Assembly: GCA_022447225.1 (NCBI GenBank)
Contig: JAKVAZ010000010.1
Coordinates: forward strand, 62,001 to 126,000
Direction of reading: 5' to 3'
Length of the DNA: 64,000 nucleotides
Source of the DNA: Fuerstiella sp.
Lineage (GTDB): Bacteria > Planctomycetota > Planctomycetia > Planctomycetales > Planctomycetaceae
Under the pieces are notes generated by a model. The model saw nothing but the letters and a program-made list of their open reading frames with translations. It was not told the DNA's origin and made no database searches. The position numbers and the translations under genes are program-made. Below, piece after piece: positions 1 to 64,000 of this stretch. Position 1 is the first letter of the stretch; each line of letters begins with the position of its first letter.

Positions 1-1004
1 CTGCTGCCGGGAGCGAGCGTGCCGACTTCACCGGCGAGCTGCAGAACTTTGGCAGGACTCGCACCGACACGAGCCAGCACTTCATGTTCCGGCATTCCCG
101 CGGCAATGCATTTACTCATCATCCTCGGCAGGTCATGCGACGGTTGTACACCGAGATGAGCAGCATATTGGTCGGTGGAAATGGTGTCCGGATACCAGCC
201 TTCGGCAAACGCTGCTTCTGCCACCCGAAACGAAAAACTGGCAAGCCCGTGGCAGCCATCGAACAAGACACCACGATCGCGCGCTTCACAGACTTCCGGC
301 AGGACCCTGCCGTCATCGCCGATGATACTCCATTCGTCGTCACGAAAGATGTAAGTCACGACGTCGCCAGGCCGGATCAACGCCAGTTGTTCTGCGATCG
401 GCCAGTCGGTCGGATTCCGCATGCCGTACAGCAGCGGCTTGCCTGTTCGTTCAGCCACGTTCAACGCACTTTGTACGACGTCCTGAGGATTCAGGGCACA
501 TGAGATGCGACTGACGTTGACTGCAATGCCCCAAATGAAATCGCCGCCTTCAGCAATGGTCTCCGCACACGCATCGATGTCGACCCATTCGCTGTCCTGA
601 AAGCATGCTCCGTCCGGGCTTTCTCCATGTGCCGACAGATTAATCGCCAGCCGAATACGTGTTCGGCTGGTTTCGATCGTGTCACGACGATATGTCCGCC
701 AGTGTTTGGCCCCGGCATCTCCCTGAGAAAGCACGGTTGTCACCCCCCGGGGCAGAAATTCGACGTCCGGATCGACCCCGTATTTGGACCCGCTGTTTGC
801 GGGGTGAGCATGAAGATCGACCAGCCCGGGCAATAAAAGTCCGTTTGGAAATTCCAGAGTCTGCCGCGAAGTTCCGTCCAAAGAGGCACCGGACGCCACA
901 ATGCGATCGCCACGAACCGCAACGGCGCCTGGGCCATCCAGACCGGTCGTTGTACAAACGACACGCCCCGCCCGGATAAGAAGGTCGTAATCAAAATCAG
1001 GCAT
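1..1004 (-). CDS. Amidohydrolase family metal-dependent hydrolase (partial, 3' end outside window)
   Basis: The minus strand is open from the ATG at 1004 to the window edge, giving about 334 residues without a stop, so the C-terminus is missing. The protein starts MPDFDYDLLIRAGRVV, the usual beta-sandwich opening of amidohydrolases, and carries the metal-binding HxH motif in LVDLHAHP (His65, His67) at the end of the first barrel strand. Later barrel ligands are suggested by FDGCHG near residue 257 and the Asp of STDQYAAH near residue 284. The stretch LSQGDAGAKHW resembles the deacetylase/adenine deaminase-like branch of the superfamily more than dihydroorotase. No signal peptide is seen, so it is probably cytoplasmic. 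It likely hydrolyses an N-acyl or cyclic amide bond, but the substrate cannot be read from the sequence. It is divergent from the DUF1553 gene at 1459. Confidence 0.82.
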   Translation of the reverse strand, partial: MPDFDYDLLIRAGRVVCTTTGLDGPGAVAVRGDRIVASGASLDGTSRQTLEFPNGLLLPGLVDLHAHPANSGSKYGVDPDVEFLPRGVTTVLSQGDAGAKHWRTYRRDTIETSRTRIRLAINLSAHGESPDGACFQDSEWVDIDACAETIAEGGDFIWGIAVNVSRISCALNPQDVVQSALNVAERTGKPLLYGMRNPTDWPIAEQLALIRPGDVVTYIFRDDEWSIIGDDGRVLPEVCEARDRGVLFDGCHGLASFSFRVAEAAFAEGWYPDTISTDQYAAHLGVQPSHDLPRMMSKCIAAGMPEHEVLARVGASPAKVLQLAGEVGTLAPGS

Positions 1005-1458
1005 GAAGTCACCACGATGGCTGGCTGCCGGTACAGCGGGACACACTCAGACCACGGTGGACCATGCTCACGAAAGATACTGTGCACCGTGTTTGGAACG
1101 GTTTGGACTTTGTTCAGCAGCGAATTGTCAGGGCTGATGTGCAATCAGCACATTGTAGCCTCCAGGCGATTCGTCCGCCCTCATTATACGGGGATCTCGT
1201 GCAATCCGGCGCTGCTGACCTGCGGCTCAGATAAAATCAGCTCTTCCCCAACGTTTCAGCACGTAGTGCACAGGAGGTGCGAAGTCCTGAAGTCACCTGC
1301 CATTCCCAACAAATATGATGGATTCGTTACGGGACCCAAATCCAGATGCTCTGATAGAATCTGACATTGGCAGTCGGCGCAAACTCAACGTCAGACGGAA
1401 GGCGTCCATTGCCAGAATTGTTTGACCATACGGGTTCTCTCATGGTAAAACGGCCGGC
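1005..1458. other. Divergent intergenic region without a gene
   Basis: This 454-base stretch separates the amidohydrolase (-) from the DUF1553 gene (+). Short open frames here have no recognisable protein features. It must hold the promoters of both flanking genes, but I see no convincing -35/-10 pair or operator. Confidence 0.5.
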
Positions 1459-3726
1459 ATGCTGTTACCCAAAAACGTCGAGAAGTTTCCTGGCAGGTGC
1501 GCTCTTCGCATTGCCATTCCCGTACTCGTGCTGCTCGGTGGCAGACTGGTTGCTGACGACTCCGAGGATCAATTAGCGGCCTACGATGCGAGCATTGTGC
1601 AGAGCGATCGGGAGCACTGGGCCTATGTGCCGGTTCGGCAGCCGCAAGTGCCTGCTGTGGAAGATACCGACTGGATCCGAACACCGATTGACAATTTCGT
1701 ACTGGTGAAACTGGAACAGCAGGGGTGGCGACCGGCTCCGACGGCCAGACCACATGATCTGTTGAGAAGATTGTATCTCGATCTGACTGGACTGCCGCCG
1801 ACGATTGACCGTCAGGATCGGTTTCTCGAAGAGCCAACCGCTGAGCATTTTGATGAGCAGGTGGACCAGCTCTTACGACAAACAGGATACGGTGAACGCT
1901 GGGCGCGGCACTGGCTGGATCTTGTACGATACGCCGAATCGAATGGCTACGAACGTGATGCCGAAAAACGACACGTATGGCGATATCGAGACTATGTCAT
2001 CGACGCTTTAAATCAGGACAAGCCGTACGATCGCTTCGTACTGGAGCAACTGGCAGGTGATGAAATGACCGATCGCAACACACAGACCGTGCTGGCCACC
2101 AGCTTTTATCGTCTTGGATCCTGGGACGATGAACCGGCAGATTCCTCTCAATATCGCCATGATCAACTCGACGACATCATTCGCACAACGTCACAGGTGT
2201 TCCTGGGTTTGTCATTGGGATGTGCGCGTTGTCATGATCACAAATTCGACGCGTTGACGATGCATGATTATTACCGCATGTCCGCCATCATGGCCCCGAT
2301 GAAGCGACCCCGTCGGGATGCCGACATGCCCGCCGGGTCGATTGAACAACTCGAACAGCTTGCCGAACGGGATCGGATGATCGAAGGTCTGCGAAATCGC
2401 CAACAGGAACTTCGCGATGGTTTTCGTGAAAAATTCCTGACCTCCGGTGTCAGCAGCCTGGACCAAAAAGTTCTGTCGGCATTCACGATTCCTGTCGACG
2501 AACGAAACTCGGAACAAAAGCAGCTGGTTACGACTCACCAGACCAACTTTGATCAGCAGCTTGAGGACGGGTTTCCTCCGCAAAGGAAGCGTCGCTTTGA
2601 TGATCTCCGGCGACAGATCACTCAACTGCAGGAGCAGATACCGGATCTTCCCAAAGGATATTTTCTACATGAAGAGAGTCCCAAGCCGCCTGGAAGTTTT
2701 CTGCTGCTTCGTGGTCGGGCGGCTTCGCCCGGGCCGGAAGTTCAGCCCGGACTTCCGGCGGTACTCGTCCGCGAGCAACCTGCATTTCACGTGCGTGAAA
2801 GGTCCACAGGTCGACGTCTGCGGTTTGCGAAGTGGATTGCCAGTGCGGAAAATCCGCTGACTGCCCGTGTCATCGTGAACCGGGTGTGGCAGTACCATTT
2901 TGGTGAGGGCATCGTCCGCACACCCAGCGACTTTGGTGTGATGGGCGATTCACCGACACATCCCGAGTTGCTTGACTGGCTGACACACTGGTTCGTTAAC
3001 GACGCGAACTGGTCGCTGAAGAAACTGCATCGTCTGATCGTGTGCAGCAATACCTACCGAATGAGTAAAAGTTCAAACTCGGAATATGCCCAGTTGGACC
3101 CCGCCAATCGACTGTTGTGGCGATTTCCTTATCAACGACTGCAGGTTGAGACCATCCGCGATTCAATCCTGGCTTCAAGCGGCAGACTGAACCGCGAGAT
3201 GTACGGACCTGGCGTGAAACTGGACATCCCGCAGGTTGTGATTGAAAGTCACGCAGACCGGAATAATATCTGGGAAGCGTCAGGTCGCGAGGACCAGTCA
3301 CGACGTACCGTTTATGCATTTGTTAAACGCTCGATCGTCGTACCGATGCTCGAAGTACTCGATTTTTGCGACACAACGCGTTCCACTGAAAAACGCAATA
3401 TCACCAGCGTGTCGCCGCAGGCGCTGACATTATTCAACGGTGATTTCGTCAACCAACAGGCAACGTACCTGGCTGAACGGGTCATCAGAGAAGTCGGAGA
3501 CGACCCGAGTGCACAGGTCGCGCGTGCATGGCGACTGACTTTGTGCCGACTGCCGAATGACGAAGAGCGGCGGGCAATGGTTGATTTTATGGAAACGGAA
3601 ACACAGCGATCAATAAGTGAGTTGAAAGAAGGTGAAGAACTGACAGCAGAGAGGGCCCATCGTCGTGCGTTCGTTCAGGTGTGCCGGGTTATTTACAACC
3701 TCAACGAGTTTTCATATCCAAATTAA
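1459..3726 (+). CDS. DUF1549/DUF1553 (PSCyt2-PSD1) protein without N-terminal cytochrome domain
   Basis: This 755-residue protein has a positively charged N-terminus and hydrophobic stretch (about residues 15-32, ending GGRLVA) that looks like an export signal. A PSCyt2/DUF1549 domain follows at about 50-270, with the motifs DLTGLPPT and ERWARHW and an internal heme-type motif CARCH at Cys255-Cys258-His259. A charged linker leads to the PSD1/DUF1553 domain at about 450-745, with ENPLTARVIVNRVWQYHFG and a C-terminal end NLNEFSYPN typical of the family. Unlike its two paralogs in this window it has no PSCyt1 domain before DUF1549. The DUF1501 gene begins 36 bases downstream, so the pair is almost certainly one operon. 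The family is abundant in planctomycetes and has no established reaction; an exported redox-linked role is inference. The ATG at 1459 has no strong Shine-Dalgarno sequence. Confidence 0.9.
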   Translation: MLLPKNVEKFPGRCALRIAIPVLVLLGGRLVADDSEDQLAAYDASIVQSDREHWAYVPVRQPQVPAVEDTDWIRTPIDNFVLVKLEQQGWRPAPTARPHDLLRRLYLDLTGLPPTIDRQDRFLEEPTAEHFDEQVDQLLRQTGYGERWARHWLDLVRYAESNGYERDAEKRHVWRYRDYVIDALNQDKPYDRFVLEQLAGDEMTDRNTQTVLATSFYRLGSWDDEPADSSQYRHDQLDDIIRTTSQVFLGLSLGCARCHDHKFDALTMHDYYRMSAIMAPMKRPRRDADMPAGSIEQLEQLAERDRMIEGLRNRQQELRDGFREKFLTSGVSSLDQKVLSAFTIPVDERNSEQKQLVTTHQTNFDQQLEDGFPPQRKRRFDDLRRQITQLQEQIPDLPKGYFLHEESPKPPGSFLLLRGRAASPGPEVQPGLPAVLVREQPAFHVRERSTGRRLRFAKWIASAENPLTARVIVNRVWQYHFGEGIVRTPSDFGVMGDSPTHPELLDWLTHWFVNDANWSLKKLHRLIVCSNTYRMSKSSNSEYAQLDPANRLLWRFPYQRLQVETIRDSILASSGRLNREMYGPGVKLDIPQVVIESHADRNNIWEASGREDQSRRTVYAFVKRSIVVPMLEVLDFCDTTRSTEKRNITSVSPQALTLFNGDFVNQQATYLAERVIREVGDDPSAQVARAWRLTLCRLPNDEERRAMVDFMETETQRSISELKEGEELTAERAHRRAFVQVCRVIYNLNEFSYPN

Positions 3727-3743
3727 ATTCTAAATCGCTCCTC

Positions 3744-3752
3744 CAGGAGAGG
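3744..3752 (+). promoter_or_regulatory. Shine-Dalgarno supporting a TTG start
   Basis: AGGAGAGG lies about 10 bases before the TTG at 3763, while the next in-frame ATG at 3793 has no comparable site. This decides the start of the DUF1501 gene. Confidence 0.6.
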
Positions 3753-3762
3753 TCATCGCCCG

Positions 3763-5271
3763 TTGCGACAGATCAAAAGTGAGACCCGACTGATGAACGG
3801 TAGCCCACGTTTCAGACCGAACAATACTCCCTGCCAGCGAACGCGTCAGGAATTCCTCTGGGAGGTTGGCGGTGGCTTTGCCGGCCTGGGTTTAATCGAC
3901 CTGCTGTCGCGTGATGGTTTCTTTGCAAATCGTGCTGTTGCGGCAAATGCACAGAAAATGGCTTCGGCATTCAAGCCGCCTCAATTTCCGGGTAAAGCGA
4001 AACACTGCATCTTTCTGTTTATGAACGGTGCGCCCAGCCAGGTGGATACCTTTGACCCCAAGCCCACGCTTACGAAGTTCCACGGTACTCCGTACAGGGG
4101 CAAAGCGAAATTTGGTAGCGGCGGTCGAAAAATTGGCTACCTCGCTCAATCGACGTTCAGGTTTAACCAGCATGGGCAGAGTGGGCTGCCGATCAGCGAA
4201 ATTTTTCCACAGACCGCCAGGTACGCGGACGATTTGTGCGTCATTCGTTCGATGTATGCCGATACCGCGGCACATGCCTCGGGCTGTCTGCAAATGAATA
4301 CCGGCGACGTACAAATCGGGTCGCCCAGTCTTGGTTCATGGATGAGTTACGGTCTGGGAACAGAAAGTCGAAACCTGCCCGGCTTTGTTGTCATGACGGA
4401 TCCTCGCGGAGGACCGATCAGCAGCGCGTCGAACTGGTCGTCGGGCTACATGCCGGCTGCCTATCAGGGAACACTGTTCCGTAACGGGGGTACCCCACTT
4501 CTTGACCTTGCCACGCCGAAAGGCGTCGGGGACAGGACACAACGTCATTCCCTCGATCTGTTGGAACGATTGAACCGAAAACACCTGACACGACATCCTG
4601 GTGAATCGGAGCTGGTTGCCAGAATCATGTCGTATGAACTGGCTTATCGAATGCAGTCGAGTGCGACCGAGGCGGTGGATCTTGGCGCGGAAGATGCACG
4701 AACCAGAGAAATGTACGGGTTAAACAACAAACTCACGTCAGATTTCGGGAACAAATGTCTGACAGCGCGGCGGTTAATCGAGCGAGGAGTGCGGTTCGTA
4801 CAGTTGTATTCCGGTGGCGGACATCTCGAGGACACCTGGGATGGCCACACGGACTGTATCAGCAACCATAAGCTGCACGCTGGTGAAACAGACCAGCCTA
4901 TTAGCGCGTTGATTACCGATCTAAAACAACGTGGTCTGTGGGATGAGACGCTCATCGTGTGGGGTGGTGAATTCGGACGTACGCCAACCAGTGAAGGTGT
5001 TGGAAAACCGGGACGCGATCACAACTGGCTTGGTTTCTCGATGTGGCTGGCTGGCGCGGGTATCAGGGGTGGCCAGGTGATTGGTGCTACAGACGAACTT
5101 GGTTTTGCGGCCGTGGAAGACAGGGTGCACGTTTCCGACTTACACGCCACCATTCTGCATCTGATGGGACTCGACCATCGGCATCTGGCATATTTCTACA
5201 ATGGACTGGACAGGCGGCTCACCGGACCGGATGAAGAACGTTACCACGTTGTTCAGCAGGCACTGGCGTAA
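3763..5271 (+). CDS. DUF1501 protein, exported, sulfatase/alkaline phosphatase-like fold
   Basis: This 502-residue protein belongs to DUF1501, a family related to the sulfatase/alkaline phosphatase superfamily and often carrying twin-arginine signals. Hallmarks are LFMNGAPSQVDTFDPKP near residue 88, GGEFGRTP near 405, GRDHNWLGFSMWLAG and a C-terminal DLHATILHLMGLDH. The chosen start is TTG at 3763 because AGGAGAGG lies about 10 bases upstream; an ATG at 3793 would give a protein 10 residues shorter. The export signal reads TRQEFLWEVGGGFAGLGL, with Gln in place of the second Arg of the Tat motif, whereas the four other DUF1501 proteins here keep the RR pair. It follows the DUF1553 gene by 36 bases. 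The enzymatic activity is not known. Confidence 0.9.
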   Translation: MRQIKSETRLMNGSPRFRPNNTPCQRTRQEFLWEVGGGFAGLGLIDLLSRDGFFANRAVAANAQKMASAFKPPQFPGKAKHCIFLFMNGAPSQVDTFDPKPTLTKFHGTPYRGKAKFGSGGRKIGYLAQSTFRFNQHGQSGLPISEIFPQTARYADDLCVIRSMYADTAAHASGCLQMNTGDVQIGSPSLGSWMSYGLGTESRNLPGFVVMTDPRGGPISSASNWSSGYMPAAYQGTLFRNGGTPLLDLATPKGVGDRTQRHSLDLLERLNRKHLTRHPGESELVARIMSYELAYRMQSSATEAVDLGAEDARTREMYGLNNKLTSDFGNKCLTARRLIERGVRFVQLYSGGGHLEDTWDGHTDCISNHKLHAGETDQPISALITDLKQRGLWDETLIVWGGEFGRTPTSEGVGKPGRDHNWLGFSMWLAGAGIRGGQVIGATDELGFAAVEDRVHVSDLHATILHLMGLDHRHLAYFYNGLDRRLTGPDEERYHVVQQALA

Positions 5272-5365
5272 TATCAGTCACACCGTTGCTGCTGAACGCT
5301 GTACTCAGGTCATGTTCAACCGAGGCCTGCCTGGCTGAGCCAGCCGAGGTGATTCAGAGATTAAC

Positions 5366-5393
5366 GGAGCCGACAGGGACCGGCATCGGCTCC
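5366..5393. terminator. Hairpin between convergent genes, possible terminator
   Basis: GGAGCCGA and TCGGCTCC form a perfect 8-base-pair stem around a 12-base loop, between the end of the DUF1501 gene (+) and the end of the glycosidase-like gene (-). There is no clear T-run, so intrinsic termination is only likely. A second small stem, CTGGCT/AGCCAG, lies just upstream near 5330-5342. Confidence 0.4.
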
Positions 5394-5499
5394 AGGCGTT
5401 GATGTCAAACAGCTGCGAAATCTGCCGGCCTCGTGCCTGCCCCGATTTTCGGAACGCACAGTGTTCGTGCGCTGAAAGAAACTGTCCTGCGACGTGTCC

Positions 5500-7029
5500 T
5501 CACTCCGTCCAGTAGGAGTAGAACCGGCCGTTTCGTATCAGGTAACGCAGCTGAACTGTCTGGTCCTCAAAACGGGCGATATCACTTTGCTGCCAGTGGA
5601 CCTGTTCGTGCATCACATTTCCCGTGACCGGCTTCGACCGTGTCAAAACGGCCCCGTTGCTGTCCAGCACCTCGACCCAAATCTCGCCGCGCGGTGCATC
5701 AGCATTCAGAAACAATTTCGTGCCGGTCATTCGGAAAGGTTTAGTGAGAATCGTCCCTTTAGTTTCACCGGCATCCAGTGAGACGAAACCATCCCGTCGC
5801 AGCACAGCCAGCGAGATCGCGCAGGCATCCGGGTCCGGCCGAGGAGGTCGAGTTCGATACTTGGCACTTGTGTAGTAAAACCACAACTCCTCACCACGCA
5901 GCACGGCGTTCGATGGTCCGATTATTCCTGTCAGATCATAAGCTCCATCCCCGGGTCGTGAACTGTCGATGAACGGCCGGCGATCGCCAAGTCGCTGCCA
6001 GTTTTTTAAATCCCGGCTGCACGTGAGTTGGACCAGATGAAAACCGTCGGTGTTTGTGCCGTCGACAGACGGTCCGGTGGAGTAGTACATCGTTGGCATG
6101 CCGACATACAGTGACTCATATCGGAACACGCCCATATTGTAGACGTCCACGTTGTAGCGGGTCGGGTCGATCGACATCACCGGCTGCAGCGAATCATCGG
6201 CAAGTCGCGTTCTGATCCTGTCCAGGCCCATCTTCTGGTCGAGATCATCGGTATGAAATATGAGTCCGTGATCTGTCCACATTTTGAAATCTCTGCTGGT
6301 TTCCAGATAAACGGACCGTCCGTTGGGTCCATTGCGTTTGACGGTGAGAATCAATAATCCTGCTTTTTCATCAAAGGAAAAATTTGCTTCATCTCCACTG
6401 GGCACACCGGGCACATCCGGAAGCATTTTCCAGCGACGTCCGTCGGGTGAAACGGCGAATCCGACCGGCGGCAGTGCGCACTTATAACGACGCGAGGGAT
6501 CGGGATCTGTCGGATCATGAATGACGTAATCCGTTCGAACGTGGTGTTCTCCCGCCATGAGTGAGATATAGTTATTGCGCGGCCATCTCTCGTAAGTCAC
6601 CTGACCGAGCTCCGGCTGAGACCAGTGAAGTCCGTCAGGACTTTCGTAATAGCCGGTGTAGTTTTTCCCTGTGGCCGTCAGATCGGGTGGGGTGGCAGCA
6701 CAGTCCCAGAACTTAAAAATCTGCTGCTCAGCATCCCAGACCGGGGCCGTGCGAACCTGTACACTTGATACGCCCAGTTGCCAGTTCGGTCGGATCACCG
6801 CACCTTTTTTGACAGGCTGGTGCATCGTCCGTTTGAGATTTTCAATCTTCTGTATGCCGACATCATCGAGGAACAATTGTCGTTCGCCGGCTGTCGGATG
6901 AAACGGCATCTCGGCTTTTGAATCAGAGGACGTAAGCAGCAGGCCGGTGAACGATGCCCACGCTGCAAATGTCGCCTGAAACACGGCCACCGATGTGAAG
7001 AGATTTCTGACTTGTCGATTTGTTCTCAT
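5500..7029 (-). CDS. Exported glycosidase-like beta-propeller protein
   Basis: This 509-residue protein begins with a basic, hydrophobic export signal (about residues 1-40, ending near DSKAEM). The mature part starts with ERQLFLDDVGIQKIENLKR and HQPVKKGAVIRPNW, a pattern seen in planctomycete proteins related to the five-bladed beta-propeller glycosidases (GH32/43/68-like). Repeated blade-like segments follow, such as GYYESPDGLHWSQPELG, GFAVSPDGRRW and LTCSRDLKNW, each pairing 'S.DG..W' with a strand. A C-terminal region of about 90 residues looks like a separate beta-sandwich. A role in polysaccharide or glycoside breakdown outside the cytoplasm is inference, and catalytic acids could not be assigned with confidence. 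The ATG at 7029 has only a weak GGATA ribosome site. It is convergent with the DUF1501 gene at 3763. Confidence 0.72.
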   Translation of the reverse strand: MRTNRQVRNLFTSVAVFQATFAAWASFTGLLLTSSDSKAEMPFHPTAGERQLFLDDVGIQKIENLKRTMHQPVKKGAVIRPNWQLGVSSVQVRTAPVWDAEQQIFKFWDCAATPPDLTATGKNYTGYYESPDGLHWSQPELGQVTYERWPRNNYISLMAGEHHVRTDYVIHDPTDPDPSRRYKCALPPVGFAVSPDGRRWKMLPDVPGVPSGDEANFSFDEKAGLLILTVKRNGPNGRSVYLETSRDFKMWTDHGLIFHTDDLDQKMGLDRIRTRLADDSLQPVMSIDPTRYNVDVYNMGVFRYESLYVGMPTMYYSTGPSVDGTNTDGFHLVQLTCSRDLKNWQRLGDRRPFIDSSRPGDGAYDLTGIIGPSNAVLRGEELWFYYTSAKYRTRPPRPDPDACAISLAVLRRDGFVSLDAGETKGTILTKPFRMTGTKLFLNADAPRGEIWVEVLDSNGAVLTRSKPVTGNVMHEQVHWQQSDIARFEDQTVQLRYLIRNGRFYSYWTE

Positions 7030-7421
7030 AGATTTGGTATCCGATCACCAACTCTAGCTGAACAAAGTTCCAGGTGAAATCTTCCAGACTGCGTTTGGTG
7101 ACTGACCTGATCAGGTCGGACGTGTCACTCAGTCCGGTTCAGAAATTGTTCCGATATGCCAGCGTTCGTATTACAGGAATTGATCAATATTGCCCCGAAT
7201 GCCCGCTGCAAGTGCTTATCCGACGGTGTGATTCGTGATCGGATATGAGCCGAGTGGCTGGTCCGCTTCGTGTTCTGATTTCCACGCATAACGACCGCCC
7301 TGAATGTGGCGGATTGTCTCTCCGTAAGAGACCCTGCAAAGAATGGTTTCCAGGAGCACGCTGCGGGGTGGCACCTGCTGTCCTGGCAGGTGTTGACCGG
7401 TGTGCATGCGTTCAGGGGGCA
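7030..7421. other. Intergenic region with one hairpin
   Basis: No gene is supported in this 392-base stretch between two minus-strand genes. It holds the hairpin at 7372-7392 and must contain the promoter of the glycosidase-like gene. Short open frames here show no domain, signal peptide or ribosome site. Confidence 0.5.
7372..7392 (-). terminator. Hairpin downstream of the thioredoxin-like gene
   Basis: CACCTGC and GCAGGTG form a perfect 7-base-pair stem with a 7-base loop about 30 bases past the stop codon of the minus-strand gene ending at 7422. No T-run follows, so it may be a transcription-end structure or a dispersed hairpin repeat. A similar sequence occurs at 57431-57453. Confidence 0.4.
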
Positions 7422-8228
7422 TTATCGGGACAGCGTCTGCATCAGTTGTTGGGCTGACTGAAATCCGTGCCGGCGATTCAGGATACGCAGATCCGGAGCG
7501 ACAATCAGTGTGGTCGGCAAAGATTGGATTCCCATCTGCCTTACAAAGTCTTTTTGATCGTCAGCGTTGACGGCGATTGCCACGAATCGTTGGCTGATCA
7601 GGTCCATCAGGTTGGGATCCGTGTAAGTCTCGTTTTTCATCCGTTCACAGTGCGAGCACCAGGGAGCAGATATCTGAATCAGAATCGGTCGATTCTCCTG
7701 ATTCGCCAGGTTGGCTGCTCGACGAATGTCGGTATTCCACGAGATGGTTCGAGCTATGGCACCCTGCATTTCAAAACCAGTCGGTCGATAACGATTGGAA
7801 ACAGGGTGAGACTCGCGACGTTCCCTGTTCGAATTCGACGGACTCGTCTGATATTCAGGTTTCAACCGTTCGTCGAGTCGTCGAGTACGACCTGTTGCGA
7901 CTTCACGCTCGGAAACGTAAGGGAATGAACCGGAACCATGGTTTTCGTGTCGCAGGCCAATTTCACAATTTTCGGTGTCACAGTTGTTTCGTGGTTTTCC
8001 GAAGTTAATGTTGCACTGTCCGTCTTTACAGTACGGATCCTGATATCCAGACAAAGGCGGATACCCAGGTCGATCATTCGTTGCCAGTCGTAGTTGGTCC
8101 GAACTCTTCGAACACCGACTGAGGTCGCAACCCAATGTACTCTGGTGACAGGAGCCGGACCCGACCTGAGCAAATGCAGACGAGGACAGGACCATCCCTG
8201 CCATCAGAAGAAAGGTTGGTTTAGTCAT
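7422..8228 (-). CDS. Exported thioredoxin-like protein
   Basis: The start is the ATG at 8228, because GAGGG lies 8 bases upstream and a signal peptide follows at once (MTKPTFLLMAGMVLSSSAFA, cleavage after SAFA). The open frame extends 40 codons further upstream, but that part looks non-coding. The 268-residue protein has a low-complexity, cysteine-bearing middle (about 25-130) and a C-terminal thioredoxin-like domain from about 150. The active-site motif is APWCSHCERM with Cys191 and Cys194, and the cis-proline stretch is SLPTTLIVAP. This arrangement fits a periplasmic disulfide reductase or a DUF255/thioredoxin_7-like protein. At least six cysteines lie in the middle region, which is unusual and could mean a structural disulfide or metal site. 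It is separated from glnS by 322 bases and is probably transcribed alone. Confidence 0.82.
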   Translation of the reverse strand: MTKPTFLLMAGMVLSSSAFAQVGSGSCHQSTLGCDLSRCSKSSDQLRLATNDRPGYPPLSGYQDPYCKDGQCNINFGKPRNNCDTENCEIGLRHENHGSGSFPYVSEREVATGRTRRLDERLKPEYQTSPSNSNRERRESHPVSNRYRPTGFEMQGAIARTISWNTDIRRAANLANQENRPILIQISAPWCSHCERMKNETYTDPNLMDLISQRFVAIAVNADDQKDFVRQMGIQSLPTTLIVAPDLRILNRRHGFQSAQQLMQTLSR

Positions 8229-8550
8229 CTGATTGTCCCTCACAGAAAGGTGTTCTGAAAATCGGTGATGTTCAGACCACCGATAACGGTCCCGACTCCC
8301 GAAGCCATTCAGGAGACATCTGCGAGACCGAAGAGACAATTTGCACACAACGTGCCAAAGTCGAGACCGATGACGTTATCCGGCAAACACTGCCGGTTGT
8401 GTGGATTCGGCGCGAAGCTGCATACGACCTGACGGGATGCGTTCCGGCGAAAAAACAACCATATGTCCACGTCAATTTAAAAGAAGTGTCAGTCTGATGG
8501 CAGGTTGTGATCGAGGTGACACGTTCTGCCACGACTGGATATTAAGACCT
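8229..8550. other. Intergenic region upstream of the thioredoxin-like gene
   Basis: This 322-base stretch lies between glnS and the thioredoxin-like gene, both on the minus strand. The frame of the thioredoxin-like gene stays open to 8348, but I see no signal peptide, ribosome site or family pattern there. It is best read as leader and promoter DNA. Confidence 0.45.
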
Positions 8551-10233
8551 TCACTTCTTTTTTCCGCGCGACCAGGAGTCTCGCAGGGTGACCGTGCGGT
8601 TGTAGACGAATTGTTCGTTGGTGCTGTCCGGATCAACACAGAAGTAGCCAAGACGCTCGAACTGAAACCGATCACCGACGCAGGCGGTACCCAGAGACGG
8701 TTCGAGTTTTGCGTTACGAACTATCTGCAGTGAGTTCCGATTCAGGTTGCTTTTCCAGTCTTCGGATGCTCCAACATCGTTCGGGTCTTCTGTCGCGAAG
8801 AGATGATCATAAAGGCGTACTTCAGCTTCCACAGCATGCAGAGCACTCACCCAGTGCAGAGTGGCTTTGACTTTCCGGCCATCGGGTGCGTTTCCTCCCT
8901 GAGTCTCGGGATCGTAGGTACAATGCAATTCGATGATGTTTCCATCGGTGTCTTTGATGGCTTTATCACAACGAATGAAATAGGCGTACCTGAGACGGAC
9001 TTCCCGACCTGGAGCCAGTCGGAAGAATTTCTTTGGGGGATCTTCCATAAAGTCGTCCCGTTCCAGCCATAGTTCCCGACTGAACGGGACCGTTCGTGTG
9101 CCTGCAGCATCATCTTCCGGATTGTTGATTGCCTGAATTTCTTCCTCACGGTCCTCGGGATAATTGGTGATGACTACCTTGACGGGATTCAGCACGGCCA
9201 TTCGGCGTTCCGCCGTCCTGTTCAGATCTTCACGTACACTGTTTTCCAGCAATACCATGTCTGCTGTTGCATCGTGCTTGGTCACTCCCACGTGCGTACA
9301 CAGGTTTCGAACGGAGGCCGGCGTATAACCGCGTCGTCGTAACCCGCAGAGTGTGGGCATGCGAGGATCGTCCCAGCCTGTCACATGACCTTCATTGACC
9401 AGTTCCAGTAGACGACGTTTACTCATCACCGTGTACGTGAGGTTCAGACGATTGAATTCAATCTGCTGCGGATGATGGATGTTGAGCGATTCAAGGTACC
9501 AGTCATACAGTGGACGATTGTTCTCGAATTCCAGCGTGCAAATGCTGTGAGTGACCCCTTCCAGCGAATCCGACTGGCCGTGAGTGAAGTCGTACGTTGG
9601 GTAAATGCACCAGTCATGACCGGTTCGGTGATGTTCCACGTGTCGGATGCGGTACATGATGGGATCCCGCATCAGCATGTGAGGATGAGCCATGTTAATT
9701 TTTGCTCTTAAAACATGTTCCCCGTCCTGGAACTCGCCCGCCTTCATCCTGCGAAAAAGATCCAGGTTTTCTTCAATGCTGCGGTTACGCCACGGGCTGT
9801 CCGTTCCAGCTTCAGAGGGGGTTCCCCGTCCGGATCGGATTTCTTCCAGGCAAAGGCTGCAGACGTAAGCCCTGCCGTCCTGAATCAACTGTTCGGCGAA
9901 CTCATAAAGCCGGGCAAAATAGTCGGAAGCAAAATACAGACGATCTTCCCAGTCGAACCCCAGCCAGCGGATGTCTTTCTGGATGGCGTTCACATACTCC
10001 GTATCCTCTTTTTCCGGATTAGTATCGTCGAAGCGCAGATTCGTCTTACCGCCAAATTCTTCGGCAACACCGAAATTCAGACAAATGCTTTTGGCGTGGC
10101 CGATGTGTAGATAGCCGTTGGGTTCCGGAGGGAACCGGGTATGGACGCGCCCCTTCCATTTCCCGCTGCGCATGTCGTCTTCGATGATCTGACGTACGAA
10201 ATCACGCGATTCAACTGTTTCCTGATCGGACAT
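8551..10233 (-). CDS. glnS: Glutamine--tRNA ligase
   Basis: This 560-residue class I aminoacyl-tRNA synthetase charges tRNA-Gln with glutamine in the cytoplasm. The HIGH motif is in [15 protein letters not shown] near residues 34-48, followed by [10 protein letters not shown], and the KMSKS-like motif is [10 protein letters not shown] near residue 270, as usual in GlnRS. The length matches bacterial GlnRS (about 550), and the two anticodon-binding beta-barrels follow from about 340. The stretch [18 protein letters not shown] and the end [11 protein letters not shown]-like tail are typical of GlnRS rather than GluRS. The start ATG at 10233 has a GGAAGAGA ribosome site. Presence of GlnRS means this lineage charges tRNA-Gln directly. 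It is divergent from the heme protein at 10715. Confidence 0.97.
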
Positions 10234-10714
10234 TCCGTCTCTTCCAGCATTGACTGCGATATTCTCGTTGCCGCAATTCGATCGGCGACGACTGCTGACA
10301 GGACAATAGCCAGGAGCGACCGGTTCACGGAAGGCCGGACAGACCGTGTGGACTGTGAACTGCAGAATTGGGACAGGACACTGGACGGATGGCTACGGTG
10401 AAACGTTCTGTTCCGGATTCACCATTGGAGACACAGTTGACGTCAAGTCTTCCTGCCCGTTCAACGGTACCGGGCCTGTCAGCCCTCAGGGCTGTTTTGC
10501 GTATTCTGCGACCGCGAGCTGTGAATCTGCGGCCCGCCCGCGAACAGAAAGAACTTAACCGGTTGTGTCGTCGGCCTGTTGTCGACACACATCCGTAACG
10601 AATCGATGAGAAAAAAACAGCATCAGCACAGGCAATTCGCCTTTCGACATTCTATTGTGTGCGGCGCGTCATGTGTTCTGCCATTTTACCTGCCCGTATT
10701 CCCGGGAGCATTTC
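10234..10714. other. Divergent intergenic region
   Basis: This 481-base stretch separates glnS (-) from the large heme protein (+). The frame of the heme protein stays open back to 10655, but the segment before 10715 lacks signal-peptide character. No RNA gene or clear promoter was recognised. Confidence 0.45.
10703..10707 (+). promoter_or_regulatory. Shine-Dalgarno deciding the start of the large heme protein
   Basis: GGGAG lies 7 bases before the ATG at 10715, and a signal peptide follows at once. The longer frame beginning at 10655 has neither feature. Confidence 0.65.
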
Positions 10715-13700
10715 ATGAGATCAGGCACCGTTATCTGTTTCTCGGCAATCCTGACGACGATATCAACCGTAGCTTCTGTTGCCCGGTCAGACCAGCCGAT
10801 TCTGAAGTTAAATCCCGGCGATCATGTTGCTTACATCGGCAACACACTGGCTGACCGCATGCAGCACCACGGTTGGCTCGAGGCGCACATTCAGGCGGTC
10901 TTTCCCGACCACGACCTGGTTTTTCGCAATCTTGGGTATCCTGGCGATGAGCTGAAGCAACGGAGTCGAGCTGACAATTTCGGTTCACCGGATCAATGGC
11001 TGGCTAAAGTCAAAGCCGACGTGATTTTTGGATTTTTTGGATACAACGAAGCGTTTCGAGGCGAAGGCGGACTCAAATCCTTCCGACAGAACCTCACCGA
11101 GATTCTGGATGGCATGCGGCAGCAGCAGTACAACGGCAGATCTGCTCCCCGAATTGTGATGTTTTCGCCGATTGCTCATGAGGATCTCCATAGTCCGCAT
11201 CTGCCCGATGGTTCAGCAAATAATCAGAATCTTGGATTGTATACCGATGCGATGCAGGCGGTCTGTGCCGACAGAGACGTTGCATTCGTGGATTTGTTTC
11301 ATCCAACGCTGCAGATGTACACCACAGCTGACGAACCGTTGACACTCAACGGTATTCATTTGCTTGAACACGGCAACCAAAAGCTTGCCGAACATATTGT
11401 GGGCGTCTTGTTCGGTGAAGCAGCACAAATTCAAAAGTCGGGTACGGCATGGCCGAAGTTGCAGGCTGCGGTCCTTGACAAGAATCTTCACTGGTTTAGT
11501 CGTTATCGGGTCGTCGACGAATACAACGTGTTTGGCGGTCGTTCCAGACTCGCCTGGTTTGGCCAGTCCAACGGTGACGTGATGATGCGGGAGATGGAGA
11601 TCTTTGACGTGATGACGGCGACCCGCGACCGCCGCATCTGGGCGATCGCTCAGGGCGGTGATCTCACAATTACGGATGACAATCTTCCTGAAACGCTGCT
11701 GGTGAAGACCAACAAACCCGGGCCTCTACAAGGAGACAAATTCGAATATCTCAGCCCTCAGGGCACAGCAGAAACGATGACGCTTGCGGAGGGGCTGGAG
11801 GTTAACGTCTTTGCCTCTGAGGAAATGTTTCCGGAAATGATCAATCCTGTGCAGATGGCGGTGGATACAGACGGGCGTCTGTTCGTGTCCGTCTGGCCGT
11901 CGTATCCGCACTGGAATCCCACGAAAGCGCGTCGCGACCGGATTCTGTGTCTGCCGGATGAAGATGGCGACGGAGTTGCCGATGAGTGTCGTGTCTTTGC
12001 CGATGAACTGAATAGTGTCACCGGGATTGAATTCTGGGGGGGGGGATTACTGGTTGCCGCTCCTCCGGAAATCTGGTTCCTGAAAGACACGAATGGTGAT
12101 GATACTGCCGACGTGAGGATCCGTATGCTGCAGGGGGTCTCCAGTGCCGATACACACCATTCTGCCAATGCGATGTTGATCGGTACGGATGGAGGCCTCT
12201 ACTGGTCGAGAGGAATCTTTAATGTGGCCAGCATGGAAACACCAACCGGCACTTACCGGTCAGGTCGCAGCGGTGTTCATCGCTTTGATCCTCGGACCTT
12301 CGAAATGAGCTTTGTGTTTCCGATCGGTCCGAATCCGCATGGTCATGTCATGGATCAGTGGGGCTACCACTTTGCCAACGATGGCACCAGCGGCACTGGC
12401 AGTTACGTCAATATCGGAAATGGTGAAGGCAACAAACAGTGGTTTAAAAAACGTGTGCGTCCGGTTGCTGCAACCGGCATTCTTTCCAGTAGTCACTTTC
12501 CCGATGACATGCAGGGAAATTTTCTGATCTGCAACTGCATTGGTGTACTGGGGGTTCTGCAGCACGAAGTTCACTACAGCGGAGCTGATATAACGGCGAA
12601 AGAAATTGAACCCATCCTGCTAGCTGATGATCCGAATTTCCGACCGACTGATGTTGAAATCGGTGGTGATGGAGCACTCTATGTGTCTGACTGGAGCAAT
12701 GCGCTCATTGGTCACATGCAACACAACATGAGAGATCCTAACCGTGACGACGAACACGGACGAATCTATCGCGTTACTGCAAAAGGACGACCGCTGGTTC
12801 AAACACCCAGATTGAAAGGAAAGCCGGTTGCCGAAGTGTGTCAGGCATTCTATGCCAAAGAAAACAGCGTCCGTTACCGGGCCAGACTGGAGCTCAGTGG
12901 TCAGGATCCGCAAAACATCATGCACCAGGTCGGTAACTTTGCGGCAAATCTTGACTCTCAGAATCCGAGGGATGCACAGGCACTTCTGGAATGTCTGTGG
13001 GTCTTCGAAGAACAACGCATTCCCAACCCGGGCCTGTTGGCAATGGTTTACAGAGCCAGAGAACCACGTGTGCGAGCTGCCGCAATTCGCACTCTGGGCA
13101 ACTGGACAGCAAAGATCGGTGACTGGAAGCGATTGCTTAATCAGGCGGCGACGGACGAATCGGCACTGGTCCGCGCGGAAGCTGTGAAGACTGCGGTGTC
13201 GTTCGGCGGCAGTGATGCTGCCGAAGCGGTCTTTACTGTGTCCACACTGCCAACCGATCCGGAACTCGATACGGTACTGAAATACGCCCGGAGAAAACTG
13301 CAGCTGGACAACATCATCCAAGATTCAATCGCTGCACAACAGCCATTATCTGATGTCGCCAGAACGTACGCACTGCGGCACGCTGCGACATCCGATTTGC
13401 TCAGGCTGAGTCCGGATGCCGATCTGTACGAAGCAGTTCTCGGCCGACCGGACGCCTCACTCAAAGCATTGCGTACTGCACTGAAAGGACTTGCTGATAT
13501 TCGCGCGAGAAACACTCTGCCTTTGTTGCTTGAATTAATTGAGCAGTACGATCTGAACGATGGTGATGCGACGTCGTTAATGCGACTGCTTGTGCAGGTG
13601 CCGTTTACAGATCTTCGGCCGGAGCGGGGTCGACTGGAGGAACTCGCTGCAAACGGACGGAATTCCGTCACGCGTCAGGCTGCAGTTGCGGCCTTGATTA

Positions 13701-15175
13701 TTGCAGATAGCTCTGCTGATGATGCTTGGCTGGCGGCAAGTCGAGATGAGAGATCGGTCAGAGATTTTCTGAACGCCGTTCCCCATATTACAGACGATTC
13801 GCTGCGCGGATCGGTATTTACGATTGTACAGTCACTGCTGCATTCGGTGTCCGTTGCTCAACGTGAGTCACTGACCGATGCTGCCGTTCGAACGCTGGCT
13901 GCAGTTCCCGGACATGAGGAAGCACGTGTCAGCGAACTTTCTGGTCTGATGAAAGCGGGGCGCAGTCGATCTCCCGTTGTTCACACACTGCTTCAGATTC
14001 CGGTTGCGGACTGGCCCGAATCAGCCGTACAACCGATAGCCGACAACCTCATCGGCTACCTGACTTCAATGCCAACTTCCGGACGCACGGGTGAACAGGC
14101 GTCAGAAGCGGTGCGGCTGGCCAGGTCGCTGGTGCCGCGTCTGGGAAAAAATGACGGTAAAGCGCTGCTGGAACGTCTGGAAAACCTCGATGTGCGAGTG
14201 ATTGCAATCGGTACTGTTCCTGCCCGAATGATCTTTGATAAGGAACTTCTCGTGGCAGAAGTCGGTAAGCCGGTGGAGTTTCGTTTTTCCAACTCCGATG
14301 ATATGCCCCATAACTTTGCGATTGTACAGCCAGGTGCGATGCGGGAGATTGGTGAACAGGCCGAAGCAACAGCACGTGATCCTGACGCCATTCAGAGGCA
14401 TTACATTCCAAAATCGGACAAAGTTTTGCTGGCCAGTCGACTTCTGCAGCCTGAGGAGACTCAGTCACTCAGTTTCCAAGTTCCTGAGACTCCGGGCGTC
14501 TATCCTTATGTTTGTACCTACCCCGGACACTGGCGACGTATGTTCGGCGCTCTGTATGTTGTTGCCAGCCTGGAGGAATATCAGGCTGCACCGGAAACGT
14601 ATCTCGCGGACAATCCGTTACCGGTCAGGGACAGTCTGCTTGAAATGACCGGCCGTAACCGCGAATGGACGGTGCCCGATCTGCTGGCTGACATCAAATC
14701 TTTGAAAAACGGCAGATCGTTTTCCGTTGGAAAGCAACTTTTCAAAGTTGCCGGCTGTGTGGCCTGCCATCAACTCAACAACGAAGGTCGTGTGTTCGGT
14801 CCCGACCTGGCGAAGCTGGAACCAAAAAAACGGACGGTGAAACATCTGCTGGAATCGATGATCGATCCATCTAAGGAGATCGACGACAGATTTCGTTCCT
14901 GGACATTCGTGATGACTTCCGGAAAAACAGTGACCGGTATGATCATGAAAGAAACAGATGAAGAAGTGCAGGTGGTGATTGATCCGCTGGCCAAGAACAG
15001 TCCGACAGTGCTTAAACGGGCTGAGATCGATGAACGGGTCAGAAGTGACACGTCACTGATGCCGAAGAGTCTGCTGAACCGATTGACGCAGGAAGATATC
15101 TTCGACCTGTTTGCTTACGTCATTTCGGCGGGCGATCGCGAACACGTGTTATTCCATGGCCCGCACGATCACTGA
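10715..15175 (+). CDS. PVC-type multidomain protein: SGNH hydrolase, propeller dehydrogenase, HEAT, cupredoxin, cytochrome c
   Basis: This 1486-residue exported protein has a signal peptide in its first 25 residues. Domains in order are: an SGNH/GDSL hydrolase-like domain at about 33-240 (YIGNTLADRM, LGYPGDEL); a spacer; a membrane-bound-dehydrogenase-type beta-propeller at about 355-690 (GLEVNVFASEEMFPE, DTDGRLFVS, DEDGDGVAD); HEAT-like helical repeats at about 705-1090; a type 1 copper cupredoxin at about 1170-1290; and a C-terminal cytochrome c at about 1335-1486. The copper ligands fit His1199, Cys1267, His1272 and Met1276 (CTYPGHWRRM). The heme motif is CVACH, Cys1348-Cys1351-His1352. 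Both redox centres sit next to each other at the end, so electrons could pass from propeller-bound substrate through copper and heme; this is inference. The family is planctomycete/verrucomicrobial and its substrate is unknown. A run of ten G lies at 12036-12045 within the propeller. Confidence 0.93.
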   Translation: MRSGTVICFSAILTTISTVASVARSDQPILKLNPGDHVAYIGNTLADRMQHHGWLEAHIQAVFPDHDLVFRNLGYPGDELKQRSRADNFGSPDQWLAKVKADVIFGFFGYNEAFRGEGGLKSFRQNLTEILDGMRQQQYNGRSAPRIVMFSPIAHEDLHSPHLPDGSANNQNLGLYTDAMQAVCADRDVAFVDLFHPTLQMYTTADEPLTLNGIHLLEHGNQKLAEHIVGVLFGEAAQIQKSGTAWPKLQAAVLDKNLHWFSRYRVVDEYNVFGGRSRLAWFGQSNGDVMMREMEIFDVMTATRDRRIWAIAQGGDLTITDDNLPETLLVKTNKPGPLQGDKFEYLSPQGTAETMTLAEGLEVNVFASEEMFPEMINPVQMAVDTDGRLFVSVWPSYPHWNPTKARRDRILCLPDEDGDGVADECRVFADELNSVTGIEFWGGGLLVAAPPEIWFLKDTNGDDTADVRIRMLQGVSSADTHHSANAMLIGTDGGLYWSRGIFNVASMETPTGTYRSGRSGVHRFDPRTFEMSFVFPIGPNPHGHVMDQWGYHFANDGTSGTGSYVNIGNGEGNKQWFKKRVRPVAATGILSSSHFPDDMQGNFLICNCIGVLGVLQHEVHYSGADITAKEIEPILLADDPNFRPTDVEIGGDGALYVSDWSNALIGHMQHNMRDPNRDDEHGRIYRVTAKGRPLVQTPRLKGKPVAEVCQAFYAKENSVRYRARLELSGQDPQNIMHQVGNFAANLDSQNPRDAQALLECLWVFEEQRIPNPGLLAMVYRAREPRVRAAAIRTLGNWTAKIGDWKRLLNQAATDESALVRAEAVKTAVSFGGSDAAEAVFTVSTLPTDPELDTVLKYARRKLQLDNIIQDSIAAQQPLSDVARTYALRHAATSDLLRLSPDADLYEAVLGRPDASLKALRTALKGLADIRARNTLPLLLELIEQYDLNDGDATSLMRLLVQVPFTDLRPERGRLEELAANGRNSVTRQAAVAALIIADSSADDAWLAASRDERSVRDFLNAVPHITDDSLRGSVFTIVQSLLHSVSVAQRESLTDAAVRTLAAVPGHEEARVSELSGLMKAGRSRSPVVHTLLQIPVADWPESAVQPIADNLIGYLTSMPTSGRTGEQASEAVRLARSLVPRLGKNDGKALLERLENLDVRVIAIGTVPARMIFDKELLVAEVGKPVEFRFSNSDDMPHNFAIVQPGAMREIGEQAEATARDPDAIQRHYIPKSDKVLLASRLLQPEETQSLSFQVPETPGVYPYVCTYPGHWRRMFGALYVVASLEEYQAAPETYLADNPLPVRDSLLEMTGRNREWTVPDLLADIKSLKNGRSFSVGKQLFKVAGCVACHQLNNEGRVFGPDLAKLEPKKRTVKHLLESMIDPSKEIDDRFRSWTFVMTSGKTVTGMIMKETDEEVQVVIDPLAKNSPTVLKRAEIDERVRSDTSLMPKSLLNRLTQEDIFDLFAYVISAGDREHVLFHGPHDH
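12036..12045 (+). repeat. G10 homopolymer inside a coding sequence
   Basis: Ten consecutive G bases lie in frame in the propeller domain of the 1486-residue protein and encode part of FWGGGLL. Runs of this length are prone to slippage, which would truncate the protein before its HEAT, copper and heme domains. Confidence 0.9.
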
Positions 15176-15336
15176 ATGTCGTGCGGAGATTTGGCAGAAA
15201 GAGTCAGTCCCGTTGCATCGGGTGTGCAGGAATCGCCTGACAGGGCATCCCGCCATGTACGTATACCTGTTGCAATCTTCGGAGGGGCAGTGACTGTCTC
15301 AGCACCAGGGGGTGTGATCAGCAAAAAGGGGATTCA

Positions 15337-16281
15337 ATGAGCTGTTTGTTAATTAATGACGATGATATTTCCCGAAACCTGACCATGTCGCAGGCAGTGA
15401 CCTGCATGGAAGAGACTTTTCGGCTGCATGCGGCGGGCGCGTTGATCGCTCCGGCACGCTCCGTTTCTAATATGGGCGAAGCGGGGAAACTTGTGTTTAC
15501 TGTTGGGGGCTCTACCGGCGGAGGGGCGCTGGTCGGTTTTCGAGCCTATGACATGAAACATTTCAAATCACCCGGGCGCGATGAACTGGTAGCGGTTTTC
15601 TGCGGCAGCACCGGTTCAATCAGGGCGGTCGTTGCGGGGACTCAACTGGGCCCGATTCGTACCGGCGCCATCGGTGGTGTGGCCGTCAAATATTTGTCAC
15701 ACCCGGATTCCAAAGTACTGGGGCTCATCGGAACCGGTCCCCAGGGACGTACTCAGTTACTGGCTGCTGCGGCAGTTCGACAGTTTGAAAAGATTCGGGT
15801 ATTCAGTCGCAATCCACAGCGCTGTGCTGAATTTGCTGCGCAAATGACCAGGGAGTCAGGTCAACCGGTGCAGGCAGCGGGCTCTGCGCGTGATGCCGTC
15901 GAAGACGCGGATGTGCTGATTTGTGCTACGGTGAGTCCCACTCCGGTGATTCAGGCCGACTGGCTCAAGCCGGGAGTCCACATCAATAACATTGGCCCAA
16001 AGTTCAAAAACAACCACGAATTTGACCTGCATGTCGCCGAACGGGCAGCCCGGCTGATAACCGACACGCTGGCCCAGGTTGATGATTACGGCGACGAGTT
16101 TATTACAGCGCAAAGCCCGCTGCACAACAGCCTGCAGGAACTTGCACCGTTCGTGGCCGGAACCGAATCCATCGATCGCTCCCCGGAAGAAATTACGTTG
16201 TTCTATTCACTGGGCCTTGCCGGAACGGAGGTGACGCTGGCGGCTTTGGTCGCAGAACGAATGACAACACAGGTTTCATGA
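15337..16281 (+). CDS. Ornithine cyclodeaminase / mu-crystallin family protein
   Basis: This 314-residue protein has the NAD(P)-binding Rossmann signature GLIGTGPQGRTQ near residues 130-140 and the family motifs VVAGTQLGPIRTGAIGGVA and PGVHINNIGPKF. Members include ornithine cyclodeaminase, alanine dehydrogenase (archaeal type) and ketimine/imine reductases such as delta-1-piperideine-2-carboxylate reductase; the exact substrate cannot be told from the sequence. Length is normal (about 310-340). The ATG at 15337 is preceded by AAGGGG. It lies 161 bases behind the large heme protein and is convergent with the catabolic operon at 16486-21321, so it may or may not be part of either unit. Confidence 0.88.
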   Translation: MSCLLINDDDISRNLTMSQAVTCMEETFRLHAAGALIAPARSVSNMGEAGKLVFTVGGSTGGGALVGFRAYDMKHFKSPGRDELVAVFCGSTGSIRAVVAGTQLGPIRTGAIGGVAVKYLSHPDSKVLGLIGTGPQGRTQLLAAAAVRQFEKIRVFSRNPQRCAEFAAQMTRESGQPVQAAGSARDAVEDADVLICATVSPTPVIQADWLKPGVHINNIGPKFKNNHEFDLHVAERAARLITDTLAQVDDYGDEFITAQSPLHNSLQELAPFVAGTESIDRSPEEITLFYSLGLAGTEVTLAALVAERMTTQVS

Positions 16282-16455
16282 GACAATTGATTGATTCAGG
16301 ACGTGCTGTGAAGCCTGTAAAGGGCCGCACCGACTTCACGACCAATGAAACCGAGTACTCGCTGATCGCTATCGAAGTCGTTACTGACTTCGCACTTAAA
16401 ATCAGGGATTACAGTCAGCCAAAGGAAGCACAACTCTCTGAGCTCAACTGTGTTC

Positions 16456-16470
16456 GGACTGCAACAGTCC
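16456..16470. terminator. Small hairpin between convergent genes
   Basis: GGACTG-CAA-CAGTCC forms a perfect 6-base-pair stem with a 3-base loop, just past the end of the catabolic operon on the minus strand. No T-run is present, so it is only a possible terminator. Confidence 0.3.
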
Positions 16471-16485
16471 TGTCCAGGGCGTGAA

Positions 16486-17319
16486 TCAGGTCTTCTGCCT
16501 TTTCGGGGGAGCAGCGGCGACACCTTCCAGACCACCGCTCACACGCAGGACTTCTCCGGTGATCCATGCCGACGCGGGGCTGCACAGAAACGCGACACCG
16601 TTTGCGATATCTGCAGCTTCTCCCCAGCGTCCCAGCGGAACAGCTTTTTCAATCCGATTGACCATTTCATCCATGGAAATGTTCAGACTCTGGCGGCGCT
16701 GATCCATGACAGACTTATTGAAGTCTGTGTACACAGGGCCGGGACAAACCGCATTGACGCGGACACCATAGGCTGCCAGTTCCAGTGACAGCGTGCGCGT
16801 CAGCATAATGACGGCCGCTTTGGCCACGTTGTACGCCGCGACCAGTGCCGCGGGATTCTGCCCGTTGATCGATGAAATATTGACGATGGATCCGGACTCC
16901 TGCCGCTCCATGATGGTCCCGGCCGCACGACAGCAGTAAAACGTTCCGTTCAGAGTAATGTTCATGACGCGGTGCCACTCTTCATCGCTCAGATCGACTG
17001 TCGGCGTCACCGTCTGTCCGACTCCCGCATTGTTGACAAGGACGTCCAGGCTTCCGTGCTGTTCGACCACTTTGTCGAAGAACGCTGTGACTTCGGTGCT
17101 GTTGGCGACATCGAGTGCTGCCGGGTGAACACTGAGTCCGTCCTGCCGGAGACGATCAGCTTCGGTCTGCACTTTGTCCTGCTGCAGATCCGCCATCACA
17201 ACAGTGGCGCCATCGCGGGCCAGTCGTTCTGACATCGCGAGTCCGAGTCCCTGAGCCGCTCCGGTCACGACAGCGATCCGGCCGTCAAGATTAGTCCTGT
17301 CCGCTGGTTGATTACTCAT
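16486..17319 (-). CDS. SDR family NAD-dependent oxidoreductase (operon gene 5)
   Basis: This 277-residue classical short-chain dehydrogenase has the cofactor motif TGAAQGLG (residues 19-26), NNAG at 96-99, a catalytic Ser at 149/150 and the YxxxK pair Tyr163-Lys167. Asp44 at the end of strand 2 (VVMADL) suggests NAD rather than NADP. The ATG at 17319 overlaps the stop of the aldolase gene by four bases (ATGA), a sign of translational coupling. As the last gene of the operon it probably oxidises a hydroxyl of the sugar acid or sugar handled by the other products; the substrate is inference. Confidence 0.92.
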   Translation of the reverse strand: MSNQPADRTNLDGRIAVVTGAAQGLGLAMSERLARDGATVVMADLQQDKVQTEADRLRQDGLSVHPAALDVANSTEVTAFFDKVVEQHGSLDVLVNNAGVGQTVTPTVDLSDEEWHRVMNITLNGTFYCCRAAGTIMERQESGSIVNISSINGQNPAALVAAYNVAKAAVIMLTRTLSLELAAYGVRVNAVCPGPVYTDFNKSVMDQRRQSLNISMDEMVNRIEKAVPLGRWGEAADIANGVAFLCSPASAWITGEVLRVSGGLEGVAAAPPKRQKT

Positions 17320-18077
17320 GCTCTGACATCCTCAATAAACTGTCTGGAATTCTTCGCCATATGAGCAATGGCGTGTGTTGCCAGGTAACGCACCCCCAGG
17401 TCGGTATATCGTCGGGCCGCGTCCACATCCGCCGCAATACAGCCGGCGATTTTCCCGGCGGCTACAATACGTTTGATGCAGTCTTCAACACAGTTGACGA
17501 CTTTGGGGTCTTTGGCTTTTCCCGGGACTCCCAGACTGTTAGACAGATCGACCGGGCCGACGTAGTACACGTCGATTCCCTCGACTTCCAAAAGTTGATC
17601 CAGATTATTGGCTGCATCGATGTGTTCAATATGGGCGATTACCATCGTTTCGCGATTGGCGGCAGCCGTGTATTCCGGCATGGAACCTTTAAGTCCGTAT
17701 CCGGATGCTCTGACCCCGGCCAGTCCTCGATGTCCCTGGGGGCCGTATTTCGAACTGGCGACCATGTCTTTTGCTTCATCAACCTGGCTGATTTCCGGCA
17801 CGTGAATGCCCAGTGCACCAACGTCCAGGGCTCGGAGAATCAAATGACCCGTATTATGGGATACACGGATGATGGGTGTGACTTCTGCGTATTCCGCGGC
17901 ACGCACCATGTCTTCAGCCATACCAATATCGACCGGTCCGTGTTCCATATCGATCACCACGAAATCAAAGCCGAGCAGACCAACAATCTCGGTTAACCTT
18001 GCGGATGGCACATACACGAAGCTGCCGATCACGAGTTCGCCGGCCTCAAGTTTTCGTTTTGTCGTATTAACGTTCAT
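17316..18077 (-). CDS. HpcH/HpaI aldolase (2-keto-3-deoxy acid aldolase type)
   Basis: This 253-residue protein is a class II metal-dependent aldolase of the HpaI family, which cleaves 2-keto-3-deoxy acids to pyruvate and an aldehyde. Residues match the known site: His46 in DMEHG (base), Arg71 in IIRVS, and the metal ligands Glu151 (AHIEHIDAANN) and Asp177 (GPVDLSNSLG). Length is typical. Relatives include 2-keto-3-deoxy-L-rhamnonate and 4-hydroxy-2-oxoheptanedioate aldolases, and the sequence alone does not decide between them. It is flanked by two SDR genes with zero and minus-four base spacing, so the three are surely co-translated and probably act on one pathway. Confidence 0.92.
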   Translation of the reverse strand: MNVNTTKRKLEAGELVIGSFVYVPSARLTEIVGLLGFDFVVIDMEHGPVDIGMAEDMVRAAEYAEVTPIIRVSHNTGHLILRALDVGALGIHVPEISQVDEAKDMVASSKYGPQGHRGLAGVRASGYGLKGSMPEYTAAANRETMVIAHIEHIDAANNLDQLLEVEGIDVYYVGPVDLSNSLGVPGKAKDPKVVNCVEDCIKRIVAAGKIAGCIAADVDAARRYTDLGVRYLATHAIAHMAKNSRQFIEDVRA

Positions 18078-18854
18078 TCAGTTGTCTTTCTCATATTCAT
18101 AAAACCAGGGAACCTGCGAGAACATGCCGCCATCGACGTAGAGAGTCTGTCCGGTGACGAAAGTTGATTTTTCTCCCGCCAGGAACACGACCGCGTGAGC
18201 CACATCGCTGACGTTTCCCACACGTCCCATGGGGGTGCGAGAACCCCACTCTCCGGCGTAGTCAGGGTCTTCCAGGCTGGTTCTCTCAATTTCAATGGCA
18301 CCAGGTGCCACGCAGTTGACCGTGATCCCGTAACGGCCAAGCTCAACAGCACTGACAGTCGTAAATGTTTCGATTCCACCCTTGGAAGCACAATAGTCGC
18401 TCAACATGGGGAAGGGGGCTTTGTTGGCCGCCGAACCAATGTTGATAATGCGTCCACCGCGGTTTTGCATCAACTGTCCGGCCTGTTGCGTACACAGAAA
18501 TGTGCCTTTCAGATTGGTGCGGATTGTACGGTCCCAGTCTTCTTCCTTTAGATCGAGCATCGCTTTCCATGTCTGAACACCGGCGTTGTTTACCAGCAGA
18601 TCGATTGTCCCGGCCTGCTCGATAAATCGTTCGAACATCAGCGAAACCTGATCACTGAAGCCAATATCCGCCTGCAGCAGCCACGCGTCGCGGCCGGTCT
18701 CGCGGACAGCGTTTGCGGTTTCTTCAGCGCCGGATTCATCCCGACAATAATTGACTCCAACGTTCCAGCCGTCTTTGGCAAGGTCGACAGCGATTCCGCG
18801 TCCGACACCCTTGCTGGCACCTGTCACGAGGGCATTCCTCGTTTGTGTGCTCAT
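18078..18854 (-). CDS. SDR family oxidoreductase, glucose 1-dehydrogenase-like (operon gene 3)
   Basis: This 258-residue classical SDR has TGASKGVG (11-18), NNAG (89-92), catalytic Ser141 and the Tyr154-Lys158 pair in YCASK. Arg38 after strand 2 (NYCRD) suggests NADP preference, which contrasts with the Asp44 of the operon's other SDR. A PGAIEIERT loop and the C-terminal LYVDGGM are typical of the glucose 1-dehydrogenase/FabG-like group. A strong AAGGAGAG ribosome site stands before the ATG at 18854, and the stop abuts the aldolase start. It probably oxidises the sugar to a lactone or reduces a keto-intermediate; which of these is not shown by the sequence. Confidence 0.92.
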   Translation of the reverse strand: MSTQTRNALVTGASKGVGRGIAVDLAKDGWNVGVNYCRDESGAEETANAVRETGRDAWLLQADIGFSDQVSLMFERFIEQAGTIDLLVNNAGVQTWKAMLDLKEEDWDRTIRTNLKGTFLCTQQAGQLMQNRGGRIINIGSAANKAPFPMLSDYCASKGGIETFTTVSAVELGRYGITVNCVAPGAIEIERTSLEDPDYAGEWGSRTPMGRVGNVSDVAHAVVFLAGEKSTFVTGQTLYVDGGMFSQVPWFYEYEKDN

Positions 18855-18963
18855 TGACTCTCCTTTTGGTGCAGGCTTTTAAAGAATTACGCGTACTCAA
18901 CCGTTATTCCGGCTCTCGGACTGCGGATGAGGAACTGGTGGACCGACGTTGACGCTAACGACT

Positions 18964-20124
18964 TTACATCGAAACCCAACTCGAATTATTGTCGGCTGAC
19001 TCCACGGCGGAATAGATAAACTGCATTCCGCGAAGGCCATCGTTCACGGTGGGAAAATCGTATTCTTCGGTCTTCATCGGATTCCCGTCGAGATGTCGTC
19101 TGACCGCTTCCGCCACTCCAACATAGATATTAGCAAAGGCTTCCAGATAGCCTTCCGGGTGTCCGGTCGGGATGCGAGTCGCTGCTCCTGCCACGTCGGA
19201 CAGATAGCCCTGCCCGCGTGTCAGCGTCTGCCGTGGTTCCCCGTATTTGTAAACTTCAAGATAATTCGGATTTTCCTGGGCCCACTTAATCGCGCCTTCA
19301 GAACCGTAGACACGAAGCGTCAAACCATTTTCTTCACCGGTGGCCACCTGGCTGATGCACAGGACACCTTTGCCTCCTCCCTGGAAGCGGAGAAGCGCGT
19401 TGACATCTTCGTCCAGAACACGATCAGGCAGAAATGTGCTTTTGTCTGCACATAACTCGGAGACCGGATCTTCTGTGACATACTCCAGCAGGTTGACGCA
19501 GTGCGTTCCCACGTCTCCCAGTGTTCCTCCGATTCCTGATCGCTTGGGGTCCACACGCCACTCGGCCTGCTTCTGGCCCAGTTTCTCATGAGGCACCATG
19601 AGAAAATCCTGCAGATACTCAACGATGGCTTTGCGCACCGTGCCGATCTCACCGGACCGAACCATGTGTCGGGCATGTCGAATCAGCGGATGTCCGGTGT
19701 AATTGTGAGTCAGCGCGAAGATCAGTCCCGATTTTTCCACCAGTTCGACGAGCTCTTTTGCTTCGTCGAGCGTATGCGTCATGGGTTTATCACATACCAC
19801 GTGAAAGCCTGCGTCAAGAAACGCCTTTGCGATCGAGAAGTGCGAGGAATTTGGCGTAACAATACTCACAAAATCGATGCGGTCGTCGCTGGATCGCTGA
19901 GCCTCCGCTGTTGCCATCTGCTGGTACGTGTCGTAACAGCGGTCCGGATCCAGATAGAGTTGTTTTCCGGTGGTCCTGGTATTCTCCGGGTCCTGAGAGA
20001 AACTTCCGGCTACGAGTTCAATCTGACCATCAAGGGCGGCGACCAAACGATGGACACCGCCGATGAAAGCTCCCTGACCGCCGCCAACCATGCCCATTCG
20101 TAGTTTACGTTTCCAGGAATCCAT
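18964..20124 (-). CDS. Gfo/Idh/MocA family oxidoreductase
   Basis: The start ATG at 20124 is preceded by AGGAGA; the frame runs 16 codons further upstream without a ribosome site. The 386-residue protein has a Rossmann motif GMVGGGQGAF (11-20), the EKP-like motif CDKPM (Lys113-Pro114) and the catalytic-domain motif GDVGTHCVNL with Asp204 and His208. The family oxidises or reduces sugar hydroxyls, often at C3 or in myo-inositol, using tightly held NAD(P). No Tat signal is present, so this one is cytoplasmic, unlike many planctomycete members. It lies 109 bases upstream of the SDR and 147 bases after the isomerase gene, in the same direction. Confidence 0.92.
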   Translation of the reverse strand: MDSWKRKLRMGMVGGGQGAFIGGVHRLVAALDGQIELVAGSFSQDPENTRTTGKQLYLDPDRCYDTYQQMATAEAQRSSDDRIDFVSIVTPNSSHFSIAKAFLDAGFHVVCDKPMTHTLDEAKELVELVEKSGLIFALTHNYTGHPLIRHARHMVRSGEIGTVRKAIVEYLQDFLMVPHEKLGQKQAEWRVDPKRSGIGGTLGDVGTHCVNLLEYVTEDPVSELCADKSTFLPDRVLDEDVNALLRFQGGGKGVLCISQVATGEENGLTLRVYGSEGAIKWAQENPNYLEVYKYGEPRQTLTRGQGYLSDVAGAATRIPTGHPEGYLEAFANIYVGVAEAVRRHLDGNPMKTEEYDFPTVNDGLRGMQFIYSAVESADNNSSWVSM

Positions 20125-20271
20125 TTTCTGTCTCCTCTGTTGTTTATTGTTCTTTGTTTGGAGCGTACTCAAAGAGCTGAACGCGGCAGCACCAATCCCT
20201 CAGGCAAACACGCCGTTCCAGACCGGAAAGCCAGGGCTAACGGCTAAAGCCTGTGCCACAGGTTAGGTGAC

Positions 20272-21321
20272 TCAGCCAAATCCAAGAATCCGGCGGTTGG
20301 CTTCAACATCGACACCGCTGGCCGCGAAGTCGTCAAATGCAACATCGGACGTTTCGATGAGGTGTCTGGAAATAAACGGTGCACCTTCGGCGGCCCCCTG
20401 TTCCGGACTCTTGACCGCACATTCCCACTCCAGTACGGCCCACCCCGAATAACCTGCTTCGGTGAGCAGTGTAAAAACGCTGGTGAAATCTACCTGACCG
20501 TCACCCAGAGAACGGAACCGTCCGGCTCGACCGGCCCAGGACTGGTACCCGCCGTAAACACCGACGCGACCGCTGGGACGGAACTCAGCATCTTTCACGT
20601 GGAAACCTCTGATGCGGTCTTTGAAGATCCGAATGAATTCAAGATAGTCCAGTTGCTGCAGCAGGAAATGGCTGGGGTCATAGTTGATGCAGGCGGCAGG
20701 ATGGTCGTCCGTATGTTCGAGAAACATTTCGAAGGTGGCACCATCGTACAAATCTGAGCCCGGATGAAGTTCGTAGCCGAACGCCTTGCCCCGTTCCTGT
20801 GCATAGTCCAGCAGCGGTCTCCAGCGACGCGCCAGTTCTTTGAAAGCTTCGTCAATGACGCCCTCCGGCCGTTGAGGCCATGGATACGCCATGTGCCAGG
20901 CTAAGCCACCGGACAACGTCGGGATCAGGTCTATGCCCAGATGCACGGACGCGTCAACACATTTCCGAAGTTGATCGGCGGCCCACTCGGTTCTTTCATT
21001 GCCACGAAGACCGTCGGGATGGAAGCCTTCGAACATGATTTCGTAGGCAGGGTGGATCGCCATCACCTGACCGGAAAGATAAGCCCCCAGTTCGGTCGGC
21101 ACCAAGCCCATCTCACTGAGTTGGCCCCGATAGTCATCGCAATACGTTTTGGATTCGGCCGCAGTATCCCGATCAAAGACTCGAGTGTCCCACGCCGGAA
21201 TCTGCACGCCCTTGTAGCCGAGTCCGGCCACCCATTTTCCGATATTTTCCAGATTATTGTAGGGCTCTTCGTCTCTTAGAAACTGAGCAAGAAATATCGC
21301 CGGACCTTTGATGCCTGGCAT
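20272..21321 (-). CDS. Sugar phosphate isomerase/epimerase family protein (AP-endonuclease-2 TIM barrel)
   Basis: The start ATG at 21321 has GGGGAG six bases upstream; the open frame extends 23 codons beyond it without a ribosome site. The 349-residue TIM-barrel protein carries the metal ligand set of this family: Glu184 (ELHPGS), Asp215 (NYDPSHF), His241 (FHVKD) and Glu298/Glu300 (VLEWEC). The family includes xylose isomerase-like, inosose dehydratase-like and 3-keto-glycoside-processing enzymes. Pairing with a Gfo/Idh/MocA gene is common in planctomycetes and fits sequential oxidation and isomerisation or elimination on a sugar. It is the first gene of the operon and divergent from the DUF1553 gene at 22142. 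Confidence 0.9.
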   Translation of the reverse strand: MPGIKGPAIFLAQFLRDEEPYNNLENIGKWVAGLGYKGVQIPAWDTRVFDRDTAAESKTYCDDYRGQLSEMGLVPTELGAYLSGQVMAIHPAYEIMFEGFHPDGLRGNERTEWAADQLRKCVDASVHLGIDLIPTLSGGLAWHMAYPWPQRPEGVIDEAFKELARRWRPLLDYAQERGKAFGYELHPGSDLYDGATFEMFLEHTDDHPAACINYDPSHFLLQQLDYLEFIRIFKDRIRGFHVKDAEFRPSGRVGVYGGYQSWAGRAGRFRSLGDGQVDFTSVFTLLTEAGYSGWAVLEWECAVKSPEQGAAEGAPFISRHLIETSDVAFDDFAASGVDVEANRRILGFG

Positions 21322-22141
21322 AGAACGCTCCCCGTGGTCCAATTCTGGTATTGAAAACCAACCCGCATCAGGCACATCGAGAATGATCAAATCGATTTAT
21401 TGCCGGACACAACGGATCTGGCCTGCGCGATGCTCACCACCAGTGATGAACACGTCGACTCCTGGTGGCTACGATGACAGTGTATTTGAGACGTAATTGC
21501 ATTGATTCGCAAGCGGATTCACTCACTGTCAGCTGTGGAACACAATTCAGTCAATCAAAACGTATTCTTGGTTCGCTCGATCTGTTTCATCAATCTACAG
21601 GAAGAAATGGGACTGGATCTCATCAGAACGATTGAGATTCCACGGACTGAAGGCAGAAAACTTATCAGTGACTGTTGGCTTTTCCTGCGGGAAAAAGAGA
21701 TCACACGGTCAGTTCGGTTTCCCGAATCTGTTCTGCTTGCCACGATGGCAGTCACAGGGAATCACAAACAATTTGAAAAGTCCCTGGCAATTGTGCCCGA
21801 AGGTCTCGACATCGTCCGTTAAATCCGGTGCAAGTCTCATGGCTGCCATCTCGGCGAACCTGTTTCGGTCGAAATACGTCGACTTCCTGCGAGATTACGG
21901 GGGGGTAACACAAGGTATATCAGTGTTTTGACACCGACCGACCTGCAATTTCCAGCCAGCTGTTTCGTCTCAGTCCGACTCCAGTTAGAATTGTGAGTTC
22001 AGTCGACCTGTTCATATTGAGTCAGATTATCAAAGAGACCAGTGGAAGTTCCGAGGTGCCGCCGCGCAGTCCTCCGCATGGTCTGAGGCAATTCCGCGTT
22101 AGAATCGGGTGAGACTTGCAGCAGGGATAGAGGATAAATTT
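21322..22141. other. 820-base divergent intergenic region
   Basis: The stretch separates the catabolic operon (-) from the four-gene DUF1553/DUF1501 operon (+). One 106-codon open frame at 21502-21822 shows no recognised domain, no signal peptide and no ribosome site, and I do not call it. Promoters of both operons must lie here, but none is clear. Confidence 0.45.
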
Positions 22142-24784
22142 GTGGCTATGACTGTCTCCGTCTCAAAAACTGTCTTTGTGGCAGCAGCGATTGTTGTATT
22201 GGCATCGACCAGAGCAATCGAAGCTGAAAATATGGATAGTGAACAAGCAGTTACGTCACATGATGTGATTCCCGTTTTACTGTTGCGCTGCGCAACCTGT
22301 CACGGACGCCAGCATCAGGATGGCGGACTGGACCTGCGCACCAGGGCCCTGATTCTGAAGGGAGGTAAGTCCGGTCCGGCTATCGTTCCCGGGGAACCGG
22401 AGAACAGTCTGATGTTGAAGAGAATCCATGCGGAAGAAATGCCTCCGCGCAAACGTCTGATTGAAGCCAGTGTGAAACCTATGGAACCAGACGAGATTCG
22501 GCGGCTAACGGCCTGGATCAGGGCCGGAGCACCGGATGGCGAAAAACTTTCACTGGACTCTGAAGTGGAACCTCTGGTCACCGATGAAGATCGAGAGTTT
22601 TGGGCGTTTCAGCCACCTGGTGAAATTACGGCGCCGGATGTCCAGCATCCTGACCTCGTCCGGAACGCTGTTGACGCATTTATTCTTGAGAAGCTGGAAG
22701 CGAAAGGACTGAGTCTGTCTCCGGTGGCTGATCGAAGAACTTTAATTCGACGAGCCGCGTTTGATCTGACCGGTCTGCCCCCGGAACCGGATCTGATGGA
22801 TGCGTTTTTGACGGATACTCGTCCAGGTGCCTGGGAACGATTAATTGAATCACTGCTTTCCTCGCGACGATACGGAGAACGCTGGGGAGGCTACTGGCTT
22901 GATCGGGCAGGCTATGCGGACACCGAGGGCGAGCGTGAACAGGACATCCTCCGGCCATATGCATACCGCTATCGCGATTATGTGATCCGTGCGTTCAACG
23001 CAGACAAACCGTATGACCGTTTCCTGCTCGAACAGCTCGCCGGTGACGAACTTGCCGACTATGAAAATGCCGAAGAAATCACGCCTGAGATCTATGACAA
23101 TCTTGTGGCGACAGGGTTTCTCAGAATGGTTCCGGATCCCACCTGGTTCAACGTCACTGGTTTTGTGCCCAACCGACTGGACGTCGTTGCCGATGCGGTG
23201 GATGTCCTTGGATCAGCCGTGATGGGATTGACGATTAAATGCGCTCGCTGTCACGAACACATGTTCGATCCGATTCCTCAGGAGGATTACTATTCTCTGA
23301 CGGCCGTCTTTAAAGGAGCGTATGATGAGCACGACTGGTTGAAACCGAATGCGGACGACCTGCTCAAATCCATCAACAAGGGAAGGCACTCGTTCCGGAA
23401 TCTGCCTTACGTGCCGGCGGAAGAGCTTCGTCAGTGGCAAGAACGTGACGAGAATTTACAGGCTCAGATCAGTGCCCTGAAGGAAGCCCTGAGCCTGCGC
23501 ACGGAATCCATTCGGCAGCAGCATCTGGAAGAACAGCTTGCCGAACTGCCGGAATCCTTCCGCAGCGACGTACGGCGAGCTGTGGCAACCGCCGACGATG
23601 AACGCGATGAGCACCAGAAGGGGTTGATCGCAAAGTTCGAATCAACGCTCTTTCCGGACGATGAGCAGCTCAAAAAATCCAGTGAGGAATTTAAGAAAGC
23701 GGTCGAAGAGGCGAACAAAAAAACCGGCTCACTCAAAAAACAACGTCGTCCAAGACCAATGATTCGTGCACTCTGGGACCGTGGTGAACCCTCTCCCACG
23801 TATTTGCTGAACCGAGGCAGTTACCTTCAACCCGGTGACCTGGTGCGGCCCGCCAGCCTTTCTGTGCTGTCCACGAGTAAACTCGACATTAAGCCCCCAT
23901 GGCCGGGATCGAAAAAAACGGGACGCCGCCTGGCACTGGCAAAGTGGCTGGTGCAGCCCGATCATCCGCTGACGGCGCGTGTGATGGTGAACACGATTTG
24001 GAAGCATCACTTCCGGCACGGTCTCGTAAAATCACTGGATAATTTCGGTCTCACCGGCAGCCTTCCTACTCATCCCGAACTCCTGGACTGGCTGGCCAGG
24101 GAGTTTGTTAAATGCAACTGGAGTATCAAGGACATGCACCGATTGATCCTGAATTCCAGTACTTACCGACAGTCGTCGCTGGTGAAACCTGAACATGAAC
24201 GACACGACCTGGATAACGACCTGCTGTCTCGATTTCCAATGAAACGCATGGAGGCTGAGGCACTGTGGGATACCCTGCTGTACATTTCCGGTCGCCTGGA
24301 CGAGACCCCGTTCGGATTTGCCAATGGAGTCAACGTACGGGCCGACGGTCTGGTAACGGCAATTGGTACAGACAAAGGCTGGCGGCGCAGCATTTATGTC
24401 GAGCACAACCGCAAACAAAACATGACGATCCTTGAGTGCTTCGATCTGCCACGCCCAACTCCAAACTGCCTGGAACGAAAACAGTCAACCGTTGCCCCTC
24501 AGGCATTGCATCTTTTGAATAATGAGATCATTGACCAGCTGATGCTCTCGTTTGCCGAACGTGTGATAACAAAAGCCGGTGCCGATTCCGGCGAACAAAT
24601 CAGAGTCTGTTATTCCCTTGCTCTTGGCCGACCGCCGATGCCCGATGAGAACCGGTTCGCAACCGAGACACTCAGTCAGCTGCGGGAAGCGCGGAGTGAA
24701 GGAAATTTTGATTCCAATCAACGGGCCGTGGCGGACCTGTGTCATATTCTGATCAACTCGGCTGAATTCATTTACATCGACTAA
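22142..24784 (+). CDS. PSCyt1-DUF1549-DUF1553 protein (one N-terminal heme domain)
   Basis: The GTG at 22142 has AGAGGA seven bases upstream and is preferred over the ATG at 22148 or the longer frame from 22109. The 880-residue protein has a signal peptide (hydrophobic stretch to about residue 22, ending RAIEA) and a PSCyt1 domain at about 30-135 with CATCH (Cys50-Cys53-His54) and LKGGKSGPAIVPGEPENS. DUF1549 follows at about 150-400 with DLTGLPPEPD, ERWGGYW and a second heme-type motif CARCH at Cys367. A Lys/Glu-rich, probably helical linker at about 440-540 precedes DUF1553 at about 590-870, ending NSAEFIYID. It is the first gene of a four-gene operon; a DUF1501 gene starts 34 bases later. 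The reaction is not known for the family. Confidence 0.92.
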   Translation: MAMTVSVSKTVFVAAAIVVLASTRAIEAENMDSEQAVTSHDVIPVLLLRCATCHGRQHQDGGLDLRTRALILKGGKSGPAIVPGEPENSLMLKRIHAEEMPPRKRLIEASVKPMEPDEIRRLTAWIRAGAPDGEKLSLDSEVEPLVTDEDREFWAFQPPGEITAPDVQHPDLVRNAVDAFILEKLEAKGLSLSPVADRRTLIRRAAFDLTGLPPEPDLMDAFLTDTRPGAWERLIESLLSSRRYGERWGGYWLDRAGYADTEGEREQDILRPYAYRYRDYVIRAFNADKPYDRFLLEQLAGDELADYENAEEITPEIYDNLVATGFLRMVPDPTWFNVTGFVPNRLDVVADAVDVLGSAVMGLTIKCARCHEHMFDPIPQEDYYSLTAVFKGAYDEHDWLKPNADDLLKSINKGRHSFRNLPYVPAEELRQWQERDENLQAQISALKEALSLRTESIRQQHLEEQLAELPESFRSDVRRAVATADDERDEHQKGLIAKFESTLFPDDEQLKKSSEEFKKAVEEANKKTGSLKKQRRPRPMIRALWDRGEPSPTYLLNRGSYLQPGDLVRPASLSVLSTSKLDIKPPWPGSKKTGRRLALAKWLVQPDHPLTARVMVNTIWKHHFRHGLVKSLDNFGLTGSLPTHPELLDWLAREFVKCNWSIKDMHRLILNSSTYRQSSLVKPEHERHDLDNDLLSRFPMKRMEAEALWDTLLYISGRLDETPFGFANGVNVRADGLVTAIGTDKGWRRSIYVEHNRKQNMTILECFDLPRPTPNCLERKQSTVAPQALHLLNNEIIDQLMLSFAERVITKAGADSGEQIRVCYSLALGRPPMPDENRFATETLSQLREARSEGNFDSNQRAVADLCHILINSAEFIYID

Positions 24785-24818
24785 CGCTACCTGGGCTTCT
24801 CTCTCTCATGGCATAACA

Positions 24819-26270
24819 ATGACAGTCCAACACCATCACAATTTAGACCGTCGCAGCTTCTTCGATCATGTTGGAAGTGGTTTGTACGGTGCCGCGCTGG
24901 CACAACTGCTTGGCGGAGATCTGTTTGCCAACGAGTCAAGCCACAATCGGCGCGTCCATGACCTTCTTCCACAGCAACCGGTCCACGAACCAAAAGCCAG
25001 GGCGATGATCCACCTGTTCATGAACGGTGGGCCCAGCCAAATGGATTTATTTGATCCCAAACCGGAACTGACGAAGCGACACGGCGAACCCTATTTCAAA
25101 AAAATCGCCGGAGAAGTTGAATTTATCGACTCCGTCGGTGCACTGAAACGCAGCCCCTACAAATTCCGTCAGCATGGCGAATGTGGCATGTCGGTTTCGG
25201 AGGTGATGCCTCACCTGGCGCAACAGGTCGACGATATCGCATTGATTCGGTCGATGCACACCACAACATTTGCCCACGAGCATGCTCTGTACAAGATCCA
25301 TTCCGGCCGTATGTTGTCGGCCTATCCGTCACTCGGTTCCTGGGTGACCTACGGTCTGGGTTCGGAAAATCAGAACCTGCCGGCCTATGTGGTTCTTGAT
25401 GATCCGGGAGGACTGCCCGTCAACGGAGTTGAAAACTGGCAGGCCGGTTTCCTGCCTCCTGTTTACCAGGGGACTCGGTTTCGCTCGACCGGTTCACCCG
25501 TCCTCGATCTTGAACCTGATAAAGAAAAACCGGAGAAAGTTGTCAGGATCCAGCGAGACCTGTTGAACAGACTGGACAATTTTCATCGGGAACAGCGACC
25601 AGGACAACCGGTGTTGGACGCGAGGATCGCGAACTACGAACTGGCCGCTCGCATGCAGCTTGAGGCCAATGATACGCTGGATCTCTCTCAGGAGAGTGAA
25701 GAGACGCTGGAGATGTATGGCATCAACGATCCGAAGACTGAATCCTACGGGCGTCGTTGTCTGATCGCTCGACGCCTGGTGGAAAGCGGCGTGCGTTTTG
25801 TTCAGCTCTATATTAGAAGTCAAATCTGGGACAGTCATCGAAACCTTGCCAGCGGCCTGCGGTCGGCGTGTGAGTTCACCGATAAACCGGTCGCGGCACT
25901 CCTGAAAGACCTCAGGCAGCGCGGCCTTATGGACAGCACGCTGGTGGTCTGGGGGGGCGAATTCGGGAGACTGCCAATCGCGCAGCTCGCAGGCAGTAAC
26001 AGCGAAAAAACATCCGGACGCGACCACAATAAGAATGCCATGGTGACCTGGTTCGCCGGTGCCGGGATCAAAGGTGGTACACAGTACGGGACCACCGATG
26101 AACTTGGTTTCGCTGCTGAAGAAAACAAAGTGAGTGTGCAGGACTGGCATGCCACTATCCTGCATCTGCTGGGACTGGACCACGAAAAACTTCTCCTGGA
26201 ACGACTTGGTCTTGAGGAAAAACTGACTCACGTGTTTGAAGCCAGTGTCATTGACGGCATCCTGTCCTGA
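24819..26270 (+). CDS. DUF1501 protein (pair with the 22142 gene)
   Basis: This 483-residue DUF1501 protein has a Tat-type N-terminus, DRRSFFDHVGSGLYGAALAQLL. The conserved blocks are HLFMNGGPSQMDLFDPKPEL, IRSMHTTTFAHEHALYKIHSG, GGEFGRLP, GRDHNKNAM and DWHATILHLLGLDHEKL. It resembles the DUF1501 protein at 29380 in nearly every block and the one at 3763 less closely. The Asp/His-rich blocks suggest a metal-dependent hydrolase of the alkaline phosphatase superfamily, but no substrate is established. It sits 34 bases behind the DUF1553 partner and 51 bases before the next DUF1553 gene. Confidence 0.92.
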   Translation: MTVQHHHNLDRRSFFDHVGSGLYGAALAQLLGGDLFANESSHNRRVHDLLPQQPVHEPKARAMIHLFMNGGPSQMDLFDPKPELTKRHGEPYFKKIAGEVEFIDSVGALKRSPYKFRQHGECGMSVSEVMPHLAQQVDDIALIRSMHTTTFAHEHALYKIHSGRMLSAYPSLGSWVTYGLGSENQNLPAYVVLDDPGGLPVNGVENWQAGFLPPVYQGTRFRSTGSPVLDLEPDKEKPEKVVRIQRDLLNRLDNFHREQRPGQPVLDARIANYELAARMQLEANDTLDLSQESEETLEMYGINDPKTESYGRRCLIARRLVESGVRFVQLYIRSQIWDSHRNLASGLRSACEFTDKPVAALLKDLRQRGLMDSTLVVWGGEFGRLPIAQLAGSNSEKTSGRDHNKNAMVTWFAGAGIKGGTQYGTTDELGFAAEENKVSVQDWHATILHLLGLDHEKLLLERLGLEEKLTHVFEASVIDGILS

Positions 26271-26321
26271 CAACGGGTGCCTGCAGCGTTTCAGGATGTC
26301 AGCCGGGGTGCGTGAGTAGCA

Positions 26322-29294
26322 ATGCGTCTCAAAAATTTCAGTTCATTTTCTGCAGCAACGTTGGTTATCGGATTGATCTGTGGTTCTCTATTTGCCGCAG
26401 ATCAACAGGAGGGCGAATTGTCTCCGGAATTCGAGACCGACGTGTTGCCGATTCTGAACGAAAAATGCACCCGGTGTCACAACCCCAATGAACTTAAGGC
26501 CGAACTGGATCTGACGACCGGTGAGGGACTGTTCAATGGTGGCGAATCCGGTCAGGTGATCGAGATCGGAAAGCCGGAAGAAAGCATCCTTGTTGAAATG
26601 CTGCATGAGGGCCTGATGCCACCCGAAGGAGAAGGCACCGCACTCACGAACGATGAATTGCACATAATTGAACGGTGGATCGCAGGTGGATCACCGTTCG
26701 CGGACGGGACCCGACCTGAAGACTTTCTCGACCGTATGCAGCTGAACCAGCATGATATTCTGCCGATTATGCTGATCCGCTGTACGTCCTGCCACGGCCG
26801 ACGTGTCCGGAAGGGTGAACTCGATCTCAGAACCCGGGAATCGATGTTGAAGGGTGGAAAATCAGGTCCGGCAATCGTGCTCGGTAAGCCTGAGGAGAGT
26901 TTGCTTTTGCAACGGATTCATGCCGGGGAAATGCCTCCGCGTGATCAACTGATTATCGCAGGCGTCCTGCCAATCACCTCATCTGAGGTCGAGCAGATCG
27001 CAAACTGGATCAGTCTCGGTGCCCCAACTGTTGATATCGTGCCGGATGTTGCGACGAGTGAACCGGATCGGATGGTCACAGATGAGGATCGTCAGCACTG
27101 GTCCTTTCAACCGCTGCCGGCCAGTATTGATGTTCCTCAGTCAAACGGTGCAGGCGATCACCCGATCGATGCATTCGTGATGAGACAACTGCGAACAAAC
27201 AACCTGTCGTTTAATCCGGCAGCGGACAGGGGAACGTTACTGAGAAGAATGTGCTTTGATCTGACCGGGCTTCCTCCGAAAGTGGAACTGATTGATTCAT
27301 TTGTTGAAAGTAATGACGCGACGGAATATGAGAGAACCATCGATCGCCTGCTTGATTCTCCCCGTTATGGAGAACGGTGGGGGCGTTTCTGGCTGGACGC
27401 TGCCGGCTACTCTGATTCAGAAGGAAAAAGAAGTTCCGATCCTGTCAGAAGGTACGCGTACCGCTACCGCGACTATGTGATCCGCGCATTCAATGAAGAC
27501 AAACCGTACTCCCGATTTCTATTGGAACAGATTGCAGGTGACGAGCTGGCGGACTATTCCGATCCGAACCGACTGACACCCGAAGTGATTGATAACCTTG
27601 TTGCAACCGGGTTCCTGCGAATGGCACCTGACGGGACCGGTTCAGACGTTGTCAACTTTGTCCCTGAACGGATGGAAGTTTTGGCCGACGAAATCGACAT
27701 CCTGGGATCCACGGTGCTGGGACTCACACTCAAATGTGCCCGCTGCCACAGCCACAAGTATGACCCCCTCCCTCACCGCGACTATTACCGGCTGGTCGCT
27801 GTCTTTCAGGGGGCGTTCGATATCCATGACTGGCTCAAGCCCACAAGTGCTGCGGGCCAGTCGGATGGTCACTTCGAGGCTCGTACGCTGGACGTTGCCT
27901 TTCCATGGCAGCGGCAGGCCGTCGCAGAACACAATCAGAAATTTCAGCCCCAAATTGACCGTGAAAACGAGCGTTTGAAATCCGCGAAAGCAGCCGCTCA
28001 GAAAGAGAAACTTGACACAGAGCTTGCGCGCCTGCCGGAAACAATCCGCGATAAAGTTCGAATTGCTGTGAACACGGCGGAAAAGGACAGGCTTGAGGAT
28101 CAGAAGCAGCTTGTTGCAGATTACGGATCACGGCTGAAGCTTACGGATGATCAGCTTAAGAACACGCCCACGTATAAAAAGGTGTTCGACGAGGTCAACG
28201 CGGCGATTAAGTCGATCAGGGCCGACATGCAGGAAGTGCCTCAGATTCGGGCTTTGTGGGATCGTGGCGAACCCTCCCCAACCTACGTTTTTCGACGCGG
28301 TGATTATCAACAGCCCGGACGACTGGTTGGTCCGGGAGTTCCCGCTGTTCTGACCGACGGCAGGACACCGTTTGAGCCGGTCGAGCCGTGGCCCGGGGCT
28401 GGAAAAACGGGACGACGACTGGCTTTCGCCAGATGGTTGATCCAACACGATCATCCGCTCACAGCGAGGGTTATGGTGAACCGTATCTGGAAACACCACT
28501 TTGGACGCGGCATTGTCGCGTCACTGGACAATTTCGGAAAACTGGGCGACCGACCGACTCATCCGGAACTGCTTGACTGGCTGGCCCGGGAATTCGTCAA
28601 CAGTGGCTGGAGCGTCAAACACATGCATCGCCTGATCCTGACGTCGCGAACATGGCGGCAGTCGTCAGTCGTCTCAGACGACCACCTTGCTGTCGATCCT
28701 GACAACAAATGGATCTCTCGGATGTCCCTGCGCCGAATGGAAGCGGAAGAAATTCGCGACACACTGATTTGTATCGCCGATGCGCTCGATGATACGCCAT
28801 TTGGCAAACCGGACGAGGTCAGTGTCGCGAGCGACGGTCTGGTCATGGCTGTTCCCCGGAAAGAGAAATACCGCCGAAGCGTCTATCTCCGCCAGCGTCG
28901 AAAGGAGATGCCAACGTTTCTGGAGACCTTTGATTTGCCGCAAATGAACCCGGCTTGCCAGATTCGCGCCAATTCCAATGTTGCGCAACAGGCGTTGTAC
29001 CTGCTGAACAACCAGATGGTGCGGAGTCTGTCCGCTCGTTTTGCGGCAGGTCTTGATGAAACAGCAATGGAGTCGGATTCGAAAATTCAACGCCTGTATC
29101 TTGCGGCTTTGTCCCGGCGACCGACTCAGGAAGAACTGGATTTTGGACGCAGAACGCTCGGCGAACTCGAAGAAAAATGGGCTGAATACTCTTCTGAACA
29201 AACTGAAGAAAAGAATGGTGATCCTGCACAGGAAGCGCTTCGTGTTTACTGTCACACGATTCTTAATTCCGCCGGATTTCTGTACATTGACTAA
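26322..29294 (+). CDS. DUF1549/DUF1553 protein with two tandem PSCyt1 heme domains
   Basis: This 990-residue protein has a signal peptide (to about residue 25, GSLFAA) and then two PSCyt1 domains in tandem. The first (about 32-130) has CTRCH at Cys49-Cys52-His53; the second (about 140-245) has CTSCH at Cys154-Cys157-His158 and the block LKGGKSGPAIVLGKPEES. The second is the one closest to the single PSCyt1 of the gene at 22142, so the first looks like an added domain. DUF1549 carries a third motif, CARCH, at Cys472. A charged helical linker (about 540-640) precedes DUF1553, which ends NSAGFLYID. The three CxxCH motifs suggest up to three covalently bound hemes, if the internal one is used. 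It is followed by a DUF1501 gene 85 bases later. Confidence 0.92.
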   Translation: MRLKNFSSFSAATLVIGLICGSLFAADQQEGELSPEFETDVLPILNEKCTRCHNPNELKAELDLTTGEGLFNGGESGQVIEIGKPEESILVEMLHEGLMPPEGEGTALTNDELHIIERWIAGGSPFADGTRPEDFLDRMQLNQHDILPIMLIRCTSCHGRRVRKGELDLRTRESMLKGGKSGPAIVLGKPEESLLLQRIHAGEMPPRDQLIIAGVLPITSSEVEQIANWISLGAPTVDIVPDVATSEPDRMVTDEDRQHWSFQPLPASIDVPQSNGAGDHPIDAFVMRQLRTNNLSFNPAADRGTLLRRMCFDLTGLPPKVELIDSFVESNDATEYERTIDRLLDSPRYGERWGRFWLDAAGYSDSEGKRSSDPVRRYAYRYRDYVIRAFNEDKPYSRFLLEQIAGDELADYSDPNRLTPEVIDNLVATGFLRMAPDGTGSDVVNFVPERMEVLADEIDILGSTVLGLTLKCARCHSHKYDPLPHRDYYRLVAVFQGAFDIHDWLKPTSAAGQSDGHFEARTLDVAFPWQRQAVAEHNQKFQPQIDRENERLKSAKAAAQKEKLDTELARLPETIRDKVRIAVNTAEKDRLEDQKQLVADYGSRLKLTDDQLKNTPTYKKVFDEVNAAIKSIRADMQEVPQIRALWDRGEPSPTYVFRRGDYQQPGRLVGPGVPAVLTDGRTPFEPVEPWPGAGKTGRRLAFARWLIQHDHPLTARVMVNRIWKHHFGRGIVASLDNFGKLGDRPTHPELLDWLAREFVNSGWSVKHMHRLILTSRTWRQSSVVSDDHLAVDPDNKWISRMSLRRMEAEEIRDTLICIADALDDTPFGKPDEVSVASDGLVMAVPRKEKYRRSVYLRQRRKEMPTFLETFDLPQMNPACQIRANSNVAQQALYLLNNQMVRSLSARFAAGLDETAMESDSKIQRLYLAALSRRPTQEELDFGRRTLGELEEKWAEYSSEQTEEKNGDPAQEALRVYCHTILNSAGFLYID

Positions 29295-29367
29295 CCACCC
29301 TGTGACCATTGGAGATTCAGGTTTTTGATTTACCTGAACCATGGTGTTCAAGCGGCTGTGAAGCCCT

Positions 29368-29373
29368 GGGGAG
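29368..29373 (+). promoter_or_regulatory. Shine-Dalgarno supporting a GTG start
   Basis: GGGGAG six bases before the GTG at 29380 fixes the start of the last DUF1501 gene of the operon; there is no ATG nearby in frame. Confidence 0.65.
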
Positions 29374-29379
29374 ACTGAC

Positions 29380-30867
29380 GTGCTGTTTCAAAATCACGAC
29401 GCGGCTCAATCGCGGCGGCGGTTCTTTCACCGAGCTGCCCATGGCACGATGGGAGCCGCACTGGCGTACCTTGCCAATCGTGACGCTACCGGACGCGATA
29501 CGATTTCCGGTGTCGATGGCATTCGACCCGCGACCGACGGTCCTCGGCGGATTTATGACTTCCAGCCGCGCCAGACTCACTTTCCGGCGAAGGCCAAAGC
29601 TGTGATCCACCTGTTCATGAACGGTGGGCCAAGTCAGGTCGATCTGTTTGATCCGAAGCCTGAACTGGACCGGCGTCACGGCCAGCCGTATTTCAATGAG
29701 ATCGCTCAGGATGTGTCATCCCCGGAGTCGGCAGGTGGACTGCTGCGAAGTCCGTTTCAGTTTGATCGGTACGGAGAGAGTGGCGCATGGGTTTCCGATG
29801 TGATGCCGCATCTTCAAAAGCATGTCGATAAAATCGCCATTATCCGGTCGATGTACAATTCACACTCGAACCATGAACCCGCATTATTCAAGATCCATTC
29901 CGGTCGACTGCTGCCGGGGAGACCTTCCGTCGGCGCATGGATTGCCTACGGTCTGGGAAGTGTCAATCAGAACCTTCCTGCATACGTTGTTCTGGATGAC
30001 CCGCTTGGACTGCCCGTCAATACGGTGCAAAGCTGGCAGAACGGCTTTCTTCCCCCGGTCTACCAGGGAACTCGCATTCGTTCACAGGGTTCCCCCATCC
30101 TGAACCTTCACGCACAGAATGCGGATCCGGATCCGATTGTCCGGATGCAGCGTGACCTGTTGCGCCGAATTGACAACATTCATCGAAAGCAGCGACCCAA
30201 CAATCTGGAACTGGATGCAAGAATCAGCAGCTACGAGCTCGCTGCCCGAATGCAGCTTGAAGCAGCAGACGTTCTTGATATCAGCCAGGAGTCCCAGGCA
30301 ACACTGAAAGCATATGGCGTTGGTAACGAGACGACCGATTCCTACGCTCGACGGTGCATTATGGCACGCCGTATGGTCGAACGTGGTGTGAGGTTCGTGC
30401 AACTGTACATCAATGGCCAGATCTGGGATAACCATTCGGATATCAGCAATGCGCTTCCGTCGGCCTGTAATCGCACGGACCAGCCCGTGGCCCAGCTGCT
30501 TGAGGACCTTCAGCAACGTGGGCTTCTGGACGACGTTCTTGTCGTCTGGGGAGGAGAATTCGGTCGACTTCCGATCGCTCAGGTGAGCGATAAAACCAAG
30601 ATGAAGGTGGCCGGCCGCGACCACGGTCCACGTGGGTTTTCACTTTGGATGGCCGGCGGGGGAATCAAACCTGGAGTCAGTTACGGTAATACCGACGATC
30701 TTGGCTTCGCAGCCGTCGAGAACCCGGTCAGTATTGCTGACTGGCATGCCACAATCCTCCATCAGCTCGGGCTCCACCACGAAGATCTGTTCTTCGAACG
30801 AAACGGACTGAAGGAAAAGTTAACCGACACCTTCAAGCCGCGCATCGTCCGGGAGATTCTGGTTTAG
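29380..30867 (+). CDS. DUF1501 protein (pair with the 26322 gene)
   Basis: This 495-residue protein starts at GTG 29380, preceded by GGGGAG with six bases of spacing. The Tat-type signal is QSRRRFFHRAAHGTMGAALAYL. DUF1501 blocks are HLFMNGGPSQVDLFDPKPEL, IRSMYNSHSNHEPALFKIHSG, GGEFGRLPIAQ, GRDHGPRGFSLWMAGGG and DWHATILHQLGLHHEDL. Block order and wording are almost the same as in the gene at 24819, which points to duplication of the whole pair. It is the last gene of the operon; no strong terminator was found immediately after it. Confidence 0.92.
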   Translation: MLFQNHDAAQSRRRFFHRAAHGTMGAALAYLANRDATGRDTISGVDGIRPATDGPRRIYDFQPRQTHFPAKAKAVIHLFMNGGPSQVDLFDPKPELDRRHGQPYFNEIAQDVSSPESAGGLLRSPFQFDRYGESGAWVSDVMPHLQKHVDKIAIIRSMYNSHSNHEPALFKIHSGRLLPGRPSVGAWIAYGLGSVNQNLPAYVVLDDPLGLPVNTVQSWQNGFLPPVYQGTRIRSQGSPILNLHAQNADPDPIVRMQRDLLRRIDNIHRKQRPNNLELDARISSYELAARMQLEAADVLDISQESQATLKAYGVGNETTDSYARRCIMARRMVERGVRFVQLYINGQIWDNHSDISNALPSACNRTDQPVAQLLEDLQQRGLLDDVLVVWGGEFGRLPIAQVSDKTKMKVAGRDHGPRGFSLWMAGGGIKPGVSYGNTDDLGFAAVENPVSIADWHATILHQLGLHHEDLFFERNGLKEKLTDTFKPRIVREILV

Positions 30868-31268
30868 GCGGTGGTGCCTAACGGTGGACGGCTCAGTTCG
30901 GAGTGCTAACGTCCGGTTCGCGATCTGACGCAGGAAGTTGGGGGACTCACGTCTCCCGCTCACCAGGGTAATTTGGTGGTGTTGCTCACCATTGTGCGTC
31001 AATCAGCAATCCGTTGAAGGCCGTTTTTCCTGCTGATTTCTCTACAGCAGCCGTTTCAGACAGCACGCGGTTGCCTGAAACGAGTGGGGGATGACGACTG
31101 TTGTTCGAATTTGCGGCCTTTATGTTTACAGATACCGGATCTTCGTATCCGTGATTGGTGTCAGTGCTGAGAACCTCGCTTGGTGTTTCGCAGCCGGAGT
31201 GACTCCGCGGTGTGCTGATCAATTTCGGTACCAGTCAACTTTGAGGAACCATCGTGTTAACCCTGAAA
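30868..31268. other. Intergenic region between convergent genes with one inverted repeat
   Basis: This 401-base stretch lies between the DUF1501 gene (+) and the DUF1559 gene (-). CGTTTCAG (31052-31059) and CTGAAACG (31075-31082) form a perfect 8-base-pair inverted repeat around 15 bases, a possible terminator stem. A 78-codon minus-strand frame (30986-31222) just downstream of the DUF1559 gene has no recognised features and is not called. Confidence 0.45.
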
Positions 31269-32300
31269 TCAGAATTCCCCCGTGATTTCTCCTCCGGCAC
31301 GTGTTCCCACGGCCCGCCAGATATTCAGGTCAATGTTTTCTGAAACGGAACGGACCGAGCCGTCGACGAGAGCTGCCTGCACGATACCGGGGTGGTGACT
31401 GCGAGACGTAATCACAGCATAGCTGGCGTTTCCGCTGATGCCCTGGTTGCCTTCCTGCCATGAGTTGTAGTCGCAGTCAAATGTCTGCGAGCCATCGGTA
31501 CATGGAACGACAGAATTGGGAGTCATGACGGTAGTGAAACCATGATGATGGACGCGTCCGTCAGGCCATTCGGTATGCCCCGTGTTTTTGAACTGGATGC
31601 CACTGGCGGCTGCGGCTTCTGCCTCTTCGATTCCGGCCGGCACAGCTGTTGTCGCCGGTCCGCCGTTGCGTCGATACGGTTGCCATGCCTTGACTTCACT
31701 GACCAGCAGTGTGTTACTGAACCCGTCGGTGATTGCTGCCGCACTTAGCCCGGCATTCGGGAAGAAGACTCCGTCTCCACCGTTTCCTGTTACCGGGTCA
31801 TAGACAAACCAGGTGCCAAAATTAAATCCGTAGTTGGTGGGATAAAGAGTAACTTTACCACTCCCAGGATCCCGTGCTTCGTCACTTCGAGGATCTGAGG
31901 GACAGACGTAGACAGGAATCTTCAGGCCGTCGATTGCTGTCTGAAAGTCCCAGGCTTCGGTTAGATCCACGGAATTATACAGATTGCTTTGGTCGAGAAA
32001 CGGCAGGATACGGCCATGCACGCTCCACGAGCCATTGTTTCCGGTTACCGTGATTTCAGGATTGATACAGGCACTGGGTGGCAGTACCAGAGCCACTTCC
32101 ATGTAGTTGTGAACTGCCAGGGAAATCTGTTTTAGGTTGTTTTTGCATGTCGTTCTTCGGGCAGCTTCCCGAGCCTGCTGCACCGCCGGCAACAGCAGCG
32201 ACAACAGAATCGCGATGATGGCGATGACCACGAGAAGCTCAATCAGAGTAAATCCTCGCTGTTGTGACCGGTCACCAGTTCGTATTGCATTCCTCAACAT
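31269..32300 (-). CDS. DUF1559 domain pseudopilin-like protein
   Basis: The protein has the type IV pilin/type II secretion prepilin signature [18 protein letters not shown] followed by [20 protein letters not shown], the classic planctomycete DUF1559 start. The prepilin peptidase would cut after the Gly of RGF. The DUF1559 domain fills the rest, with [23 protein letters not shown]-like and the C-terminal H-x-G-G-x-x-A-like segment [18 protein letters not shown]. The start is taken as ATG 32300 (343 residues) because the prepilin leader is then short; an ATG at 32390 would add 30 residues, and neither has a strong ribosome site. Families of this type occur in large numbers in planctomycetes and are thought to form pseudopilus-like or surface structures; the exact role is not known. 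Confidence 0.92.
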
Positions 32301-32441
32301 ACTTGTCAGATAACTTCGGGGAGCTGTCGCGGCAGACAAATAAATTGGAGGTGCGATCGCAGCACCTCTGTTCACTGATGTTATACGCATACTGAAGGAT
32401 AGTGCACAAATTCCGGCGGACTTGCGACTTCATCCCGCGAT

Positions 32442-34115
32442 TCACCTGTGGCGCACATCAATCAGATCCACTTCTTCAAACTTACCGATACTCATATTTG
32501 ATCCACCCACTGCGATCAGATGGTTGTCATCCAGCGGCAGCAGCCGGTGAAAGAATCGTGGTGTCAGTCCGGTTGCGACGACGTCCCATCGTGAACCGTC
32601 AGATGATAATCGCTGCAGGTGGCCCGTGACTGTCGTCACGTACAGTGATCCGCCGGTTGCAAAAGCGGATGCTCCAAACCCGGTCATCCGGCCGGACGAC
32701 AGTTCCTGCTCCTGCTTTTGTCCCTCACTTGCTGCGTCTGGCTGTTGAACAAACAGTGAAGGTCCTTCGGACCATTCTCCCGTCGCCGGATCGTACACCG
32801 CCACCGCTGTCGTGGGACCGTCTTTTTTTTGCATTCCGCCAATGACATACAGTCGGCCGTGATGAGCCGCCAGGGCAAGAGCCCGTCGCTGAAACGGCGG
32901 GTCGGTAATCGCTTCCCACTTCAGGTTTGCCGCGGTCAGATTGAGCTTCCATGCCGTAGTCTGCCATGTGGTATCGCCGTCACCCATCATCCAGCCACCG
33001 ACAACATAAATGCAGTCGCCAACGACGGCCGCGTCATGGGAAGAACGGCGTTCCGGCAGAGGTGGCAGTTGTTCCCACGTACCGAGGGCCGGGTCAAAAC
33101 CGGCGACGCAGTCCTGTGAATGCAGATCGTGTTCTTCGCCTTCGGAATTGAGTGCCGTAAAACCGCCAATGCGGTAGAGTTTTCCGCCATGAGTCACCAG
33201 AGCAAGACCCTGCAGGTGAGGTCCCGTTGCAATCGTGGACCATTGACCGGTCTTCAGGTCCAGTCGTGTCAGTTCATTGGATTGTTCTTCAGTAGAATAA
33301 GAGTGAGCATTCCCGGTATGACCCCCGTACATGTAAATTTGGCTGTTCACAACGGCCGCACCAAAGCTGGTCACCGGTCGCGGCAGGTTTGGGAGCCCGG
33401 TCGCCACAGTCGATAAACCAGACTCCGGTATTGAAAGAGCAATGGTGCAGTAGTGTCGGGTTTCCGGATATTTCTTTCCGCTAAGTTCGCCTGCGTTTTT
33501 CTGGATATGCCGCACCAGGACAGAGTGGATTCCGGAATCCGTCACCGCAAAAACGGCTTCACCTTTTGGACTGGTGTTGCCTGTAAATTCACCCATACCG
33601 GGGCGGGTAACGGTCACCCTTGCACCGGCAGCCGGTTTTTCGTCGAACAGTACTCTCAGTGTCACCGAACCATTGGCAAGTGCGGGATGAATGTCCAGAC
33701 GCAGGTCATCAGCGGTAACCGCCGTTGTCCACGCAAAATCGGTGACGTCGGGGCCGCCTTTCGCGTAGTATTTAAGTCGAAAGACCTGGTCACCTCGATC
33801 CATCACTCCAAAGTCATAGGAAGTAACCACAAGATTGTGCCCCGTGAATTTTGTGGTCCCCTTCAAAGTTGTGTCCGTACGTGCGATTGGCAGGTCGACT
33901 GCTGCCGCATTGCCGGACACATTTTGCAGGCGTAAATTGCTTAGCTGCGATAAAAAATCGGTACTGTTGTCGAGAGCGTCCTCACCAAAATAGACGTGAA
34001 TAACCGACGGCCCATCTGTATCCGTCCTGGGGATCAGCCAGATGAAATGAGCCAGTGTCGTATTGCACATACTTGTGGGGAGTAGTGCTAAAATGACCAC
34101 GAGAGTTCGGATCAT
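32442..34115 (-). CDS. Exported protein with DUF4198-like N-terminus and Kelch repeats
   Basis: This 557-residue protein has a signal peptide (MIRTLVVILALLPTSMC, ending near TTLAH). Residues about 22-230 resemble the DUF4198/CbiK-like domain of periplasmic metal-related proteins (HFIWLIPRTDTDGPS, VRVLFDEKPAAGARVTV). The C-terminal half (about 245-555) is a Kelch beta-propeller with repeats carrying the paired GG and spaced Y/W: IYMYGGHT, LYRIGGFT, IYVVGGWM, LYVIGGMQ and a final HLIAVGGSN. The ATG at 34115 has AGGA eight bases upstream. Kelch domains usually bind ligands or partners, and the combination here suggests a surface binding protein; function is not established. A run of eight T at 32823-32830 (A8 on the coding strand) lies within it. 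Confidence 0.83.
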   Translation of the reverse strand: MIRTLVVILALLPTSMCNTTLAHFIWLIPRTDTDGPSVIHVYFGEDALDNSTDFLSQLSNLRLQNVSGNAAAVDLPIARTDTTLKGTTKFTGHNLVVTSYDFGVMDRGDQVFRLKYYAKGGPDVTDFAWTTAVTADDLRLDIHPALANGSVTLRVLFDEKPAAGARVTVTRPGMGEFTGNTSPKGEAVFAVTDSGIHSVLVRHIQKNAGELSGKKYPETRHYCTIALSIPESGLSTVATGLPNLPRPVTSFGAAVVNSQIYMYGGHTGNAHSYSTEEQSNELTRLDLKTGQWSTIATGPHLQGLALVTHGGKLYRIGGFTALNSEGEEHDLHSQDCVAGFDPALGTWEQLPPLPERRSSHDAAVVGDCIYVVGGWMMGDGDTTWQTTAWKLNLTAANLKWEAITDPPFQRRALALAAHHGRLYVIGGMQKKDGPTTAVAVYDPATGEWSEGPSLFVQQPDAASEGQKQEQELSSGRMTGFGASAFATGGSLYVTTVTGHLQRLSSDGSRWDVVATGLTPRFFHRLLPLDDNHLIAVGGSNMSIGKFEEVDLIDVRHR

Positions 34116-34608
34116 GTTCTTTGTCCTGAATCAAACAGTAACCAGGGAATGCAGCAAACGCATTTTAGCAGATTTGCGAAAACGCAGCCCACTTGCTTTG
34201 TCGTCTGTTGTGCGTTTTCGTTGAGTGGACAGTCCTGCAAATGTATTCTGTCTTACGGGTTGAACTGGAACATGAGTTGAGCGTCGAAAACACGTTTTTC
34301 AGACGAGCGGCCAGGGCTGAATCAGGGCCTCAAAAATAAACCGGCATTGGCTTGGTGCGGGGACTCCTGCTGGTCGTGTGTGTTCATTCACCCAGGTTGC
34401 GAACAGCACGACTGGCAGTGCACCTGCAGAGCATATCGACAGGTGCCACACCCGGCAGGAATGTTCCACGAATCGGTTGAACGCCCAATTGTACCCGGAA
34501 ACCGTTCTTAACCCGGCAAACACAAGAGTACAACTTTTCTGTCCGAACGATAGACTGTGTTGACTTGGATATCTTTCGCTTTATTTCTTCAAATTCAATG
34601 ACCCTGAC
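34116..34608. other. Divergent intergenic region
   Basis: This 493-base stretch separates the Kelch protein (-) from the PQQ-propeller protein (+). A 74-codon minus-strand frame within it has no signal, domain or ribosome site. No RNA gene was seen. Confidence 0.45.
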
Positions 34609-35877
34609 ATGTTGAGTTTTTCAGACCAAATCCGATTACTTGCGGCAGCAATTCTGTTGGTTGCCGGCTCTGCTGAATCTGCTGACTGGACCGAATTTCG
34701 TGGTCCCAACGGCCAGGGGCATGCGAAAGCGACCGAACTGCCTGTGAGCTGGAGTGAAAGTGAGAATATTGCGTGGAAGGTTGACCTGCCGGGGGCAGGC
34801 TGGTCTTCACCTGTTGTTGCGGACGGTCGGGTTTATATGACCACCGCTGTGGTCGACGGTACCGGTGAGAACGTAGTCCGATCGCTGCGCTGTCTTTGCC
34901 TGAACGCCGAAAACGGAGCAATCGTTTGGAATAACGAAGTGTTTGGCCAGCAGGGCACCGAAGTGGAAATTCACAACAAAAACAGCCATGCGAGTGCTAC
35001 TCCTGTGCTGGATGGAGACCGGCTGTATGTTCACTTTGGCCCGCACGGTACAGCGTGTCTGAATGTTGATGGTTCTGTGATCTGGAAAAATCAGAATCTG
35101 GTGTATGCGTCCGTGCATGGTAATGGTGGGTCGCCAGCTCTTGCCGACAACATTCTGATCATGTGTTGTGACGGAAGAGATAAGCGATTTGTTGTCGGAC
35201 TGGACAAACTGACGGGCAGAGAGATCTGGCGAACCGATCGGGAACTTGAACCAGCGAGTGGGTTCAGCTTTTCCACGCCTACGCTTCTGAATGCTGAGGG
35301 TCGATTGCAGGCGATTTGTCCCGGGAGTGGGGGAGTCTGGTCATACGACCCGAAAACCGGCAGGCAACTGTGGCGAGTTGCTTACGGTGAAGGTTATTCG
35401 GTTGTTCCCCGGCCTGTTGTGGGGCATGGAATGGTGTACGTGTGCAGCGGGTATGGCGACCGGCAGTTATTTGCCATTGATCCGACCGGCCACGGGGAGG
35501 TGTCGGACTCTCACGTGAAATGGAAGAGAAAAAAAGCTGTACCCCGTTGCTCGTCGCTTTTGGTGATTGGTGACGAGGTCTATATGGTCGATGATGGGGG
35601 TATTGCCAGTTGCGTGGACGCGGTTTCCGGAAAAGTTCACTGGCAGCACAGACTTTCAGGCGAGTATTCTGCATCTCCATCGTTTGCCGATGGTATGATT
35701 TACTTTCAAAATGAGACAGGGGTCACCACCGTTGTCAAACCCGGCTTGGAATACGGTGAAGTTGCGAAGAACAAACTTGGTGACGGCAAAGAACGCACGT
35801 TTGCCTCATTTGCGTTCCTGCAGAATGCCATTCTGCTTCGTAGTGAACTGCATCTTTATTGTATTCAGAAATTGTAG
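34609..35877 (+). CDS. Exported PQQ-like beta-propeller protein
   Basis: This 422-residue protein has a signal peptide (MLSFSDQIRLLAAAILLVAGSAESA) followed directly by DWTEFRGPNGQGHA, the typical start of planctomycete outer-membrane-assembly-like PQQ propellers. Propeller blades show the repeated 'G.x.W' tryptophan motif: ENIAWKVDLPGAGWSSP, ENGAIVWNNEV, GREIWRTDRE, GRQLWRVAYGE and GKVHWQHRL. BamB-like and dehydrogenase-like functions both exist in this fold. No catalytic Ca/PQQ site could be assigned, so a structural or ligand-binding role is as likely as an enzymatic one. It lies 209 bases upstream of a DUF1501 gene in the same direction. Confidence 0.87.
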   Translation: MLSFSDQIRLLAAAILLVAGSAESADWTEFRGPNGQGHAKATELPVSWSESENIAWKVDLPGAGWSSPVVADGRVYMTTAVVDGTGENVVRSLRCLCLNAENGAIVWNNEVFGQQGTEVEIHNKNSHASATPVLDGDRLYVHFGPHGTACLNVDGSVIWKNQNLVYASVHGNGGSPALADNILIMCCDGRDKRFVVGLDKLTGREIWRTDRELEPASGFSFSTPTLLNAEGRLQAICPGSGGVWSYDPKTGRQLWRVAYGEGYSVVPRPVVGHGMVYVCSGYGDRQLFAIDPTGHGEVSDSHVKWKRKKAVPRCSSLLVIGDEVYMVDDGGIASCVDAVSGKVHWQHRLSGEYSASPSFADGMIYFQNETGVTTVVKPGLEYGEVAKNKLGDGKERTFASFAFLQNAILLRSELHLYCIQKL

Positions 35878-36086
35878 TCACAACATTGTCACGGAATGAT
35901 TTTGAGGTGGTCAGAAGTCCGTTGAGCAGTATGTGCGGACCCAGCCTCGGTTCGTTTTTGGCAAACTCCAACCGGTTGTGCTGACAACTCAATGAGTCGT
36001 TGATACCTGAATCAATTCATATCTGAATAAAATAAACGGCGCAGAAATCTCCAGGGCGCCAACGTAACAACTGTCGGAACATCCTC

Positions 36087-37574
36087 ATGCTACGAATACT
36101 CGGATCGAGACGCGCGCTGTGCGGTGGACTCACCCGTAGAGATTCGCTGCACGTTGGAGGATTGGCGTCGCTGGGCCTGGGGTTGAGTGATTTGCTGAGG
36201 GCTCAGGATACGTCGGTTTCGTCCGGTCTCTCGTCCGGTTTTGGCAGGGCCAAATCATGCATTCTGCTTTTGCCGTACGGGTCACCACCGCAGCATGAGA
36301 CCTTTGATCCCAAACCCAACGCTCCCGCTGAAACTCGCGGTGAGTTCAATCCTGTATCAACGAGTGTCCCCGGACTGCAGATTTGCGAAGGGTTGCCAAA
36401 GATCTCAAAGGTGATGGACAGAGTGTCCTTGATTCGGTCGATGACACACCCCTATCCACTGCACTGCACGGCCTATGTGACGAGTGGAATTCCTGACTAT
36501 TCTCCGGCTTTGGAGACCCGACCGCGTGATCCACAACTTTGGCCTTACATCGGATCTGTCATCGATTATGTGGACGAGCGAACGGCAGACAAGGTACCTG
36601 ACGTTCCCAGGAATGTCGCAATTCCCTGGAAAATGAATTCGCGCGGCGGTGAAGCGGCATCCGTGCAGGCAGGTCCTTATGCAACATTTCTGGGTTCCGC
36701 CTATGACCCGGTGCTGACAAATTTTGCGGCTGAGGGTAATCGTGAAATTGTCAAGCAGCGACCGTACGGTGTGGAACACAGGGTCAGAGATCCGTATGCA
36801 GGAATTGATCCGGCAGCCGGTTTTGAAATTGCCGGAGTCGGAGGAAGCAACAACGTAACGCTGGATCGGCTCAACCGGCGACGCAGTCTCCTGAACCAGT
36901 TGTCTGACGTCAGAAAAGATATGGAAGACCAGCGGTCCGTGGTCAATCTCAACCGCTATCGACAGATGGCGTGGTCGCTGTTGTCGTCTCCCAGGATTCG
37001 TGACGCTCTCGATGTTCAGGCTGAATCCCGCAGCGTACGTGACAGTTACGGGATGACTCTTTTTGGTCAGTCATGTCTGCTGGCCCGCAGACTGGTCGAC
37101 GCTGGAAGTCGGTTTGTAACTGTGTTCTGGGACGAATATGCGTATCTCAATACCGACTGGGACACTCACTGGAACCAGACTCCAAGACTAAAGGGCTGGT
37201 TGTGGCCCGGATTTGACGCTGCATTTTCCGGACTGATTCTCGATCTTGAACAGCGTGGAACGCTGGATGAAACGTTGGTGATCTGGATGAGTGAACACGG
37301 ACGAACCCCGCGTATCAACGATGAGGGCGGTCGTGATCACTGGTCTCGAGTGTACTCAATCGCCTTAGCCGGTGGTGGAGTTCCACGTGGTCAGGTCATT
37401 GGGTCCAGCGACGATTTGGGTGGTGACGTTCGCGATAACCCCGTTTCGCCCAAGGATATTCTGGCCACGATTTACCATTTGCTTGGTATCGACGCCGGCA
37501 CAATCATCCATGACGGCCTTGGCCGGCCATTTCCAATAGCCGGTACAGGAACTGTTCGGAGCGAGTTGATTTAG
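36087..37574 (+). CDS. DUF1501 protein without a DUF1553 partner
   Basis: This 495-residue DUF1501 protein has a Tat-type signal, LTRRDSLHVGGLASLGLGLSDLL. Family blocks are LLLPYGSPPQHETFDPKPNA, LIRSMTHPYPLHCTAYVTSG, MSEHGRTPRINDEGGRDHW and DILATIYHLLGID. The wording differs from the four paired or half-paired members (for example SEHGRTP instead of GGEFGRLP), so it belongs to a different subgroup. Its upstream neighbour is a PQQ-propeller gene rather than DUF1553. It is convergent with dapL, 60 bases away. Enzymatic activity is unknown. Confidence 0.9.
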   Translation: MLRILGSRRALCGGLTRRDSLHVGGLASLGLGLSDLLRAQDTSVSSGLSSGFGRAKSCILLLPYGSPPQHETFDPKPNAPAETRGEFNPVSTSVPGLQICEGLPKISKVMDRVSLIRSMTHPYPLHCTAYVTSGIPDYSPALETRPRDPQLWPYIGSVIDYVDERTADKVPDVPRNVAIPWKMNSRGGEAASVQAGPYATFLGSAYDPVLTNFAAEGNREIVKQRPYGVEHRVRDPYAGIDPAAGFEIAGVGGSNNVTLDRLNRRRSLLNQLSDVRKDMEDQRSVVNLNRYRQMAWSLLSSPRIRDALDVQAESRSVRDSYGMTLFGQSCLLARRLVDAGSRFVTVFWDEYAYLNTDWDTHWNQTPRLKGWLWPGFDAAFSGLILDLEQRGTLDETLVIWMSEHGRTPRINDEGGRDHWSRVYSIALAGGGVPRGQVIGSSDDLGGDVRDNPVSPKDILATIYHLLGIDAGTIIHDGLGRPFPIAGTGTVRSELI

Positions 37575-37634
37575 TCTTAATGTCGCCGGCACCAGGGTGT
37601 TGAACAATCTTCGGTTTTGGTCCGTGTCAGGTTA

Positions 37635-38876
37635 TCACGTAACGGACCGGTCGACTGCTGACTTGAACCGTTCCAGTGCAGCTTCCACGTTTTCGCGGCT
37701 GTTAAAGGCGCTGAGTCGAAAGTAGCCTTCTCCTGAGGCGCCAAATCCACTGCCAGGAGTTCCAACCAGATGTCCCTTTGACAGCAACACATCGAAGAAG
37801 TCCCAGCTGCTGAGGTCATTTGGTGTTTTGAGCCAAACGTAGGGCGCATGTTCTCCTCCGTACACTGTGATTCCAAGTTTCTGCAGTCCTTCTCTCAGAA
37901 GTCGGGCATTCGTCATATAGAAATTCACAAGGTCGCTGATCTGGCTGCGACCTTCTTCGGAGTACGCGGCAGCCGCTCCTTTCTGAACTACAAAGGAAGC
38001 ACCATTGAATTTCGTACACTGCCGACGATTCCAGAGATCATGCAATGACACCTGTTGACCGCCAGACGCCACCGTGAGATCTTTCGGAACAACCGTGAAT
38101 GCACATCGTGTCCCTGTAAAACCGGCGTTTTTGCTGAAACTGCGGAACTCAACCGCAACCTCACGGGCTCCGCTGATTTCATAAATCGAACGCGGAATAT
38201 CGTCATCTGTAATGTAGGCTTCGTAGGCAGCGTCGAACAGAATGATGGAGCCGCATTCTTTTGCGTAGTTCACCCATCGACCAAGAGTTTCGCGAGTCGC
38301 CACAGTTCCTGTGGGATTGTTGGGATAGCACAGGTAGATCAAATCCACCGGTTCCGACGGAAGTTGCGGAATGAAATTGTTCTCTTCCGTCACCGGCAGA
38401 TAGACAAGCCCGCCGTAGCGACCGTGATCATCGGCAGGTCCGGTGTGTCCTGCCATGACGTTGGTGTCCACGTAGACCGGGTACACCGGGTCAGTAATGG
38501 CAATACGGTTTCCCGGTCCGAAAATATCCAGAATGTTACCACTGTCACATTTGGACCCGTCGGAGACAAATATTTCATCGGCCCCTATGCTCACACCGCG
38601 GTCCTGGTAGTCATACTTGGCAATGCTGTCCCGCAGAAACGGGTAGCCCTGTTCCGGGCCGTATCCACGAAATGATTCACGACCGGCCATTTCGTCAACG
38701 GCTTCATGCATGGCTTGCACAATGGCCGGCGGCAGCGGTTCAGTCACGTCACCAATCCCCAGCCGAATAACGTCAGCATCGGGGTTGGCCTGCGAAAACT
38801 CTGATACGCGACGTGCGATCTCAGGAAACAGGTAGCCAGCTTTGAGCTTAAGAAAATTTTCGTTGATCTGAACCAT
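37635..38876 (-). CDS. dapL: LL-diaminopimelate aminotransferase
   Basis: This 413-residue fold-type I PLP enzyme converts L-tetrahydrodipicolinate to LL-diaminopimelate in one step of lysine and peptidoglycan synthesis. The PLP lysine is Lys249 in [14 protein letters not shown], and the family start [20 protein letters not shown] with [14 protein letters not shown] is specific for DapL rather than other aminotransferases. Other site motifs are [10 protein letters not shown] and [11 protein letters not shown]. Length matches the family (about 410). The gene is divergent from the DAHP synthase at 39171. DapL use is typical of planctomycetes, chlamydiae, plants and some other bacteria. Confidence 0.97.
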
Positions 38877-39170
38877 AATTTACTGCTGCAGTTCAAGGTG
38901 CAGAAAAAAACTGATAACCCAAACCGGATACTTCAGGCAGGTGACTATCTGCATTTACGCTGCTGTGGGTCACCCCTGTGTCAGTTCCGGCGGAGGAGTG
39001 TGGTATAGCAAGCCAGGGCACCGATGTCAGTGGTCTGTGATTGAACCGGGTCGACTTTAACCCGACGGAGGGCTTTCTTCTGACCGGTTGCGTGAGAATC
39101 CGCCGCAGTCTGAGGGAATTTACCTGTAAATCGGGTGCAAAACGGCCTGAACACAGAAACAATTCGTCTT
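38877..39170. other. Divergent intergenic region of dapL and DAHP synthase
   Basis: This 294-base stretch must hold promoters for both biosynthetic genes. The DAHP synthase frame is open back to 39135, but nothing in that extension looks coding. Confidence 0.4.
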
Positions 39171-40505
39171 ATGAGCATTGAATGGACCCCGGAGTCATGG
39201 CAGTCGCGACTTGCACAGCAGCAGCCTGTTTACGACGACGAAAAACAGGTCAGCGAAATTCTGCAAAGGCTTGGACAGTTGCCTCCGCTGGTCACGGCGT
39301 GGGAGGTGGATCGACTGCGGCAGCAACTGGCCGACGCTGCAGCCGGAAACGCGTTCGTACTTCAGGGTGGTGACTGCTCAGAAAGTTTCCATGACTGCAA
39401 TGCCGTCTCGATTTTACGGAAACTGAAGGTGCTGATTCAGATGAGCCTGGTGCTCATCTGTCGGTCTCATCAGAAGGTCATCCGAATTGGCCGTATCGCC
39501 GGTCAGTACGCCAAACCTCGTTCGGCCAGTGTGGAAAGTCGTGACGGGGTTGAATTGCCGAGTTACCGGGGAGACATTGTCAACCGCAGCGGGTTCACCG
39601 AAGCTGATCGCCGACCCAATCCGGATCTGTTACTGCGGGCCTACGAACGATCAGCCTTGACCATCAACTACATACGTGCACTCAGTGAGGGTGGCTTTGC
39701 TGATCTGCATCATCCGGAGAACTGGGATCTGGAATTCGTTCGGAATACACCAGGATCCCGCAGATACCAGGAAATTCTGGAATCACTCAGCGATGCGATT
39801 CGTTTTATGGAAGTCGTGTCCGAAACGGAACTGGAACAACTGACCCGGGTCGACTTTTTCACATCACATGAGGGACTGCATTTATTGTTCGAACAGGCAG
39901 TCACGCGAACCGATCAGCGCAATCGCGGGTCATATAATCTCAGCACTCACCTGCCCTGGATTGGTGATCGGACCCGTGCGATTGACGGGGCCCATGTGGA
40001 GTACTTTCGAGGAATCCGCAATCCGATTGGTGTTAAGGTAGGGAATTCAATGGCGGCGGATGAACTGATCGATCTGATCCGCGTTCTCAATCCGGATAAT
40101 CAACCGGGACGGCTGACTCTTATTCATCGATTTGGTGCGGAAAGAATCGCGTCTCAACTGCCTCAGCTTGCTGAAAGTGTCCGTCGAGCCCGGCTGAATG
40201 TGTTGTGGAGCTGCGATCCAATGCACGGAAACATCCAGACAACCAGAAACGGGATCAAGACACGAGCTTTTGACGATATTACGCTGGAAATCATTTCCGC
40301 GTTTCGGATCCACAATGAAGTCGGCACGCGTCTGAGTGGTATCCATCTGGAACTGACAGGCGAGGATGTCACGGAGTGTCTGGGCGGGCCGGCCAATCTT
40401 ACTGAACTGGATCTGCAGCGCGATTATCGCAGCCAGGTGGATCCCCGACTGAATTATGAACAGGCAATGGAGATAGCGTTTCTGATCGCTGAACAGATGA
40501 AGTAG
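39171..40505 (+). CDS. 3-deoxy-7-phosphoheptulonate synthase, class II
   Basis: This enzyme joins phosphoenolpyruvate and erythrose 4-phosphate in the first step of the shikimate pathway. The plant-type class II signature is clear: WTPESWQSR at the start, QGGDCSESFHDCN with the metal-binding Cys, RIAGQYAKPRS, GLHLLFEQAVTR and SCDPMHGN. The 444-residue length fits the class (about 440-470). The start is taken as ATG 39171; the GTG at 39135 adds 12 residues without similarity. No extra regulatory domain is seen, so feedback control, if present, would depend on the internal site known in class II enzymes. Confidence 0.96.
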   Translation: MSIEWTPESWQSRLAQQQPVYDDEKQVSEILQRLGQLPPLVTAWEVDRLRQQLADAAAGNAFVLQGGDCSESFHDCNAVSILRKLKVLIQMSLVLICRSHQKVIRIGRIAGQYAKPRSASVESRDGVELPSYRGDIVNRSGFTEADRRPNPDLLLRAYERSALTINYIRALSEGGFADLHHPENWDLEFVRNTPGSRRYQEILESLSDAIRFMEVVSETELEQLTRVDFFTSHEGLHLLFEQAVTRTDQRNRGSYNLSTHLPWIGDRTRAIDGAHVEYFRGIRNPIGVKVGNSMAADELIDLIRVLNPDNQPGRLTLIHRFGAERIASQLPQLAESVRRARLNVLWSCDPMHGNIQTTRNGIKTRAFDDITLEIISAFRIHNEVGTRLSGIHLELTGEDVTECLGGPANLTELDLQRDYRSQVDPRLNYEQAMEIAFLIAEQMK

Positions 40506-40664
40506 AACCTGTTACCGCTCAATGTTCCGCTGAAACGTTTTCCGATTTGTGTATGTGTTTACTCCGGCAGCCAGAAGGCGTAATCGCGAATCAGGCGAGC
40601 TGGCGGCAAAAACCCTAGAGCCGGATTGACACATGATGGACTCAATCTCAATGAGGTATTCCAA

Positions 40665-41258
40665 ATGACGCGAATGGCTGAAATTTCACGCAAGACAGCC
40701 GAAACATCGATTCGTCTGTCGCTCCGTATTGACGGTTCCGGTGAATGCGATATTCAGACCAATGTCGGTTTCTTTGACCACATGCTTACACTACTGGCGC
40801 GGCACGGACTGCTGGACCTGACCGTGAAAGCTGAGGGCGATCTGCACGTTGATCATCATCATACAGTAGAGGATGTTGGAATCTGTTTTGGTCAGGCCAT
40901 TGCAGAAGCGATTGGCGACAAAGCGGGAATCCTGCGATATGGTGACGTCACGCTGCCGATGGAAGAAACGCTGGTGACTTCGGCACTGGATCTCAGTGGT
41001 CGATTTGCCTTTGTATACGCCGTGGAATTTCCCACTGAGAAAATCGGAGAATTTGATACTCAACTGATTCAGGAATTCTGGAATGCTGTTGCGTCGAATG
41101 CTCGTATGAATCTGCACCTTATTTTGCACCATGGTTCGAACAGTCACCATATTGCTGAAGGCTGTTTCAAGGCAACAGCCCGTGCACTGCGGAAAGCCGT
41201 TGCCGTGGATCCTCGACAAACCGGTGTTCCTTCGTCCAAGGGAACTCTGACTAAGTAG
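40665..41258 (+). CDS. hisB: Imidazoleglycerol-phosphate dehydratase
   Basis: This 197-residue enzyme carries out the dehydration of imidazole glycerol phosphate in histidine synthesis. It is the single-domain (IGPD only) form, without the phosphatase domain of enteric HisB. Manganese-binding motifs are [10 protein letters not shown] (His64-66, Glu69) and [16 protein letters not shown], with GFFDHM (His39) before them. The ATG at 40665 has GAGG eight bases upstream; the frame is open from 40626 but without support. It lies 160 bases behind the DAHP synthase and 75 bases before metG, in the same direction. Confidence 0.96.
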
Positions 41259-41333
41259 CCGGCGACGTTGAAAAGTTTGTGCGTTCCCGGGCAGTGACTC
41301 CCCTTTTTAGTTTCAATTTGCTTCAGGCCTGTA

Positions 41334-43397
41334 ATGACTCAGCGACAGCTACTGGTCACGGCGGCATTGCCCTATGCCAACGGACATATTCATATCGGGC
41401 ATCTGGTGGAATACATCCAGACTGATATCTGGGTGCGATTTCAGAAACTGCGTGGCCACCGTGTTCTGTTTGTGTGTGCGGACGACACGCACGGGACGGC
41501 GATCATGTTGCGGGCTCGCAGTGAGAATCGCAGCGAAGAAGACCTCATTGCCGAGATGCGGGAGGATCATCTCCGAGACTTTACGCAGTTTCAGATCGAA
41601 TTTGACAACTATGGCAGTACTCACAGTCCGGAAAATCGTCAACTTTGTGAAACAATCTGGAAGTCGCTGCTTGATGCCGGACTGGTCCGTGAGAAAGAGG
41701 TCTCGCAACTGTTCGATCCGGCAGCTCAAACATTCCTGGCTGATCGATTTGTACGAGGTACCTGTCCAAAGTGTCAGGCTGCTAATCAGCCCGGTGACAA
41801 CTGCAGCAGGTGCGGAGCGACGTATTCGCCGGCAGACCTGATCGATCCGACGAGTACGCTGTCAGATGCTGTTCCCGAAATGCGTACAGCAATGCATCTG
41901 TTTATTCAGCTGGAACCATTGCGAGAGTTTCTTAACGAGTGGACTCAGTCCGGCAGATGTCTGCAGCCCGAAGTCGCCAGGTACCTTAAAGGGCATTTCC
42001 TGGGCAGTGAATTGAGAGACTGGGATATTTCGCGTCCCAATCCGTATTTCGGATTCGAAATTCCTGACAGTCCCGGTAATTCATGGTACGTCTGGTTTGA
42101 TGCTCCAATCGGCTACATGGCGTCCACGGCACAGTGGTGTAAGATCCATGGTGGTCAGCTGGATGACTGGTGGAAGAACGATCGCGCAGAAATTCATCAT
42201 TTCATTGGTAAAGACATCACATATTTTCACACGCTGTTCTGGCCGGGGATGCTGAAGACGGCCGGATTCAGCCTGCCTCACAGAATTCATATTCATGGAT
42301 TCCTGACGGTGGGTGGTGAGAAAATGTCCAAGTCTCAGGGCACATTTGTGATGGCCTCCACTTATCTGAATCATCTGCCGCCACAGGTATTGCGTTACTA
42401 CTACGCTGCTAAGTTGAGTAGCGGTCTGGACGACATTGATTTGAATCCTGGTGAACTGGTTGCCCGGGTGAATTCGGACTTGGTTGGCAACATCGTCAAT
42501 TTGGCTTCGAGGGCGGCGAAATTTGTTCAGGACGGGAATCTCGCAGAGGTCTATCCGGATGACGGGGGCCTGTTTGCTCACGCTGCCGGAAAAGCCGATC
42601 GGCTGGCGGAACTGTTCGAAACCCGGCACTACAGCGAGGCAATGCGTGAAATCATGCAGTTGGGTGATCGCGCCAATAAGTACGTCGAAGATTCGGCGCC
42701 GTGGGTTTTGCGTAAGGACCCCGGGCGAGCGGACGAACTGCGGGATGTCTGTACCGTGGCGCTTAACCTTTTTCGACAATTGGTGGTTTACCTGTCACCC
42801 GTGCTTCCCGAACTGGCTCAGCAAACCAGCGATCTGCTGAATGTTCCGATCAAACACTGGGATGATTCCCAGGTTCCGCTGACAGGAACACCGGTCAGCA
42901 GATTCAAACATCTCATGAAACGAATTGAAGAGAAACAGGTCATTGCAATGATTGAAGAAAGTAAAGAAGCATTTGCGGATGAACCGACACCGGCGTCTGT
43001 GCCCGATTTTCATCCGGCTGATACGTGGAAAGATTCCGGTGAAGCACTGGTGAAGGAACCGATGAGCAGCGAATGCACCATCGATGATTTTGTGAAGGTG
43101 GATCTCCGGGTTGCCAGAATCATTGAAGCCGGTTATGTGGAGGGGGCTGATAAGCTGCTGCATCTGACACTTTCGCTGGGCGGTGGCGAGACTCGCAGTG
43201 TTTTTGCCGGAATCAAATCGGCTTATGACCCGGATTCACTCACGGGACGTCTCGTGATATGTGTGGCGAATCTCAAGCCTCGAAAAATGAAGTTTGGTCT
43301 GAGTGAGGGCATGGTGTGTGCCAGTGGAACCGGGGGAAAAGAAGTCTTTCTGCTGGGGCCCGATGACGGTTCTGTGCCGGGGCAGCGCGTGCACTGA
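41334..43397 (+). CDS. metG: Methionine--tRNA ligase
   Basis: This 687-residue class I aminoacyl-tRNA synthetase charges tRNA-Met. The HIGH motif is in [17 protein letters not shown], a zinc finger CPKCQ...NCSRCG lies near residues 144-162, and the KMSKS motif EKMSKSQG lies at about 329-335. The C-terminal about 105 residues (from [15 protein letters not shown]) form the EMAP/Trbp111-like tRNA-binding domain that also mediates dimerisation. Domain order and length match bacterial MetG of the E. coli type. The gene is in line with hisB but has no obvious functional link to it. Confidence 0.97.
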
Positions 43398-43580
43398 TGA
43401 CCCATTGAAGTCAGCCGGAAAATGACGATGACAGAACGTCCGATGCCTGGCTGCTCCTGTGCCTGCTTGTTGTCGACGCTGTCGGACTGGTTTTCTGCGG
43501 CATTGACGGGATCCTCACGTGAATGATGCTGTTGAGCCGGGAGTTCGACAGGTCAGAGTTCTCTTCTTTCAGGCAACTTT

Positions 43581-44519
43581 ATGTATCTGTTTACACTGGC
43601 TGATCGGATTGCCGGAGGACTGCGTCGGATCGATCCTGCGCGAATTGAACGGCATCGACGGTTCCTGCTGACTCAGCAGTTGTCCGACGGAGGATTTCGG
43701 GGTCGTGAAGGTGACTCAGACCTGTATTACACTGGGTTTGCCGTTCGTGGCCTGGCAGTGACTGGTGGCCTGGAGTCTTCAACCGTCGATTCGACGGCAG
43801 AATTTCTGTCTGCGCAGGAGCCTCTTAAACTGAATGTGATTGACCTGCTGAGTTGGTTCTACAGTGTGCTGGTCATCCAGTTGTCCGACGGACGCAATCT
43901 GCTGGAAAAACAGCCTTCCGATGTCATTGACCGCGTTGCAGCCCGACTGGAGTCGTTACGGACCCGTGATGGTGGTTATGCAAAAAGCCGCGGTGGAACG
44001 GCGGGAAGCACCTACCATTCGTTTCTGGTCACGTTGACATGGCAGATGCTTGGCAGGACGGTTCCCCGACCGAATGCCCTGATCCAGTTTTTGTATGATC
44101 GGCAGCGGGACGATGGCGGGTTCGTGGAGATCGATCCGATGAGGCGAAGTGGCACCAACCCGACAGCTGCCGCGATTGCCCTTCTCCGTGACCTGAACGG
44201 GCTGGACGAAGATATCAGATCAGACGTGCTGGGCTTCCTGACAGACGTTGTCAGCAGCGAAGGTGGTTTTCAGGCGAATGCTCGTATTCCCTTTGCAGAT
44301 GGTCTGTCGACGTTTACCGGTCTGTTGACTGCACAGGACCTGGGACGAGGAGACATGGTCTCTCCGGATCGGATTCATCAATTCGTGTCAAGCGCACTGG
44401 AACAGGAAGAAGGTGGGTTCATGGGGGCCAGCTGGGACCGACAGGCCGATGCCGAGTACACGTTTTATGGCCTGGGAATTTTGGGCCTGCTGAACACTGA
44501 TTCACAGGCCGGTGACTGA
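43581..44519 (+). CDS. Prenyltransferase/squalene-oxidase-like alpha-toroid protein, zinc ligands lost
   Basis: This 312-residue protein is built of repeated alpha-alpha units with the QW-like glycine motif: LSDGGFRGR, TRDGGYAKS, RDDGGFVEI, SSEGGFQAN and QEEGGFMG. It most resembles the beta subunit of geranylgeranyltransferase type II. Alignment by eye to that family keeps the first zinc Asp (Asp240 in FADGLSTF), but the Cys two residues later is Leu242, and the His of the last helix is Tyr293 (AEYTFYGLG). Without these it cannot hold the catalytic zinc in the known way. No signal peptide is present. The role is unknown; a binding scaffold or a zinc-free activity is inference. Confidence 0.8.
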   Translation: MYLFTLADRIAGGLRRIDPARIERHRRFLLTQQLSDGGFRGREGDSDLYYTGFAVRGLAVTGGLESSTVDSTAEFLSAQEPLKLNVIDLLSWFYSVLVIQLSDGRNLLEKQPSDVIDRVAARLESLRTRDGGYAKSRGGTAGSTYHSFLVTLTWQMLGRTVPRPNALIQFLYDRQRDDGGFVEIDPMRRSGTNPTAAAIALLRDLNGLDEDIRSDVLGFLTDVVSSEGGFQANARIPFADGLSTFTGLLTAQDLGRGDMVSPDRIHQFVSSALEQEEGGFMGASWDRQADAEYTFYGLGILGLLNTDSQAGD

Positions 44520-44582
44520 CTGGACAGACAGGCCTGTCAAAAGACAATGGAGTCCTAATTCGAATCTGGCGGACGAAAAACA

Positions 44583-45167
44583 ATGATTACGGGACTCATG
44601 ACAGCCGGAGAGTTTACTGAAACCAGGCACACCTTTCCGGAAGGTGGTCGCTGGCATGAACTGCACTCAGGTCGACCGGTGTTGCTGGAGTCTCCCAATG
44701 ATGAACACGGCACGATTGTTCTGAACCTTTCCCGGGCTGTGGCCCGGTGGTTGAGCGATCAAACTTCGGAATTCTCGGGTTATGCCGCGCACGACGTTGG
44801 CATGCTTGTGGAGACTGCTCCCGACACAGTCCTGATGCCGCCAATCAGCTATTTCGACCAGGGTCAACGGTTTGGACAGTCTGATCTGACGATTGCCACT
44901 CTGGTACCAAGGCTGGTGGTGGAAATTGCGTCATCGAACGACCGACGACAGTTGATGAGAGAACGGACACTGATGTTTCTGAACCACGGTGTGGAATGTG
45001 TATGGATCGCAGATCCATTCAAGCGGGAGGTTCAGGTTCTTAACCGGGGTGAACACACCTTGGTGCTGAGTGACCAGAAAATTGTCAAAGGCGGTGACCA
45101 GTTGCCTGGGTTTGAAGTGAGTATTGCTGAACTGTTTGCTCAACCTGACTGGTGGAAGCAAATGTGA
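44583..45167 (+). CDS. Uma2 family (PD-(D/E)XK-like) protein, degenerate site
   Basis: This 194-residue protein matches the Uma2 restriction-endonuclease-like family: opening MTAGEFTE..., then GRWHELHSGRPVLL, RLVVEIASSNDRRQL, and NHGVECVWIADPFKREVQVL. In the usual site, PD...E-x-x...K, the first Asp is replaced by Pro87 (LMPPISYF) and the Lys by Arg128, while Glu114 is retained. This suggests loss of nuclease activity or an unusual site. No toxin or antitoxin partner is adjacent. The ATG at 44583 lacks a strong ribosome site. Confidence 0.78.
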   Translation: MITGLMTAGEFTETRHTFPEGGRWHELHSGRPVLLESPNDEHGTIVLNLSRAVARWLSDQTSEFSGYAAHDVGMLVETAPDTVLMPPISYFDQGQRFGQSDLTIATLVPRLVVEIASSNDRRQLMRERTLMFLNHGVECVWIADPFKREVQVLNRGEHTLVLSDQKIVKGGDQLPGFEVSIAELFAQPDWWKQM

Positions 45168-45344
45168 CTCGTGGTACAGCATTGTGTGTGAACCTTTGAG
45201 ATTTGCTGCGGAGCAGGCCTGTTTTGCTGTACGGAATTGTCTTTGGACGGTTAAGGAATATAATTCCGGGAGGGTGCTCCGGTTGTTGACGCCCTTGATA
45301 CACACCTGACGGGGCCGATTGGGTTCTTCCCGCAACACGAACGA

Positions 45345-45767
45345 ATGAAGACGATGAAACATCTTGCTCTGCTTGCGTCCACCTCATTTCTGATTGGCTG
45401 TGCGGACAACGATTTCAATGCAGTCGACCAACAGCCTGTACAGGCAGCGAAACAGACGGTTGATGTTTCGTCTGTTGATTCTGCTCCGACAGTAACGTCT
45501 TTCGATTCCGGAGATTTAGCAACGCTGGCGATTCCGGAAATGGAATGCCCGTTTGGCTGTTTCCCCAGAGCCAAGGATGCGCTTGCGGATATCGACGGTG
45601 TGGCAGGAGTGGAACTGGTTGATCAGGAACAGGAGGGCGTGATCAATGATCGCCGGGTTATTGTCACGTTTGACGGCAAAGTTGATGGTCACGCCGCGAT
45701 CGCCGCACTGGATTCTGTCAATCTGCCAGGTGCCAGCTTTGAGCAGGCCACGGCCGGTGACAACTGA
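45345..45767 (+). CDS. Small lipoprotein with heavy-metal-associated-like domain
   Basis: This 140-residue protein has a lipoprotein signal ending in the lipobox FLIGC (Cys19 by the longer start), so it should be lipid-anchored. A flexible Ser/Thr/Val-rich spacer runs to about residue 60. The C-terminal domain (about 62-135) has the beta-alpha-beta pattern of HMA domains: AIPEMECPFGCFPRAKDAL, DGVAGVELVD, RVIVTFDGKVDGHAAIAAL. The metal loop reads MECPFGC, with four residues between Cys and Cys instead of the usual two of MxCxxC. Metal binding is therefore plausible but not certain. ATG 45351 is an equally good start. A strong terminator follows at 45896. Confidence 0.75.
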   Translation: MKTMKHLALLASTSFLIGCADNDFNAVDQQPVQAAKQTVDVSSVDSAPTVTSFDSGDLATLAIPEMECPFGCFPRAKDALADIDGVAGVELVDQEQEGVINDRRVIVTFDGKVDGHAAIAALDSVNLPGASFEQATAGDN

Positions 45768-45895
45768 CTGAGCCAGTCTTCGATCAGCGGGAACCTTTTG
45801 CTCGAAGGCGGTTGACCTGCGTCACTTCAGGTGACAGATTGTGTCAACGGGAAATGACAGTCCCTGACTGCTGGATAGCGGGGACTTGGATATAG

Positions 45896-45931
45896 AAAAA
45901 GGGCCGACATTTACATGTCGGCCCTTTTTTT
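45896..45931. terminator. Strong intrinsic terminator, probably bidirectional
   Basis: GGGCCGACAT and ATGTCGGCCC form a perfect 10-base-pair stem with a 4-base loop, flanked by A5 on the left and T7 on the right. It lies between the convergent lipoprotein genes and can end transcription from both sides. Confidence 0.9.
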
Positions 45932-45956
45932 GATTTATCTGCAGATTGATATCGGT

Positions 45957-46538
45957 TTAATAGGTTGCCGGCCCCGTACAGCGAATCAGGTGATCTTTGT
46001 CGATGTAGACCACTTCCTGTGTCTGATCGTTGTGTGTGAAAGGTATCGGCCAGTAACTTCGAAGGACTTTGTCATAGTACACGGTGCACTTGTAGTGGCA
46101 GTGATGCAGTCGTGCCGGTCCTACCAAAGGATAAACTTTGCAGTCATCCATGCGATCCACGATGAGCTCTTTGACGATGCGCACATTGTTGCGGTGAGTT
46201 TCGTTCAGAAACGCAAAACCTCCTGCAGGACTGTCAGGGAGCGTCCTCATGACCTCATCGTCACTCGGTGGATCCATGCAGAAATTAGGTGCATTTTCAC
46301 CTTCGATCGGGTCCAGAATAGGCACCCTGAGCCGCTCATTGTCGTACAGTTGGTCTTCGACCCGCTGAGACTGATAGGCACTGACCGGGATTGGAAAGGG
46401 TGCTTCCCAGAAAGTCACGTACTCATAAAGCACCGAAACAACCCCGCCTGTCAACGTGCAACCGCTGTTGACGAAGGTCATCAGGCAGATCGCGGTCAGC
46501 ACGGCCCAACGTCGAAGTTGCCTGCCAAACGTCTGCAT
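45957..46538 (-). CDS. Putative lipoprotein of unknown function
   Basis: The start ATG at 46538 has AGGGA nine bases upstream; the frame extends to 46691 without support. The 193-residue protein has a lipoprotein-type signal, AVLTAICLMTFVNSGC, with Cys25 or so as the lipid site. The mature part has several Cys and His residues (FCMDPPSDDE, RLHHCHYKCTVYYDK) and a basic-aromatic region near the end (VLRSYWPIPF). I recognise no domain. The HHCHYKC cluster could bind metal; this is inference. It is convergent with the HMA-like lipoprotein gene across a shared terminator, and its upstream neighbour is the BON protein. Confidence 0.7.
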   Translation of the reverse strand: MQTFGRQLRRWAVLTAICLMTFVNSGCTLTGGVVSVLYEYVTFWEAPFPIPVSAYQSQRVEDQLYDNERLRVPILDPIEGENAPNFCMDPPSDDEVMRTLPDSPAGGFAFLNETHRNNVRIVKELIVDRMDDCKVYPLVGPARLHHCHYKCTVYYDKVLRSYWPIPFTHNDQTQEVVYIDKDHLIRCTGPATY

Positions 46539-47037
46539 TGTTCCATTTCCCTGCGAGAATTGTGGGCAAGTGCCCTGATTCGGTTCATTGGAGGCAGCGA
46601 AATCTGCCCCTGTTGCGTCACCCGGCAGGGCTATTCCGCAACCCATCCCGATGGATGTCTTTCCCTTGTATCGATCGTTCCGGTTATTCAACTTGTGACA
46701 ATGTTGGCAATTTGGAGGTTAATCTTACGGTTTCTGTTAGCAACAGTGCTGTTTCAGTTTCGGTGTGACAGGCAGGTCTGTTCGACGGGGTTCCTTCGGT
46801 GTGTACCGTTCAGATTGAAACGATTGTGTCACGGGGCAAAAGCGGGCCGACATCCAGCCGCGGCAAAGTCACGTCGGCTACCGGGCAACACACTTCAGAT
46901 CAGACACGTTCCCGGCTGCAGTTCGGAGCCATTGACCATGGCCAACGAAAAAAGGTGTTTTCGCCAGTGACGAAAACACCTTAGGATCAGTTTAAATGTT
47001 TGGATGCTTCAGCTGAGCCAGCATGTGGTAGCAAAGC
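46539..47037. other. Intergenic region with a terminator for the BON gene
   Basis: This 499-base stretch lies between two minus-strand genes. It holds the hairpin terminator at 46948-46982 and upstream control DNA of the lipoprotein gene. No gene is supported. Confidence 0.5.
46948..46982 (-). terminator. Intrinsic terminator downstream of the BON gene
   Basis: AAGGTGTTTTCG and CGAAAACACCTT form a perfect 12-base-pair stem with a 7-base loop. Read on the minus strand the stem is followed by T6, the correct direction for ending the BON-gene transcript, about 55 bases past its stop. Confidence 0.88.
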
Positions 47038-48156
47038 TCATTTTCCGCCGGGACTGTACAGTATGTCCCAAACGCTCTGTGGCTTGTTAAAATTGAGATT
47101 CCAGAAACCGTCGTCCCACTGCAGTCTGGCATCACGCCATCCCAGTGGAACTTGGGGATAAGGGTAAAACGGGCCAATGTACGGGAACGCACTGGCACTG
47201 TACTGTGTCGGATAGGTTACGGCAGCCGAGTTCGGATACTGAGCGTAAGCCGGCCAGGCGTGGTTGGGAAGCTGCGGATGGGAGAACACACCGGCACCAC
47301 CTATTGCGGCTGGTCCCGCCGAAACCTGACTCATTGGAGGTGACGCCTGACCCATTTCAGCTGATGCCGGAATTTGAACTGGCTGGACGAACCCTGCAGT
47401 GGTGAATCGTTGTTCATGTGACACAGGTTGTGTCTGCTGAGCATACTGCGGAGCCGGTTGAGTCACATTCAATTGGTTTTTTACGTCCACAACACCTGTC
47501 ACTTTGCGTGCTGCCTGTTCTGCGGCACTGTGACGTGTGACAGAATCCACGTTGCCGTTAAGTGTGACGACACCGTTTTGGTATCGAATTCCAATATCCT
47601 GTCCGGCAAGACCGGCCTGACTGAGTGATTGACCGACCTGTTCTGCGATTTGCTGATTGCTGGGACCGGACGGTACTTCGGATTTGACCTGCACGAACGG
47701 CTGCGCCGCCTGCCTGTTGGGTTGCGCCGCCTGCCTGTTGGGTTGCGCCGCCTGTTTCTGCTGCGTTTGCCGTCCTTTCAGGCGGCTGAAAAATGTATTC
47801 AGTCCGGAACGAGTGCGGCGTTTCGACACGTATTTCAGTTCGTTGACTACACGAGTAGTCCCGGACAGTTGCTGACAAACTTTTTCAGCCCGAGCGACAT
47901 GTCCAGGTTCCCGGACCTTGCCTTTCAGCTTTACGACTCCACCATTGACTTCGATACTGATACCGTAGCCATCAATCTGAGCCTTTTGCAGAGTTGCTTT
48001 GACGCGTTCTGCATGCTGTTGATTGAGATTCTTCTGAGCTGGATTACCCGCCGCAGACAATTGTTGAAGGTTGTCTGTCAATCCGTCCGCGCTGGCAACA
48101 GCGGGAACCGCTGTAAGGACAGCCAGAACCAATAACCATTTACCATACTTTCGCAT
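47038..48156 (-). CDS. Exported protein with two BON domains
   Basis: This 372-residue protein has a signal peptide (MRKYGKWLLVLAVLTAVPAVASA). Two BON domains follow, at about 45-110 (VNGGVVKLKGKVREPGHVARAEKV) and about 165-235 (YQNGVVTLNGNVDSVTRHSAAEQ), each with the strand-turn GGVV.L.G.V pattern. BON domains are thought to bind phospholipid or surface structures and stabilise membranes under stress. Between them is a basic, Gln-rich spacer with a NRQAAQP repeat encoded by a 21-base DNA repeat. The last about 130 residues are Pro/Gln/Tyr-rich, ending in an aromatic, Trp-rich segment. A strong terminator follows; the gene is probably transcribed alone. Confidence 0.87.
   Translation of the reverse strand: MRKYGKWLLVLAVLTAVPAVASADGLTDNLQQLSAAGNPAQKNLNQQHAERVKATLQKAQIDGYGISIEVNGGVVKLKGKVREPGHVARAEKVCQQLSGTTRVVNELKYVSKRRTRSGLNTFFSRLKGRQTQQKQAAQPNRQAAQPNRQAAQPFVQVKSEVPSGPSNQQIAEQVGQSLSQAGLAGQDIGIRYQNGVVTLNGNVDSVTRHSAAEQAARKVTGVVDVKNQLNVTQPAPQYAQQTQPVSHEQRFTTAGFVQPVQIPASAEMGQASPPMSQVSAGPAAIGGAGVFSHPQLPNHAWPAYAQYPNSAAVTYPTQYSASAFPYIGPFYPYPQVPLGWRDARLQWDDGFWNLNFNKPQSVWDILYSPGGK
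47702..47753. repeat. 21-base tandem repeat within the BON gene
   Basis: Two full copies (47702-47722, 47723-47743) and a partial third (47744-47753) of a 21-base unit are almost perfectly identical. The unit encodes NRQAAQP in frame, so copy-number change would alter linker length without shifting frame. Confidence 0.92.
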
Positions 48157-49157
48157 GAAAGCTCTCCTCCTGAGATGCCTTCCGTTCCAGGCCGCTTGAA
48201 ACTGCAGAGCAGCTGTTTGGGGCGGATTACCAGTGGTTGCTGGACTTTTCCAGGAGCGGAGCGGATCTGATCTGAGAGAACGGAAACTTCTTTAGCTGCC
48301 GTTCCTGATGAATTCCCACTCGCTGTATCCATCCGTTTGTTCATTGCCGGAAGTGTCTTCACAGACATTACCAACATAACAGCTTTGAGCCGTTCTGAGC
48401 GCAACGAAAAAGATACGCTGGTATCATCGGACGCATCGTGAGGTCTGGATCAACAATTCTGGTTAATTGGTCCGTAACGGATAGTTGGATCTGTGCCTGT
48501 CTGATCCCGAATATCCCTGTAACGATCAGCAGGCCGGCTGCCACACTCACAGTGGCAAATTCTGCCGTTATGTGTGTCTATGTCGGTGTGGTCCACCTGA
48601 GACGATATCACGTGACAGTGAAGACTGCTTTCCGCACTTTCGGCAGCCGGTGCAGGGCATCGTCTCTGATGCTGGTGGCGCTCCATCCGAAGGACTCACA
48701 GAAATCAATATATCTTATTCGTATGAGTCCTGGCTGTGTTGCCGGGACGAACAAATTCCGTAGGACAAAAAAAGCAGAGATCTCATTCGCGTCTGGTCGG
48801 CCATTGTGTCCTGTTTTCTCCACAGGACGTATCCCTGTTGGAGCAGGGCTGTGAAACAATGCAACGTTTGTTTGGCGACTGCCGGGGCGATATTGTCTCA
48901 CGGTGCAACCGCCGCCGCTCCATGAATCGAATGCGGTTGTTGTCTGAATGCTGTCGGAACACTTTGCGGCTGCCAACAAAACTGCAGTCCTGTTTTGAAC
49001 TGATAACGAGCAGCAGAATCTGTGATCGACCGGATTTTACACCGAGTCCGAGCCCCAAAATCTGTTAATAGTGACGAATTGATCGTGTCGCAACCACTGG
49101 TAGCCGTATGGTGAGAGTTCAGTATTGCCGGGGGGATGGTTTGGGACCTGAGTCAGG
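48157..49157. other. 1 kb region without a supported gene
   Basis: This 1001-base stretch lies upstream of the BON gene and downstream of the SMP-30-like gene. Several overlapping open frames of 70-140 codons lie here on both strands, but none has a signal peptide, known motif or good ribosome site. It is the longest gap of the window; it could hide a non-coding RNA or a decayed gene, but the sequence alone gives no evidence for either. Confidence 0.5.
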
Positions 49158-50171
49158 TTACGAACGGGCAGTTGCAGAATGATGACCGGTTGCGTTGATG
49201 CGAATCCTGTACAAACCGCCTCCTGCAGTGATGTAGAGAGTTTGCAGTTCTTTCCCAACGCCGAAACAACAATTTGTGGGAAGTGTGGGGGTCCTGATCC
49301 TTGCCAGTTCATTACCGTCAGGATCAAAAACCACGACAGCAAATTTCTCTGCTGACCGGACTGCTGCGTAGATGCGCCCGGAGGTGTCCACTGTCATGCC
49401 GTCGATTCCTGTTTCGCTGCCAAAATCCACGATGACGTGTTTGTTTCCGAGCGTGCCGTCACAGGCGACAGGAAAGGCATTGAGTGTCATTCGGCCGATC
49501 TGAGCATCGGTGACAGATTCCGCCTGATCGGTCCCGTTGTCGGTTTCGGCGACATACAGCGTTTTTCCATCGGGGGAAAGCATGACACCGTTTGGTTTTG
49601 TAATCTCTGACGTAGCCCGTCTCAGTGAGCCGTCAGGGTCCAGTCGATACACATCCATCGACTGTAGTTCCATCTTCTCCGGTCCCACATATTTTGGGTC
49701 ACTGAAGTAAATTCGACCGCGGCGATCAATGACGATGTCATTGGGTGAATTAAAACGCCTGCCGTTAAACCGGTCGACAATCGTTTTGAGCGATCCGTCT
49801 GAGAGAACTTCGACCAGGGCTCGTTTGCCTCCCAGCGGTGAGGCGCAACAGGCAAGCAGTCGCCCGTGGCGGTCAAACATCAGGCCGTTGGCCATTTTAC
49901 TGTCGTTTGAGTGGATGGCGATGTCGCCCGTCTTTGGGTCAAACTTCATGATTCTTGCAGGTCGAGCGTCAAAGGGCTGAGCAAAATCACTGAAGTACAT
50001 CAGGCCGTCGGGACCTGCAGCCACACCTTCTGTGAATCCTCCTTCTTCCCACAGCGTCTCAAGACGAGCATCGTCCGGAATCAGTCTGGACGGTACAGAT
50101 TCATCGACAGCTGAAGATTCAAACATAAAAAGCAGATTCAGACCCAGTATGACGGTGAACTGTTTGATCAC
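49158..50171 (-). CDS. SMP-30/gluconolactonase/LRE family exported protein
   Basis: This 337-residue protein starts at GTG 50171, with GGGAG six bases upstream, and has a signal peptide (MIKQFTVILGLNLLFMFESSA). The six-bladed propeller motifs of SMP-30 are present: FTEGVAAGPDGLMYFSD (metal-binding Glu), MANGLMFDRHGRLLAC, RFNSPNDIVIDRRGRIYFSD (metal-binding Asn) and ETGIDGMTVDTSGRIYAA (metal-binding Asp). The family hydrolyses sugar lactones using a divalent metal. The export signal suggests it acts outside the cytoplasm. The enzyme could complement a lactone-forming dehydrogenase, but it is not adjacent to the catabolic operon at 16-21 kb. Confidence 0.9.
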   Translation of the reverse strand: MIKQFTVILGLNLLFMFESSAVDESVPSRLIPDDARLETLWEEGGFTEGVAAGPDGLMYFSDFAQPFDARPARIMKFDPKTGDIAIHSNDSKMANGLMFDRHGRLLACCASPLGGKRALVEVLSDGSLKTIVDRFNGRRFNSPNDIVIDRRGRIYFSDPKYVGPEKMELQSMDVYRLDPDGSLRRATSEITKPNGVMLSPDGKTLYVAETDNGTDQAESVTDAQIGRMTLNAFPVACDGTLGNKHVIVDFGSETGIDGMTVDTSGRIYAAVRSAEKFAVVVFDPDGNELARIRTPTLPTNCCFGVGKELQTLYITAGGGLYRIRINATGHHSATARS

Positions 50172-50343
50172 GTAATTCTCCCGATTTTATGGCACACACT
50201 GGAAGCAACCGGCTGATCATCGCTGTCCGAAGTGTTGAACCGAAACAGCCGCGTCGACCTCACTGATTATTCTGACGGGATTCCCGATACAAAACAAACA
50301 TGGATTTTGTCGATCAATCAATTTTCGATTCTGTCAAACGGCA

Positions 50344-51624
50344 TTAAACGTCGTCGGTACGCTGCAACTCCGGGTCGTCCACCCGGCCAATCACCAGCGA
50401 GACGTTATGCCCCCCAAATCCGAAACTGTTGTTAACTGCATAGCGGACGTCGGCTTCGACGGATTCATTGGCAATGTAGTTCAGATTGCAGTCCGGATCG
50501 GGTGTGCAGTAGTTAATTGTGGGGGGTAGAATTCCGGTTGTCAGTGCCAGAGCAGACACAGACATTTCTACAGCGCAGGCCGCCCCGATCATGTGTCCCG
50601 TCATGCTTTTCGTTGAACTGATCCGCAGCTTGCCGGCGTCGTCTCCGAAGACACGGTTCAGTGCTGCGGTTTCCATTGCGTCATTGTACTTCGTACTGGT
50701 GCCGTGGGCATTAACGTATGTGCAGTCTGCTATATCGGCCGCATTCAGCGCTGCTGCTTCGAGTGCGGAATCGATGGCGATTATGGCCTTTCTCCCTGCC
50801 GGATCGGGCTGCACCAGATGAAATGCATCACTGGTCGCTTTTCCGCTGAGGACTTCTGCCCACGCCCGGCCACCACGTTTTCTGAGGTGGTCCTCATTTT
50901 CGAATATGAGGATGGATGCCCCTTCGGCCATTACAAATCCTGCACGACTGATATCAAATGGCCTCATTGAAGTTTTTGGGCTGTCGTTGCTGTCGCGGCA
51001 CATTGCTTTCATGCGTACAAACGAGGCTATTCCGAGCCGTGTGAGAGAGGCTTCTGTTCCTCCGGTAATGACGAAGTCGGCATTGCCCTGTCTGAGCACT
51101 TCGAGGGCGTCGATCATCGCGTGTCCGGAGGATGAACATGCACTGCTGCACGTATGGCAGGACCCGTGAATACCGAATGCCAGACTCACACATGCCGGTG
51201 GTGCATTGGGCATCAGCATCGGAATTGTAAAGGGGCTGACGCGCGAAGGGCCGCGTGACAGCATCCGCTCATGTTGAAATTCATAAGTCTCAAGACCTGC
51301 CAGTCCGGCACCCAGGATCACTGATGCGTTCTCACCGATGTCTGACGTTGGCAGACCGGCGTCTTCCAGTGCTTCGTGTGCAGCGAAGACAGAAAACTGC
51401 GTTGCCCGATCCATACGTTTACTGTTGACCAGGTCATTCACGTTCACGCGTGTCAGGTCAATGTCACGGACTTCACCACCGATAGTGACGTCCAGGTCGG
51501 TGGTGTCGTGGACTTGGAGAGTATCCAGGCCACAACTGCCATTAATTAAATGATTCCAGTTCGTCCTTCGATCGTTGCCAAGACACGTTGTCATTCCGAT
51601 TCCGGAAACAAAAACCCGCTGCAT
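50344..51624 (-). CDS. Beta-ketoacyl-[acyl-carrier-protein] synthase, FabF-like
   Basis: The start ATG at 51624 has GGAG eight bases upstream. This 426-residue protein has the elongating ketosynthase triad: Cys163 (SSACSSSGH), His307 (NAHGTSTKYND) and His344 (MTGHMIGAA), plus Lys339 in STKS. The ends NSFGFGGHNVSLVIGR are typical of KAS I/II. The gene stands alone: no acyl carrier protein, acyltransferase or ketoreductase gene is adjacent, so it may serve general fatty-acid synthesis or a lipid or secondary-metabolite pathway elsewhere. It is divergent from the mtdC-like gene. An exact role cannot be read from the sequence. Confidence 0.92.
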   Translation of the reverse strand: MQRVFVSGIGMTTCLGNDRRTNWNHLINGSCGLDTLQVHDTTDLDVTIGGEVRDIDLTRVNVNDLVNSKRMDRATQFSVFAAHEALEDAGLPTSDIGENASVILGAGLAGLETYEFQHERMLSRGPSRVSPFTIPMLMPNAPPACVSLAFGIHGSCHTCSSACSSSGHAMIDALEVLRQGNADFVITGGTEASLTRLGIASFVRMKAMCRDSNDSPKTSMRPFDISRAGFVMAEGASILIFENEDHLRKRGGRAWAEVLSGKATSDAFHLVQPDPAGRKAIIAIDSALEAAALNAADIADCTYVNAHGTSTKYNDAMETAALNRVFGDDAGKLRISSTKSMTGHMIGAACAVEMSVSALALTTGILPPTINYCTPDPDCNLNYIANESVEADVRYAVNNSFGFGGHNVSLVIGRVDDPELQRTDDV

Positions 51625-52180
51625 TCTGAATCTCCAGCCTGCTAACGAGGCAGGGCACTCCATCGCTCATCATCAATTATTGAGGGAGGTGAGGCCCTGG
51701 TCGAACACAGGCTATTCTGTTCGGTGTGCAGGTCGCTGAACCGCAAGCCTGTACTGTGGCATTGCCGATTTCATCAGACCCCTCATAAGTCCGTAATAAA
51801 TCATACTGAGACGATGCTGCAATGACACTCCACGTCAAAACGGACGTATTCGCTGTATTTCTCCGCACTGGAATTCCGGATCCGGGCAGATGAATTCGAT
51901 TGAAGTCCCGTTAAAGTCTGATGACATCACACACCAGCCCGCTGTAGGCATCACGGAGAGTGCCCAACGGGAATTCCGGCGGGTAGGGAAGCGGTCGCAG
52001 GAAACGGATCAGGGACACTGCCCTCACTGGAGTCTTTTGGTCGGGATTCTTACCATTTTGTTGGCATGCTCAGAGCGACCATCGGGAGCGTTTTCGAATG
52101 TGAGCTCTAGTTATTTTCCCGGCACACTGCACTAGAATGTGCTTCGATTTTTATACACGCAACCGTTGGGCGATGAATTC
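51625..52180. other. Divergent intergenic region
   Basis: This 556-base stretch separates the ketosynthase gene (-) from the mtdC-like gene (+). Two small frames here (63 and 81 codons) have no recognised features. Promoters of both genes must lie in it. Confidence 0.45.
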
Positions 52181-53053
52181 ATGCAGAAGATACTCATCCA
52201 ATTCGACACCGATGAACAGCCAGCCACATTTGATCAGGTGGTGGCCGTTGATGCAGGTGCAGAACAAATATTGAGTTACGGAGGTATCAGCGAAGACAAT
52301 GTCGAAGGGCTGGTCCACGGTGCGATCTTTACGAGGGGGCCGGCCGATCTGAATAACACGGCTATCTTTGTGGGCGGAAGCAATGTTGCTGCGGGTGAGC
52401 GACTTGCACACAAAATTGGTCGGACGTTTTTTGGACCAATGCGGGTTTCGCTGATGATGGATTCCAACGGGTGCAATACAACGGCTGCTGCTGCGGTGGT
52501 TGCAGCCAGAAAACATGTGGATCTGCGAGGTGCATCCGCTCTGGTTCTTGGCGGAACCGGGCCTGTGGGCCAGCGAGTTGCGCAACTGCTGGCCGGGGAA
52601 TTCTGCAAAGTGCGGCTCGCATCACGATCCAGGGAACGTGCTGCCGCTGTTTGTGACCGGATTGTCGATGGACGTGAAATCGAGCGCCCGGAACCTGTCG
52701 CAGCATCCACGACAAAAGAATCCCTTGCGGCGGCAGAAGGTGTGGATCTGCTGTTTGCTGCGGGCGCTGCGGGTGTCTGTTTCCTTCCGGACGGTTGTCT
52801 GGCGTCGATCGATAGTCTCAAAGTTGCTGTGGATCTGAATGCGGTTCCTCCGGCAGGTCTTTCAGAAATTAAGATAACCGACAAAGCCGTCGATCGTGAC
52901 GGAGTTCTGTGTTACGGTGCCTTAGGCGTTGGGGCTGCCAAGATGCAGGTCCATAAGCAGGCCGTGCGGGAACTGTTCCAGGCGAACGACAGAAAGTTTG
53001 ATACAGAAGAGATTTATCATCTGGCACTGGAAATGGCAGGTCTGCAGAGTTAA
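52181..53053 (+). CDS. mtdC: Methylene-tetrahydromethanopterin dehydrogenase, probably MtdC type
   Basis: This 290-residue enzyme oxidises or reduces methylene-tetrahydromethanopterin with NADP, in C1 transfer. Family motifs are QILSYGGISEDNVEGLVHGAIFTRGP at the pterin-binding start, FFGPMRVSLMMDSNGCNTTAAAAV, and the Rossmann motif LVLGGTGPVGQRVA, then ASRSRERAAAV, which suggests NADP through Ser/Arg. Enzymes of this kind (MtdB/MtdC) are known from methylotrophs and planctomycetes such as Gemmata. ATG 52181 is the chosen start because family similarity begins at MQKILIQFD; the GTG at 52139 adds 14 residues. The rest of the C1 pathway is not in the window. Assignment to MtdC rather than MtdB is inference from the taxon. 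Confidence 0.87.
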   Translation: MQKILIQFDTDEQPATFDQVVAVDAGAEQILSYGGISEDNVEGLVHGAIFTRGPADLNNTAIFVGGSNVAAGERLAHKIGRTFFGPMRVSLMMDSNGCNTTAAAAVVAARKHVDLRGASALVLGGTGPVGQRVAQLLAGEFCKVRLASRSRERAAAVCDRIVDGREIERPEPVAASTTKESLAAAEGVDLLFAAGAAGVCFLPDGCLASIDSLKVAVDLNAVPPAGLSEIKITDKAVDRDGVLCYGALGVGAAKMQVHKQAVRELFQANDRKFDTEEIYHLALEMAGLQS

Positions 53054-53301
53054 TTCGCGTGGCGGTTGCAAATTGACGATTGACATTAACTTCCGAGCCT
53101 GCCGATTTCCCCGCTCAAACACTGTCCGGTCCGGTTCTGTTCAGCAATTTGTCCAGTGCGACAATTAGACTTGGTTGTCAGTCCGTGGGAACAGAATTTT
53201 CGCCTGTCTGCTTCTTCGCGGGTCACGGAGTGTGGCCGGATCAAGCCAGTGACTCAGACGGTATGCAGAGAGTCCTTTTTTGTCGTTCCGTGATGGATTA
53301 A

Positions 53302-55284
53302 TCAGGCTTTCGGGACAATCACGGACCGGGACCCCGTTGGTGTTGCCATTCGAACCTGTTCTTCCATCATCAAACGGTACCGACCACCCCCTGCCATCAG
53401 TTCCTCGTGTGTTCCGGTCTGAACAATACGTCCGTGTTCCACAACACAGATGACGTCGGCACCGGCAATAGTGCTGAGTCGGTGTGCGATTACAAAACTT
53501 GTGCGATTGCGCATTAGCCCGGTCAGGCTGGCCTGGATCAGACGCTCACTTTCGGTGTCAAGATTGCTTGTGGCTTCATCAAGGATCAGCAGGCGTGGAT
53601 TCGCAAGAATGGCACGCGCTATGGCCAGTCGCTGACGCTGGCCGCCGCTTAGTCGAACGCCACGTTCGCCGATCAGCGTGTTCAACCCGTCTTTGAGACG
53701 GTCGATGAATTCGTTGGCGTGGGCTGCTTGGGCGGCCGCCAGCACCTGTTCCACAGATGCGTTCCGGTTGGCATAGTTAATGTTTTCGGCGATTGTCCCG
53801 TCGAAGAGAAATACATCCTGCTCGACCACGCCCAGCAGACTGCGGAATGATTCCACATCGTAGTCACGCAGATCCCGTCCATCCAGTTTTACTGTTCCCG
53901 ACTGCGGGTCGTAGAATCGGGCGATCAGATTACACAGTGTGGTTTTTCCCGATCCGCTGGGACCAACCAACGCGACCACCTGTCCGGGAGCAGCGTCCAG
54001 ATTAATGTTCTTCAGGGCCGGTTCGTCAGCGCCCGGATACTGAAACGTCACGTTTTCAAACACAATTCTTCCAACCACATCGTGGGGACGGACCCGAACG
54101 GAGTTGGACACTGGCAGCATTTCCTGCGGTTCATCCAGCAGATCGAGGATGCGATCCAGGCCGCTGAGACTGTTTTGAAACTGAGTTGCACTTTGAGCCA
54201 GAATCGCCAGTGGCTGCAGAAGCATCAGCAGGTAGACGAGGAACATCATGAGGTCGCCCACGGTCAGAGCACCGTCAATGACCCGCCAGCCACCGTAAAA
54301 AATCAGCGCGGCGCTTGTGAGCGGAATCATAGACTCCCAGACCATTTCAACGCTTCTCATCCACCACCAGGCGAACAGTTCCTTGCGCGCCATGAGGTTG
54401 TTTTCGAGAATGAATCGTCCGGCTTCACGGTGTTGTCGACTGAAAGCGCGTACGATTCGCATTCCGGCAAATGCCTCGGCGGCACCGGCGTCAATAAATT
54501 CACGTTGTTTGCGGATCGCCCGAAACTGAGGACGGATGCGGGAAATCCAGGTATGATGAGTAAAATAGACCAGCGGCAGCAGGACAAGTGCCCCCAGCAA
54601 CAGTGTCCAGTCCACCCACGCCAAAATCAGCAGGCTGCCGGCAAGCTGAATGATGGCTCGCCACGGATTGTACAGCAGTCCGAAGACTAATTCGCCGACA
54701 CTTCCTCCGTCTTCCCGCAGGATGGACGCTACCCCTCCGGATCGAATTTCCTGTACTCGGTGAAGGGGCAAGCGTATCGCATGTTCAAACACACGCCGTC
54801 TGACATCCAGCTGAATCCGTTTGGTAATGCGTGTAGCATACCATCGGCCCCAAATGTGAATGGCAATCCTGCACAGTGACACGACAATCACGGTGATCAC
54901 AGTGATCGTCAGCAACGTTCTGCGGTCCGTGAAACCTGGAAATTCGGATGCAATCAGTGATGGTAATGCGTGATCTGTCAACACGTAGTCGACAACGAAC
55001 TTGGTCCCGGCTGGTGGAATCAGCGCCAGCGCGGTGGCAACGGTTAATGAAACAAGGATCCCGACAACCTGCCAGCGAAATGGAATCAGTAGTCCAAAGA
55101 ACCTTCGGACCAGTTCCCTGGCTGTGCGAATTCTTTCCCGACGACTGCGCCCCGAACCGGACGAGTGCAGTTTGCCTCCCGTCTGTTCTTTGGATCTGAC
55201 ACGATCGCGGTATTCGTTAAAGCGAACCCGACTGCTGTTTCGGTGACCTGACGGTTTCTGATTGCTGTTCTGTATGCTTGGCAT
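53302..55284 (-). CDS. ABC transporter, fused permease and ATPase (exporter half-transporter)
   Basis: This roughly 660-residue half-transporter has an N-terminal basic segment, a transmembrane domain of six helices (about 65-345 by the chosen start) and a nucleotide-binding domain (about 385-640). ATPase motifs are GPSGSGKTT (Walker A), LSGGQRQRLAIARAI (signature) and LLILDEATSNLD (Walker B). The layout matches MsbA/lipid and peptide exporters; substrate is not readable. ATG 55284 is chosen because it is the first in-frame start after the upstream ComEA-like gene's late part; the frame extends to 55419. The chosen start overlaps the ComEA-like gene by 68 bases, which suggests translational coupling. 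Its C-terminal VIVPKA has no extra domain. Confidence 0.9.
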   Translation of the reverse strand: MPSIQNSNQKPSGHRNSSRVRFNEYRDRVRSKEQTGGKLHSSGSGRSRRERIRTARELVRRFFGLLIPFRWQVVGILVSLTVATALALIPPAGTKFVVDYVLTDHALPSLIASEFPGFTDRRTLLTITVITVIVVSLCRIAIHIWGRWYATRITKRIQLDVRRRVFEHAIRLPLHRVQEIRSGGVASILREDGGSVGELVFGLLYNPWRAIIQLAGSLLILAWVDWTLLLGALVLLPLVYFTHHTWISRIRPQFRAIRKQREFIDAGAAEAFAGMRIVRAFSRQHREAGRFILENNLMARKELFAWWWMRSVEMVWESMIPLTSAALIFYGGWRVIDGALTVGDLMMFLVYLLMLLQPLAILAQSATQFQNSLSGLDRILDLLDEPQEMLPVSNSVRVRPHDVVGRIVFENVTFQYPGADEPALKNINLDAAPGQVVALVGPSGSGKTTLCNLIARFYDPQSGTVKLDGRDLRDYDVESFRSLLGVVEQDVFLFDGTIAENINYANRNASVEQVLAAAQAAHANEFIDRLKDGLNTLIGERGVRLSGGQRQRLAIARAILANPRLLILDEATSNLDTESERLIQASLTGLMRNRTSFVIAHRLSTIAGADVICVVEHGRIVQTGTHEELMAGGGRYRLMMEEQVRMATPTGSRSVIVPKA

Positions 55285-55696
55285 GACCGATTGTAAGCCA
55301 GGGGCGGATCCGGTCGAGCGTCGAGGGGCCGATTCCATCGACGCGCCGCAGATCTTCAATTGAAGTAAACGGTCCGTTGAATTCGCGGTCTGCGACGATT
55401 CTGTGAGCCATCGTCTCACCGATTCCTCTGAGCTGGATCCACTCTACCCATGTTGCACTGTTGATGTCGACTCGAAAGAATTTCTGGAATGAGGTCCCTT
55501 GGTGCCACGGAAGCGGATCCGGACGCTGCATGCTGAGCCAGAACCATTGACCGGTCAAATACAACAGTGCCGCAAACACACAGCCGGTCAGAAAACGGTG
55601 TTGACCGGAATCAGAAACATCATTTTCCACCGCCGGGTGCTCTGTGAGGCAGGCCCGTGAAGGCCCGTCAATATGATCATCGACTGTGTCACTCAT
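55217..55696 (-). CDS. ComEA-like helix-hairpin-helix protein
   Basis: This 159-residue protein has one membrane segment near residues 36-55 (GCVFAALLYLTGQWFWL) and a C-terminal helix-hairpin-helix domain at about 78-140: VDINSATWVEW, LRGIGETMAHRIV, FTSIEDLRRVDGIGPSTLDRI. In competence-proficient bacteria ComEA binds DNA at the outer or inner membrane during uptake, and planctomycetes often carry such a protein. The 50-residue N-terminal part before the membrane segment is acidic and not conserved. AGGGA lies about 10 bases before the ATG at 55696. It is upstream of, and overlaps, the ABC exporter gene; a functional link is not evident. Confidence 0.87.
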   Translation of the reverse strand: MSDTVDDHIDGPSRACLTEHPAVENDVSDSGQHRFLTGCVFAALLYLTGQWFWLSMQRPDPLPWHQGTSFQKFFRVDINSATWVEWIQLRGIGETMAHRIVADREFNGPFTSIEDLRRVDGIGPSTLDRIRPWLTIGHAKHTEQQSETVRSPKQQSGSL

Positions 55697-55826
55697 CCGG
55701 CCAGCTTCCCTGTGAGGATCGGGAATCCTGTTTTGTCGTCAAACCACTGCCAGAAAATATTTTATCGATGTATTTGTGACAGCAGAAATGTTCAACGGAC
55801 GAACAAACTGCGATGTACGCATCGGG

Positions 55827-57278
55827 TCAGGCAAGGAGTTCGTCGATTACGTGTCCGTGAACGTCCGTCAACCGTCGATCAATTCCGTCGTGGCGAACCG
55901 TCAGTCGCTTATGGTCGATCCCCAGTAAATGCAGAATTGTTGCATGTATGTCATATACCTGTGTCGGATTTTCACGGTCCAGTGGTTTGTAGCCCCACTC
56001 GTCTGACGGACCGTACGAAATTCCGGTTCGAATGCCTCCCCCACATAACCAGTTGGTGAACACGAAGGGGTTGTGGTCTCGACCAATGCCTCCCTGACTG
56101 GATGGCAGTCGTCCAAACTCCGTTGTCCACAGAACAATAGTGTCTTCCAGCAATCCTCGCTGTTTAAGGTCCTTCAGCAGTGCAGCAGTGCCAACAGCCA
56201 TTCCCGCAGCCAGAGGACCATGATCCTGTTCGATGTTTTCATGACTGTCCCAGTTTCGTCTGGGAAAACGATTGTCGTTACCCGACCAGATCTGAATAAA
56301 GCGAACTCCCCGTTCCAGCAGACGACGAGCGATCAGACACTTGCGACCGAAATACTCCGTTTCTTCCGGAGTGTTGATTGTGGACGGCCGGCTCCTGCCA
56401 ACGCGATCCAGTCCGTACATCTGCAGCGTGCGTTCGGTTTCGGTGGAGAGGTCAAACACTTCCGGTGCTGTTAACTGCATTGCCGCTGCCAGTTCGTAGG
56501 AATGCAGACGTGCCTGCAGTCGCGAATCACCGGGGCGTTCATCGTTGTATTGTTGATTCAGAGACTGGAGCAGTTGTCGACCATCTGCTTCGCCGGCAGA
56601 AGTTAGAAACGAAGACTTTGCATTCAGATCTGCGATTGGATTTGCTCGTTGAGGGAAAATGACGGTTCCCTGACAGCTTGCCGGCAAAAATGCAGATCCC
56701 CAGTTTTTCGGACCATTGCTGGCGTAACCGCGATGGTCCGGCAGTACAACGAAGGATGGCAGGTTTTCGTTCAGCGTTCCGAGGGCATAACTTACCCAGG
56801 ACCCCACGCCCGGAAATCCGGGTCGCTGAAATCCGGTAGCCTGCAGATAAGTTGCCTGACTGTGGACTCCTGTTTTTCCTGCAACATTATGGACGAACGC
56901 GATATCGTCCACGCACTCACCGAGCGGTGCCACCACATCGCTGAGCGGTTTTCCACATTCACCGTATGGTGCGAACCGAAACGGTGACTTCATCCACGGA
57001 CCAAGTCCATTCTGGAAGGCTTCGATATGTTCGCCAAAATCGGACGGTTCGCCGTGATGCTTCTCCAAGTATGGTTTATAGTCCCACAGATCCAGATGAC
57101 TGGCCGCCCCGCTCATGAACAGCTGGATCACTCGCTTCGCGCGAGCCGGATGATGCAGAGTCTCAACGACACCGCCGCTCCTGGTGGCATTTGATTCTTC
57201 AGAAAGCATGATCGAGGCAGCAAGTCCGGCGAAACCGTGACCTGCGGACGCCAAAATGTTTCGTCGATTCATCGGCAT
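55827..57278 (-). CDS. DUF1501 protein without a DUF1553 partner
   Basis: The start is taken as ATG 57278 (483 residues) because the Tat-type signal MNRRNILASAGHGFAGLAASIML begins two residues later; the frame runs to 57377 without a ribosome site. DUF1501 blocks are IQLFMSGAASHLDLWDYKPYLEK, FVHNVAGKTGVHSQATYLQATG, TTEFGRLPSSQGGIGRDHNPFVF and DIHATILHLLGIDHKRL. The normal F-D-P-K-P reads WDYKP here, and the FMNGGPSQ block is FMSGAASH, so this is a separate subgroup. The usual upstream DUF1553 partner is missing; the neighbour is proC on the other strand. Function is unknown. Confidence 0.9.
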   Translation of the reverse strand: MPMNRRNILASAGHGFAGLAASIMLSEESNATRSGGVVETLHHPARAKRVIQLFMSGAASHLDLWDYKPYLEKHHGEPSDFGEHIEAFQNGLGPWMKSPFRFAPYGECGKPLSDVVAPLGECVDDIAFVHNVAGKTGVHSQATYLQATGFQRPGFPGVGSWVSYALGTLNENLPSFVVLPDHRGYASNGPKNWGSAFLPASCQGTVIFPQRANPIADLNAKSSFLTSAGEADGRQLLQSLNQQYNDERPGDSRLQARLHSYELAAAMQLTAPEVFDLSTETERTLQMYGLDRVGRSRPSTINTPEETEYFGRKCLIARRLLERGVRFIQIWSGNDNRFPRRNWDSHENIEQDHGPLAAGMAVGTAALLKDLKQRGLLEDTIVLWTTEFGRLPSSQGGIGRDHNPFVFTNWLCGGGIRTGISYGPSDEWGYKPLDRENPTQVYDIHATILHLLGIDHKRLTVRHDGIDRRLTDVHGHVIDELLA

Positions 57279-57697
57279 GATACTGGTGTTCAACAGGGAG
57301 TCTGGTTTTGTCGTGCCGGATTCAGCGACGCCTGCTGACGATCCGGCCAGTGTGCGGAGTACGAATGCCGTTGCCACCAGGCTGCAGCTTCACCCTGGCC
57401 CATTATTCCGCGACGACGAGTGCCTGTCCAGGTGGCACCTGCCGGTCCTGACAAATTTGATTTTGCCGCGTCTTTAATCTCTGTTTCCTGAGGCGACCGG
57501 GCCCCGGGAAATCTCCTTGATAAACACCTGTTCTGGCCGGTTTATGCTAAGTATGACTACGAAATCAGCTCGGATCAGCAATCCGGATACAAGAGGACGT
57601 TGATTTGGTATTTTCATCAGTGATGATGAAAGAAGAATTTTGTACAGCAGTCATTCCTGGTCACTGGCAAACAATGGACACGAAATCCGGAGTAAAA
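57279..57697. other. Divergent intergenic region upstream of proC
   Basis: This 419-base stretch separates the DUF1501 gene (-) from proC (+). It holds a CAGGTG-G-CACCTG palindrome and a sequence very like the hairpin at 7367-7388. The frames of both genes stay open into it, but without ribosome sites. No RNA gene was recognised. Confidence 0.45.
57431..57453. repeat. Possible second copy of a dispersed hairpin sequence
   Basis: Positions 57431-57453 match 7367-7388 closely (GGTGGCACCTGC, then TCCTG), and both lie in intergenic DNA near a gene end or start. A short palindrome CAGGTG-G-CACCTG overlaps it. Confidence 0.45.
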
Positions 57698-58513
57698 ATG
57701 GATATTACAACCCTATCAGTCGGCTTCATCGGGGGCGGACGGATGGCAACGGCGCTGGCACAGGGATTCTGCCGGAATGGTCTGGCAAGGGATCGAATCA
57801 GTGCAGTTGATCCGGATTCTCAGGCCCGAAATATATTTGTGGACTCGGTTGGGCAGGGTGTCAGAGTGCACGACAAACTGTGTTCTGAACTGCTGCAGGC
57901 AGATGTACTCATTCTGGCAGTGAAACCGCAAATCATGACTCAGGTCCTGACCGGACTGGAAAATCAGATTTCGAAATCACAGCTGATTATCTCCATTGCA
58001 GCCGGAATTAATGTTTCCACGATAGAGGATTCACTTCCGGCGGGATCCCGAGTGATTCGGGTGATGCCCAACACTCCGTGTCTGGTTGGTTCGGGCGCCT
58101 GCGGAGTCAGTGCCGGGAACAGCGCCACATCCAAAGATCTTGAAATTGTTCATGCGTTGCTCGAATCGGTTGGCATCGTCGAAGTCATCCCTGAGAAGCT
58201 CATGAATGCGGTGACCGGATTATCGGGAAGTGGTCCTGCTTACGTGTTTCAAATCATTGAGGCTCTGAGCGACGGAGGGGTTCGGATGGGGCTGCCTCGC
58301 ACGACAGCGACCCGTCTGGCGTCTCAAACGTTACTAGGAGCAGCAAAAATGGTTCTGGAGACCGGAGAACATCCAGGACAGCTCAAAGACGCGGTCACCA
58401 GCCCGGCCGGGACGACGATTGCCGGGGTGCATGCATTGGAATCCGGTGGACTTCGCGCGGCTTTAATGAATGCCGTGCGTGCGTCTGCAGAAAGGTCTGC
58501 AGAACTTGGTTGA
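57698..58513 (+). CDS. proC: Pyrroline-5-carboxylate reductase
   Basis: This 271-residue enzyme reduces pyrroline-5-carboxylate to proline. The Rossmann motif is VGFIGGGRMATALA (from residue 8), and the family ends in GLSGSGPAYVFQIIEALSDGGVRMGLPR and SPAGTTIAGVHALE, which bind the substrate. Length matches ProC. The ATG at 57698 is chosen because GGAG lies 5 bases upstream and the family similarity begins there; the frame is open from 57605 through a poor N-terminal extension. An intrinsic terminator overlaps the stop codon. Confidence 0.95.
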   Translation: MDITTLSVGFIGGGRMATALAQGFCRNGLARDRISAVDPDSQARNIFVDSVGQGVRVHDKLCSELLQADVLILAVKPQIMTQVLTGLENQISKSQLIISIAAGINVSTIEDSLPAGSRVIRVMPNTPCLVGSGACGVSAGNSATSKDLEIVHALLESVGIVEVIPEKLMNAVTGLSGSGPAYVFQIIEALSDGGVRMGLPRTTATRLASQTLLGAAKMVLETGEHPGQLKDAVTSPAGTTIAGVHALESGGLRAALMNAVRASAERSAELG

Positions 58514-58542
58514 GTGTTTCTGTGAGACGAACACTCATTTTT
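58511..58542 (+). terminator. Intrinsic terminator overlapping the proC stop codon
   Basis: TGAGTGTT and AACACTCA form a perfect 8-base-pair stem with an 11-base loop, followed by T5. The first three bases of the stem are the proC stop codon. Confidence 0.85.
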
Positions 58543-58550
58543 GATGATAT

Positions 58551-58568
58551 TGACACCAAATATTGTCA
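58551..58568. promoter_or_regulatory. Palindrome upstream of sufR, possible operator
   Basis: TGACA and TGTCA form a perfect inverted repeat with 8 bases between them, 127 bases before the sufR start. The right arm overlaps TTGTCA, which could serve as a -35 element, with TAAGAA 17 bases later as a poor -10. Autoregulation by SufR is known in other bacteria, but the site proposed here is not proven. Confidence 0.45.
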
Positions 58569-58695
58569 TAATTGTTGCTCATTGTTAAGAATACGGATCG
58601 AAGGCGGAAAGTGCGGCGGTTAGACTGATACATGTGCCCCGATATTGATGTGAGTTCTTTGGGAACGCTCCGGGGTAAATCTTTCGACAGGAATC

Positions 58696-59316
58696 ATGGC
58701 TGGCATTGACGGACGAGATCGTGAATTGCTGGAACATCTGCACCGTGTCGGCGGAGCGGATATTCAGTCCTTGTGTGATGTTCTGCAGATTACGCGTACG
58801 GCAGTACGAGCAAGGATCCAGCGTTTGCGTTCAGGCGGGATGCTGGCAGTGGAGGCTCAGTCAGCCGGACGTGGTCGACCTCGTCAGATTTACCGGATTA
58901 ATGCTGAGGGAATGCACGCATTGGGTGAAGACTACCGCCAGTTGGCGGTAGTGTTTTGGCAGGTGATTTCAGAAATCGACGATGAACCGCTTCGAAACCG
59001 GTTGCTGGCACGGGTTCGTGACCGTTTGGCAGAGCGTTTTCTGCGTCCGCTGCCGGTTGGTGGGACAGTTCGGGAGCGGCTGGACGAATTAGCTGATCAA
59101 ATGAAATCCAGTGGTTTCAATATCGAATCAGACCACTCCGCAGGGCTGCCGATTCTGCGGGAAACCAACTGTCCTTTTCCCATGTTGGCCGACGTGGATG
59201 ATTCAATTTGTCAGGTCGAGAAGGAAGTAATGGAGCAGGTACTGGGCGTAGACGTTGAGTTCGTGAATCGGTGTCGTGATGGTTATCATTGTTGTGAGTT
59301 TCAGGTGAAATCCTGA
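58696..59316 (+). CDS. sufR: SufR-like transcriptional regulator of Fe-S assembly
   Basis: This 206-residue protein has an N-terminal winged helix-turn-helix (about 8-70, DVLQITRTAVRARIQRLRSGGML) and a wing with GRGRPRQIYRI. The C-terminal half has five cysteines, Cys159, Cys172, Cys193, Cys199 and Cys200, a set that fits binding of a [4Fe-4S] or [2Fe-2S] cluster. Position directly before nuoB-sufC-sufB-sufD makes the SufR assignment strong. SufR represses the suf operon when Fe-S status is good; this is knowledge of the family, not shown here. AGGA sits only three bases before the ATG, which is closer than usual. A palindrome at 58551-58568 is a candidate binding site. Confidence 0.9.
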   Translation: MAGIDGRDRELLEHLHRVGGADIQSLCDVLQITRTAVRARIQRLRSGGMLAVEAQSAGRGRPRQIYRINAEGMHALGEDYRQLAVVFWQVISEIDDEPLRNRLLARVRDRLAERFLRPLPVGGTVRERLDELADQMKSSGFNIESDHSAGLPILRETNCPFPMLADVDDSICQVEKEVMEQVLGVDVEFVNRCRDGYHCCEFQVKS

Positions 59317-59464
59317 GCAGTCAGGAACGAACAGGTTTGGATGGGTTGGGTATTCCTCAATTCCTGGAAGGTCTTGGTCGCGATTGATTCAACATTCGCC
59401 ATTGATAAAGTTTGTGGACATTTGCGTCTTCGATCGACGGTGAAAAATAACTCCCCAATGTACT

Positions 59465-60022
59465 GTGATTAAGGATCTGAAGTCGATGACATGGATCGAA
59501 GGGCGATTCGAAGAAAACGTCATCACAACGAGTGTCGAGCAGGCGATGAACTGGGGTCAACAGTCCAGTATCTGGCCAATGACATTCGGACTGGCGTGTT
59601 GCGCTATCGAGATGATGGCGGCAGGGGCGAGCAAATACGACATCGATCGTTTTGGGGCAGGTGCGTTTCGTGCCACGCCGCGACAGGCGGACCTGATGAT
59701 CGTTGCCGGAACAGTTACCTTCAAGATGGCAAGTCGGGTTCGTCGACTTTACGAACAGATGCCGGATCCGAAGTATGTCATTGCGATGGGAGCCTGCACG
59801 GTAGGTGGAGGTCCGTATTTCAAGCATGGTTATCATGTAGTCAAGGGCGTCGATCTGGTGGTGCCGGTGGATGTGTATGTTCCAGGGTGTCCTCCGCGAC
59901 CCGAAGCACTGCTTGAAGGTTTGATGCGGATTCAGGACAAGATTAAGGCTCGCAAAATCACACGGGGCGAAACTCAGCTCCCGGTGCCTCACCACAGTGG
60001 TTGCTCGGCACTCAACGTGTGA
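59465..60022 (+). CDS. nuoB: NADH-quinone oxidoreductase subunit B
   Basis: This 185-residue subunit of complex I holds the N2 [4Fe-4S] cluster, the last one before quinone. All four cluster ligands are in place: Cys45-Cys46 (GLACCAIEM), Cys111 (GACTVGG) and Cys142 ([10 protein letters not shown]). Other family blocks are WPMTFGL and [24 protein letters not shown]. The start GTG 59465 is used; ATG 59486 would remove seven residues. No other nuo gene is near, so this is an isolated nuoB, placed between sufR and sufC with 148 and 150 bases on each side. It may supply a scattered complex I or an alternative NuoB-like function; which is not decided by the sequence. Confidence 0.93.
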
Positions 60023-60172
60023 ATTTGAATCCTTTACTCAGACACGGAAGTCTTGCAGGAGTCTGGTGAAGCTATTTTGCGCACGGAACCCTGTCAGCGG
60101 GATGATCATTGCACAGAACCGGCTGTTTGACTTCGAGTGTTCTCAGGTTCAGGTCAAGGAACAGAATAAATC

Positions 60173-60982
60173 ATGGGCAGTCTGCTCAAGGTTAGTGATT
60201 TGCATGTGTCGGTGGCAGATACTCCGATTTTGCGTGGTGTCAACATTGAAATCCGTCAGGGTGAGATTCATGCTCTGATGGGGCCAAACGGATCTGGAAA
60301 AAGTACTTTGGCTTATGCTTTGGCCGGGCATCCTCACTATGCCGTGACTGATGGTTCAATCGAAGTAGACGGCGTGAACGTGACTGAATTAGCTCCGGAC
60401 GAGCGCGCCCGAATGGGATTGTTCCTGGCATTTCAGTACCCGGTCGTGATTCCAGGTGTCAAGGTAGCGGATTTCATCCGTCACGCGATCAGCAATGTGC
60501 GCAATCCGGACCGCAAGGAAGGCGAAGGTCTGGTACCTATGCGGGAATACCGGAAAGAGATTCGGGCATGTATGCAGGAACTCAATATGGATGCCGAGTT
60601 CGCGCGTCGGTATCTCAATGACGGGTTTTCCGGCGGCGAAAAGAAACGCATGGAAATTCTGCAGATGGCCATGCTCCGCCCAAAGTTTGCTGTTCTGGAC
60701 GAAACCGACAGTGGACTGGACAGCGATGCGGTACGCGTTGTCAGTGAAGGGCTGGCAAAACTGTCCGGTCCTGACATGGGGGTTCTGATCATCACGCATC
60801 ACGAACGGTTACTGGAGTTTAATCCACCTCAATACACACATGTCATGCTCGGTGGCCGGATTGTCGAAATCGGCGATGCGCAACTTGCTCATGACCTGCA
60901 TGCCAATGGATATGCAGACATTCGGGAGCGACATCCGGATGCTGCAGCCGATAATGCCTTAGCCGAAGCAGCAGCCGGGTGA
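60173..60982 (+). CDS. sufC: Fe-S cluster assembly ATPase SufC
   Basis: This 269-residue ABC-type ATPase drives the SufBCD scaffold. Walker A is GPNGSGKST (38-46), the SufC-type signature is FSGGEKKRMEI near 152 and Walker B is FAVLDETDSGLD near 175. The family-specific LAFQYPVVIPG and ITHHERLLE are present. SufC lacks a membrane domain and works in the cytoplasm with SufB and SufD. The short C-terminal tail, ending AEAAAG, is alanine-rich and unremarkable. It is 81 bases upstream of sufB. Confidence 0.96.
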   Translation: MGSLLKVSDLHVSVADTPILRGVNIEIRQGEIHALMGPNGSGKSTLAYALAGHPHYAVTDGSIEVDGVNVTELAPDERARMGLFLAFQYPVVIPGVKVADFIRHAISNVRNPDRKEGEGLVPMREYRKEIRACMQELNMDAEFARRYLNDGFSGGEKKRMEILQMAMLRPKFAVLDETDSGLDSDAVRVVSEGLAKLSGPDMGVLIITHHERLLEFNPPQYTHVMLGGRIVEIGDAQLAHDLHANGYADIRERHPDAAADNALAEAAAG

Positions 60983-61063
60983 CTTCACCGAAATACTGAA
61001 ACAGCTGCGGGCTCCACAGTCTGGAGTCAGTTCCTCTATCGCACTTACGATAAAGATTAAACT

Positions 61064-62479
61064 ATGAGTACAGACGCCCCTGTCAGATCTGAAGTCGAAA
61101 TAGGTGACTACCAGTACGGCTTCCACGATTCCACAGAAAACTACGAATTCAAAAGCCGCAAGGGGCTGGACGCGGATGTTGTTGCGCAGATTTCTGAGAT
61201 GAAGAACGAGCCTGCATGGATGCGGGAGTTTCGTCTGCGGTCACTTGAAATTTTTCAGTCGAGACCGATGCCGAGCTGGGGCGGCGACATGTCCGACCTC
61301 GATTTCAACGAAATTTTCTATTACATGAAAGCGGCGAAGGAACAGGGCCGCAGCTGGGATGACGTCCCCGACGACATTCGCAAAACTTATGACCGCCTGG
61401 GGATTCCCGAGGCTGAAAAGAAGTATCTCTCCGGAGTGAAGGCTCAGTACGAGTCTGAAGTTGTTTACGGAAGTCTGAAGGAGGACCTCGCAAAACAAGG
61501 TGTCCTGTTCACCGATACTGATTCGGCTCTTCGTGATCATCCGGAGATGTTTCAGCAGTACTTTTCAACGATCATTCCTCCGGAAGACAATAAGTTTGCT
61601 GCTCTGAACAGTGCTGTGTGGTCGGGTGGATCATTTATTTATGTGCCGCCTGGAGTGAATATCGAATTTCCGCTGCAGGCCTACTTCCGCATCAACAGCC
61701 AGAACATGGGGCAGTTTGAGCGGACATTGATCATCGTCGATGAAGGAGCATCTGCGCACTATGTCGAAGGCTGTACGGCTCCTACGTACAGCAGCGACAG
61801 CCTGCACAGTGCCGTGGTGGAAATTGTGGTGAAAAAGGGTGGCCGATTCCGCTACACCACAATTCAGAACTGGTCGAACAATGTGTACAACCTGGTCACC
61901 AAACGTGCGATGGCCTATGGCGATGCACTGATGGAATGGGTTGACGGGAACCTCGGCAGTAAACTGACCATGAAGTATCCGGCGATCTATCTGATGGAAC
62001 CTGGTGCCCGCGGAGAAACACTTTCAATCGCATTCTCCGGTGCGGGGCAGCATCAGGACGCCGGCGCCAAGATGGTGCATTGTGCTCCCAACACGAGTAG
62101 TCGCATTATCAGCAAGAGTATCAGTAAGGACGGCGGTCGCAGTAGCTATCGCGGACTGGTCAAAGTGGAAGACGGTGCTGGTCAGTGCAGGAGCAATGTT
62201 GTGTGCGATGCGTTAATTCTTGATCCGGCCAGTAAGAGTGACACATACCCGTACATCGAAGTCGAAGAACAGGACGTGGCGATCGAACATGAAGCCAGTG
62301 TGAGCAGGATTGCGGAAGAACAGCTGTTTTATCTGATGAGCCGTGGTCTGAGTGAAGCTGAAGCCAGTGCTATGATTGTTACTGGGTTTATTGAGCCGCT
62401 GGTAAAAGAATTGCCCATGGAATACGCCGTTGAAATGAACCGGCTGATTGAGCTGCAAATGGAAGGTAGTGTTGGCTGA
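61064..62479 (+). CDS. sufB: Fe-S cluster assembly scaffold SufB
   Basis: This 471-residue scaffold subunit forms SufBC2D and assembles Fe-S clusters with SufC and SufD. The right-handed beta-helix core is clear in [51 protein letters not shown] and [19 protein letters not shown]. The C-terminal block [18 protein letters not shown] and [12 protein letters not shown] is of the Bacillus/actinobacterial kind, where the E. coli Cys of LFFCLQ is Leu. No inserted intein is seen, unlike some actinobacterial SufB. No strong ribosome site precedes the ATG. It is 21 bases before sufD. Confidence 0.96.
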
Positions 62480-62500
62480 CGTCGACACAACAATGTAAAC

Positions 62501-63835
62501 ATGGCCGTCACCACGCTTAATATTTCCCGATCGGGGTTCGATGCTGAAGTTTTCGAGGAGTTTCTCGCTGCACAAAACGAAGCTGCCTGGATAACTGACG
62601 CCCGTCGCGTCGCCTACGCAGCTTATGAACAGACGCTGGCTGCAGAACTGAACCCCGAGGAATTCAAACGAATAGACCTGCGAGTTTTCAATGCCGCAAA
62701 ATTTCGCCCTTTGTTAAAGCCGGATGATGCGGCCGCGGTGTCAACACTGCTTGCAGACAAGACGGATTACGGCGGACGAATTGTTCATGTTGACGGTCAC
62801 ACCACCCACTCAGAACTACTGAATGAAATTTCAGCGCAGGGTGTGCTCTTTGGTGATCTGCGGACGTTGCTGACAGAAAACCGTGAACTGCTGGAACCTT
62901 ATTTTCTTAAGCAGGCTGTCAGGCCGGACGCTGATCGGTTTTCCGCATGGCATGCAGCCTTCTGGACCGGCGGGACCCTCCTCTACGTTCCCAAAGGTGT
63001 TCAGGTTGATTTGCCGCTTCACAGTCTGATTGGTCACAGCAAAGACGGGGTTGCTGAGTTCAGTCATACCCTGGTCATTGTCGAGGACGAAGCGCGAGCC
63101 ACTTTACTGGAAGAAACAACGTCTGCGACCGCTGACATCAGCGGCCTGCATGTTGGCTGCGTTGAACTGATTGTCGGGCGGAATGCCGGTTTGCGTTATG
63201 TTCAGCTGCAGAACTGGAATCAGAAGGCCTGGCACTTTGCTCACCAGGCCGGCAATGTTGACAACTCCGGGTCACTCCAGTGGACGGTGGTGGGGCTGGG
63301 TGGCAGGCTGAGCCACATTCATCAGGATGTCAATCTGCAGGGACGCAGTTCCACGGCGGAAGTCAATGGTGTTACGTTCGCCGTCGATCGCCAGAAGGTC
63401 TCCTATTACACGCAGCAACACCATCAGGCCCAGGGAACTCACAGCGACCTGTTGTACAAAGAAGTCCTGCGTGATGAGTCACGAGTCATCTGGCGCGGAA
63501 TGATCAAAGTTGACGAAGCGGCTCAGCAGACGGACGGCTACCAGCGCAGCGATGCGCTGATGCTGAGCGCAGATGCTCGCTGTGACAGTATTCCCGGACT
63601 GGAAATCGAAGCGGACGACGTACGGTGCACTCACGGAGCAACAACAGGTCGCGTCGATGAAGAGCAGATTTTTTATGCTCAAAGCCGGGGCATCAGCGAA
63701 AAAGAGGCCATGCACATTATCGTGGAGGGCTTCTTTCAGCAGATCTATGACCGAATTCCGGTTGAAGTTGTACGGGAAACACTCAGTCGAGCCGTTCAGG
63801 GCAAACTGGGAATTGAGACGGTAGTGGACCTTTGA
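62501..63835 (+). CDS. sufD: Fe-S cluster assembly protein SufD
   Basis: This 444-residue protein is the partner of SufB in SufBC2D and is the last suf gene in the window. SufD features are GGTLLYVPKGVQVDLPLHSL, RYVQLQNWNQKAWHFA and the C-terminal RCTHGATTGRVDEEQIFYAQSRGIS, with the His that takes part in cluster assembly in E. coli SufD. Residues 1-130 form an alpha-helical domain with an acidic start. It follows sufB by 21 bases, and a strong hairpin lies about 75 bases downstream, so sufD probably ends the transcript and sufS is elsewhere or beyond the window edge. Confidence 0.95.
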   Translation: MAVTTLNISRSGFDAEVFEEFLAAQNEAAWITDARRVAYAAYEQTLAAELNPEEFKRIDLRVFNAAKFRPLLKPDDAAAVSTLLADKTDYGGRIVHVDGHTTHSELLNEISAQGVLFGDLRTLLTENRELLEPYFLKQAVRPDADRFSAWHAAFWTGGTLLYVPKGVQVDLPLHSLIGHSKDGVAEFSHTLVIVEDEARATLLEETTSATADISGLHVGCVELIVGRNAGLRYVQLQNWNQKAWHFAHQAGNVDNSGSLQWTVVGLGGRLSHIHQDVNLQGRSSTAEVNGVTFAVDRQKVSYYTQQHHQAQGTHSDLLYKEVLRDESRVIWRGMIKVDEAAQQTDGYQRSDALMLSADARCDSIPGLEIEADDVRCTHGATTGRVDEEQIFYAQSRGISEKEAMHIIVEGFFQQIYDRIPVEVVRETLSRAVQGKLGIETVVDL

Positions 63836-63911
63836 ACCGGTCGAAAAGTGAGCGAAAGTCCGGTGGGGTTTATTCCGACCAACAGCATTCATTCTGACAT
63901 CAAATTCAGCC

Positions 63912-63944
63912 ATCACCCCGACTGCTGCCTGTGGTCGGGGTGAT
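63912..63944. terminator. Strong hairpin downstream of the suf genes
   Basis: ATCACCCCGAC and GTCGGGGTGAT form a perfect 11-base-pair stem with an 11-base loop, 77 bases past the sufD stop. There is no T-run on either side, so it may act as a Rho-independent pause, an mRNA end-protecting structure or a terminator in combination with Rho. Confidence 0.6.
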
Positions 63945-64000
63945 TACGTGACACAGACAGTGTTTCTGCTTCGACAACCAGGTCAGGTTGCATGACAGAT

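Follow-up and report, generated by a model that had tools for sequence, protein, structure and literature searches.

Organization of the gene and of its product

The window—64,000 nucleotides of Fuerstiella sp., positions 62,001 to 126,000 of contig JAKVAZ010000010.1—carries on its plus strand a frame open over 1486 codons, from ATG 10715 to the stop at 15175; a TTG lies upstream of this ATG in the same frame, at 10655. All features of the protein given below are on this strand. Residues 1–26 (10715..10792) form a probable Sec signal peptide, as judged by eye from the translation, and the c-type heme also implies export. From the N- to the C-terminus, the profile scans give an SGNH-like domain, a DUF7133/TIGR02604 propeller, HEAT repeats, a Copper-bind domain and a TIGR02603 heme domain, so that the parts announced by a preliminary description of this exported protein (SGNH-like, dehydrogenase-type propeller, HEAT, type 1 copper and cytochrome c) are all recovered by profile matches.

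Sequence similarity makes the protein a member of a large planctomycete family. Its best named relative, from a Fuerstiella sp. MAG, is matched over residues 1–1486 with 86% identity in the best segment, and matches were found in 58 of the 59 genomes searched, the source genome counted in. In the latter alone, the counts above the cut-offs are 10 genes for TIGR02604 and 23 places for TIGR02603. The family alignment used hereafter has 116 rows; 95 of them entered a tree of residues 30–1040, 21 fragments or unclassified rows being omitted.

No conserved neighbour gene emerged: the commonest family is found in 15 of 41 loci, at a median distance of 5.9 kb. Elsewhere in the window a DUF1501 gene comes after each of three PSCyt2/PSD1 genes, two of which also have PSCyt1 (1459-3726/3763-5271, 22109-24784/24819-26270 and 26322-29294/29380-30867). 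There is also a minus-strand cluster (16486-21390) of two SDRs, an HpcH/HpaI aldolase, a Gfo/Idh/MocA gene and a sugar-isomerase-like gene; the Gfo/Idh/MocA gene has weak matches to glycoside 3-dehydrogenase families, far below the cut-off.

The SGNH-like front domain

The SGNH-like domain (residues about 30–232, 10802..11410) matches Lipase_GDSL_2 (PF13472) at residues 51–222 with 45 bits for a cut-off of 32.9. The score for the SGNH/GDSL fold is thus passed, although the Ser nucleophile and the Asp-x-x-His motif of a hydrolase are not found. In the family alignment G42-N43-T44 (10838..10846) replaces the GDS of block I, and N212-x-x-H215 (11348..11359) the Asp-x-x-His of block V. The nucleophile position 44 is occupied, in the 116 rows, by T (89), A (11), N (7), G (4) or E (1), with 4 gaps, hence by Ser in none of the 112 scorable rows. 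Position 212 is N in 112 rows and D in one (3 gaps), the catalytic Asp being therefore missing from 112 of 113 scorable rows, and position 215 is H in 112 (4 gaps). We considered Thr44 as a substitute nucleophile and ruled it out, Ala, Asn and Gly being also found there. With catalytic Ser and Asp lost almost throughout the family, esters are not indicated as substrates. The conservation of the His beside the lost nucleophile suggests a binding pocket rather than decay. Nor, within this branch, is the SGNH domain the unusual companion that it had seemed: every aligned row long enough to cover this region has it, although the rows were gathered by whole-protein similarity.

The propeller

The propeller of sGDH type (residues about 347–690, 11753..12784) is matched by DUF7133 at 347–565 plus a second stretch (3.7e-64), and by TIGR02604 with 190.5 bits (cut-off 122.2). 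The AlphaFold model of residues 236–712 (mean pLDDT 77.9, pTM 0.82) is a six-bladed propeller with the sGDH fold: Foldseek returns sGDH 1cq1 as best match (E 5.6e-10, TM about 0.4), then HHIP, AA12 and Asd. A search of the PDB with the propeller profile returned two teneurin-like chains only.

Two loops of this propeller probably bind Ca2+, to judge from their motifs. In the first, D415/D419/D423 (11957..11983), Asp is found in 115, 113 and 115 of the 116 rows, and in 18, 19 and 19 of the 19 sequences of an alignment with paralogs; in the second, D458/D462/D466 (12086..12112), in 115 of 116 rows and 19 of 19 sequences at each position. The pair H481-H482 (12155..12160) is kept in 115 of 116 rows for each His, and H482 is the presumed counterpart of the catalytic His in sGDH, according to the motif and to an hhalign pairing with the GSDH His (probability 2%, E 0.024 only). 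Other His of the pocket are also widely kept: H667 in 115 rows, H670 and H681 in 113, H399 in 106 and H542 in 104.

P539-N540 (12329..12334) stands, by motif equivalence judged by eye, at the place of the Arg/Asn pair that binds PQQ in sGDH. N540 is invariant (116/116), and position 539 is P in 92 rows, A in 22 and T in 2, the PQQ Arg thus being found at the place so assigned in 0 of 116 rows. In AA12 the corresponding Arg/Asx pair shows about 94% conservation (PMC6881810). Among the paralogs of the source genome the Arg, again by eye, is kept in 4 of 9. PqqC, the only Pqq protein sought, is present in 1 of 21 genomes, which is not the source genome, and a control set of 14 genomes gave no match. 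PF07995 is not among the Pfam matches of the 1486-residue protein up to E 1. The absence of the Arg in all rows and of a PqqC match in the source genome speaks against a PQQ-type dehydrogenase.

The source genome has 21 places above the cut-off for the 3-keto-disaccharide hydrolase family PF06439. At one of them (L203, G000:C11:15100-16875) the domain precedes a GSDH-type propeller in a single fused protein, and two further loci, L199 and L208, look similar by eye.

The HEAT spacer and its module slot

The HEAT spacer (residues about 772–1150, 13028..14164) is recognized by HEAT_2 at 772–839, the remainder being assigned by its position between domains. Within it, residues 1046–1056 (13850..13882) mark a slot, hereafter slot A, that is empty here and filled in relatives by a PA14 or F5/8C module, as deduced from alignment, Pfam and tree. 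The insert, near residue 1047, reaches up to about 172 residues, and in relatives chosen by motif Pfam finds PA14 in 4 of 4 and F5_F8_type_C_2 in 4 of 4. When the filling of slot A is combined with the carrier found in slot B (see below), the 95 tree rows divide into PA14/Cu (61), F5/8/Cu (15), PA14/heme (10) and none/Cu (9); three of these last nine are of genus Fuerstiella, six are others. We also observed in one MAG tandem copies (L071, 5374-9351 and 9386-13954), of which a single one has a PA14 motif. Carbohydrate-binding modules, including PA14, have been described in planctomycete-type cytochrome genes, whose function is given as unknown; the cytochrome domains concerned there are PSCyt/PSD, and F5/8C is counted as a protein-interaction domain (PMC5615132).

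The copper domain and its exchange for a cytochrome

Slot B holds the type 1 copper domain (residues about 1162–1284, 14198..14566) with the ligands H1199, C1267, H1272 and M1276. Copper-bind (PF00127) matches residues 1170–1282 with 26 bits (cut-off 21.2), the sequence matches auracyanin A 2aan (5.5e-10) and the structure model auracyanin 6kol (E 1e-10). Auracyanins A and B and azurin, which have the same ligand set, are the best sequence and fold matches in the PDB for this part; the spacing C-x4-H-x3-M is that of the azurin loop. Unlike them, the present domain sits beside a heme in a chain of 1486 residues, and it scores far below the cut-off of the azurin equivalog TIGR02695 (23.8 bits against 105.1). 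Each of the four ligands is kept in 87 of 87 copper-class rows; since a motif that holds the Cys and the second His defined this class, it is H1199 and M1276 that test it independently. A loss of copper ligands in close orthologs had been named beforehand as the observation that would speak against an electron path; the ligands are present, and the path is not refuted.

Across 13 genomes PF00127 missed the copper domain of the protein under study itself, and a profile specific to the family was used instead. It detects two copper domains in the source genome, that of the 1486-residue protein and that of a split pair discussed below. A published survey of azurin genes was restricted to 100–200 residues, a filter by which embedded copper domains fell outside it, and its single planctomycete match was judged a contamination or a wrong annotation (PMC8779525).

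The heme domain follows closely, the 72 residues from Met1276 to Cys1348 agreeing with the distance of about 70 first estimated. It is a predicted c-type heme site of the TIGR02603 family (14711..15127; 98.8 bits, cut-off 68.15), with Cytochrom_C at residues 1339–1382, CVACH at 1348–1352 and M1449 as distal residue. C1348, C1351 and H1352 are C/C/H in 95 of 95 rows that have the residue, and the Met in 93 of 95. The domain is comparable with the C-terminal heme domain of Kustd1711, a diheme cytochrome of Kuenenia (7zs0), whose residues 190–312 align with 1346–1469: M1449 falls on Met292, the distal heme ligand there, and the heme potentials of Kustd1711 are near +350 mV (PMC11791136). In Kustd1711 a Ca2+ beside the heme raises the potential, and at the N-terminal site the contacts come from backbone, propionate and water (PMC11791136); in contrast with the present protein it has two heme domains and is devoid of copper, propeller and SGNH.

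In 10 of the 95 tree rows a second cytochrome c takes the place of the copper domain, between the same neighbours. These heme-form rows include Blastopirellula marina DSM 3645 (L121) and Alienimonas chondri (L129), in which Pfam recognizes Cytochrom_C in slot B with 3.2e-22 and 1.2e-17. With a few candidates scored per genome, 15 or more of the 297 class genomes proved to have the heme form. The tree of residues 30–1040 requires three changes between copper and heme. We nevertheless dropped the idea of three independent captures of heme in place of copper: against the diheme paralogs, the slot B cytochromes form one clade with support 100/100, so that one capture, spread by recombination, may be the simpler history. 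Whichever history is right, the same position is served by a copper carrier in some members and by a heme carrier in others, a situation also offered by plastocyanin and cytochrome c6.

The His-rich end

The chain ends with the His-rich tail HGPHDH (15155..15172). We defined such a tail as at least two His beyond the heme domain, and scored it only in rows whose C-terminus is present, i.e. 81 copper and 9 heme rows. It is found in 67 of the 81 copper rows, for 1.95 expected from windows of the same length in the same proteins, and in 0 of the 9 heme rows. Its frequency differs with slot A (PA14 55/58, F5/8 8/15, none 4/8), and 14 of the 81 copper rows are without it. Additional fused copper loci have it in 17 of 18 cases, one of them (L238) being identical to an earlier row (L052). 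It is absent from 15 of 15 heme-swapped loci, whose genomes are partly shared with the heme rows, and from 15 of 15 diheme paralogs, most of which end at the heme domain with no tail at all. The TIGR02603 paralogs of the source genome were also read: of its 23 places 20 were taken—the protein's own, that of the split pair and C7:508765 being set apart—18 were read and 16 have a C-terminal heme domain. By eye, none of these 16 copper-free proteins has a His-rich tail, one ending in a single His and another having two His inside its last helix. His clusters located anywhere in the chain were tried as a marker and are uninformative, being about equally frequent in heme rows and paralogs, so that only chain ends were counted. 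Two copper members with poor tails, L057 and L064, have an internal His-rich stretch (near residues 1637 and 1580 respectively), between copper and heme or within the heme domain.

A split form exists in the source genome (G000:C2, L063), with SGNH-propeller-HEAT and HEAT-copper-heme as adjoining genes. Twelve split copper-heme subunits were seen in 198 genomes, and an SGNH-propeller gene lies upstream in all 11 loci with upstream DNA. By eye, 9 of 11 split subunits have two or more His right after the signal peptide (e.g. NHHHDHDD), two do not, and in none of the 11 does the heme domain run straight into a His-rich tail. L214 and L217 extend past the heme domain, the latter into a BD-FAE type esterase; this extension is the one also recorded as L065 (7275-10283), at the same place as L217, and L214 has a length similar to that of L065. 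In a quick tree, which came with long-branch warnings, the split forms group together in a single clade (SH-aLRT 97), which falls outside the main tail-bearing clade of fused forms; an outgroup row, L066, also has a tail. Since the clade with His at the opposite end lies outside the main tail-bearing clade, the simplest history is that a His-rich end was gained repeatedly, on each occasion together with copper.

This distribution argues, with fair probability, that the His-rich end recruits copper. A rather unlikely alternative is that it binds another metal or a charged glycan, its link with copper reflecting shared descent. The independent changes are indeed few: the test corrected for descent has two independent copper/heme pairs only, of which on average 1.8 go the expected way (p 0.5), and some copper rows live without a tail. 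Shared descent, on the other hand, accounts poorly for a split clade with the His-rich stretch at the opposite end of the chain and for copper-free paralogs devoid of it. His-rich N-termini are known on other exported copper proteins, CjMCO and some Cu,Zn-SODs; here, by contrast, the stretch is at either end of the chain and disappears where heme replaces copper. The His-rich N-terminus of CjMCO comes with two extra coppers and its removal did not lower turnover (PMC13151041), and the His/Met tail of AccA binds Cu(II) and is dispensable in cells (PMC13006917).

Discussion

The preliminary description had proposed a built-in electron path from a possible substrate domain to a one-electron carrier. 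For the C-terminal part this proposal is strengthened: the ligands are conserved, and the swap of the copper domain for a cytochrome c, with the flanking domains unchanged, supports an electron-carrying role. The front part is not supported as proposed, the SGNH domain being without catalytic Ser and Asp and the propeller without PQQ Arg. Our own reading, on which we would place an even bet, is that of an exported glycan-acting or glycan-bound protein with a copper-to-heme relay and a copper-recruiting end. The pseudo-SGNH fold, together with the PA14 or F5/8C module in relatives, would hold a saccharide; the propeller, probably Ca-loaded, would draw electrons without PQQ from the bound glycoside or from a reduced donor, a hydroxyl of the sugar perhaps becoming a keto group in the process; the HEAT repeats would fix the distance. 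The type 1 copper would then take the electron and hand it to the TIGR02603 heme, which would pass it to a soluble cytochrome or an oxidase, the His-rich end recruiting copper for the type 1 site. The steps are not equally firm. Sequence comparison itself gives the domain order, the ligands, the loss of the esterase residues and of the PQQ Arg, the exchange of copper and heme and the association of the His-rich end with copper. Electron flow from copper to heme is probable, and the origin of the electrons in the propeller is a tentative proposal, somewhat short of even.

Several systems resemble parts of this assembly. The PVC-type heme-binding CxxCH proteins (TIGR02604 + TIGR02603, DUF7133) are the closest, both models being matched above cut-offs here; compared with them, this branch adds the pseudo-SGNH domain, the slot for copper or a second heme, the slot for PA14 or F5/8C and the His-rich end. 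The propeller fold is common to sGDH and to AA12 pyranose dehydrogenase, of which CcPDH also unites a dehydrogenase, a cytochrome and a binding module within a single chain (PMC6881789); the differences are that the PQQ Arg is absent here and that copper and heme c stand instead of heme b. Cupredoxin and cytochrome c also occur as alternative fused domains in copper nitrite reductases with a tethered redox partner (PMC13324648), whereas no nitrite reductase core is present here. Among the matches listed from the open-licence literature we recognized no paper that treats the SGNH-propeller-copper-heme architecture.

The statement that no substrate is proven needs a qualifier. Among the matches listed, one member has a reported activity, the verrucomicrobial Lac161_ORF7 (TIGR02604 + HEAT_2 + Cytochrom_C/TIGR02603), a copper-free protein reported as a beta-galactosidase: it hydrolysed lactose with a Km of 1.8 mM and a kcat of 13.2 per s (PMC5342196). 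It likewise has propeller, HEAT and heme, and, in the passages of the report used here, no reported SGNH or copper domain, a likeness of domain kinship only; expression was in BL21(DE3)pLysS with IPTG, these passages show no control with protein from an empty vector, and the printed kcat/Km is ten times the value given by its kcat and Km (PMC5342196). Given the lactose hydrolysis reported for this copper-free relative, the propeller may act on glycosides. It might even be a glycoside hydrolase like Lac161_ORF7, the copper-heme end serving another purpose, or only sensing or anchoring; the glycan-binding modules found in slot A of relatives would suit this alternative, which we regard as improbable and which leaves the exchange of copper and heme unexplained. 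BL21 has an active lacZ, the mass of LacZ is close to that of Lac161_ORF7, and heme c is unlikely in a protein made in E. coli. With the Km of Lac161_ORF7 likewise near the value for E. coli LacZ, and no empty-vector control having been found, the host enzyme is a possible source of the activity; and, as it was measured on a protein made in E. coli, the lactose activity may need no electron path.

Alternatively the propeller could only bind a ligand, as HHIP does with its sGDH-like propeller, the copper-heme pair relaying electrons from an outside donor while the protein is held on a polymer. HHIP is among the best fold matches, the SGNH residues are dead, relatives have binding modules, and no conserved partner gene was found; but the His and Asn of the pocket are almost invariant, which speaks against mere ligand binding, and the BD-FAE esterase carried by one split subunit (L065 and L217 being the same, in the same genome) hints at a turnover of saccharides, so that we give this alternative little likelihood. 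That the propeller oxidises sugars with PQQ and feeds the copper and the heme, on the model of the fungal pyranose dehydrogenase (AA8-AA12-CBM1), is very improbable: sGDH and AA12 structures match it best, H482 and N540 are kept and PQQ import is possible, but Pro, Ala or Thr stands at the Arg place in every row, PqqC was not found in the source genome and PF07995 is not matched up to E 1.

Returning to the exported glycan protein with its relay, an oxidation of the glycoside to a keto sugar would link glycoside action to the electron chain. A more detailed form of this proposal, improbable as a whole, would have a PQQ-free, His-lined pocket of sGDH type, possibly a metal site, making keto sugar for the 3-keto-disaccharide hydrolases; a plug-in slot for copper or heme; and a His-rich copper loader that the protein carries itself, absent without copper and placed at the opposite end when the gene is split.

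Two easy misreadings of this family, as an esterase and as a PQQ dehydrogenase, are removed. If the activity of Lac161_ORF7 is true, the propeller acts on glycosides, and the redox chain would be tied to a possible glycosidase. The natural exchange of copper and heme, with a His-rich end linked to copper, provides matched pairs for carrier function and for the metal loading of an exported copper protein.
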